The position numbers and the translations under genes were made by a program. This document shows, one piece after another, positions 1-38,789 of a DNA stretch of 38,789 bases. Within the stretch, counting starts at the first letter, position 1, and every line of letters starts with the position of its first letter. Origin of the DNA: Lachnospiraceae bacterium. Lineage in GTDB: Bacteria > Bacillota > Clostridia > Lachnospirales > Lachnospiraceae. A model generated the notes under the pieces. It searched no databases. It worked only from the letters and a program-made list of their open reading frames with translations, and was not told the DNA's origin. The DNA is taken from contig JAFLTB010000009.1 of assembly GCA_022510605.1 (NCBI GenBank), forward strand, positions 1 to 38,789, read 5' to 3'.

Positions 1-35
1 GTGGGAATATTTGACGCTTGCGTCACGATTCCCAC
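1..35. repeat. Nested hairpin at the window edge, possible terminator of the ABC operon
   Basis: The arms GTGGGAAT (1-8) and ATTCCCAC (28-35) enclose a second inverted repeat TGACGC-TT-GCGTCA (12-25). The outer stem may continue to the left of the window. It lies downstream of the last permease gene (minus strand, ending at 78), so it may end that transcript; any U-tract would be outside the window. The rest of 36-77 shows nothing recognisable. Confidence 0.45.
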
Positions 36-77
36 GGCCTGAACGGCAGTTTCTTTTTAACTTCTGGTATTAAAATA

Positions 78-959
78 TTACCCCTTTACAGAACCCAGAG
101 CAATACCCCGGATAATGAATTTGGAGAGGCACAGGTACACGATAATCAACGGAATAATCGCAATACCAAGAACCATGTACACCTTTCCTAAGTCAAAGTT
201 ACTGTTAGCTTCTGCCTGAAGACCGGCAATAACCAGCGGCAGGGTTGCATTTTTACTGCTGCCATCCATCAACAACTGTGGCAGGAAGTAATTGTTCCAG
301 GATGCTACGAACTGGAAGATTAACTGCACTGCCATGGCCGGTTTCAAAATCGGCAGGACAACAAAGTTAAAAATGTAAAATTCGTGGCCGCCGTCAATCC
401 GGCCCGCCTCCACAATCTCTAACGGCAGGGAACTCTCCATGTACTGCTTGATGAAGAAGAATACCGCCGGGGAAGCAATGGTCGGGAAAATCAGAGGAAT
501 ATACGAGTCATATAATCCCCAGGATTTCATCATATCCACAAAACCCAATGCCGATACCTGGGTTGGCACCATCAGGATTACCATAATGGTGACAAATGCC
601 GCCTTTTTCAGACGGAAATCATAGGCGTGCAGACCATAGGCTGTCAGAGTGGAGAAATACACACTCAGGATACAGGAAGACGCTGCCACAATCAAACTGT
701 TAAGCATGGAATGGAACAACGGAACATTGGAGTCTGCCAACACATTTTCCCAGTTAGTGATAAAATTTCCACCGGGAATCAGATTGAAAGTCCTGGTCAG
801 AGTCGCATTGTCCTTCGTCATATTAATTACCAGTGTAACAAAGGGAAACAGTGCAATGACACAGATAACAATCAATACTACATAGGCAATGACACGCCTC
901 AGAATCAGCACTCGGCGCCCTTTCAGTTCACTGGCTGTCAGATTACTCGCTTTTGCCAT
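78..959 (-). CDS. Carbohydrate ABC transporter permease, MalG type
   Basis: 293-residue inner-membrane subunit of a binding-protein-dependent sugar importer. The first hydrophobic segment is near residues 22-45 and several more follow. The cytoplasmic EAA loop that docks the ATPase is visible near residue 183 (EAGRIDGG...LPILKP). The ATG follows the stop of the upstream permease directly, with a GGGGG ribosome-binding site inside that gene's tail, so the two permeases are translationally coupled. No ATPase gene is present, so a shared MsmK/MalK-type ATPase elsewhere is expected, as is common for this family. Substrate is inferred from the neighbouring cellobiose phosphorylase to be cellobiose or a related beta-glucan oligosaccharide. 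Confidence 0.93.
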   Translation of the reverse strand: MAKASNLTASELKGRRVLILRRVIAYVVLIVICVIALFPFVTLVINMTKDNATLTRTFNLIPGGNFITNWENVLADSNVPLFHSMLNSLIVAASSCILSVYFSTLTAYGLHAYDFRLKKAAFVTIMVILMVPTQVSALGFVDMMKSWGLYDSYIPLIFPTIASPAVFFFIKQYMESSLPLEIVEAGRIDGGHEFYIFNFVVLPILKPAMAVQLIFQFVASWNNYFLPQLLMDGSSKNATLPLVIAGLQAEANSNFDLGKVYMVLGIAIIPLIIVYLCLSKFIIRGIALGSVKG

Positions 960-1970
960 TTACTGCACCCCCTTTGCTGCCTTCATAGCTTGTTTCTTTG
1001 CCTTCTTATTGGCCTTCGCCTCCTTGGCATCATCACTCTGCATAATACGGAACAGGAAGATGCCTAACAGTCCGGCTACTAAGAACAGAACAACGGATTC
1101 CGCTCCAGCCACTCCGATATCACCGGAACCGGTAATGCCGGCACTGATATCCATAATTACCGTCTTGGCAACGCCACTCGGCCCGCCCATCTGGTTCGTC
1201 ATCAATCGCGGAACATCAAAGAGCTGCAGACCACCAATCATGGAGGTTACCAGCACGTATAAAAGAATCGGTTTCAGCATCGGAATCGTAATCCTCCGAA
1301 ACTGCTGTCCTGCGCTGGCCCCGTCAATGGAGGAGGCCTCATACAGCGCCGGGTCAATACCCATAATTCCTGCCATCAAAAGAATGGTGGTATTTCCCGT
1401 CCACATCAAAAACTGAATGAAGGCAACGAGCAGCCGGATACCCCACTCACTACTCAGAAAATCAAAGGTTCCCCCGCCCATACTTTCTATGATGCTGTTG
1501 ACCGGTCCCTGTTTTGCGAACAATTTACAAAACAACACAGCGATGGAAGAGGCCATTAACATATTCGGCAAATATAAAATAACCTTTACCGCCCCTGTCC
1601 CTTTCAGTTTCAACCGGATATCGGTAAACCAGGAGGCAAACAACAGCGAACACAGAATCTGCGGAATAAATCCGAGAAGCCATAGTAATAAGGTGTTGCC
1701 AAAATATTCTAACAGATGCCCTTGGGTAAATGAGGAGACATAGTTATCAAATCCCACATATTCCCTGAATATCTCTGTAGGATTAATCATGCTCCGATAC
1801 TGCGAAAAGAAACTGGTATAAAACGTTTGAATCAACGGGTATAATTGAAACACCGCATATGCAGCAAAGAACGGCGCTATGAAAATCAGGCCCCATTTTC
1901 CGTATTTCAATTTATGTGGGCGCTGGTAGCGCATCTGCCCTGCCTCTGCTGACTTTGCTTTTCCAGCCAT
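960..1970 (-). CDS. Carbohydrate ABC transporter permease, MalF type
   Basis: 336-residue partner permease. The start is placed at the ATG at 1970 (MAGKAKSAEAG), which has a strong AGGGGGG ribosome-binding site; an upstream in-frame start near 2039 lies inside a terminator-like hairpin and has no site. A basic N-terminus precedes the first membrane segment; the EAA loop is near residue 212 (EASSIDGASAG...IPMLKP). The C-terminal tail is very rich in Lys and Ala. It lies between the solute-binding protein gene and the MalG-type permease, the normal SBP-F-G order. Acts in the cytoplasmic membrane as half of the translocation pore. Confidence 0.93.
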   Translation of the reverse strand: MAGKAKSAEAGQMRYQRPHKLKYGKWGLIFIAPFFAAYAVFQLYPLIQTFYTSFFSQYRSMINPTEIFREYVGFDNYVSSFTQGHLLEYFGNTLLLWLLGFIPQILCSLLFASWFTDIRLKLKGTGAVKVILYLPNMLMASSIAVLFCKLFAKQGPVNSIIESMGGGTFDFLSSEWGIRLLVAFIQFLMWTGNTTILLMAGIMGIDPALYEASSIDGASAGQQFRRITIPMLKPILLYVLVTSMIGGLQLFDVPRLMTNQMGGPSGVAKTVIMDISAGITGSGDIGVAGAESVVLFLVAGLLGIFLFRIMQSDDAKEAKANKKAKKQAMKAAKGVQ

Positions 1971-2004
1971 AAAATCCCCCCTTACCTGTGGTAAAGTTAT
2001 TTTT

Positions 2005-2040
2005 ATTAAAAATAGTGGGACAGGACACCCCTGCCCCACT
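2005..2040 (-). terminator. Terminator-like hairpin between the binding-protein and permease genes
   Basis: On the minus strand the arms at 2030-2040 and 2014-2024 form an 11-bp stem (AGTGGGGCAGG with CCTGTCCCACT, one G-U pair) followed by ATTTTT. It sits 55 bases after the binding-protein stop codon and before the permease start. Such intercistronic partial terminators usually make the binding protein more abundant than the permeases. Two smaller palindromes lie in the same gap (TATACT-TAGC-AGTATA at 2055-2070 and AGTGAAT-TT-ATTCACT at 2084-2099). Confidence 0.6.
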
Positions 2041-2094
2041 AAAATACAGTTGCGTATACTTAGCAGTATATCAATTACTTACGAGTGAATTTAT

Positions 2095-3516
2095 TCACTT
2101 TAATTCAGGATAGGATTTATGGGTCTCATCTTTCCACTTGGCAATCGCTTCATCCTTGCTGCATTTACCATCAAAGTAATCGTACATTGCATTATACAGG
2201 TTCTCGATGCACATCTGGTCATATGGGGATATATTGCTGCAGTCGATATTCTCTGCCGCTGCGCCAAGTGCTGCTACCAGGGACTGTCCGCCCAGGAGAC
2301 CACTGGTTACGCCATCTTTCTCTAACTGTGCATTTGCCTCTTTGTTGTTTATGAAGTCCTGAGTACCCTCACTGATTTTGCACATGATATCTTTATCCGT
2401 GCAGAATTTCTTCATGATGTCTGCCACCAGTGTAGCATTGTCCGTTCCCGTTGCGGCACAGATGAAAGAACCACCCCAGTTGAAGGACTGTGGACCGGTA
2501 CATATTGCCCAGTCACCGTAACTTCCGCCACCGGTGTAATTGCCGTCCTTATCTGTCTTAGAACCGGAATTAGGTGCCATGGTGAAGTTAATCAACCATG
2601 CTGGTCCGAAATATCCAAATACATTACCATTCTCACCCATGCCTGCCTGCCAGTCATCATCCCAGATCTTTGTCTTCTGGTTATAACCCTTGTCTGTATA
2701 GTCCTTTGTCTGATCAATCCATGCTTCAAGAGCCGGGTCCAGCTGAAGCTTGTTGTCATCACTTACAAATTTCTGGGATACGTTGTTGGCGTACACACGA
2801 ATGGCATCGGCATAACCGGAAAGCATGGTGATCTTGCCATCGGATGCCTCTTTTACCTTCTCAGCTGCTGCAGTAAAACTATCCCAATCCTTTAACTGCT
2901 CCTGAATCTGCTCCGGATCATCGGTTCCGAAAATGTCTTTTGCATAGGAACGTCTGTAAATGAATCCAGCCGGGCATCCCTGCCAGGATATGCCGCGAAG
3001 AACGCCGGAGTCATCCGTTGCCGCTACCTTGGTGTAGTTATACATCTGAGCTAAATCGCTCTCCGCAATGTCCAGTCCCAAAATCGGTGCTGCCAACGTT
3101 GTGTTGGTGTACTTGTTGACATAGTCCATCTCACAGAGGAAAATGTCGATTTTGTCATCGGCTGCTGCACTTTCCTGTGCTGTCAGTGCCTCATCCAGTT
3201 TCTTCTGGTATACACCACCTTCATTAGGATTCTGAATGAAGTTAACCTTAACATCGCCAATTGTTCCGGTTTTCTTATCATAATCCGGATAATATTTCTC
3301 AATCATCTTCTGGAAATCCGTATTCCAAACATAAATATTCAGAACCTTTCCACCGCCGTCAGCAATCTTTTCGATCTCTGGAGCTGCGGTATTCTCTTCC
3401 GTAGTAGTGGTGTTGTTGTTATCCGTACTGGTACCTGCATCGTTGCTGTTACAGCCAGCCAGTGTGCCAACTACCATTGTCAGGGCCAGGGCCACTGCAA
3501 ACAATTTTTTCCTCAT
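2095..3516 (-). CDS. Sugar ABC transporter solute-binding lipoprotein
   Basis: 473 residues. It starts with a lipoprotein signal peptide: MRKK, a hydrophobic core, and a lipobox LAGC with the lipidated cysteine at residue 22. A Ser/Thr/Asn/Glu-rich linker (about 23-50) is typical of Gram-positive lipoproteins and precedes the periplasmic-binding-protein fold. It should capture the sugar outside the membrane and deliver it to the two downstream permeases. The start is supported by an AGGAGG site. The ligand cannot be read from sequence; cellobiose or a short cello-oligosaccharide is inferred from the neighbouring phosphorylase. Confidence 0.93.
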   Translation of the reverse strand: MRKKLFAVALALTMVVGTLAGCNSNDAGTSTDNNNTTTTEENTAAPEIEKIADGGGKVLNIYVWNTDFQKMIEKYYPDYDKKTGTIGDVKVNFIQNPNEGGVYQKKLDEALTAQESAAADDKIDIFLCEMDYVNKYTNTTLAAPILGLDIAESDLAQMYNYTKVAATDDSGVLRGISWQGCPAGFIYRRSYAKDIFGTDDPEQIQEQLKDWDSFTAAAEKVKEASDGKITMLSGYADAIRVYANNVSQKFVSDDNKLQLDPALEAWIDQTKDYTDKGYNQKTKIWDDDWQAGMGENGNVFGYFGPAWLINFTMAPNSGSKTDKDGNYTGGGSYGDWAICTGPQSFNWGGSFICAATGTDNATLVADIMKKFCTDKDIMCKISEGTQDFINNKEANAQLEKDGVTSGLLGGQSLVAALGAAAENIDCSNISPYDQMCIENLYNAMYDYFDGKCSKDEAIAKWKDETHKSYPELK

Positions 3517-3544
3517 AAACTATAGTCCTCCTGTCATTTTTTGA

Positions 3545-3565
3545 GTGTACCGATAACCGGCACAC
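3545..3565. promoter_or_regulatory. Imperfect inverted repeat in the binding-protein leader
   Basis: GTGTACCG and CGGCACAC flank a 5-base centre, with one mismatch. It lies about 30 bases upstream of the binding-protein start codon. It is unlike the LacI-type operators further upstream, so it could be a leader hairpin or the site of another regulator. No clear -35/-10 pair was recognised in the gap 3517-3623. Confidence 0.3.
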
Positions 3566-3623
3566 TATGAATAGTTTCCGAGGGTGTCCCATAAATCATA
3601 CATGGACATGGGGCCTCCCTCTA

Positions 3624-4634
3624 TTATTTACATTTCAGAACCGACTTTCCCTGCACCAGTTCACCTCTCACAACAACCCGCTCAATCAACGCCGATTTTG
3701 GCTGTTCAATCATTTCCACGAGTTTTTTTGCTGCAATCCGTCCAACTTCCTCTGCATTCTGCCGGTATGTGGTAAGTTTAGGCTCGATTACCTGAGCAAT
3801 CCGCTGTCCGTCGTATCCCGCCACAGAAATATCGTCGGGAATCGACAAGCCCTGTCCCTCAATTACATTGATACCACCAATACAAGAAAAATCATCCGGA
3901 TAAATGATACAGGTGGGTCTGTCCTGCAATGCTAATAATTCATTTGTTAATTCTGCCGAGACATCCGGTGAGTGATAGACACCTTCCCGGATATATTCCT
4001 CTCTTACCTCGATGTCAAACTTCTTCATGGTCCGAAAGAAACTTCCCAGACGATTCTGTGTCACTGAGGAATCGGCTCCATGAATGTATGCAATCTTTCT
4101 GTGTCCCTGTCTCACAATATAGGTTACCAATTCTTCCATTCCATATACATTGTCAGACAGGATACAGGAACGGTTGTCAAAAACATAATCAATGGTGACA
4201 ACCGGTATATTTCCATTTATCAGCTCCTTGACCTCATCTGCGTCAAAATCCACACAGGCTGCTACGACACCATCTACACCCCGGTATTTACTGTGTTCAT
4301 AATAAGATAAAACATCTTTCCCAGCATGCTTGCTGATAAAAGTAATATCATAGCCTTCTTCTTCCGCTCCCAGACGAAAACTGTCCAGTACATGCGAAAA
4401 ATATGAATGTGTCAATCCACTGTTCGCCTCATCCACAAACAACACACCCAGATTGTATGTGCGGTTTGTCTTTAACGCCCTGGCCGACGAATTGGGCAGA
4501 TATCCCATCTTCTTCGCCGTCTGGCAGATGCGCTCCTTGGTCTCCCTGCTGATATCCCCCCGGTTATTCAACGCCTTGCTGACTGTAGCCACTGAGACAT
4601 TGCACCGCCGGGATATATCCTTCATTGATACCAT
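3624..4634 (-). CDS. LacI-family transcriptional regulator of the sugar locus
   Basis: About 336 residues. The N-terminus has the LacI helix-turn-helix (MKDISRRCNVSVATVSKALN) with the hinge helix motif YLPNSSARALKTN, followed by a periplasmic-binding-protein-like sugar sensor domain. The start is placed at the ATG at 4634, 6 bases after GAGGG; ATGs at 4640 and 4625 are possible, while a longer reading to 4715 would run through the promoter. It is predicted to repress both its own transcript and the divergent cellobiose phosphorylase: both promoters carry the same operator core. The effector is probably the imported disaccharide or a derivative. Confidence 0.9.
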   Translation of the reverse strand: MVSMKDISRRCNVSVATVSKALNNRGDISRETKERICQTAKKMGYLPNSSARALKTNRTYNLGVLFVDEANSGLTHSYFSHVLDSFRLGAEEEGYDITFISKHAGKDVLSYYEHSKYRGVDGVVAACVDFDADEVKELINGNIPVVTIDYVFDNRSCILSDNVYGMEELVTYIVRQGHRKIAYIHGADSSVTQNRLGSFFRTMKKFDIEVREEYIREGVYHSPDVSAELTNELLALQDRPTCIIYPDDFSCIGGINVIEGQGLSIPDDISVAGYDGQRIAQVIEPKLTTYRQNAEEVGRIAAKKLVEMIEQPKSALIERVVVRGELVQGKSVLKCK

Positions 4635-4676
4635 GGCCATCCCTCGTTCGCTCAAAATTTCCAAAATTATCTTCTT

Positions 4677-4688
4677 AAACGTTTTCGT
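4677..4688. promoter_or_regulatory. Predicted LacI-type operator at the regulator's own promoter
   Basis: AAACGTTTTCGT contains the 9-mer CGTTTTCGT (4680-4688) found again in the phosphorylase operator. The centre AAAC/GTTT is palindromic. It begins seven bases past the regulator's -10 box, so binding would block initiation: autorepression. Confidence 0.6.
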
Positions 4689-4694
4689 AACTTT

Positions 4695-4723
4695 ACCATA
4701 CCACAATATCCACAATTCGTCAA
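4695..4723 (-). promoter_or_regulatory. Promoter of the LacI-family gene
   Basis: On the minus strand TTGACG (4723-4718), a 17-base spacer and TATGGT (4700-4695). Good vegetative sigma-A spacing, with an operator immediately downstream. Confidence 0.65.
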
Positions 4724-4766
4724 TACATTTTCATAAATAATTATTCAAATTGCACAAAAAAACTGG

Positions 4767-4795
4767 TTGCTTTTCACAGAAACATCCGATATAAT
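4767..4795 (+). promoter_or_regulatory. Promoter of the cellobiose phosphorylase gene
   Basis: TTGCTT (4767-4772), 17 bases, then a perfect TATAAT (4790-4795). The predicted start site is about 4802-4805, at the edge of the operator at 4805-4820. Confidence 0.7.
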
Positions 4796-4804
4796 AAAAC
4801 TATT

Positions 4805-4820
4805 ACGAAATCGTTTTCGT
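4805..4820. promoter_or_regulatory. Predicted LacI-type operator at the phosphorylase promoter
   Basis: ACGAAATCGTTTTCGT is a 16-base palindrome with one imperfect base pair and a central CG, typical of LacI/GalR operators. It resembles a CcpA cre site but departs from that consensus at two key positions, and it shares CGTTTTCGT with the site at 4680-4688. The local LacI protein is therefore the likeliest binder. Confidence 0.65.
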
Positions 4821-4860
4821 CCTAAAACATTCCCGCATCCAGCGGAGAACGGAGGAATAC

Positions 4861-7299
4861 ATGAAATTTGGATACTTTGACGATGACAAAAAAGAATATG
4901 TCATCACCACACCAAAGACCCCTCTGCCATGGATTAACTATCTGGGCAGCACGGATTTTTTTTCACTGATATCAAATACCTGCGGCGGCTACAGTTTTTA
5001 TAAGGACGCCAAATTGCTGCGCCTCACCAGATACCGCTATAATAATATACCAGGGGATGAGGGAGGCCGTTATTTCTATATTAAAGATGGCGATACCGTA
5101 TGGAATCCGGGATGGATGCCGGTAAAAACCGAATTGGACGCCTACGAATGCCGCCACGGTATGGGCTACACCCATATCCGCTCTGAAAAAGATGGACTGA
5201 AGGCCCATCTGCTCTCATTCGTACCGGTTCACGACCGCTGTGAAATCAACCAGCTGACCCTTACCAATGATTCCGACGAAACAAAGGAAATCAAACTGTT
5301 TTCCTATATTGAATTCTGTCTGTGGAATGCCATGGACGATATGACCAACTTCCAGCGGAACTTAAACACTGGCGAAGTGGAGGTAATCGGCTCCTCCATC
5401 TACCATAAGACCGAATACCGTGAGCGCCGTAACCATTACGCCGTCTTTTCTGTAAATCAGGATATCGATGGCTTTGACACCAGCCGGGACGACTTCCTCG
5501 GCGCTTACCGGGGTGTGACAGAGCCACAGGCTGTGGAAAACGGAAAGTCTTCGAATTCCATTGCCAGCGGATGGTATCCGATTGGCTCCCATTATTTCAA
5601 TCTTATGTTGAAACCGGGAGAAAGCCGTTCCTTTATCTTTGTACTGGGCTATTGCGAGAATGCTCCGGAAGAAAAATTTGAGGCACCTGACGTTATCAAC
5701 AAAAAGCCGGCAAAGGAACTGCTGTCCAAGTACCAAACCGATGACCAGGTGGCCGAAGCCTTCCATGAACTGAAGGCCCACTGGGAGCACCTGCTGTCCA
5801 AGTACACCGTGCGTTCTGAAGACGAAAAGCTCAACCGCATGGTAAACATCTGGAATCAGTACCAGTGTATGGTTACTTTTAATATGTCCCGTTCCGCTTC
5901 CTATTATGAATCCGGCATCGGCCGGGGGATGGGATTTAGAGATTCCTGCCAGGACTTGTTTGGCTTTGTGCATCTGATTCCTGACCGGGCCAGAGAACGG
6001 ATTATCGACATCGCTTCTACCCAGTTCCCGGACGGAAGCGCTTACCATCAGTACCAGCCTTTGACAAAAAAAGGAAACAGTGACATAGGCAGCGGCTTTA
6101 ACGACGATCCTCTGTGGCTTATTGCCGGAACCTCTGCCTATATCCGGGAGACCGGGGATTTCTCCATTTTGGATGAAATGGTTCCCTATGACAACGACCA
6201 GAGTCTTGCCACCTCCCTTTTTGAGCATTTAACCCGTTCCTTTGACTATATTATAAACCATCTGGGGCCGCACAAACTGCCGTTAATCGGCCGTGCCGAC
6301 TGGAATGACTGCCTGAATCTGAACTGCTTTTCCACAGAACCGGGAGAATCCTTCCAGACCTTTGGTCCCAGCGAAGGACCGGTGGCTGAATCTGTCTTTA
6401 TCGCCGGGATGTTTGTAAAATATGGCGGCGAGTATGCTGACCTCTGCGATGCCACCGGCAGACAGGAGGAGGCAGAACGTGCCCGTGCCGCCGTGGCCGA
6501 TATGACTGCCGCTATTGAAAAGGACGGCTGGGACGGCCAGTGGTTTATCCGGGCCTACGACGCCGACGGCAACAAGGTCGGCTCCAAAGAATGTGCGGAA
6601 GGTCAAATCTATATTGAACCTCAGGGCTTTTGTGTCCTGGCCGGCGTGGGACTGGACAACGGTCTGGCTGAAAAGGCGCTGGATTCTGTCAAAGAACGAC
6701 TGGATACCAAATACGGCATTGTCCTTCTGCAACCGCCGTATACAAAATACTATTTGAACCTCGGAGAAATTTCCTCCTATCCGCCTGGATACAAGGAAAA
6801 CGCCGGCATTTTCTGTCACAACAACCCGTGGATTTCTGCCGCAGAGACCAAACTGGGCCGTGGCACCCGTGCCTTTGAGGTTTACCAGAGAACCTGCCCG
6901 GCCTATCTGGAGGATATCAGTGAAATCCACCGCACAGAACCTTATGTATACTCCCAGATGATTGCCGGAAAGGATGCCAAGTTCTTTGGCGAGGCAAAAA
7001 ACAGCTGGCTCACCGGCACCGCCGCCTGGACCTTCATGAACGTCTCCCAGTATATCCTGGGCGTTCAGCCAACTCTGAAGGGCCTCAGCATTGACCCTTG
7101 TGTACCAAAGGATTTCGGCGGTTTCCACATCACACGAAAATACCGCAATGTGGAATATCATATTGAAGTGGAAAATCCGGAATCCGTGGAAAAGGGAGTC
7201 AAAGAACTGATTGTAGACGGCAAAAGCCTTGGAAAAACCACCGTAATTCCTTATGAGGAAGCAGAGAAGCCAGTGTCGGTTACGGTGATAATGGGGTAG
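4861..7299 (+). CDS. Cellobiose phosphorylase, glycoside hydrolase family 94
   Basis: 812 residues, matching the usual length of about 810-820. GH94 enzymes cleave a beta-glucosidic disaccharide with phosphate to glucose-1-phosphate and glucose, saving one ATP. Visible features: an N-terminal beta-sandwich starting MKFGYFDD and containing [10 protein letters not shown]; the (alpha/alpha)6 barrel with [15 protein letters not shown] near 349-363; and [10 protein letters not shown] with Asp480 and Asp483, the region holding the family's catalytic acid. No signal peptide, so it is cytoplasmic. GGAGG lies 5 bases before ATG. It is divergent from a LacI regulator and next to an ABC importer, which supports uptake followed by phosphorolysis. 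A related beta-glucoside phosphorylase specificity cannot be excluded. Confidence 0.92.
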
Positions 7300-7416
7300 T
7301 TGGTTATATGGGTTAATAATCAGGAACATCCACGAATCGACTCGAGTCGGTGATGCTTCGCATCAAATACTCTCGCTGATTTCGTGGATGTTCCTGATTT
7401 AACATATAAGCCAACT
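7298..7416. repeat. Long nested hairpin element A, downstream of the phosphorylase gene
   Basis: A perfect 19-bp stem (7318-7336 with 7381-7399) is extended outward, with small bulges, to AGTTGG (7298-7303) and CCAACT (7411-7416), so it starts at the phosphorylase stop codon. The loop holds TGATGC-TTC-GCATCA (7351-7365). On either side of this are the boxes AATCGACTCGA (7335-7345) and TCTCGCTGATT (7371-7381), which recur inverted in element B. It probably ends the phosphorylase transcript. The stretch between the two elements (7417-7578) shows no gene or other structure. Confidence 0.7.
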
Positions 7417-7578
7417 CGCCGGACGCAAGGGCTTGCTGTTCCCTATAAGAATGGCAATTCGCTAAAATGCAGAACTCCAACAATCCAGGATAAAAGGATA
7501 TTCTCTGCCAATACTATGTTGTCCACATTATGTAGTGATGGTCTTTATTTTGGGAGGGGTGGCGGATAAACAGGATTG

Positions 7579-7661
7579 AAACAAGAGATACCCTCCAATC
7601 AGCGAGAACCTTCAACGCGGAGCGTTGTGAGTTCGAGTCGATTGGAGGGTATCTCTTGTTT
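7579..7661. repeat. Long nested hairpin element B, bidirectional terminator-like
   Basis: A perfect 22-bp stem joins 7579-7600 and 7640-7661, and the plus strand ends in six Ts. The loop holds CAACGC-GGA-GCGTTG (7613-7627). Read on the minus strand, it carries the same boxes as element A (positions 7633-7643 and 7597-7607) at the same distance, while the outer arms are unrelated. It lies just downstream of hflX, which converges on it, and can end transcription from the plus strand. Confidence 0.7.
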
Positions 7662-7672
7662 TTTATAACTGT

Positions 7673-8950
7673 TTAATGCGCCAGCGCCGGCGGCACACTG
7701 GCCCGGACAAAGATTCCATCCTCCCTATACTCCTCCACCTCCAGACGGCCCTGCTGCCGTATAATCTGGATTTTGCCGGCCTCCTCATAAGGAAAGAGCC
7801 TCTCTATCGTGACAAATCCGGCGTCTAACATTTTTACTATTTTTTCCAGAAGCTGTTCCAGTCCCATGCCCTCTCTGGCAGAAATGGACACAGAGGCATC
7901 GCTCCTTGTATCCTTCCGTCCTGTATTCTCATAAAGCAGAATTTCCCCTCCACCCATCGGCTCCGTCGAGAGCACATCCACTTTATTAAATGCTGTCAAC
8001 ACCGGCTTGCCGGTAATATCCAGCGCCTCCAGCGTATCGTACACCACTTCCATCTGATGTTCCTTATGAGGATTGGAAGCGTCTACCACATGGAGAATCA
8101 AATCGGCATATTTTGCCTCCTCCAGCGTGGAGCGGAAGGCCCGCACCAGCTGATGGGGGAGTTTACTGATAAAGCCCACCGTATCGGTGAACAAAATCTT
8201 TTGTCCATCCTCCCTCTCCAGACTCCGGGTGGTGGGGTCCAGCGTGGCAAAAAGTTTGTCCTCCTCCAGCACCTCCGCCTGGGTCAACGCATTCAAAAGA
8301 GTGGATTTCCCGGCATTGGTGTAGCCCACAATGGCCACTGTGGGAATCTGGCTCCGGCTTCTCTGCCGGCGCATGGTGTCCCGGTTCTGTACCACTTCCT
8401 TTAACTGGCGGTTCAGAAGGGAAATCCGATCCTGAATCAGCCGCCTGTCCATTTCCAGTTTCTTCTCGCCGGGGCCCCTGGTACCAATCCCACCGCCCAA
8501 ACGGGACAGGGACTTGCCAAGACCGGTAAGTCTTGAAGCCCGGTATCGCAGCTGGGCCAGCTCCACCTGAAGCTTTCCCTCGCTGGTTCTGGCATGGGCG
8601 GCAAAAATATCCAGAATCATCACCGTGCGGTCAATTACCTTGACCTGTAATGTTTCTGAAAGATTGGTAATCTGCGCCGGGGACAGTTCATCATCACAGA
8701 CAATGGCATCTGCCTGGCGGTTACGGACAAGGTCCGCCAGCTCCTGAATTTTTCCCTTTCCCACATAGGTACCGGGATGAATAGCCTCTCGCCTCTGAAT
8801 CAACTTTCCTACAGTCTCGGCCCCCGCCGTGTCAGCTAACTCCTGCAATTCCTCCAGAGAGGTCTCCACATCGGCATCGTTTCCTTCTGTATTTACTGCC
8901 ACCAGAATAACCCGTTCCTTTTTTTCTGCTGTCTCAAATGTCTTCGTCAT
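7673..8950 (-). CDS. hflX: GTPase HflX, ribosome-splitting factor
   Basis: 425 residues. HflX GTPases bind the 50S subunit and split stalled or stress-arrested ribosomes. The N-terminal HflX domain has the family signature GGGIGTRGPGEKKLE. It is followed by the G domain: P-loop GYTNAGKST (about 208-216), DTVGF (about 255-259) and NKVD (about 321-324). A short C-terminal domain ends SVPPALAH. The ATG overlaps the birA stop as ATGA, with AAGGAGG inside birA, so the two are co-translated. Length and motifs are complete. Confidence 0.95.
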   Translation of the reverse strand: MTKTFETAEKKERVILVAVNTEGNDADVETSLEELQELADTAGAETVGKLIQRREAIHPGTYVGKGKIQELADLVRNRQADAIVCDDELSPAQITNLSETLQVKVIDRTVMILDIFAAHARTSEGKLQVELAQLRYRASRLTGLGKSLSRLGGGIGTRGPGEKKLEMDRRLIQDRISLLNRQLKEVVQNRDTMRRQRSRSQIPTVAIVGYTNAGKSTLLNALTQAEVLEEDKLFATLDPTTRSLEREDGQKILFTDTVGFISKLPHQLVRAFRSTLEEAKYADLILHVVDASNPHKEHQMEVVYDTLEALDITGKPVLTAFNKVDVLSTEPMGGGEILLYENTGRKDTRSDASVSISAREGMGLEQLLEKIVKMLDAGFVTIERLFPYEEAGKIQIIRQQGRLEVEEYREDGIFVRASVPPALAH

Positions 8951-9987
8951 GCCTGCCTCCTTGCAGCCTTGTTTTCATTCACCCGCAGGGTAATCTCCCC
9001 GGTATTCAGAATCTGTCTGGTGCCGTCGCCTTTTTCCACAATCAGTCCCCCCTTGTCGTCAATATCCACAGCCACACCGTACTCCCACTCTTCCGAGGAA
9101 TCAGGCCGCGCTTCCGGGGAAGTGAATCTCACTTCTTTTCCCAGTACATTAGACCACTGTCTGTAATCCGTCAGAAAAGTTTTATCCGGCAAATCGTCAT
9201 ACAGGGCAAAGAGTTCATTTAACACCGCTGCTGCCAGCTCATTCCGGGGCGGCGGACAGCCCCCATCCGATGGAGTCTCTGGGCACAGGGCGCCTACCAG
9301 CTCCCGCAGTGGTTCCGGGAAGCCCCCCGGCGGTTCACGGTAATTAATCCCAATGCCCACCACCACCGTATCAATCCGTCCGCTCTCTACGTCCGACACG
9401 GCTTCTGTCAGTATCCCGCATATCTTTTTTCCCCGGAGATATACGTCATTGACCCACTTAATCTCCGGCTCCTCTCCCAGCACACGGCGGATTCCCCGGC
9501 ATACCGCCACAGAGGCTGCGGTGGTTATCAATATCACATCCCGGGACTGCTCCGGCGCAGGGCGAAATAGCACACTCATGTAAATTCCTGTGCCTGGCGG
9601 GGAGACAAAACCACGGCCCCGCCGGCCCTTTCCTGCCGTCTGCTCCTCTGCCAGAACCGCCAGACCGTGAGGTGCTCCTTCCAGGGCCCGGCGCTTGATT
9701 TCCTGATTGGTAGAGTCCACACACTTGCAGACATGAATTTCATAATCCCGGTATTTTTCCCTGAGTCCTGGAGAAATTCCCTCTGCTGACAGCACATCAC
9801 TGTCCACGCTCAACTGGTATCCCCGGTTATTGGCAGCCTCCACCTTATAGCCCTCGTGTTCCAGGCTCTTTACCGCTTTCCATACCGCCGCTCTGGTGAC
9901 TCCCAGACGGTCGGCTATCTCCTGTCCGGAGAGACCCAGACCCCGGTTTGCCTCCAGCAATTTTAACATTTCTGACTTGACACTCAT
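8947..9987 (-). CDS. birA: Biotin-protein ligase / biotin operon repressor BirA
   Basis: 346 residues from the ATG at 9987, chosen because GGGAGG precedes it. The N-terminal winged helix (LSGQEIADRLGVTRAAVWKA) would bind DNA when the protein is loaded with biotinyl-AMP. The ligase domain has the adenylate loop GKGRRGRGF and the motif IKWVNDVYLRGKKICGIL. It attaches biotin to carboxylase carrier proteins and, as a two-domain (group II) enzyme, may also repress biotin genes. The last 4 bases overlap hflX. The gene is preceded at 10007-10023 by a short hairpin that spans the U32 stop. Confidence 0.94.
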   Translation of the reverse strand: MSVKSEMLKLLEANRGLGLSGQEIADRLGVTRAAVWKAVKSLEHEGYKVEAANNRGYQLSVDSDVLSAEGISPGLREKYRDYEIHVCKCVDSTNQEIKRRALEGAPHGLAVLAEEQTAGKGRRGRGFVSPPGTGIYMSVLFRPAPEQSRDVILITTAASVAVCRGIRRVLGEEPEIKWVNDVYLRGKKICGILTEAVSDVESGRIDTVVVGIGINYREPPGGFPEPLRELVGALCPETPSDGGCPPPRNELAAAVLNELFALYDDLPDKTFLTDYRQWSNVLGKEVRFTSPEARPDSSEEWEYGVAVDIDDKGGLIVEKGDGTRQILNTGEITLRVNENKAARRQA

Positions 9988-10006
9988 TCCTGCCTCCCAT
10001 TTCCGG

Positions 10007-10023
10007 GCTAGCACGATGGCTAG
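10007..10023. repeat. Short hairpin with CACGATGGC core at the U32 stop codon
   Basis: CTAGC (10008-10012) and GCTAG (10019-10023) enclose ACGATG. The 9-mer CACGATGGC (10012-10020) touches the TAG stop of the U32 gene on the minus strand. The same 9-mer lies next to TAG stops at 12040-12048 and 23807-23815. Confidence 0.4.
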
Positions 10024-11243
10024 GCATTTTTCCTCATAATATCGCCTGCCTCTGGCTGTCTCTCCAGACGCACCCGGATTTTTTCCCGGGAATGGGGACA
10101 GCTTTCCACCTCCTGGCCGTACTCATTATACATAGCCAGGACAACCGTCTCCACATTTTCCCCGGAAGGTTTCATTATTTCTATGGTATCCCCCACCGAA
10201 AATTTATTTCTCTGTTCAAAAGCCACCAGTCCCTCTGGCAGTACCTGTTCCACCATACCCAGATAAATATATTCATTTACATAGGTATTCGTATCATACA
10301 CCTGCATTTCACGGGTGACCGGCCCAAAGAAAAATCCTGTGGTGAACTGTCGATAGGTACACTTGGCAATTTCTTCCCGATACCAGGGAATCCGGCTCTT
10401 ATATTTCTCCGGGCTCTCAAAAAAATCATCCACCGCCTGTCGATAGGTCCGGGTAGTAACGGCCACATACAGCGCCGCCTTCATGCGTCCCTCAATCTTA
10501 AAGCTGTCAATTCCTGCTGCCACCAACTCCGGAATATGCTCAATCATGCACAAATCCTTGGAATTAAAAATATAGGTGCCCCGTTCATTCTCCTCCACCG
10601 GCAGATAGACTCCCGGCCTGGTCTCCTCCATCACATGATATTTCCAGCGGCAGGGATGGGTACAGGCTCCCAGATTGGCATCCCGCCCTGTAAAATAGTT
10701 GCTCAGCAGACAGCGGCCGGAGTAGGAAATGCACATGGCGCCATGAACAAAGGTTTCAATTTCCAAATCCTCTGGAATCTGCGCATCAATTTCCGTAATT
10801 TCCTCCAGGGACAATTCTCTGGCTGTCACTACACGGGAGGCTCCCTGCTCCTTCCAGAACTGGAATGTCAATGCATTGACATTGTTGGCCTGGGTGCTGA
10901 TGTGCACGTCTATTTCCGGGCAGATTTTTCTCGCCATCATAAGTACGCCGGGGTCTGAAATAATCAGTGCATCCGGTTTCATTTCCTTTAACTCCCAAAA
11001 ATATTCTTCAATGCCCTCCATATCCCGGTTGTGGGCGGTAATATTGGCGGTCACATATACCTTTTTCCCCATCTCATGGGCAAAATCAATGCCCTGCTTC
11101 ATTTCCTCCGGAGAAAAATTTTTCGCCTTGGCCCGCAGGCCATACATCTCTCCGCCGATATACACCGCATCCGCCCCATAGTGAAATGCGGTTTTTAACA
11201 CCTCCAGACTGCTGGCCGGCGCCAGAATCTCCGGTTTTTTCAT
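10020..11243 (-). CDS. U32-family protein, tRNA U34 hydroxylation protein TrhP-like
   Basis: 407 residues. It carries the U32 signature ETFVHGAMCISYSGRCLLS and two further cysteines (GACTHPCRW); four such cysteines bind an iron-sulfur cluster in this family. In Bacillus and E. coli, related proteins make 5-hydroxyuridine at tRNA position 34 from prephenate. Although historically annotated as peptidase or collagenase, the adjacent TrmR-like methyltransferase favours the tRNA role: hydroxylation, then O-methylation to 5-methoxyuridine. Only one U32 gene is present here, against two (yrrN, yrrO) in Bacillus. It starts at MKKPEILAPA with AAGGAAA upstream, about 37 bases after the methyltransferase gene. 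Confidence 0.85.
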   Translation of the reverse strand: MKKPEILAPASSLEVLKTAFHYGADAVYIGGEMYGLRAKAKNFSPEEMKQGIDFAHEMGKKVYVTANITAHNRDMEGIEEYFWELKEMKPDALIISDPGVLMMARKICPEIDVHISTQANNVNALTFQFWKEQGASRVVTARELSLEEITEIDAQIPEDLEIETFVHGAMCISYSGRCLLSNYFTGRDANLGACTHPCRWKYHVMEETRPGVYLPVEENERGTYIFNSKDLCMIEHIPELVAAGIDSFKIEGRMKAALYVAVTTRTYRQAVDDFFESPEKYKSRIPWYREEIAKCTYRQFTTGFFFGPVTREMQVYDTNTYVNEYIYLGMVEQVLPEGLVAFEQRNKFSVGDTIEIMKPSGENVETVVLAMYNEYGQEVESCPHSREKIRVRLERQPEAGDIMRKNA

Positions 11244-11280
11244 TTTCCTTCATCCTCTCTTTTGTCCCTGGCAATCTCTG

Positions 11281-11931
11281 TCAATTTCTTTTCTGACTGA
11301 TAGTCATGCCATCCCCCACAGGCAGACAAATGGTTTCCAGCTGTTCATGATGGGTGATGGCCTGCAGATACTCCCGCATCCGCCCATGTATCGTCCGGTC
11401 CCGCCTGGTTACCGCATACCGGGACTCCATTACATCTCCCTCATGCCAGATATTGTCCGACACCAGAAGTCCGCTCGGTGTCAGCAGGGCTGCCACATCC
11501 GGCAGAAAATTCAGATACTGGCCCTTGGCCGCATCCATAAAAATAAAATCAAAGGTTTCCCCTTTTTTCACCAGTTCATGGAGTTTCTCTGCCGCCTCTC
11601 CTTCTAACAGCCGTATCCGGCCTTCTTTATCATACTCTGCCAGATTTTTTCTGGCCTCCACCAGCCGCATTTCCACCTTCTCAATCGTAGTAATCCGGCT
11701 TTTCTCCGGCAGGCACTCCTTCATAAACAGAGCCGAGTAGCCAATGGCCGTCCCAATCTCCAGGAGCCGCTCCGGCTCTCTCGTCCGCAGGAGAAACCGC
11801 AGTACATCCTGGGTTCCCCGCCGGATAATGGGTACGTCTTCCGCCAGTGCCTGCTTTTCCAGCACCCGGATATAGGAAGGCGGCTCCTGACGGAACCTTT
11901 CCAAAAATACTTCCATCCGCTCCTGCTCCAT
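11281..11931 (-). CDS. trmR: SAM-dependent O-methyltransferase, TrmR-like (YrrM)
   Basis: 216 residues from the ATG at 11931, which has GGAGG 5 bases upstream; a further in-frame ATG at 11943 lacks a site. It is a class I methyltransferase with the SAM loop LEIGTAIGYSALFM and the metal-dependent family-3 pattern FIFMDAAKGQYLNF and VSDNIWHEG. TrmR methylates 5-hydroxyuridine-34 to 5-methoxyuridine in tRNA, which broadens wobble decoding. The order MltG-like, TrmR, U32 matches Bacillus yrrL-yrrM-yrrN. Without that context it could be called a generic catechol-type O-methyltransferase. Confidence 0.85.
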   Translation of the reverse strand: MEQERMEVFLERFRQEPPSYIRVLEKQALAEDVPIIRRGTQDVLRFLLRTREPERLLEIGTAIGYSALFMKECLPEKSRITTIEKVEMRLVEARKNLAEYDKEGRIRLLEGEAAEKLHELVKKGETFDFIFMDAAKGQYLNFLPDVAALLTPSGLLVSDNIWHEGDVMESRYAVTRRDRTIHGRMREYLQAITHHEQLETICLPVGDGMTISQKRN

Positions 11932-11983
11932 AATTTCCTCCATTCCGAAGTGTCCACACGGGAATCATGTGTCTCTTACATTC

Positions 11984-12065
11984 AAACATCTGTCCGAACA
12001 CGATGATGCCGCCGTGCTACGTCAAAACATCTGCCCTGGCACGATGGCGCTAAGCCGGGCAGATG
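11984..12065. repeat. Tandem 41-bp repeat plus terminator-like hairpin
   Basis: AAACATCTG(T/C)CC followed after 3 bases by CACGATG occurs at 11984-12005 and again at 12025-12046, an exact 41-base period. The second copy forms a 9-bp stem, CATCTGCCC (12028-12036) with GGGCAGATG (12057-12065), that spans the stop codon of the MltG-like gene and is followed by TTTT on the minus strand. It fills the gap between that gene and trmR and may attenuate readthrough. Confidence 0.5.
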
Positions 12066-12409
12066 ATATTCAATATCTCCTCATACGTCATGCTGGTATT
12101 GAGAGTATACGTCCCCGGCTTCATCGGGGACTGGCGGCCCTCCTGGAGCCGCATTCTCAGATAAAAGGAATACTGGCTTTTTATCAGATTTTGATTGGCC
12201 AGATTCTCTGCCACAGTAAATGCATCCTCATCCTCTGTAATGGTAAAGGACTTATCTTCTCCCGGCGGCAGTACCGCTGCGGTCTCCCCCAGCACATCAT
12301 AGGCAAAGGAATACCCGGCATGGCAAAGCTGCAGGCCGCCGAACACCACCAGACCATAAAAAATAATATTCAATAATACAATCAGTATGGTTCGCACAGC
12401 CTTCAGCAT
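12050..12409 (-). CDS. Short MltG-like membrane protein lacking the catalytic domain
   Basis: 119 residues. One N-terminal transmembrane helix (about 7-28) is followed by an extracytoplasmic region resembling the substrate-proximal part of YceG/MltG (FTVAENLANQNLIKSQYSFYLRMRLQ ... GTYTLNTSMTYEEIL). MltG proteins are endolytic transglycosylases that set glycan strand length. This protein stops before the catalytic YceG domain, so activity is unlikely; a regulatory or structural role is inferred. It occupies the place of yrrL (mltG) next to yrrM in Bacillus. The short form may be normal in this lineage. The start lies 6 bases after the RNase J stop, with GGAGG in the end of that gene. Confidence 0.7.
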   Translation of the reverse strand: MLKAVRTILIVLLNIIFYGLVVFGGLQLCHAGYSFAYDVLGETAAVLPPGEDKSFTITEDEDAFTVAENLANQNLIKSQYSFYLRMRLQEGRQSPMKPGTYTLNTSMTYEEILNIICPA

Positions 12410-12415
12410 GGACTT

Positions 12416-14089
12416 TTATACCTCCATAATGATAGGAAGAATCATCGGATTTCTCTTGGTTTTCTTCCACAGAAAATCGTTGAGAGAATCCTTAATTTCC
12501 GTTTTCATCCGTCCCCAGTCCGTGATTCCCCGGTCATAGAGACGGTCCAGCGTAATATTGACTACCTCCCGGCATTCGTCCATGAGATTTTCGGATTCCC
12601 TCACATAGACAAAACCACGGGAAACAATATCCGGCCCGGACAAAATCAGATTCGAACCTCTCTCTAAAGCCAGAACAACTACTAACAGGCCGTTTTCGGA
12701 CAGATGCTGGCGGTCACGGAGCACAATGTTGCCCACATCACCAATGCCCAGACCATCTACCATAATCCCCTGGGCCTGTACCGTACCTACTACTTTCGCA
12801 CTGTCCTCTTTCATTTCCAGCACCTCACCGGAACGAAGAATCATTACATTCTCCTTTGGCACGCCCATCTTTTGGGCCACCTCACTCTGCCCCAGCAGGT
12901 GGCGGTATTCACCGTGTACCGGGATGGCAAATTTCGGCCTCACCAGGGAGTAAATCAGCTTCACTTCCTCCTCACAGGCATGTCCCGATACATGAGTATC
13001 CTGAATGATAACCTTGGCCCCCTTCTGGGAAAGCTCATTCATTACCTTGGAAACCGATTTCTCGTTGCCCGGAATCGGACGGGAACTGAAAATCACCACA
13101 TCCCCTGGCATAATCGTAATCTTCCGGTGGATGGAAGCCGCTATCCGGGACAGCGCCGCCATGGACTCACCCTGGCTTCCTGTGGTAATCAGCACCAGCT
13201 GGTCATCCGTGTAATTTTTCATTTCCTCCAGCGTAATAATCATATTATCCGGCACCTGGATATATCCCAGTTCCACCGCCGTATTCACAATGTTTACCAT
13301 ACTGCGGCCTTCAATTACCACCTTCCGGTTCTGCTTCTTCGCCGAGTTAATAATCTGCTGCACCCGGTCTACGTTGGAGGCAAAGGTGGCCACAATAATA
13401 CGGCTCTTTGAATTTTCCTCAAATATATTGTCAAAGGTTTTTCCCACGGTACGCTCTGACATGGTAAAGCCCGGATTCAGTACATTGGTACTGTCGCACA
13501 TCAGCGCCAGCACTCCTTTCTTACCCAGTTCTCCAAACCGTGTCAGGTCAATGGTATCGCCATATACCGGGGTATAGTCCACCTTAAAGTCTCCGGTATG
13601 CACAATGACTCCCGCCGGCGTGTAAATGGCTAACGCCGCCGAATCCGCTATGCTGTGGTTTGTCCGGATAAACTCAATGCGGAAATCCCCCAGATTGATA
13701 TACTGTCCGTAGGTTACCACCTTGCGTTTCACACTGTTTATTAAATTGTGCTCCTTTAACTTGTTTTCAATAATCGCCATGGTAAGTCTGGTAGCATAGA
13801 TTGGGACGTTAATCTGCTGCAGCACATAGGGCAGGGAGCCAATATGGTCCTCATGGCCGTGGGTTATTACAAAGCCCTTCACCTTTTCCCTGTTATCCTG
13901 TAAATATGTGATGTCCGGGATTACCAGGTCCACTCCCAGCATGTCATCCTCCGGAAAGGCCAGCCCACAATCCACCACAATAATACTTGACTCGGTTTCA
14001 AAGATCGTAATGTTCATTCCGATCTGCTCTAATCCTCCCAGGGGAACAATTCTTACGTACTCATTCCCCGTCTTTTCTTTTTTCTTCAA
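12416..14089 (-). CDS. rnj: Ribonuclease J
   Basis: 557 residues, the normal length. It belongs to the beta-CASP metallo-beta-lactamase family, acting as 5'-3' exonuclease and endonuclease in mRNA decay and rRNA maturation. The zinc-binding motif HGHEDHIGSLPYVL lies near residue 77, HTGDFKVDYTP and the beta-CASP block (TTGSQGE, HVSGHA, PVHGEYRHL) follow. The start appears to be TTG at 14089, preceded by AGAGG at a 7-base spacing; no better ATG is nearby. It sits between the DUF1292 and MltG-like genes, in an operon-like run on the minus strand. Whether it is RNase J1 or J2 is not decidable. Confidence 0.95.
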   Translation of the reverse strand: MKKKEKTGNEYVRIVPLGGLEQIGMNITIFETESSIIVVDCGLAFPEDDMLGVDLVIPDITYLQDNREKVKGFVITHGHEDHIGSLPYVLQQINVPIYATRLTMAIIENKLKEHNLINSVKRKVVTYGQYINLGDFRIEFIRTNHSIADSAALAIYTPAGVIVHTGDFKVDYTPVYGDTIDLTRFGELGKKGVLALMCDSTNVLNPGFTMSERTVGKTFDNIFEENSKSRIIVATFASNVDRVQQIINSAKKQNRKVVIEGRSMVNIVNTAVELGYIQVPDNMIITLEEMKNYTDDQLVLITTGSQGESMAALSRIAASIHRKITIMPGDVVIFSSRPIPGNEKSVSKVMNELSQKGAKVIIQDTHVSGHACEEEVKLIYSLVRPKFAIPVHGEYRHLLGQSEVAQKMGVPKENVMILRSGEVLEMKEDSAKVVGTVQAQGIMVDGLGIGDVGNIVLRDRQHLSENGLLVVVLALERGSNLILSGPDIVSRGFVYVRESENLMDECREVVNITLDRLYDRGITDWGRMKTEIKDSLNDFLWKKTKRNPMILPIIMEV

Positions 14090-14101
14090 AATTACACCTC
14101 T

Positions 14102-14368
14102 CTATTCTAGTCTTATTTCTACCTCGTCATCCAGCAGTTCCTCAAAATAACTGGATAAAATCCTCAGTTCTCTTTCCTCCGTCACGACCTCATAGGCCAC
14201 CGTCTCTGCATCCTCCACTTCTTTCAGAATCAGAGCCTGGGCATCCTCCTCCAGACCATCTGTCACCAAAAGGTAGGAGCCTCCTGTAATTTCGGCTTTT
14301 TCCAGCACAAAAAAAACCTCCTCACTGCCATCGTCAGCAGTAAGTGTGATTTTACCACTTTCCGTCAT
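14102..14368 (-). CDS. DUF1292 family protein (YrzB-like)
   Basis: 88 residues, strongly acidic, with the DUF1292 pattern ITLTADDGSEEVFFVLEKAEI ... YLLVTDG. No catalytic motif, signal or membrane segment is visible. In Bacillus the homologue yrzB sits between yrrK and yrrL, matching the order here. Function is unknown. GGAGG lies 5-6 bases before the ATG. Confidence 0.85.
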   Translation of the reverse strand: MTESGKITLTADDGSEEVFFVLEKAEITGGSYLLVTDGLEEDAQALILKEVEDAETVAYEVVTEERELRILSSYFEELLDDEVEIRLE

Positions 14369-14407
14369 TCTTTCCTCCGTTCCAAAGTGATTTTTCCTGC
14401 TCTTTCT

Positions 14408-14839
14408 TCATTTCCTTTCGTCACGAATGGAATCCAGATAGCCCTGCAAAATAAGAGAGGCGGCAATTTTATCCACGTATGCCTTACGGTTCTCCCGGCG
14501 CACTCCAGCCTCCTTCAACACGTCCATAGCGGAAACGGTACTGAGCCGCTCGTCCCACAGCACGACCTCCAGTCCCGTCCTGGCTATCAGTTTTTCCATA
14601 AATTCTTTCGTGCGCTGTACCCGCTCTCCCTCCGAATTGTTCATATTCTTTGGACAGCCCAGTACAATACGCCCCACTTCGTTCTCCGCCGCAAGTTCTT
14701 CAATGCGGGCAAGAGTCTGTCGTAACTTGTTTTCACTTTTCCTTTTTATAACTTCAACGGGCTGTGCCGTCAGCAGCATGGAATCACTGATTGCCACGCC
14801 AACGGTAACAGAACCGTAGTCAAGTCCCATGATTTTCAA
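14408..14839 (-). CDS. ruvX: RuvX/YqgF family RNase H-fold nuclease
   Basis: 143 residues. The RNase H-like fold shows [15 protein letters not shown] with the first catalytic Asp, [23 protein letters not shown], and a final conserved Asp in [12 protein letters not shown]. Proteins of this family act on RNA (pre-16S rRNA 5' end) or as Holliday junction resolvase; the precise role in Clostridia is unsettled. Translation probably begins at TTG (14839), one base beyond the ireB stop codon; an ATG three codons later is the alternative. Forms an operon with ireB and the DUF1292 gene. Confidence 0.9.
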
Positions 14840-14840
14840 A

Positions 14841-15113
14841 TCATTGTCCCTGCTCTTTCAGGTTGTTTTCAATATAATCTTCCAGAAATACCTCAATAAT
14901 CTCATCCCGCTCCGCACGCATGATAAGACTGCGGGCTCCTTTATGGCTGGTAATATAGGTAGGGTCGCCAGACATGAGATAGCCGACAATCTGATTGACC
15001 GGATTATACCCCTTCTCCGTCAAAGCGGTGTATACGGAGGCAATCACATCCCGGACGTCATAGTCTCTATCCACATCCACCTTGAAATACTGTGTGTTGT
15101 TAAATTCCTGCAT
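14841..15113 (-). CDS. ireB: IreB family regulatory phosphoprotein
   Basis: 90 residues, typical length. IreB (former DUF965, Bacillus YrzL) is a small dimeric protein phosphorylated by the PASTA kinase IreK/PrkC; in Enterococcus it modulates cephalosporin resistance. Conserved features seen: an N-terminal Thr-containing segment (FNNTQYF), [22 protein letters not shown], and NLKEQ near the end. It is the first gene of the IreB-RuvX-DUF1292 set, the standard order in Firmicutes. AAGGGA precedes the ATG. Confidence 0.9.
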
Positions 15114-15185
15114 ATTGTCACGTCCCTTCCCGATAACTCATACCCGAATTATCTTAATTGTAATATATCCACCAAAAATTAGCAA

Positions 15186-16502
15186 CTATTTTTTCATGAC
15201 TTTCTCCACCGTAACCTGGTGGATTTCATTTTCCCGCCAGTTTTTTTCTCTGGCTTCCTCAAGGGGCACACCAATTTTTACATACCGCTCATTGTGTCCA
15301 ATGAGATACCGCTCTCCTCCTTCTTCTGCCTCCTCTTCAAAAAGCACCTCTTCCTGTCTGCCAAGAAAGGCCTGTCCGTACTCTAGGCGGTACTTTTCCG
15401 TATCAGAAAGAAGTATTTCACTGCGGGATTTTTTTACCTCGCCAGCAACCTGGCCCTCCATGTCCGCCGCCTTCGTACCCGCCCGGGGCGAATAGGGAAA
15501 TACATGGATGTCCGCCAGACGAAGCCTGACCAGATATTCTCTGGTCTGCAAAAATTCTTCTTCCGTCTCCCCCGGAAATCCCACGATGATATCCGTCGTA
15601 ACCGCCGGATTGTCAAAATACTGCCGCAGAAGTTCCACCCGGCTGTGGTATTCCTCTGTGGTGTAATGGCGGTTCATCCGCTTCAAAACCGAATCGCATC
15701 CACTTTGTAAGGACAAATGAAAATGTGGGCAGACCTTTGGTATATGTACCATTTTTTCCAGAAATTCCTCTGTGATAATCCGGGGCTCCAAAGAGCCCAG
15801 CCGGATTCTCTCTATGCCTTCCACTTCTGCCGCCTTTTCCAGCACTTCCAGAAGGGGCCTGCCCCCCAAGCGGACAAAATTCTTTTCCCCGGAAAAATCC
15901 ACTCCGTAGGAGGAAAGATGAATGCCTGTAAGCACCACCTCATGAACTCCCTTCCCTGCCAGATGCTCCACCTGGGCCATTACCTCTTCCTCCGGCATAC
16001 TGGACAGGACGCCCCGGCCCCGCACATAGGGTATCATGCAGTAGGTGCAAAACTGGTTGCAGCCATCCTGAATCTTAATGTAGGCTCTGGTTCTGTCCGT
16101 CTCCGGAGCAGAGACCTGTTCCGGTTCTTTTTCCCCTGCTCCTCTTTTTTCCGCCGGGTGCAGGTGAAAGGTCTCTATGATTTTTTCTGCAGCCTCTGCC
16201 TTTTCCCTATTGGAAAAGACCGCATCGATGGCCGAATCCTCTAACAACTGTTTGCCGCCGCTTTCGGCATAGCAGCCCACTGCTACCACCAGACTGTCCG
16301 GATTTTTCTTCTTGGCCCGGTGAAGCATCTGCCTGGACTTCCGGTCGGCAATATTGGTCACGGTACAGGTATTGACAATATAGACCTCTGCCTCTTTGTC
16401 AAACTCCACAATATCAAAGCCCCTCGCCCGAAACTGCTCTTTCATTTTTTCTGTCTCGTAAAAATTCACTTTACATCCCAGCGTAAGAAATGCTGCTCTC
16501 AT
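15186..16502 (-). CDS. mtaB: tRNA t6A37 methylthiotransferase MtaB
   Basis: 438 residues from the ATG at 16502 (MRAAFLTLGCKVN), which has GGGAGG upstream; a longer reading to 16574 has no site. It is a radical-SAM enzyme that converts t6A37 to ms2t6A37 in tRNAs decoding ANN codons. The N-terminal domain has three cluster cysteines (LGCKVN, NTCTVTN, VGCYAE); the radical-SAM motif is GCNQFCTYCMIPYVRGRG; a C-terminal TRAM domain reads EEVLFEE...GHNERYVKI. The opening LGCKVN and VNTCTVT point to MtaB (YqeV) rather than MiaB. Confidence 0.92.
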   Translation of the reverse strand: MRAAFLTLGCKVNFYETEKMKEQFRARGFDIVEFDKEAEVYIVNTCTVTNIADRKSRQMLHRAKKKNPDSLVVAVGCYAESGGKQLLEDSAIDAVFSNREKAEAAEKIIETFHLHPAEKRGAGEKEPEQVSAPETDRTRAYIKIQDGCNQFCTYCMIPYVRGRGVLSSMPEEEVMAQVEHLAGKGVHEVVLTGIHLSSYGVDFSGEKNFVRLGGRPLLEVLEKAAEVEGIERIRLGSLEPRIITEEFLEKMVHIPKVCPHFHLSLQSGCDSVLKRMNRHYTTEEYHSRVELLRQYFDNPAVTTDIIVGFPGETEEEFLQTREYLVRLRLADIHVFPYSPRAGTKAADMEGQVAGEVKKSRSEILLSDTEKYRLEYGQAFLGRQEEVLFEEEAEEGGERYLIGHNERYVKIGVPLEEAREKNWRENEIHQVTVEKVMKK

Positions 16503-16615
16503 TCCAGCCTCCCATTGTATATTTCTCTGCCATATATCCATGATTTTCCAGAATCTGGTTGGCACATTGCACAAAAATCTGTATTTTTTTCTTCACTCCT
16601 CGTCAATTTTTGATA

Positions 16616-16647
16616 TTGACATAATTCCCACTTCATACTAGTATAAT
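16616..16647 (+). promoter_or_regulatory. Promoter of the HPr-like gene
   Basis: A perfect TTGACA (16616-16621), 17 bases, then TAGTAT (16639-16644), overlapping TATAAT (16642-16647). A 7-bp inverted repeat TGAAGAT/ATCTTCA (16651-16672) lies at the start of the leader. Confidence 0.6.
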
Positions 16648-16699
16648 ACATGAAGATAAGGAAACATCTTCAAAAAACAAGAAAAGGAGGGACTTTATT

Positions 16700-16933
16700 A
16701 TGAAAACGGTTCAAATTTCCCTGAATTCCATCGATAAGGTAAAGGCATTCGTAAACGAAGTGACAAAGTACGATGCGGAGTTTGATTTAGTATCCGGCCG
16801 TTATGTCATTGATGCCAAATCTATTATGGGGATTTTCAGCCTGGATTTGTCTAAGCCAATTGACTTAAACATCCATAGCGAAAGCAATGTCGATGATATT
16901 CTTTCCAAGCTGGACGCTTTCATCGTGAAATAA
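16700..16933 (+). CDS. Crh-like HPr paralogue without the PTS histidine
   Basis: 77 residues, HPr fold. Aligned by eye with Bacillus HPr, the phosphocarrier segment GIHARPA is replaced by SIDKVKA, so Asp12 stands where His15 should be, and it cannot relay phosphate in the sugar PTS. The regulatory site is retained: KSIMG with Ser41 at the position of Ser46, the target of HPr kinase. This pattern resembles Crh, a catabolite-repression cofactor of CcpA. The gene is the only plus-strand one in this stretch, with its own promoter, an AGGAGGG site and a terminator. A role in catabolite control is inferred. Confidence 0.8.
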   Translation: MKTVQISLNSIDKVKAFVNEVTKYDAEFDLVSGRYVIDAKSIMGIFSLDLSKPIDLNIHSESNVDDILSKLDAFIVK

Positions 16934-16957
16934 ATTTCACTGCGAAATTTATTTCAC
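16925..16957. terminator. Symmetric hairpin between converging HPr-like and thiI genes
   Basis: A perfect 14-bp stem, GTGAAATAAATTTC (16925-16938) with GAAATTTATTTCAC (16944-16957), and loop ACTGC. It includes the TAA stop of the HPr-like gene and lies between converging genes, so it may serve both strands. The U-tract is poor. Confidence 0.5.
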
Positions 16958-17019
16958 AGAATATTGGGGTTGTTGCTTGAATGGGGCTACGCTGGTTCGC
17001 CGGCTAGCTTCTTTTTTCG

Positions 17020-18204
17020 TTACTGCTTCTGTACTTCTATAATCTCCCGTCCGGCAATAGCCGTCTCCACCAGTTCATCAATCCGCTCTGCCAGTTTTTC
17101 TTCCGATTGCTCCATTTTGGCAATGTCCGGCTTTGTCACCGGATGCTTTGCCACAAATATGGTACAACAGTCCTCGAAGGGCTGAATCGATGTTTCAAAG
17201 GTATCAATCCGCTCTGCAATCTCAATGATTTCATTTTTATCAAAGGCTATCAACGGCCGGAATACCGGCATGGTACAAACCGCATCCGTAGCCGCCAGGC
17301 TCTGCATGGTCTGGCTCGCCACCTGCCCCACACTCTCTCCGGTAATCAGGGACAGGCAGTTCCGCTCCCTGGCAATGGTCTCTGCAATCCGCATCATATA
17401 CCGGCGCATGAGAATCGTCAACTCATCATGGGGACACTGGTCGTAAATATACAACTGGATGTCCGTAAAATTCACTATATGGAGATTGATTTTCCCGGCG
17501 TACTCCGATACCAGCCTGGCCAAATCCACTACCTTTTGTTTCGCCCGCTCACTGGTATAGGGCGGCGCATGGAAATATACCGCCTCAATGGTGACGCCCC
17601 GTTTTGCCATCATATATCCGGCCACCGGACTGTCAATCCCTCCGGAAAGCAAGAGCATCCCCCGGCCGCTGGTGCCTACTGGCATTCCCCCCGGTCCTGG
17701 AATACTGGTGACATAGACATAGGCACGCTGGCGGATTTCCACATAGACAGAGACCTCTGGATGATGCACATCCACAGAGGCATTTGGCATATGCTTGAGT
17801 ACATACGCCCCGGCCTCCACACAGATTTCCGGGCTCTCCATCGGATACTGCTTATCGCTCCTCTTGGCAAACACCTTGAAGGTAAAGGGCTTCTCTCCCA
17901 GTTCCTCCTGCATATGTGCCACCAGTTCCCGACACACTACGGAAAAGGTCTTGTCCTCCACTAACACCACCGGACAGATGTGGGCAATGCCGAATACGTG
18001 ACTCAAAGCTTCCGTAACCTCTTCCTGGTCAAAGGCAGTTTTAGCCTCCACATAAATCCGGCCCTGCTCCTTTGTCACGGAAAATTTCCCCTCACAGCGT
18101 GCCAGTCTCTCCGAAACCCGGGACACCAGCGCATCCTCAAACATGTAACGGTTCTTTCCCTTAATGCCAATCTCTGCGTACTTTATTAAAAATGCTCGTA
18201 CCAT
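17020..18204 (-). CDS. thiI: tRNA 4-thiouridine synthase ThiI
   Basis: 394 residues from the ATG at 18204 (AGGAG four bases before it). It has an N-terminal ferredoxin-like and THUMP domain (IKGKNRYMFEDAL to about 170) and the PP-loop ATPase motif LLSGGIDSPVAGYMM, which adenylates U8 of tRNA. No C-terminal rhodanese domain is present, the usual form in Firmicutes, where sulfur comes directly from a dedicated cysteine desulfurase; that gene lies immediately upstream. It may also serve thiamin thiazole formation. Confidence 0.94.
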   Translation of the reverse strand: MVRAFLIKYAEIGIKGKNRYMFEDALVSRVSERLARCEGKFSVTKEQGRIYVEAKTAFDQEEVTEALSHVFGIAHICPVVLVEDKTFSVVCRELVAHMQEELGEKPFTFKVFAKRSDKQYPMESPEICVEAGAYVLKHMPNASVDVHHPEVSVYVEIRQRAYVYVTSIPGPGGMPVGTSGRGMLLLSGGIDSPVAGYMMAKRGVTIEAVYFHAPPYTSERAKQKVVDLARLVSEYAGKINLHIVNFTDIQLYIYDQCPHDELTILMRRYMMRIAETIARERNCLSLITGESVGQVASQTMQSLAATDAVCTMPVFRPLIAFDKNEIIEIAERIDTFETSIQPFEDCCTIFVAKHPVTKPDIAKMEQSEEKLAERIDELVETAIAGREIIEVQKQ

Positions 18205-18308
18205 AACTCTCCTCATTTCCAATGATTTCTGTTTCTTTTTCTTCTATACAACCTGTATTTACGTCCTGTACCTGCAACCTGCAGCTGCCGCCTGTATTTG
18301 CAGTTCAC

Positions 18309-19484
18309 CTAATGTCTTGTGTAGCGGGCCAGCACCGGCACCAGTTCCTTCAGGCACTCCACCGTATAATCCAGTTCCTCCTTCGTGGTAAATACTGAAA
18401 AGCTGAACCGCAATGTGGACTCCAACAGCTCCGCCGGTACACCGATGGCCTGAAGCGTGCCACTGATACCCGGATGATTCGACGAGCAGGCCGAACCGGA
18501 GGAGACATAAATCCCCCGTTCCTCCAGGGCATGGAGCAAAACCTCACTGCGGAGCCCCGCAAAGCTGACACTGACGATATGAGGCGCCGTCTGCTCTATG
18601 AAAGACGGCTCACAGGCATTTACCGTTACCCCTTCTATTTCCTCTATGCGGGAGAGAAAATGCCTCTTTAAGCTATAGAGATACTCTCTCTTTTCCTCCA
18701 TCTCCCGGTGCATCTCCTCTGCCGCCAGACCAAGGCCGGCAATACCCGGCACGTTTTCCGTCCCAGAGCGCCGTCCCCCCTGCTGCCCGCCGCCATGAAG
18801 GTAGGCGTGCATCTTTACCCTGTCCGATACGTATAAAAATCCAATTCCCTTGGGCCCATGAATTTTATGGCCGCTGGCACTCATCAAATCTACGCCCATC
18901 CGCTCCGGTTTTAACCGCATTTTTCCGTAAGCCTGAATGGCATCCACATGAAATAGTATATCCTGACTATACTCCCGGATTACCCGGGATATGCCCTCCA
19001 CATCCAAAACCGCTCCCACTTCATTATTCACAAGCATGACTGACACTAAAATCGTGTCCTCCCGCAGTGCTTCCTTTACTGTTTCCGGTTCAATATGTCC
19101 GTTTTTGTCCACTGGCAGCATCGTGATTTCATAGCCCATGTTCTCCAGATAGATAAGGGGTTCATGCACCGAGGGATGCTCAAAACAGGTGGTGATAATA
19201 TGCTGTCCCTGACGGCGGTTGGCCAGCGCCGTGCCAATCAGCGCCATGTTGTTGCTCTCGGTACCGCCAGAGGTAAATATGATGTTTTTTGTCTGGCATT
19301 TCAGCGTCCGGGCAATGCGCTCTGCAGCCTGCCGGATGTACTGTTCACTTTCCACGCCTTTTTTGTGCAGGGAGGAGGGATTGCCATAGGCAGTTCCCAT
19401 TGCCTCCGCCACCAGTTCGCACACCTGGGAAAGGGGCTGTGTCGTAGCCGCATTATCTAAATAACATTCCATGTTTTTCCTCAT
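18309..19484 (-). CDS. Cysteine desulfurase, NifS/IscS family, ThiI partner
   Basis: Up to 391 residues. A PLP enzyme that takes sulfur from cysteine as a persulfide. Visible: YLDNAATT near the N-terminus, the PLP lysine in SASGHKIHGPKG, and the active-site cysteine in SSGSACSSNHPG. The pairing with thiI 100 bases downstream suggests a NifZ-like role in tRNA thiolation rather than iron-sulfur assembly. The start may be ATG 19484 (after AAGGGGG) or ATG 19472 (after GAGG); both are plausible. About 100 bases separate it from thiI, C- and T-rich without a clear terminator. Confidence 0.92.
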   Translation of the reverse strand: MRKNMECYLDNAATTQPLSQVCELVAEAMGTAYGNPSSLHKKGVESEQYIRQAAERIARTLKCQTKNIIFTSGGTESNNMALIGTALANRRQGQHIITTCFEHPSVHEPLIYLENMGYEITMLPVDKNGHIEPETVKEALREDTILVSVMLVNNEVGAVLDVEGISRVIREYSQDILFHVDAIQAYGKMRLKPERMGVDLMSASGHKIHGPKGIGFLYVSDRVKMHAYLHGGGQQGGRRSGTENVPGIAGLGLAAEEMHREMEEKREYLYSLKRHFLSRIEEIEGVTVNACEPSFIEQTAPHIVSVSFAGLRSEVLLHALEERGIYVSSGSACSSNHPGISGTLQAIGVPAELLESTLRFSFSVFTTKEELDYTVECLKELVPVLARYTRH

Positions 19485-19496
19485 TTCTGCGCCCCC

Positions 19497-20252
19497 TTAC
19501 TGCGCATATTTTCCCGTCCCCTCAATCTGGAACATCAGTACCGACAGCACTGCCAGTCCGGCAGTTTCCGTGCGCAGTATCCGTCGCCCCAGAGAAATAG
19601 GAATGGCCCCCTGGCTCACTGCCTGTTCCACTTCGCTTCTCTCAAAACCGCCCTCCGGCCCAATGAAAATACCAATGCTGTTCCCCTCGGCCGCCTGCTC
19701 CATGGCCCGAACCGAAGCTCCCATGTCCTCACACAGTTCATAGGGAATCAATACTGTATCCATGTCTTTCGCCAGTTCCAGCGCTCCGGCAAAATCCACC
19801 ACCGGATGAATCCGGGGCAGAAGCCCCCGGCCGCTCTGCTTTGCTGCCGCTTCGGCAATGGTTTGCCACCGGCTCTGCTTTTTCTCCCCTTTTTTAGCAT
19901 CCAGCCGGACGACGCACCGCTTTGTCATCACCGGGACGATTTGTGCCGCTCCCAGTTCAACGGCCTTCTGAATTACCAGTTCCATTTTATCCTTCTTTGG
20001 CAGAGCCTGAAACAGAGTTATCTGCACTGGCAGTTCCGCCGCCGTCTGCTCTTCCTTCTCCACTATCAGACAGATGTTTTCTTTTTCAATCCCCTTTATT
20101 ACGCAAAAATAATCCGTTCCCCTTCCACAGGAAACCACTACCTTTTCTCCCGGTTTCATGCGGAGAACATTTTTAATGTGATTGACGTCATCTCCGGTAA
20201 TGAGAATTTCTCCATCGGACACGTTCTCCACCGGCACAAAAAAGCGGTACAT
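19497..20252 (-). CDS. rsmE: 16S rRNA m3U1498 methyltransferase RsmE
   Basis: 251 residues from the ATG at 20252, preceded by GGAGG at 5 bases. The N-terminal PUA-like domain (MYRFFVPVEN ... GDDVNHIKNVLRMKPGE) binds RNA. The C-terminal SPOUT (knotted) domain has LFQALPKKDKMELVIQK, IGPEGGF and LGRRILRTETA, the SAM-binding knot. It methylates U1498 of 16S rRNA. It runs into the cysteine desulfurase gene with a 12-base gap, so the two are probably co-transcribed. Confidence 0.95.
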   Translation of the reverse strand: MYRFFVPVENVSDGEILITGDDVNHIKNVLRMKPGEKVVVSCGRGTDYFCVIKGIEKENICLIVEKEEQTAAELPVQITLFQALPKKDKMELVIQKAVELGAAQIVPVMTKRCVVRLDAKKGEKKQSRWQTIAEAAAKQSGRGLLPRIHPVVDFAGALELAKDMDTVLIPYELCEDMGASVRAMEQAAEGNSIGIFIGPEGGFERSEVEQAVSQGAIPISLGRRILRTETAGLAVLSVLMFQIEGTGKYAQ

Positions 20253-20317
20253 CCTTTCCTCCTGTTCCAATCCTTTCCCTGCTGTCCATAATTTCCTGCT
20301 GTCCACAGACCCGAAAG

Positions 20318-20351
20318 AACGGCACAGACGGGAAACCCCATCTGTGCCGTT
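20318..20351 (-). terminator. Terminator of the FliD-like gene
   Basis: A 15-bp stem on the minus strand (20337-20351 with 20318-20332, one U-G pair) around a 4-base GTTT loop, followed by CTTTC. It lies 30 bases after the stop codon of the FliD-like gene and ahead of rsmE. The U-tract is short but the stem is strong. Confidence 0.6.
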
Positions 20352-20380
20352 TCTCTATCTTTATTTAATACGTTCTTTGA

Positions 20381-21091
20381 TTAAAGCAGAGTACCATACA
20401 TAGTATAAAGACTTCTTCCCGAGTTAATGGAAAGCTGGTTGGCACTCTGGTTGCTGATGGTAGAAGCCTTCTGTGCAATCCGGGAAGCCAAAGAACTGCT
20501 TCCGGAGAACAGTGCCTTAATATCTCCCATATTGGCACTCTTGAACTTCTCCTCATCCAGAGCCAAAGTATTATCTGCATTCACGGTAATGCCCACTTTA
20601 TCCAACAGTCCCTTAGCCGTTTGCATCTGATCCGAAGCCCATACGGTGGTCTGGAGAATGCTGTAGGAATTTAAGTTCTTAGTAGAGTTTAACATGCTGT
20701 TATAGTCAGAAACAAAACTCTTCACATCGTCCATTATATCTTCTGTGGTTGCCTTTTTATAATCAATGTTCTGTAATTTCTTTGCGGACTCGTTCAGAGA
20801 TTTTGCCGTGCTCTTTACCAGGGAAAGCTTATTGTTGCTGTCTGCCTTGCCCGAACCGGAAATCGACTCTTTATCATCGCTTTTCTGGATGGCATAATAG
20901 GATTTCAAAGCCTTCTTGTAAGCGCCGCTGCGAATCATAGTCAAATCGCCCAGGGCATTAAAGGAATTGCTTCCGCCAAGAATGCTGCTGGTCAGATTGC
21001 TGTTGTTGGAGGAAGAATAGTTGCTGCTCCCAAAATACGAGTCAAAAAAGGAACTGGAACCCAATCCTCCGATACCATAAAAATCACTCAT
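20381..21091 (-). CDS. FliD-like (flagellar cap C-terminal-like) hypothetical protein
   Basis: 236 residues from the ATG at 21091, with AAAGGAG upstream; a GTG at 21100 is too close to that site. The N-terminus is Ser/Asn/Gly/Phe-rich low complexity (about 7-45). The remainder resembles the C-terminal part of flagellar hook-associated protein 2: FVSDYNSMLNSTKNL, then a helical segment (LLDKVGITVNADNTLALDEEKFKS), then IAQKASTISNQSANQL and the terminal YTMYGTLL. No signal peptide or other flagellar gene is nearby, and at half the length of FliD it cannot be a normal cap. The role is unknown; it may be a surface or secreted filament-like protein. Monocistronic, with its own terminator. Confidence 0.65.
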   Translation of the reverse strand: MSDFYGIGGLGSSSFFDSYFGSSNYSSSNNSNLTSSILGGSNSFNALGDLTMIRSGAYKKALKSYYAIQKSDDKESISGSGKADSNNKLSLVKSTAKSLNESAKKLQNIDYKKATTEDIMDDVKSFVSDYNSMLNSTKNLNSYSILQTTVWASDQMQTAKGLLDKVGITVNADNTLALDEEKFKSANMGDIKALFSGSSSLASRIAQKASTISNQSANQLSINSGRSLYTMYGTLL

Positions 21092-21253
21092 GTAAATCAC
21101 TCCTTTGAAAAAAATAAACGGTATTCCTTTACCTCAAGCCAGGACATAACCCTGCCTTTTATTATATATCGACATTTCCTTTGTCTTATATGATACCTAT
21201 ACATCTATTACTATAGCAATATTATCCAATTTTGTAAAGACCTTTTTGCTGGA

Positions 21254-21437
21254 TTTTGAATTTTCGTATTTCCGTAATGTGTAAAAAGTCCTCATCACTT
21301 TGTGATGAGGAAGTATTGCACCGGAATCGCATCTGGAAAACCCGTTTTCCGAGTGCGATTCCGGTGCAATACCGACATTGCCGCTTTTAGCGGCAAGTCC
21401 TTTTTACACAAACTATAATTGGGGGCCAAATTCAAAA
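21254..21437. repeat. Cloverleaf-like inverted-repeat structure downstream of murE
   Basis: An 11-bp perfect closing stem, TGTGTAAAAAG (21278-21288) with CTTTTTACACA (21400-21410), encloses three hairpins. Arm 1 is CCTCATCAC-TTT-GTGATGAGG (21290-21310). Arm 2 is a perfect 19-bp stem (21313-21331 with 21354-21372) topped by GGAAAAC-CC-GTTTTCC. Arm 3 is TTGCCGCT-TTT-AGCGGCAA (21378-21396). Outside these, TTTTGAATTT (21254-21263) pairs with AAATTCAAAA (21428-21437). No coding frame accounts for it. It fills most of the 388-base gap between murE and the FliD-like gene; the remaining 21101-21253 holds only A+T-rich promoter-type sequence. Confidence 0.75.
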
Positions 21438-21479
21438 CTCAACCTCTCTCTTACAACCGCAGGTCTTTACCTGTCCTCA

Positions 21480-22943
21480 TCACAGTCTGGACAAGGCTTT
21501 ATCCACGGCCTCCCTGTCGCTAAAATGATACCGAACGCCGTTAATTTCCTGATATTCCTCATGTCCCTTGCCCAAAAGAAGAATCACATCTCCCTCTCTG
21601 GCATTCTCCACAGCATAATTGACTGCCTCCTGGCGGTCCGGGATTACCACATACTCGCCCTTCGTCTTTGCCAGTCCTACCTTGATATCCTCGATAATGT
21701 CCATAACATCCTCGTTTCGGGAGTTATCACTGGTGACTACCGCAAGCTCCGCCAGATTGCCCACGGCCTCTCCCATCTCATAACGGCGCAGTTTGCTTCG
21801 GTTGCCGCCACAGCCAAAAATAGCAACAAGACGGCCCGGATTGTATTCCCGCAGAGTCTTTAATACACTCTCGGTGCTGACGCCATTATGGGCATAGTCA
21901 ATCAGTACGGAAAAGTTCCGTCCCGTAGGAACACTTTCCACCCGGCCCCGCACTTCTACCTGGGCCAGCGCCTGACGAATATTTTCAGCCGGCAGCCCAA
22001 GCAGCGTTCCCACACAGGCGGCACACAGACCGTTGTAGACATTAAACCGTCCCGGCAAACCGATTACCATCTCTCCTTCCAGCAGGCCGCCTGCACGGAA
22101 TTTCATGGAGAGGTCACCGTTATTTCTCACATGCTCAATCTCAGCAGCTGTCAAATCCGCATCCCCCGTGCCAAAGGTCTTTATCTCACAGGTGGCATTT
22201 TTTACAATTTCCTGCCAGTGCTCATCATCCGCATTGACAATGCCGGTTTTACACATCTGAAACAGCCGGCTTTTGCACTCTAAATATTCATCAAAATCCC
22301 TATGTTCATTCGGCCCGATATGGTCCGGTGAAAGGTTGGTAAATACACCATAATCAAAGGTCATGCCTGCCACACGGTCCATTTTGATTCCCTGGGAGCT
22401 GACCTCCATCACCATATATTCACAACCCTCCTCCACCATGTCGGCAAAGAATTTCTGCAAATCATAGGATTCCGGCGTCGTATGCTCGGAAGGAATCTCC
22501 CGGCCCCGGATTACCACGCCGATGGTTCCCACCAGACCGCAGGTCTTACCGGATTTTTCCAGGATGTCCCGAATCATATAGGTGGTGGTGGATTTCCCCT
22601 TGGTGCCGGTAATACCGATGGAAATCATCTTTTCTGCCGGATAGCCAAAGTAGGCCGCTGACATTTTGCTGAGGGCTTCCCTGCCGTTTTCCACTTTTAT
22701 TACCGTGACATCGTCCTTTTCCACGGGCACCTCTTTTTCCACCACGATAACCGAAGCCCCCTGACTGACAGCCGACGGTATGAATTTATGTCCATCCACC
22801 ACGGTGCCGGCAATTGCCACAAAGAGCATCCCTGGCTGAACCTTTCGGGAGTCGTAAGCGATATCTTCCACCTGGGTATCCAGGCTCCCCTGTAGCAGCT
22901 GGTACTCCATCTTCTCTAATAACTGTTTTACTGTCACTGCCAT
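21480..22943 (-). CDS. murE: UDP-MurNAc-tripeptide synthetase MurE
   Basis: 487 residues from the ATG at 22943 (GGAGG five bases before). Cytoplasmic Mur ligase adding the third residue of the peptidoglycan stem peptide. ATP loop GITGTKGKSTTTYM, HTTPESYDLQ, the carbamylated-lysine region LECKSRLFQ, and the C-terminal Rossmann domain with VVTSDNSRNED. The amino-acid selectivity motif of meso-diaminopimelate enzymes is DNPR; here it reads DNSR, keeping Asp, Asn and Arg, so meso-diaminopimelate remains the best guess. It follows the HAD phosphatase gene by 27 bases. Confidence 0.94.
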   Translation of the reverse strand: MAVTVKQLLEKMEYQLLQGSLDTQVEDIAYDSRKVQPGMLFVAIAGTVVDGHKFIPSAVSQGASVIVVEKEVPVEKDDVTVIKVENGREALSKMSAAYFGYPAEKMISIGITGTKGKSTTTYMIRDILEKSGKTCGLVGTIGVVIRGREIPSEHTTPESYDLQKFFADMVEEGCEYMVMEVSSQGIKMDRVAGMTFDYGVFTNLSPDHIGPNEHRDFDEYLECKSRLFQMCKTGIVNADDEHWQEIVKNATCEIKTFGTGDADLTAAEIEHVRNNGDLSMKFRAGGLLEGEMVIGLPGRFNVYNGLCAACVGTLLGLPAENIRQALAQVEVRGRVESVPTGRNFSVLIDYAHNGVSTESVLKTLREYNPGRLVAIFGCGGNRSKLRRYEMGEAVGNLAELAVVTSDNSRNEDVMDIIEDIKVGLAKTKGEYVVIPDRQEAVNYAVENAREGDVILLLGKGHEEYQEINGVRYHFSDREAVDKALSRL

Positions 22944-22970
22944 TGCAACCTCCATTCTGCGCCTCCGGCG

Positions 22971-23765
22971 CTATATGATTTCATATTTTTGTAATGCCTT
23001 TTCAATGCCATCCTCCATCACCGGTGCCGTGACGTAATCCACCGCCGGAAAAATGTCCGGGTTTCCGCTTCCCATGGCAATGCTGATGCCAGTGTAATTC
23101 AACATAGGCAAATCGTTGGTGCTGTCCCCGATGCCAATGGTATCCGCCTGGTCAATGCCAAATTTCTCACAGAGAAAGGCAATTCCCGTGGCCTTGGAAC
23201 ACCCTTTTGGCACCACCTCATAAAAAGTGGGGTCTCTAAGTATAAAGGAAAATTTTTCCTGATATTTGCGGCGAAAGGCTTCCATGTCGCTGCTCTCATC
23301 AAACCACAGCGCCATTTTGTCAAACTCCAGGGGTTCCTCCTCCCAGAAACTCTGGCAGAGGGCAGAGAAGCTTCCATTTTCCTCAAATATGGCCTTTACC
23401 ACAGGCATCCAATAGTCCCGCCGGAAATAGGAGCCATCCCGCCCCTCCAGTATACCGTCAATGTGATAACGCATTAAGTCCTCCACAATTTCCCTTTGCA
23501 GGGAAGGCTCAAGGGTGGCGTGAAAAAGTTCTTTTCCATGGTACACAATGTGGGTGCCACAGCCCCCCACGGCACCGTCAAAGCCAATGTCCAGTATTTC
23601 CGAGGGCCAAATCGCCTGGCACCGTCCGGTGCACAAAAACAACAGATGTCCATTTTCCCTGGCACAGCGAATGGCCCGAATGGTACTTTCCGGGGCCTGG
23701 TTCGTCTTTTCATCCAACAGGGTTCCATCTATGTCAAAAAATATCATATGCCGTTTCCCAGTCAT
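22971..23765 (-). CDS. HAD-superfamily phosphatase, Cof type
   Basis: 264 residues. The catalytic motif FFDIDGTLLDE is at residues 9-19 with nucleophile Asp11; motif IV is GIGDSTNDLPML, and the IIB cap lies between. Cof-type enzymes dephosphorylate sugar phosphates, nucleotides or flavin precursors; the substrate here is unknown. AGGAGAGG precedes the ATG. It lies between dtd and murE on the minus strand. Confidence 0.9.
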   Translation of the reverse strand: MTGKRHMIFFDIDGTLLDEKTNQAPESTIRAIRCARENGHLLFLCTGRCQAIWPSEILDIGFDGAVGGCGTHIVYHGKELFHATLEPSLQREIVEDLMRYHIDGILEGRDGSYFRRDYWMPVVKAIFEENGSFSALCQSFWEEEPLEFDKMALWFDESSDMEAFRRKYQEKFSFILRDPTFYEVVPKGCSKATGIAFLCEKFGIDQADTIGIGDSTNDLPMLNYTGISIAMGSGNPDIFPAVDYVTAPVMEDGIEKALQKYEII

Positions 23766-23806
23766 TCATGCCTCTCCTTTTCCTTTACCTGACGTAGTTA
23801 TGCTGT

Positions 23807-23826
23807 CACGATGGCGCATCGTACTA
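23807..23826. repeat. Short hairpin with CACGATGGC core at the dtd stop codon
   Basis: ACGATG (23808-23813), GCG, CATCGT (23817-23822) make a perfect hairpin one base from the TAG stop of dtd (minus strand). The core CACGATGGCGC is shared with 12040-12050, and CACGATGGC with 10012-10020. Confidence 0.4.
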
Positions 23827-24276
23827 ACCGCACATCTCCTCTGTATCCATGAGAATCGTTACCGGGCCGTCGTTTACCAGGGACACCTTCATATCCGCCC
23901 CAAACTCTCCCCGCTCGACCACCGGTACCTCTTTTTCACACTGCTCCAGAAAATATTCATAGAGGGGCTCCGATTCCTCCGGCCTCATGGCCGCCATAAA
24001 ATTCGGCCGGTTTCCCTTACGGCAATCCGCATACAGGGTAAACTGGGAGACCACTAACAGCCCGCCTCCCACATCACTCATAGATAAATTCATCTTGCCT
24101 GCCTCGTCCTCAAACACCCGGAGACGGCACAGTTTTGCTGCCAGGTAATCGGCTTCCTTTCTGGTGTCTCCCTCCTTCGCTCCCCAGAGAACCAGAAAGC
24201 CCTTTCCAATCTGTCCTGCCATTTTGCCATCTATGGTGACAGAGGCTTCTCTGACACGCTGTATCACTAATCTCAT
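23824..24276 (-). CDS. dtd: D-aminoacyl-tRNA deacylase
   Basis: 150 residues, full length. It hydrolyses D-amino acids (and glycine mischarged on tRNA-Ala) from tRNA. Both active-site motifs are present: SQFTLYAD (near residues 77-84) and the C-terminal NDGPVT. AGGAGG precedes the ATG. It is 32 bases downstream of the citrate synthase gene and could be co-transcribed with it. Confidence 0.95.
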   Translation of the reverse strand: MRLVIQRVREASVTIDGKMAGQIGKGFLVLWGAKEGDTRKEADYLAAKLCRLRVFEDEAGKMNLSMSDVGGGLLVVSQFTLYADCRKGNRPNFMAAMRPEESEPLYEYFLEQCEKEVPVVERGEFGADMKVSLVNDGPVTILMDTEEMCG

Positions 24277-24308
24277 TTGTCCTCCTCTTTTCCTACGAGT
24301 TCAGAGCA

Positions 24309-25682
24309 TCAGCGCTCCTCCCGTTCTTTAAATTCTTCATGGGTTCCCACATACTTATAGGCGGGACGGATAATTTTTCCTCTATTGACCAGTTCCTCTA
24401 ACCGGTGGGCACTCCAGCCGGAAATCCGGGACACGGCAAATATCGGGGTAAACAATTCTCTGGGAATCCCCAGCATGGTATAAACAAATCCGCTGTAGAA
24501 ATCCACATTGGCACATACCGGCTTAAACCGGCGGTGCTTTTCCATAATCAGCCGGCCGGAAATCTGCTCCACCAATTCATAGAGATGAAATTCCTTTTCC
24601 AGCCCTTTTGCCTCGGAGAGTTTCCCTGCATATTTTTTTAATATAACCTCTCTTGGGTCTGAATCCGTATACACCGCATGCCCCATTCCATAAATCAGGC
24701 CAGAGCGGTCAAAGGCCTCTCGATTCAGTATCTTTTCCAGATATGCCTCCACCTGGTTTTCATCCTCCCAGTCCGGACAGTTTTCCTTGATGTCGTCAAA
24801 CATCTGCAGTACCTTTAGATTCGCTCCGCCATGCCGTGGCCCTTTCAGAGAGGCAATAGCCGCCGACACTGTGGAATAGGTGTCTGTCCCAGAGGAAGTC
24901 ACTACATGATTGGTGAAGGTGGAATTGTTACCGCCTCCGTGCTCGGCATGGAGCACCAGGGCAACATCCAGCACTTTGGCTTCCAGTTCGGTAAATTCTC
25001 CATCCTGGCGTATCATCTGCAGAATATTTTCTGCGATGGAAAGTTTTTTATCCGGGGTACGGATAAAAAAGTTGTCATCAAAGGTAAAATGGCGGTATGA
25101 ATGGTAGGCATACACCGCTATCATCGGCAGTTTCCCAATTAACTGCAGTGACTGGCGCAACACATTTGGCACAGATATATCGTCGGGATTCTCATCATAG
25201 GAGTAAAGGGTCAGCACGCTCTTTTGCAGGGCATTCATAATATTGGCGCTTGGCGCTTTCATAATTACATCCCGGACAAACTCCCCGGATAGTTCCTGCA
25301 GACCCACAAGGATTTCGATAAAGCTTTGCAGCTGTTCCTCTGTAGGCAGTTCGCCAAACAAGAGCAGATAGGTGGTTTCCTCAAAGGCATAACGGCGGTT
25401 TCCCACACTCTCCACCAGTTCCATCACATCATACCCATGGAAATACAGCCTGCCATCGCAGGGAACCTTCCGGCCGTCTTTGTTCCTGTAACCGACTACA
25501 TCGGAAATCTCGGTAAGACCGGTGAGCACCCCCTTGCCATTGGCATCCCTTAACCCCCGTTTTACATCATACTCCTCATATAAATCCAGATTGATGGCTC
25601 CGGCCTGCATACAGCACTTCACCAGGTCATCAAATTTTCCCTTCCGCTTCTCATCCAGTTTCATCATTGATTTGTTACCCAA
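24309..25682 (-). CDS. Citrate synthase
   Basis: About 457 residues. The start is placed at TTG (25682), 5 bases after GGAGGAG; the first downstream ATG is too far from the site, and a longer frame to 25721 reads through the site itself. Catalytic residues are visible: His in HAEHGGGNNSTF (about 246), His in YGMGHAVYT (about 335) and Asp in NVDFYSGF (about 394). It condenses oxaloacetate and acetyl-CoA; in anaerobic Clostridia this feeds 2-oxoglutarate and glutamate synthesis. A 2-methylcitrate specificity cannot be excluded, but no prpBD-type partners are adjacent. Confidence 0.9.
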   Translation of the reverse strand: MGNKSMMKLDEKRKGKFDDLVKCCMQAGAINLDLYEEYDVKRGLRDANGKGVLTGLTEISDVVGYRNKDGRKVPCDGRLYFHGYDVMELVESVGNRRYAFEETTYLLLFGELPTEEQLQSFIEILVGLQELSGEFVRDVIMKAPSANIMNALQKSVLTLYSYDENPDDISVPNVLRQSLQLIGKLPMIAVYAYHSYRHFTFDDNFFIRTPDKKLSIAENILQMIRQDGEFTELEAKVLDVALVLHAEHGGGNNSTFTNHVVTSSGTDTYSTVSAAIASLKGPRHGGANLKVLQMFDDIKENCPDWEDENQVEAYLEKILNREAFDRSGLIYGMGHAVYTDSDPREVILKKYAGKLSEAKGLEKEFHLYELVEQISGRLIMEKHRRFKPVCANVDFYSGFVYTMLGIPRELFTPIFAVSRISGWSAHRLEELVNRGKIIRPAYKYVGTHEEFKEREER

Positions 25683-25747
25683 AGTGTCTCCTCCTTTTGC
25701 CTTTTGTTGTTTTATCACCATGGTGCTATTGTGCTAAGAAAAAATCT

Positions 25748-27067
25748 TTATCGTGGCGTATTCTCCGGCTTTGGCAGATACTGCAGGGCAATCCGGTTCT
25801 CCGGCTTCACATCACAGAAATAAATCACTGCCAGAAAGAGCCATTCCAGAGGTTTCATAATCAGATATACCACATCCGCCGCATATCGGGAGCGAATCAA
25901 CCGGGACACCGGCAGCCCATAGGTGTCATAGAAATGCCGGAGCCCTCTATGAAACCGGGGTGTTTTTTCTTCAATTATCTGCTCAAAGGCGTTGGCAATG
26001 CACAACTGGCGGTTCACCACCAGCCGCCTGCCCCGGCGTACCCCCATGCGGAGAGGCTTTACCAGTTTTCTATGCCCTCCTGCCGCCACCGTGCACAAAT
26101 AATGGTCATCCTGTATAATATTAGGCGGCGCAATTTTCTGGGACAGCCGCCAGTCCGACGTCTCTGTCCAGGCCTTAATCACACTGTCCGGCTGCTGCCC
26201 AAACAGCGCCAGTAGGCCAATGCCGATACCGAGTAACGGCCACATCAGAAGAAAGGCTATAAGGGGCCAGTAGGCAGCACGGCACAATTTCTGATTCAAA
26301 AAAGCCAGACCTTTGTTTTTCCCGGAAAAATCCCTGTCATAATTCCCCTCGTTCCACTCCCGTATTTTGGTGCGTATGGTTTTCGCCGCAATGATAATAC
26401 AGTTAAAGGGCAACAGGCATAACAGCCATTCTTCCAGGCCTCCCATATCGTCCACCAAGCCCGTGCTAATCTGCACCAGCCAGACAACGCACTGGGCAAT
26501 TCCCAGATACATTCCCGCCATGGCAGTGACAATCACTAACGGCGGCATTTTTTTCAATGGAACCGCCGACAAAATTCCATATCCCAGGACTCCAATCAGG
26601 GCCAGGACAATGAGCGTCGGATAGGCTCCGGTCCAAACCGGCGTATGCCTTTCCTGATTATACAGTACCTCATTCCAATCCACCCCGAAGTAAATCAAAT
26701 CCTGAAACTCCCGGGCATAAATATAGGTATATACCGTACCAAGGAGAATTGTAAAAACTTCTATATGTTTTACCTTTTTCCGATACCGCTCTTCCTTCGG
26801 AAGATGAAAGAGAAATACCAGATTGGTCAGGGTAAGCACATGGGGAAGCAGCAAAAGTTCTCCAAGTAATCCAAACCCCAAAATAAAACTTAGAAAGGAA
26901 CCAAAAAAATCCCCCCTGGCTTCTTCCCAAAAAGTATCACCAGTCAGCATAATAGGTCCTAATACTACCAGAGGAATGAGCATGCAAAGGAATATTTCAA
27001 CCAAAATGGGATGATTCTTCGTTATATTCCAAAGTTTTCTCCCTATTGTCTTCCATCGCTTTTCCAT
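25748..27067 (-). CDS. Polytopic membrane protein of unknown function (DUF6688-like)
   Basis: 439 residues. Hydrophobic segments near residues 22-42, 55-85, 106-118, 148-165, 178-200, 215-228 and 270-290 suggest about seven membrane helices. A C-terminal soluble region of about 130 residues (SDWRLSQKIAPPNIIQDDHYLCTVAAGGHRK onward) is rich in Arg and Tyr. I tentatively recall this architecture as DUF6688 but cannot confirm it; no catalytic motif is evident. GGAGG is 4 bases before the ATG, and the leader holds a 9-bp palindrome. Confidence 0.7.
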   Translation of the reverse strand: MEKRWKTIGRKLWNITKNHPILVEIFLCMLIPLVVLGPIMLTGDTFWEEARGDFFGSFLSFILGFGLLGELLLLPHVLTLTNLVFLFHLPKEERYRKKVKHIEVFTILLGTVYTYIYAREFQDLIYFGVDWNEVLYNQERHTPVWTGAYPTLIVLALIGVLGYGILSAVPLKKMPPLVIVTAMAGMYLGIAQCVVWLVQISTGLVDDMGGLEEWLLCLLPFNCIIIAAKTIRTKIREWNEGNYDRDFSGKNKGLAFLNQKLCRAAYWPLIAFLLMWPLLGIGIGLLALFGQQPDSVIKAWTETSDWRLSQKIAPPNIIQDDHYLCTVAAGGHRKLVKPLRMGVRRGRRLVVNRQLCIANAFEQIIEEKTPRFHRGLRHFYDTYGLPVSRLIRSRYAADVVYLIMKPLEWLFLAVIYFCDVKPENRIALQYLPKPENTPR

Positions 27068-27076
27068 AAATCCTCC

Positions 27077-27103
27077 ATTCCGTAACGTAACAAATTACGG
27101 AAT
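27077..27103. promoter_or_regulatory. Palindromic operator-like site in the membrane-protein leader
   Basis: ATTCCGTAA (27077-27085) and TTACGGAAT (27095-27103) are exact inverted repeats 9 bases apart. They lie just upstream of the ribosome-binding site of the membrane protein gene and downstream of a TATACT -10-like box (minus strand, 27110-27105). Confidence 0.4.
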
Positions 27104-27205
27104 CAGTATACCACAAAAAGGAAAGAAAGGAAAGATAAGAAAGACAAGCCGGGCCAAAACAGCGGACAAGTCTGGAGAACCCCTGCGCTTTGGCGCCGTT
27201 ATGGT

Positions 27206-27237
27206 AACATATTTCCGGGGATTTTTTCATATACTAT
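27206..27237 (+). promoter_or_regulatory. Putative sigma E/sigma K-type sporulation promoter
   Basis: AACATATT (27206-27213), 14 bases, then CATATACTAT (27228-27237). This fits the Bacillus mother-cell consensus: ATATT at -35 for sigma E, and CATA-N3-TA at -10 for sigma K. It lies about 28 bases upstream of the deacetylase start codon. The match is by eye. Confidence 0.45.
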
Positions 27238-27264
27238 ACCAAAATCTTTTCTGGAAGTCTGTCT

Positions 27265-27501
27265 ATGAATATTGAGATAGAACGTGAAAAATTAGTTCTT
27301 TTTACTAAAGTAGGGGCCATTGTGTTGTCCTCGATTGCTCTGCTGGCTGTGAGCTGGTTAGTTTATCCCCAATCTGCCGAAACCCTGAGCGGTTCCATTA
27401 TCCATCAAAAGGAGCTGCCGATTTATTGTGTGGAGCAGGAAAAACCTTTGATTTCTATCAGCTTTGACGCTGCATGGGGGAATGGTAGAGATGGACTATA
27501 A
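27265..27501 (+). pseudogene. 5' fragment of a PdaB-like sporulation polysaccharide deacetylase, cut by the mobile element
   Basis: 78 residues are readable. A membrane anchor (about 15-35) is followed by the start of the NodB deacetylase domain: LPIYCVEQEKPLISISFDAAWGN, the usual beginning of clostridial PdaB-type proteins. After WGN the frame enters foreign sequence (GRDGL, stop at 27499-27501), which overlaps the end of the recombinase gene by 6 bases. About 170 further residues with the metal-binding His and catalytic motifs are missing. In Bacillus PdaB is needed for stable spores. The remaining part of the gene should lie at the other end of the element, outside the window. Alone the fragment cannot be active. 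Confidence 0.82.
27479..27501. other. Predicted left junction (att site) of the integrated element
   Basis: Homology to the deacetylase ends after the codons for AAWGN, and the recombinase stop codon is at 27496-27498, so the crossover must lie within about 20 bases. The exact core dinucleotide cannot be set without the other junction. Confidence 0.55.
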
Positions 27502-29037
27502 GAATTTGAACTTAAATATTATGTCGATACTGAGTTCATCGTCTTTGTCGGTTACTATGATTTTATCCAGAACCTCCCCCACAATCTCCCTGTCCAGCTT
27601 CTCTATATTTCTGTACCTGATAAGGGTTTCAATCCAGCGGTTCATTTCGTCGTCCCCGTTGTTAAGCGAGGCAGTTATAAATTCAATCTGGCCTTTGATG
27701 AACTCCTCTTCCTTTGCATAATCGGATTTGTATTGCAGGTATTCTTCTTTTGTCAGGATTCCCTCCCGGTAGTCTTCGTACAGGGATTTTTTCATGCGGT
27801 TGTTTTTTCCCAGGGAGATTTCATATCTTTTCAAATCGGCCGTCTGACGGTTTTGCTTTGCTGCCTCCGGCACTCTGATTGTATCTATTTTCTTTATCTG
27901 CTCATTTAGTTTCTCCAGAACCAGTTTTTCCAGAAAATCTGCTTTTACAGCATTTCGCCTGCAGGTTCCTCCCCCATACCTCTTATAAGTCCCACATATA
28001 TAAGTGGTGGTTGTCCGGCTTTTATACTGATTCATAATTTTAGTCATGGCCCGTCCACAGCTGCCACAGAATATATATCCGGCAAATACCCCGACATTTT
28101 GCCGAAAATCCGGCTGTCTTGTATTCCGCTTTAGCAGTTCCTGGGTCATTTTCCATGTCCCCGCATCAATAACCGGCTCATGGGTCCCCGCCACCTTAAT
28201 CCAGTCTGCCAGTTCATTCTTTTTTGCCTTTCCCCGCACGGTGCGCCGTATCGACTTGTTCTGAACCATATTCCCGGCATACATTTCATTGTGCAATATA
28301 GTATTTACGGTACTGTATGTCCAATATTTTGTCAATTCCATTTTTTGTCCATTGGTATAGTTCAGTCCACTGAGCCTTTTATATTCAGAGGGGCAGGGAA
28401 TACTTTCATCATTTAACACTCTGGCAATGGATATTTTTCCGTAACCATTATTATATAGCGAAAATATCCGCCGGACGACGGGCGCCGCCGCCTCATCCAC
28501 CACCAGCCGGTGCCTGTCCTGCGGGTCTTTCATGTAGCCATAGCAGGCAAATGCCCCCACAAATTTTCCTTCGCTTTGAAGGCTCCGGAAGGAGCTTTTT
28601 ACTTTACGGCTTATATCTTTACTGTATTGAGCATTAAAGATATTTTTTATCGGCATGATAAAATCATCGTTGCTGGTGACACGGATGCTGTCGTACCCAT
28701 CATTGATTGCAACAAATCGGATATTTCTCGCAGGGAAATAGTTTTCCAGATATTCTCCCACACCAATATACTCCCGGCCAAACCGGGATAAATCTTTCAC
28801 TATGATACAGTTTATATTGCCAGCGTCCGCCTGGCAAATCATGTCCTTAAACCTTGGCCGGTTGAAATTTGTACCCGTGCAGCCGTCGTCCACATATTCT
28901 CCCACAACCCTGCCATCCGGGATGCTTTGCTGAATATAGTTAGAAATCAAAAGACGCTGGGAGCCTATACTGTCACTTTCCTCTTTGTCCCCATCCTCTT
29001 TTGATAATCGCAGATATATGGCGATTTCCCAGTTCAT
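27496..29037 (-). CDS. Large serine recombinase (integrase/excisionase of the island)
   Basis: 513 residues. The N-terminal resolvase domain has the nucleophile Ser12 (YLRLSKED), IGSQRLLI, DDGCTGTNFNRPRF and KDLSRFGRE. The Recombinase domain follows, then a zinc ribbon near 320-365 (IFCGSCGRAM ... YICGTYKRYGGGTC) and a coiled-coil region. This is the TndX/phiC31-type layout, integrating and excising by att-site exchange. It lies at the very edge of the element and reads toward the interrupted deacetylase gene, the normal placement. Its base composition is close to the host's, unlike the cargo. The start overlaps the preceding small ORF as ATGA. Confidence 0.95.
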   Translation of the reverse strand: MNWEIAIYLRLSKEDGDKEESDSIGSQRLLISNYIQQSIPDGRVVGEYVDDGCTGTNFNRPRFKDMICQADAGNINCIIVKDLSRFGREYIGVGEYLENYFPARNIRFVAINDGYDSIRVTSNDDFIMPIKNIFNAQYSKDISRKVKSSFRSLQSEGKFVGAFACYGYMKDPQDRHRLVVDEAAAPVVRRIFSLYNNGYGKISIARVLNDESIPCPSEYKRLSGLNYTNGQKMELTKYWTYSTVNTILHNEMYAGNMVQNKSIRRTVRGKAKKNELADWIKVAGTHEPVIDAGTWKMTQELLKRNTRQPDFRQNVGVFAGYIFCGSCGRAMTKIMNQYKSRTTTTYICGTYKRYGGGTCRRNAVKADFLEKLVLEKLNEQIKKIDTIRVPEAAKQNRQTADLKRYEISLGKNNRMKKSLYEDYREGILTKEEYLQYKSDYAKEEEFIKGQIEFITASLNNGDDEMNRWIETLIRYRNIEKLDREIVGEVLDKIIVTDKDDELSIDIIFKFKFL

Positions 29038-29150
29038 TGTTGAGGCCCCTTTTGCATGTGGACTGTTATTAGATTTGCGAGCGCTTCTTTTAATTCTTTT
29101 TCGCCCGTACTGGAATATACGACCTTTGTTTTTTTCTCCTTTTTATTCAT
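29034..29150 (-). CDS. Small ORF coupled to the recombinase
   Basis: 38 residues (MNKKEKKTKVVYSS...), Lys-rich, ending 4 bases inside the recombinase gene (ATGA overlap). A longer reading to 29300 exists, but its first part is Pro/Asn/Thr-rich with no ribosome-binding site. A GGGG lies 4 bases before the chosen ATG. Small ORFs in this place are common beside clostridial serine recombinases. Function is unknown; it may only couple translation. Confidence 0.45.
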   Translation of the reverse strand: MNKKEKKTKVVYSSTGEKELKEALANLITVHMQKGPQQ

Positions 29151-29191
29151 AATGCCCCATTGGTTTTTGCTTTTAGTAAATTCTATGAGGC

Positions 29192-29223
29192 GGGTTGGTG
29201 GGGTATGAGTGGGATTTGGGGGG
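29192..29223 (+). other. G-quadruplex-capable tract
   Basis: Four runs of three or more G (29192-29194, 29200-29203, 29211-29213, 29218-29223) have loops of 5, 6-7 and 4 bases, satisfying the G3+N1-7 rule; a further G7 lies at 29238-29244. It sits just upstream of the small ORF and recombinase, so on their mRNA it would be C-rich; the G-rich strand is the template. The rest of 29151-29460 is A+T-rich without a recognisable gene or terminator. Confidence 0.5.
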
Positions 29224-29460
29224 TAGGTTTTAATGTTGGGGGGGATGCCATCAGCCAGTCTTTTGGCGTGGATAGAGTATAGATTACTCATATTATACAT
29301 TATTTTTTAGAGCATTTTAAAATATGAGAACTAAAGGGAAATTTTCCAAGAACTTAATCAGTTTAATTTTGTGTGGCATGTTAATCTCTCTCCCAGTTTC
29401 CCCAACATATAAGTGTCCCCTCTACAATTGAAATAGGTGGAAAGTATACACTGATTACAC

Positions 29461-30468
29461 CTACAATAATGGCTGAATATACGGAATATTTGATGCCTTT
29501 ACTACAACATTTTTCAACCAGTATTTACTTTGACAAAAGCGTCTAATCTGCTCCACTTTTCTTTCCCTATCATATGTAGGTGCAACAGTAATTTCCTCAA
29601 TAGGCAATTTCCCCTTACACAACACACTAATAGGACCTCTCCAATTAGTTCTTTCCTGAAAACATTCAACATGATTTAACATCTCAAAATATTTTGCTTC
29701 CTGATCATATCCTTCTTCAATCCAAATTGGTTCCCTATCATTTGATAATTCCATTATTTTTTCATTGTCATATTGACTAATATCTGTTGTGCATGCGCCT
29801 TTCATTTTTCCCATATTCCCATGCTTAATCACTATGTAAGGAACTTTAACCCCATCCGGCAAAGTTCGAAAACGAATGCATTTTGATAATAATCCAGCTC
29901 TATTTGAAAAAATCATACGCATTTCTCGTTCTTCTCGGAAATGCCCATTTTTCAAATAAGGTAACATATCTTCTAACAAGATTTCGGACGCATATCCACA
30001 GCTATTAATATCATTTTTCATATGCGCTCTAACTTGTTCAGGATTATCTTTCTGATTTAAATAGATTACCGGCAAAGGTGTATTTTCATATATAATATAA
30101 TTACCTGAAGTCTCATAATCTGCATGTAAAATACTGTATTCTTGTGTATAATTTAAATTTAATTTAATTGCTACACCCCCATTATGGCAATAACCTCTCC
30201 ATTGGCTTAACATATCGTTTTCTGAGCAAAAACATATGATATAATCATCTCTGTTTTCTAAACCATCCAGTTTAAGCATCCTTTCTTCCGTTGCATCATT
30301 AGAAAATCGAACATTAGAAGCCCAAAAGGTATCTCCATCCAGAATCGCAAATGCTGAATTTATTGATGTATAGTGAATAAATTTGCCTTCAAGCGGATTA
30401 TCTTCGTCTAATCGCTCCATATATTTTTTAATAATCTCCCATTTCCAATTATAGATAGAATCTTTCAT
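29461..30468 (-). CDS. DUF2971-type protein, third gene of the candidate defence operon
   Basis: 335 residues, soluble. The N-terminal part carries the DUF2971 pattern: FIHYTSINSAFAIL, FWASNVRFSNDATEE, CFCSENDMLSQWRGYCHNGGVAIKLN, and a later REEREMRMIF. The biochemical function of this family is unknown to me; it is often seen in accessory regions. It is the last gene of an operon with the receiver-like and GHKL-PRTase proteins, 26 bases after the former, with GGAGG upstream. It may be an effector or sensor, which is inference. A+T-rich, unlike the host genes. Confidence 0.75.
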   Translation of the reverse strand: MKDSIYNWKWEIIKKYMERLDEDNPLEGKFIHYTSINSAFAILDGDTFWASNVRFSNDATEERMLKLDGLENRDDYIICFCSENDMLSQWRGYCHNGGVAIKLNLNYTQEYSILHADYETSGNYIIYENTPLPVIYLNQKDNPEQVRAHMKNDINSCGYASEILLEDMLPYLKNGHFREEREMRMIFSNRAGLLSKCIRFRTLPDGVKVPYIVIKHGNMGKMKGACTTDISQYDNEKIMELSNDREPIWIEEGYDQEAKYFEMLNHVECFQERTNWRGPISVLCKGKLPIEEITVAPTYDRERKVEQIRRFCQSKYWLKNVVVKASNIPYIQPLL

Positions 30469-30494
30469 ACTTTCACCTCCGATTCTTTAGTCGA

Positions 30495-31271
30495 TTATTT
30501 CTCAGATTCCAACAATTGTTTCACCTCTGATACAACAATTTCGCTACCTTTACGCAAAAACTCTTTCCTTTCATATATTTTGATATCCGACAATGTTTTG
30601 TCTAATCTTTCTTCTACAGTATAATACTTGAAATAAGCTGCTTTCCAATTTTCAACAAAATTAATTTCCCCGGCTTCTGAAGAGTATAAAAAGCATTTAA
30701 ATTTTCTTGCACTTAACTGATTATACAATTCCATAGAAATAACCCTTTGTACATTATTTATTCGTTGGATATCCCCATGCAAGAGCGATATATCAATACC
30801 TATAACTGCCCCTGTTGCAATATTCATTCGATTGATTAATTTATTCACCTGAACTTTTGCCACTTTCCTCACCTCATCTGTCTCCATATCATCACCTGAC
30901 TCTTCCCATATTTTTCTAATATTATTATATTCTTCTATATCCTCATGATTATCCCTCTTTAGCAAAAACAAAACAGAATTCTCAACAAGTCCCTTATTCT
31001 TACGATATATTGGCCTATTTATATCTGGTCCATCCAATCTACGGCAACGTTCCATATATAAGTGATAAAAAGAATCATACTTCTCATCTTGATCTTGTAA
31101 AGAATGTAACTCATTTTTACTACTTTCTAAACAAGCATCTCCAAATATTACAATATTGGAACGAACTTTATCTGTAGTTTGCGAGTCTAGTTTCCATAGT
31201 TTTAATATTACACCCTGTATAATGTAAAACATCTGTGCAAAATCATCATCAATCCAGTAAATTTGTTTCAT
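30495..31271 (-). CDS. Receiver-like protein with a large insertion
   Basis: 258 residues from the ATG at 31271, preceded by GGGAGGG. It begins KQIYWIDDDF, the acidic Asp8-Asp10 cluster of response-regulator receivers. A hydrophobic strand with a candidate phosphoacceptor comes only at Asp160 (VIGIDISLLHGD), followed by FLYSSEAG (Ser197/198) and AAYFKYY (Lys215), in the order D-D-D, D, S/T, K of a receiver. About 100 extra charged residues separate strands 1 and 3. No DNA-binding domain is seen. It starts 2 bases after the stop of the GHKL-PRTase gene, so the two are translated together and probably interact. The fold assignment is by eye. Confidence 0.65.
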   Translation of the reverse strand: MKQIYWIDDDFAQMFYIIQGVILKLWKLDSQTTDKVRSNIVIFGDACLESSKNELHSLQDQDEKYDSFYHLYMERCRRLDGPDINRPIYRKNKGLVENSVLFLLKRDNHEDIEEYNNIRKIWEESGDDMETDEVRKVAKVQVNKLINRMNIATGAVIGIDISLLHGDIQRINNVQRVISMELYNQLSARKFKCFLYSSEAGEINFVENWKAAYFKYYTVEERLDKTLSDIKIYERKEFLRKGSEIVVSEVKQLLESEK

Positions 31272-31273
31272 TA

Positions 31274-34200
31274 TTAACCCTCCCTTTTCAATACTGGTAA
31301 ACAATTTTCAAAATAATATTGTTTTTCTCCTTTTTCGCCTTCTTCGCACTTATAACGAAATACACATTCTATACCATATTCCACACCTAGATTCTCTATG
31401 TATCGCTTTATTGCCAGCAAGGACATATGCCCATCTGCAAAATCCAATGGATCTTGCAGACGATGTTCGATTGATTCATTCTTCTTTTCCCAATCATCCA
31501 TTCGATATACTTGGGTATTCACAGAATTACAGACAATCAAATAATCAATCCCTTCGTAAGGAGATTTTTCCCTGTACAGCATAACCGTGCATTTTTCTTT
31601 TTTTAACCGCTCATACAACTCTCTTAATTCTCTATCTTTCATCATCCATGAATATTCAGGTAATTCATACTCTTTTAGTGTGCTTTTAATTTCCAGCAGT
31701 CTATCTATTCTTAAGAGAAAATCGGGTCGTGTAGACTCGTATTTTATTGCAGAAATTAGCATATCAATCAGTATACATCGAAAATACTCCAGATTATAAT
31801 ATTCTCCCTGTTTACCCTGAATAAAAACAGCATTCTCCAACGATTCCTCATACCGTAACTCAATAACTTCATTCAATAATTCCAGTCTTCTATCCCAAGA
31901 ATTTGAAAGCATATTTTTCAAATTAAAATCTGAAAAACATCTTAATATACATTTAAAAGGATTCGGCTGCAAATACTGTATGTTTTGCGGAATATATAGC
32001 ATAGGACTATCCGTACTTCCATTTTTTTCTTCATGAAAATCATTAAAACTCCGATTAAAAATCTTAGCAATTTGACCATTTGTATAATTCCGTAAAAGAA
32101 GCCAATCTTTTGCCTTTTCCATATTTATCTGTTCATAATCCTTTTTAAATTTTTCTTTATCCTGAAAAACTTCCAACGTAATCATGTCATCTGCTGTCGT
32201 ATTGTGGCTATGCGCCTTTTCATGAGATAGAATATTCTGTTCCCCATTTTTTCTGGCATAGCGCGCATAAAGATCGCCCGCAAAATCTTTTTGCAAACAG
32301 CGCAAAATACGATTTCTATAAGTCATAACTTCGCGCAGGATCAATCGCAAGATAAACTTTGTCCTCCCGTCAAGTCCTTGTTTTGCTATGCTAATATACA
32401 AAAACACCCTAGCAATATGCTGCTCCCAGTTCATTTCTTTTTCTGTTATCCCCGCTTTTGGATTATCAAAAAACGCAATCACATATGGGCGCTGTATTTC
32501 CTCCTGTCCCAGATCCTCATCCAAAAAATATCCATTACCTTCCAGATCAAATAGTTCACTACTAGACAAGGCATCCACCACTCGTTGTTTTATACAATAT
32601 TTGGTTTCAGGCAAGCCAATTTTGCAGGAATTTAGTTTTTCTTCTACAATATCCATCGCTTGAATATATGTGCTATTTTCATCCCCATTCATTGTCTCCG
32701 TAAGTAATGCGATATTAACATCTCTAACATGATACTTATCGCAGATAACTCCTACTATATGATTTAACAATTGTTGATACCACTTGTTAACTGACTTAAC
32801 GACAAAATGATTTCCTTTATTCTTTGAGGTGCGCAAAAAATCAAATAATATTTCTTCTTTTTTAGTATTATATACCTCACTCCTTTTTGAGTCCATAAAA
32901 GGATTTTTGAATTGTGTCAAACAATACATTTGGCGCCAGTATTCATTAAAATTTTTATCTTCATTTATAATTACATCCTTGGTTTCTTTAACCTTTTCTT
33001 CCAAATTATCAAAATTGATACCCGTGTTTTGCAAAAATAAATTATGACAAAATTGGTAAAAAATTTTATCTGCCACCTTTACCTCAGCATTCCCTGTTAT
33101 TTTCGTATAAAGAAATACGGGGGTAAATGTTTCTTCTTTACATTCCTTATCAAACTCTTGATACTCCTCTCCTGTCATATACAAGTACTCCAACCATAAT
33201 TCTTTGGTCTCATCTGTATTGTTTGAAACCAGTCGATGGATATTTGCCTCATATGAATTCCAGAAATCCATCTGTTCTTTCATATCTAAGTTATTTCTCA
33301 AATCACTTACATAAAGATATGTTTTTTGTAATGTTTGCTTCCTCATTACATAAGTACTCCCCATATCAGTTAAACCTTCCAGAATATACCTCTGGAAAAA
33401 TTCCAGCTCACTTATTTTTTTCTCATAAAGGTTACTCTTTATTAATTTTACCAGTATTTCTGTATTTTCCAATCGCAACCCTTCTTTTTCAAACAGGTAA
33501 GAAATATTTCCTTTCTTTTCCAAGCATTTTGGCACAACTTTATTTTTATCCATTCCCATAAACAATTCAGCCAAAAGAATAAAAAATGTGTAAAATTGCC
33601 TTTTTATGGTAAAATCATAAGAAAAAAATGGTCTACATATAGTTTTAAATAATGCTTGAATGCCCAATATCCCCTTATTCTGTAATAAAAGTTTTTCAAA
33701 TCCATACGCATTTCCAAATTGAATATCTTTATTCCTTATAAGCCAGCCAGCTACATTCAGAACAACATCGTATGCTTCTCCCAGTTTGCTGCAACGTCCT
33801 TGTTTGACCATAATATTTTGCATAACATGAGAAAAAGCTAGCATATAATAAGATTTTTTCTTACTAATTTGGGAAATTTTGCTTCGGTTATCATACTCTT
33901 TTTTCTTATAATCTTTAATTTTTTCTGACCAATGGTGTGCCATATTTCGAGTTGCACTTCTTTTGAACATTCTTCTTGCATCTTGCTCTAACTTACAACC
34001 AATACAAGAATCTCCATGTGTGCGTGTATTTGACACATCTATATGCAAAAATGACAGAAAATTGTTTTCTGGATTACTTACATACATTTTTTTTGTATCA
34101 CTTGACAGCCTATCTACCAAAAGGAAAATTTTACAAAAAAGATTTGTAGGATATGTGTTGGTAGGTATCAAAGACTGAAGAAGCCCATTGGCTTTTTCAA

Positions 34201-37200
34201 ATGTTTCTCCAGTTATAATCGTATCATCGACAAAATAAAATTTTACAGGACAATTTCCTTCTTCACTGTTATCTAAATATAATCTATCAATCATTTGCTT
34301 AAGAACTGCATGCTCACACACAAAATTGCTCCTAAATTGTTTATCAACATTGATCGATACAATTTCCGCAAGTCCTTTAAAATAATGTGTATTGACATAC
34401 TGGGCAAATCCAACATTTGTATTGTGTTCTGGCGAAAAAATAATATGCAGAATTGGATCGACGTTATCTTCATCCAAATCGTCCTCCAAGCCTCTCAACC
34501 AATTTTTTACATAATTTTTTACTTTATAAAAATACTTTTGTGTATCAATATAAAACTGATAGTGATTCTGTCTACGACATATATGATCATAAGAAACACA
34601 ATCTGCAAGTTCTATAAAGCGCTCACAGAAAGCTTTTCCTATAGCCTTTGGTTTTTGTAGTATATAATTTTTATAACGAATCTGCTGTGTAGGCACTGTT
34701 GATGTAGCATCTGTTTCAACTAAAGGTACTTCATCTATTACATATTTGGGATAACACACTTCACACTTTAAAGGATCATGCCAAATTACTTTTGATCTTA
34801 TAAAAAAGTTAATAACCGGATTATCTGCTGATTTCAGTGTTGTTAGTTTAGTTACTATTTCGCATTCTATTACAATCTCCCAGTACTTTTCCTCTATACT
34901 AGACGGATAACCAACTATTAACTTGTTACTTCTTTCCTGTCTATTTACAACATCCTGATACTTCTTTTCTATATCCGAAAGATACACTTCCTTCTGGCAC
35001 CCTCTGGTATCTACAACCCAAAAAACTGTATAATTTTCTACCAAAGATATTTTTTCCTTTGTAGAAACAGAACTTTCAAATTTTTTCCACATTTTTTCAA
35101 AAGTAGTCAAAGTGGAACTAATAGGTACAATTTGCACAATCTTCGTATTTTCATTTAAAATTAAGCGATTATTATCATCAACCCTCCCCAAAAAATTATC
35201 TTTCTGAAGTCCAAAATACATCTGGGTTTCCTCTGACTCCAACATCAAATTATGCTGAAAGGAAGCAAAAGCCACATATTGTTCCTTATTAGATTTATTG
35301 ACTATCCTGTATTCCTGCAGAATCTCTGTTATCGAAGTCAAAATCGCTTTAGAATATGAAGCATATCCATAAAACAAAATTGGTGTAGTTAATAAATCAA
35401 TTTCCTTGCTTACTTCGGCTCTTTTTAGCAAATGACGCAAAATTATAAACGCAAGGCGATTTGCTATAGTTGTCCGGTAAAACAAAAAAGACATTTCATA
35501 AAAAGATTCAATATGCACTTTACTGCCTAACCGCATATGTGTGTCCTTAAGTTTATATCCAACTATTTCTTCATCCAGAGAGCCTTCAGCCATTTTCTTT
35601 AACTGTCTTTCAAAGAAACATCTTGAATCGTCATCGCTACATCCTAATATAACATCAAACGGCATAGCCCCGACTACGCCATTTTCTTTTTTACTATTTC
35701 CCACAAGAAAATCTTTTGGAATCAGAAATGACTTCAATTCTGCCGCCCTCTTACAGTCCCCTTTGTCAAATCCATCAACCCCCTGTTCCATAGAAAGCAC
35801 ATAAGAATTTGATATTGCTTGCGAAAAATCATCTCCAAGCATAATAACTCTTTTTATTTGCCCATTTTTTTTGCAATTTTCCTGAAGGCATAACTGAAGT
35901 TTTGATGGAAAACTCTTAACGCTAAGTAAAATACAAATCCGGCGAAAAGAATCAATAAAGCCATCCGGCAAATTCGTCATGGCTAGATAACAATTTACTC
36001 CCTTTTCTCGAATTACTTCTAAAGCCCCAATAATACCCTTTAAGCAAACTTCTATTCGGTCATAATCTTTAAAATAAGTAATATCAACTGCCTGACTAAA
36101 GTCATAATTGATTACATATTTTGAGAAAATACCATTTTTTTGTCTCATTATGTGTTCAGAAAGTTGCTCCTCAAATTTTTCTTCCCAGTACCTAGTCCAC
36201 AGTTGAACAAGAACATATTTCTTCCGTGCGTCCAGAACGGAATTCCCAGAACCGCCAATTGTATTTGCATTTACTGTTACAGGAACATTTATTCGTCGTT
36301 CTTTGTATTCAAGAAATGTTGCAAAACTTTTATAATTTTCTGCTACATGATTTCTCTGCCTCAACTGACTGATTCCACGCCTCCGTTGATTCCCCAATGC
36401 GCCAACAGGTACGAGTATGGAAAACTGTGTCCCAGGAATCACACATTTTTCTTTCTCCTGCATCATCTGTGCTAAAGAATTTGATGCTCCTTCTGCATAA
36501 GACTTATAGTAAAATCTTTTTTCATCCGTCAGAATACTTTGCTTACTACTAATTACTTTTACAGCCGCATTACATCTCCCTGCCACCTGCGCAAATTGTC
36601 CTAAACCAACATGAGCTATCAAATCATTTTTTCTAAAAAGCATCCAACTGTGAATTGGATCATCTACCTCATACTCCGAAAAAAAGTTGCGAATAGCCAA
36701 ACGTTTTCGCTCTTTTATAATTGCTATATGGCCAGGTAATACAGAAGAATTTTCCAGAATCTTCCTCTGCTCTTCTATTTCGTATTGAAGATTTGCAACG
36801 AAATTATCAATCATATCTTCTTGTTCATTAATATCTGATATAATAACTTCTAGCGCTTCATCTCTTCCGTTAGGAGCAAATACAACTTCAGGAAATCTAG
36901 CTGCTATCCTTTCATAAAACATGTTTTTCTCTTCCTTTTTCCCTTTTACATGAAGATAGAAAGCCAAAAAACATTCTTGGCTTTGAGTATGCTGCAGGGA
37001 ATTTTGCACAATTTGTCTTAACCCTTGAGAAAGTTCCTTTGCTATTTGCCAAATATCCTCATACGAATATAGGTCGATTTCCTCTATAGTTTTCTGCTCT
37101 GAAAGCATAAATGCAAATAATGAGAAATGCATCAAGCACATTTCTCCATGTGTTTTAAGAAAATGCTGAATTTTTTGCTTGTTTTGCTCCCAGCTTTCCA

Positions 37201-38047
37201 AAAAAGAACCCACAACACTTCTAATTCGCTTTACATCCGTCTCTGCAATGTAATCTTTCATAGCAATATTCGGATTATCTGAACCAGCATTTCTAAAACG
37301 CTTATTGCTCCTTAAAGAAAATAACTCCTCTAGGTCATCATTAATTGGATGCACAAATAACTGGTTATACTTTTGATTGTCAATCAAAAGCAGTGGAAAA
37401 AAAGTTTTCTTCTGTTTGCTGTGGTAAAAGTCCAAACTTGTAACAACTGGTCCACTAGCACTTTGTTTTACACCATATATCACTCCAGTATATCGTTTTG
37501 AAAGTAGCCGAAGATACTGAGAAGTGAAATCATAAGTGTCATAATCTATGTTCCCATGAACATCTTCAAAAGGAAATTTTGTTCCCGTTAATGGAACCAT
37601 AAATACAGTAAGTCTGCGTTTTATCCCTTCCTTTTTAAACGTTATAGGCTCTACATACTTTAGCAACATTGCCAAATACTGCAAATTTATAATTTCTCCA
37701 CCAATACCGTAATCATCCTGCCCATTAAAATGGATACGTAGATGATATGTAATGCTATTTTTTTTTGAAAGCAACTTATGTTTATCACTATCAGCAAAAG
37801 AATGTTTATCTTGCACAGAGACGTTTGCCCTTTTCCCTCTCTCCGACATATCAATTGGTTCTTCTATATATCTTGGTGAAAATCCGGCCTGTGTATATCC
37901 AATTTGAATAGGAAGTTTTAAGACAATTTGGGCTAACTGTTCCATTCGATTATGCGTAGTTTCACATTCCACTGTCTTAATAAAATCTAGACACTTTGCA
38001 TAATCTTCTTGCTGATTTTTAAGTTCAATTATACAAATTGTATTCAT
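31274..38047 (-). CDS. Giant GHKL ATPase / PRTase-like / GHKL-like multidomain protein
   Basis: 2257 residues, no signal peptide or membrane segment. N-terminal GHKL ATPase-like domain: N-box LRQIVQNSLQHT with Asn349, Asp405 in IISDINE, GLGQF at 481-485 and PGTQFSILVPV at 538-548. A PRPP-binding-loop-like motif FYFVDDTIITGETF has Asp1274/Asp1275; CEVC (1095-1098) and CIGC (1348-1351) flank it and may bind zinc. The C-terminal end resembles a second, degenerate GHKL domain: ILIDMLISAIKY with Ser2099 in place of Asn, YLIVCNSV, DGHMSLLAIKRYIENLG (from 2205) and YYFENCLPVL. First gene of a three-gene operon; AAGGAGA precedes the ATG. Strongly A+T-rich. Signalling or defence role is inferred. Confidence 0.75.
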   Translation of the reverse strand: MNTICIIELKNQQEDYAKCLDFIKTVECETTHNRMEQLAQIVLKLPIQIGYTQAGFSPRYIEEPIDMSERGKRANVSVQDKHSFADSDKHKLLSKKNSITYHLRIHFNGQDDYGIGGEIINLQYLAMLLKYVEPITFKKEGIKRRLTVFMVPLTGTKFPFEDVHGNIDYDTYDFTSQYLRLLSKRYTGVIYGVKQSASGPVVTSLDFYHSKQKKTFFPLLLIDNQKYNQLFVHPINDDLEELFSLRSNKRFRNAGSDNPNIAMKDYIAETDVKRIRSVVGSFLESWEQNKQKIQHFLKTHGEMCLMHFSLFAFMLSEQKTIEEIDLYSYEDIWQIAKELSQGLRQIVQNSLQHTQSQECFLAFYLHVKGKKEEKNMFYERIAARFPEVVFAPNGRDEALEVIISDINEQEDMIDNFVANLQYEIEEQRKILENSSVLPGHIAIIKERKRLAIRNFFSEYEVDDPIHSWMLFRKNDLIAHVGLGQFAQVAGRCNAAVKVISSKQSILTDEKRFYYKSYAEGASNSLAQMMQEKEKCVIPGTQFSILVPVGALGNQRRRGISQLRQRNHVAENYKSFATFLEYKERRINVPVTVNANTIGGSGNSVLDARKKYVLVQLWTRYWEEKFEEQLSEHIMRQKNGIFSKYVINYDFSQAVDITYFKDYDRIEVCLKGIIGALEVIREKGVNCYLAMTNLPDGFIDSFRRICILLSVKSFPSKLQLCLQENCKKNGQIKRVIMLGDDFSQAISNSYVLSMEQGVDGFDKGDCKRAAELKSFLIPKDFLVGNSKKENGVVGAMPFDVILGCSDDDSRCFFERQLKKMAEGSLDEEIVGYKLKDTHMRLGSKVHIESFYEMSFLFYRTTIANRLAFIILRHLLKRAEVSKEIDLLTTPILFYGYASYSKAILTSITEILQEYRIVNKSNKEQYVAFASFQHNLMLESEETQMYFGLQKDNFLGRVDDNNRLILNENTKIVQIVPISSTLTTFEKMWKKFESSVSTKEKISLVENYTVFWVVDTRGCQKEVYLSDIEKKYQDVVNRQERSNKLIVGYPSSIEEKYWEIVIECEIVTKLTTLKSADNPVINFFIRSKVIWHDPLKCEVCYPKYVIDEVPLVETDATSTVPTQQIRYKNYILQKPKAIGKAFCERFIELADCVSYDHICRRQNHYQFYIDTQKYFYKVKNYVKNWLRGLEDDLDEDNVDPILHIIFSPEHNTNVGFAQYVNTHYFKGLAEIVSINVDKQFRSNFVCEHAVLKQMIDRLYLDNSEEGNCPVKFYFVDDTIITGETFEKANGLLQSLIPTNTYPTNLFCKIFLLVDRLSSDTKKMYVSNPENNFLSFLHIDVSNTRTHGDSCIGCKLEQDARRMFKRSATRNMAHHWSEKIKDYKKKEYDNRSKISQISKKKSYYMLAFSHVMQNIMVKQGRCSKLGEAYDVVLNVAGWLIRNKDIQFGNAYGFEKLLLQNKGILGIQALFKTICRPFFSYDFTIKRQFYTFFILLAELFMGMDKNKVVPKCLEKKGNISYLFEKEGLRLENTEILVKLIKSNLYEKKISELEFFQRYILEGLTDMGSTYVMRKQTLQKTYLYVSDLRNNLDMKEQMDFWNSYEANIHRLVSNNTDETKELWLEYLYMTGEEYQEFDKECKEETFTPVFLYTKITGNAEVKVADKIFYQFCHNLFLQNTGINFDNLEEKVKETKDVIINEDKNFNEYWRQMYCLTQFKNPFMDSKRSEVYNTKKEEILFDFLRTSKNKGNHFVVKSVNKWYQQLLNHIVGVICDKYHVRDVNIALLTETMNGDENSTYIQAMDIVEEKLNSCKIGLPETKYCIKQRVVDALSSSELFDLEGNGYFLDEDLGQEEIQRPYVIAFFDNPKAGITEKEMNWEQHIARVFLYISIAKQGLDGRTKFILRLILREVMTYRNRILRCLQKDFAGDLYARYARKNGEQNILSHEKAHSHNTTADDMITLEVFQDKEKFKKDYEQINMEKAKDWLLLRNYTNGQIAKIFNRSFNDFHEEKNGSTDSPMLYIPQNIQYLQPNPFKCILRCFSDFNLKNMLSNSWDRRLELLNEVIELRYEESLENAVFIQGKQGEYYNLEYFRCILIDMLISAIKYESTRPDFLLRIDRLLEIKSTLKEYELPEYSWMMKDRELRELYERLKKEKCTVMLYREKSPYEGIDYLIVCNSVNTQVYRMDDWEKKNESIEHRLQDPLDFADGHMSLLAIKRYIENLGVEYGIECVFRYKCEEGEKGEKQYYFENCLPVLKREG

Positions 38048-38168
38048 TGTCTTTCTCCTTTTCTACTAAGCGAATAATCAACTAGTAATCCTAAAATTTT
38101 CGTTCAGCCACTATAAAACTATATGAATTTTAGTAATAAACTATAATATCACATTTAATCCAACATGC

Positions 38169-38198
38169 AAAAAAGTTGTCTTTCAAAGACAACCTTTT
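38169..38198 (-). terminator. Terminator hairpin upstream of the giant gene
   Basis: On the minus strand GTTGTCTT-TGA-AAGACAAC is extended by a G-U and four A-U pairs and followed by six Ts. It would stop transcription entering from the IS element, insulating the operon, whose promoter should lie in 38048-38168 (A+T-rich; I see no convincing -35/-10 pair). Confidence 0.6.
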
Positions 38199-38344
38199 CA
38201 ACAATACATCTTTATTCGAAATTGCAAACTTCAAAATCCCCCTATGTCTTCAGTCATCTTATTTCAACCAATATTTTGTTATTTCTTGCGCAAATAACTT
38301 ACTATTTATACTAAGTATGTTATTAATACTCTACTGCATTGTCA

Positions 38345-38393
38345 ATTGTCAAAATGCTCAAAAAAAATTGTCGTTTTTGGTCATTTTGACGAT
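38345..38393. promoter_or_regulatory. 12-base inverted repeat between the operon and the IS element
   Basis: ATTGTCAAAATG (38345-38356) and CATTTTGACGAT (38382-38393) are inverted with one mismatch and a 25-base spacing. It could be a regulator site, an element end or chance in A+T-rich DNA. The rest of 38199-38430 shows nothing recognisable. Confidence 0.3.
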
Positions 38394-38430
38394 AATTCAT
38401 CCTCTTAAGAATGATTTATTCGTTATGTGA

Positions 38431-38789
38431 ATCAGAATCACCGGCTTAGCCGGTGATTTGCTCTGCGGCTATAAGCCGCTGTTACCTGCCTGCGTCTAAA
38501 GACGCTTGAAAGATCCGCCAACCGCACTACATTTACTGGCCGAGCCCCCTGGGCTCTTTTATTTCCTGCCCGGGTTTACCGGATCACCCGTAAACGGGTC
38601 AACGTACTCTTTCAACGTCATTTGGTCGTGCTCTAAGTCCGACGGTATCTGATTCCTTATATATTCCTGTATTTTCTTTGCATTTTTTCCCACTGTATCT
38701 ACATAATATCCCCGGCACCAGAAATGTCTGTTCCCGTACTTGTACTTCAGATTCGCATGCCTCTCAAAGATCATCAGCGAACTTTTTCC
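38431..38789 (-). mobile_element. IS200/IS605-family element, right-end part, running off the window
   Basis: Identified by the partial transposase gene and by clustered hairpins beyond its 3' end: ATCACCGGC-TTA-GCCGGTGAT (38437-38457), GCGGCT-ATA-AGCCGC (38465-38479), GCGTCT-AA-AGACGC (38492-38505) and GAGCCC-CCT-GGGCTC (38542-38556). IS200/IS605 transposases recognise subterminal hairpins rather than inverted termini. The exact outer boundary near 38431 is a guess. Base composition rises sharply compared with the A+T-rich cargo. Confidence 0.7.
38559..38789 (-). CDS. tnpA: IS200/IS605 transposase TnpA (Y1 family), C-terminal part
   Basis: The frame is open through the window end (GKSSLMIFERHANLKYKYG...), so only the last 76 or so residues are seen. 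The pattern GNRHFWCRGYYVDTVGKN followed by IQEYIRNQ holds the catalytic tyrosine helix of Y1 single-strand transposases; the HUH metal motif would be upstream, outside the window. The tail KEYVDPFTGDPV is typical of the family. It acts on single-stranded DNA, excising and inserting without duplication. Whether a TnpB partner exists cannot be seen. Confidence 0.9.
   Translation of the reverse strand, partial: GKSSLMIFERHANLKYKYGNRHFWCRGYYVDTVGKNAKKIQEYIRNQIPSDLEHDQMTLKEYVDPFTGDPVNPGRK

Follow-up and report, generated by a model that had tools for sequence, protein, structure and literature searches.

A conserved three-gene unit of a giant GHKL and phosphoribosyltransferase protein, a receiver-like protein and a DUF2971 protein on a Lachnospiraceae mobile element, a possible defence system

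A mobile element of this Lachnospiraceae bacterium carries a set of three genes, encoding a giant protein with GHKL ATPase and phosphoribosyltransferase (PRTase) domains, a receiver-like protein and a DUF2971 protein, which is real, is repeated in other genomes and is unnamed in the libraries and literature searched, where an existing name had been sought as a check on a sequence-only reading of this DNA. We give an even chance to the set being a signalling-and-effector system, apparently spread by horizontal transfer and most likely acting against phage or other invading DNA, a defence role that we infer from its composition, mobility, patchiness and genomic company. The computation supports a conserved three-gene unit, GHKL and two PRTase-type domains in the giant, a receiver-like second protein and a DUF2971 protein of predicted ADP-ribosyltransferase-like fold, and it supports a kinase-like C-terminus of the giant weakly. 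Features are collected in Table 1; the window is the whole stretch of DNA analysed (38,789 bases).

Table 1. Features of the operon and its mobile element, with positions in the window.
Feature	Position	Strand	Basis
Giant sensor/kinase-like protein	31274..38047	(-)	2257 aa; ORF list, homologues
N-terminal GHKL ATPase domain, aa about 300-550	36398..37150	(-)	N349, D405, G481; hhalign
First phosphoribosyltransferase-fold domain, aa about 799-1092	34772..35653	(-)	PRPP loop without acids (VPISSTLTT)
CxxC pair C1095/C1098	34754..34765	(-)	45/45 aligned giants
Second phosphoribosyltransferase domain, aa about 1140-1375	33923..34630	(-)	hhalign, PDB sequence match, conserved residues
PRPP-binding motif VDDTIITGET, aa 1273-1282	34202..34231	(-)	Alignment of giants
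CxxC pair C1348/C1351	33995..34006	(-)	45/45 aligned giants
H1948, invariant His	32204..32206	(-)	41/41 aligned giants without phosphoesterase; 40/40 in alignment A8
C-terminal HATPase-like domain, aa about 2080-2257	31277..31810	(-)	hhalign, PDB sequence matches
Receiver-like relay protein	30495..31271	(-)	258 aa from ATG; D8/D9, D160, S/T at 197-198
DUF2971 protein, predicted ADP-ribosyltransferase effector	29461..30468	(-)	335 aa; E180, E182, R184 invariant
88-aa ORF adjoining recombinase	29034..29300	(-)	ORF list
Large serine recombinase of element	27496..29037	(-)	513 aa; Pfam Recombinase 8.5e-22, Resolvase 5.9e-17
10-bp direct repeat, left copy	27475..27484		Right copy beyond the window, at 46408 of the contig
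5' piece of interrupted PdaB-like polysaccharide deacetylase gene	27265..27484	(+)	Comparison with genus relatives

As the sequence-only reading had claimed, the three minus-strand genes are tightly packed, their ORF coordinates leaving 2 and 26 bases between them (the receiver-like ORF is also listed from an upstream TTG at 31304, the ATG start being used here), and are A+T-rich, the G+C content being 31-36% at 29-38 kb versus 42-56% in the preceding 29 kb (1-kb windows). They are not chance ORFs, because homologues are known over the full length, beside the same neighbours. Pfam recognised DUF2971 in the third gene alone (6.1e-6), NCBIfam and PADLOC recognised none of the three genes, and the giant and the receiver-like gene gave at most chance-level matches in Pfam, NCBIfam and PADLOC (in one case among the best 25 of 39 families). 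The 88-aa ORF was without a confident Pfam, PADLOC or NCBIfam match, and the whole window was without an Rfam match at gathering scores. Of the IS element said to lie beside the giant there remains a stretch after 38.4 kb, adjoining a run of Ns, which we take to resemble part of a transposase gene, but the family search gave no confirmation.

The giant had been described as a GHKL-PRTase-GHKL protein; GHKL and PRTase signals were indeed found, but the PRTases are two rather than one and the C-terminal HATPase-like signal is weak. The N-terminal GHKL domain aligned with the HATPase_c set at a probability of 96.5 (E 7.7e-10, hhalign) and keeps N349 in 42/45, D405 in 41/45 and G481 in 42/45 aligned giants, and its profile gave one chance match against PDB sequences. 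The second PRTase domain aligned with the Pribosyltran set at a probability of 34 (E 4.2e-4, hhalign), had an amidophosphoribosyltransferase as its top PDB sequence match (E 0.17) and contains the VDDTIITGET motif picked out in the sequence-only reading, with both acids present (D1274 in 45/45 and D1275 in 39/45 aligned giants, alongside G1280 in 45/45). The fold of a type I phosphoribosyltransferase was found in the giant, for which the VIA structure list covers the first PRTase only. The two CxxC pairs may together form a metal site, and a profile of the middle region gave no usable match against PDB sequences.

At the other end of the giant, the HATPase-like domain gave a weak hhalign match (probability 56, E 1.1e-4), and histidine kinases made up six of the eight PDB sequence matches of its profile (E 0.15-0.17). 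From its residues this domain is probably degenerate: by our assignment the N-box Asn is present in 20/41 aligned giants and an Asn stands at the G1 Asp position in 40/41. The giant C-terminus thus does not show the combination of N-box Asn and G1 Asp beside the His that marks a catalytic HATPase, the intact N, D and G residues sitting in the N-terminal GHKL domain. The handling of ATP may therefore fall to that N-terminal domain; alternatively, the relay may work without phosphotransfer. The invariant H1948 is a candidate phosphoacceptor, judged from its conservation.

That the second gene has the residue order of a receiver was borne out, with an acidic pair and a phosphoacceptor Asp recognisable at the sequence level (E/D at position 8 in 40/42, D9 in 40/42 and D160 in 41/42 aligned members) and with an hhalign match to receivers of its own genome (probability 36, E 3.9e-4, over 19 columns). 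Its profile gave weak matches against PDB sequences, six of eight being entries named response regulator, one a fusion, while the best is by name a designed protein and no response regulator. By eye, in every second row of the alignment, the receiver Lys appears as PK or SK in some members, the window copy not being aligned there. The search of the plasmid collection gave no match to the receiver-like protein.

For the DUF2971 protein an ADP-ribosyltransferase-like fold is predicted. E180 and E182 are invariant in 40 aligned DUF2971 proteins and lie near a strand (182-187) of the structure model, so that a core strand opens with a Glu, as expected for the catalytic residue; one of the two is putatively catalytic. 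The DUF2971 profile gave no usable match against PDB sequences, and Foldseek alone gave none at E<=0.001 in the PDB or the viral library. The PRTase and/or the DUF2971 protein had been proposed as the effector; given the predicted fold the DUF2971 protein is the likelier one. The PRTases belong to the putative sensor part. Relatives of DUF2971, over at most part of its length, occur in 104 plasmid records, and a streptococcal satellite phage carries a distant relative as an end gene. A DUF2971 gene also lies immediately after qatC and qatD, 25 bases past qatD, on the At plasmid of Agrobacterium C58 (L133, NC_003064.2 18384-21335).

Giants are rare, with matches in 8 of 299 genomes of the family (our own genome and one weak match included) and in 2 of 398 of the phylum (our own included). 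Scanning the named genome collection with a pattern turned up 50 giant loci, six of them on the same contigs as loci from the family-wide search, and in 43 the giant is followed downstream by the receiver-like gene and the DUF2971 gene, a count that includes L036 and L044, found by reading the loci, and the receivers of L043, L048 and L071; the co-occurrence of all three genes that the sequence-only reading had proposed to check thus holds. Two loci end at a contig border and five carry neither partner. Clustering of the neighbours by blastp likewise placed DUF2971 in 43 loci and revealed no fourth constant gene across the 50, the widest cluster after DUF2971 and the receivers reaching 8/50. 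A profile of the C-terminal domain scored above 30 bits in all 43 partnered loci and found nothing in the five partnerless or two cut loci, a split that is partly circular, the profile having been built from most of the 43. The five partnerless giants (L064, L065, L066 in its second ORF, L069 and L073) end instead in a metallophosphoesterase, recognised by Pfam in the one giant scanned (3.9e-11) and by motifs in the other four; C-terminus and partners are both swapped in these giants, and output and partners therefore change together. A phosphoesterase flag on L040 was rejected, the phosphoesterase-like motifs (GNHD) belonging to another protein, of 1054 aa, that is encoded upstream of the giant (L040:3577-6741). 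Giants are present in Bacteroides, Spirochaetaceae and Bifidobacteriaceae, and those of L044, L066, L067 and L072 are split into pieces, some perhaps through assembly errors; in Sporofaciens musculi (L044:7997-17506) the giant falls into several ORFs, with a gene that looks by eye like a transposase between it and the receiver gene. Phage and plasmid collections yielded no giant, none of four pattern-scan candidates on viral contigs was confirmed, and a match in G227 (E 3e-4, in a frame of 260 aa) was not counted among the giants.

The serine-recombinase island that had been proposed proved to be an element of 18.9 kb, from 27475 to 46408 of the contig and so running beyond the window, with the recombinase at its border. 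The 10-bp repeat has exactly two exact copies, on the same strand, in the 50,449-base contig, one at either end of a split PdaB-like gene, and border recombinase, terminal direct repeats and split target gene together make this a gene-intervening element. Its G+C content is 34.5% versus 48.9% in the left and 41.2% in the right flank. A 100-base run of Ns (38790-38889) lies inside the element, and the right half therefore rests on scaffolding. The PdaB-like gene is intact in all five relatives from the genus that were fetched on account of a match to the left piece; in the two of them scanned, PdaB was the best NCBIfam model, with scores of 203 and 206 bits that fall short of its 237-bit cut-off. 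In the accessible parts of the literature on sporulation gene-intervening elements (gin in gerE, skin and yin), the element likewise lies inside a sporulation-type gene; here a serine recombinase accompanies it, and in difference to those cases the target is a PdaB-like gene and developmental excision is putative. Other cargo includes a 231-aa protein (L016:10826-11518) that matched nothing in Pfam or NCBIfam within the limits set and in which an FDFDI stretch is reminiscent of nucleotidyltransferases, and, in the right half (L016:11861-15767), two proteins with Big_2 domains and a single weak match to PA-IIL lectin.

Among 147 flanking proteins scanned, strict PADLOC matches included LmuA, LmuB, HEC-01A, HEC-01B, AbiD, PDC-S20 and MTase_II, one protein each, among the best 25 of 163 families, and three of ten flanking proteins scanned singly matched at 1e-20 (LmuA, LmuB and MTase_II); these are raw counts, from which we claim no enrichment. 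Sugar-nucleotide and surface-polysaccharide-type genes lie near L040, L041, L053, L057 and others (one cluster in 8/50 loci; Epimerase in 9/147 flanking proteins), perhaps marking an integration hotspot.

Detocs is a two-component-like anti-phage system with a kinase-like sensor, a receiver domain and a toxic output, all of which have likenesses here, but in Detocs receiver and effector share one polypeptide, DtcC, whereas here each has its own gene in all 43 loci that contain the two, the giant has GHKL and two PRTase domains, and the effector is a predicted ADP-ribosyltransferase; PADLOC, in a 2023 library that may not include Detocs, gave the operon no match. DUF2971 is without a sequence match in the PDB to DarT or other ADP-ribosyltransferases, and its partner is a receiver-like protein rather than a macrodomain antitoxin such as the DarG of DarTG. 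In the accessible parts of PMC7824862, Ter systems similarly place PRTases in a conflict setting; here the PRTases are fused to GHKL and kinase-like parts, and no Ter-type gene is a constant partner, as judged from neighbour clustering rather than names. The DS-8 NACHT-metallophosphatase defence protein, as far as described in the accessible text of PMC13092281, resembles the sister branch in joining a sensor to a metallophosphatase part, with NACHT there in place of GHKL and PRTases; the legend of Fig. 6F in that source lists HATPase and REC among the abbreviations of predicted systems, one of which may be related to this operon.

Rather unlikely, in our estimate, is a toxin-antitoxin-like arrangement in which DUF2971 is a standing toxin that acts by ADP-ribosyl transfer, the receiver-like protein its direct inhibitor or a cRec-type enzyme processing ADP-ribose or cyclic phosphates, and the giant a regulator of the pair without phosphorelay. 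In the accessible parts of PMC7824862 and PMC9503650, cRec domains are receiver relatives with two catalytic Asp that go together with ADP-ribose enzymes and, as reported, never occur alongside a histidine kinase; a divergent receiver with paired Asp adjoins a predicted ADP-ribose-type enzyme here too, though it accompanies a kinase-like giant in 43 loci. The degenerate look of the giant's C-terminal kinase domain fits such an arrangement, as does the finding of receiver and DUF2971 genes together or not at all (43 both, 5 neither, 2 cut). Against it, the receiver-like gene is confined to loci whose giant carries the kinase-like C-terminal part and its invariant His1948, and response-regulator entries dominate the PDB matches of its profile, the best match aside.

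A host stress or developmental signalling operon, for instance for nucleotide-pool or sporulation control, that rides a mobile element and has no part in defence seems unlikely as well: PRTases and kinase-like modules are frequent housekeeping parts, the element in the window interrupts a deacetylase gene of sporulation type and sugar-nucleotide and surface-polysaccharide-type genes lie beside several loci, but the operon is rare and patchy, some copies are split, assembly errors allowing, and it occurs in groups such as Bacteroides, Spirochaetaceae and Bifidobacteriaceae, which are not known to form endospores. Carriage on the 18.9-kb element and the satellite-phage relative of DUF2971 would suit a selfish stabilisation or superinfection-exclusion module guarding the element rather than the host, which we regard as highly improbable; a recombinase is no constant partner, Resolvase having matched 3 of the 147 flanking proteins scanned (186 listed).

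On the defence reading, which keeps the order of giant, receiver-like protein and effector of the sequence-only reading, the GHKL and PRTase part would sense infection, perhaps through changed PRPP or nucleotide pools, and the signal would reach the C-terminal part of the giant with His1948 and then pass to the conserved receiver Asp. The receiver would release or activate the DUF2971 enzyme, which would ADP-ribosylate nucleic acid or protein and so stop growth or replication; in the sister branch the fused metallophosphoesterase would replace kinase-like end, relay and transferase. We suggest more tentatively, as a possibility short of probable, that this is a new class of immune system: a giant ATPase, one of whose PRTases would be catalytic and the other degenerate, would survey nucleotide metabolism (PRPP or bases) for traces of infection, and a phosphorelay would license effectors of a new ADP-ribosyltransferase family, DUF2971, the sister branch swapping this output for its phosphoesterase. 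The operon offers a testable function, ADP-ribosylation, for a widespread Pfam domain of unknown function, and a natural swap of outputs, transferase versus phosphoesterase, on one sensor; if the PRTases are infection sensors, detection of phage takeover through nucleotide metabolism would become directly testable.
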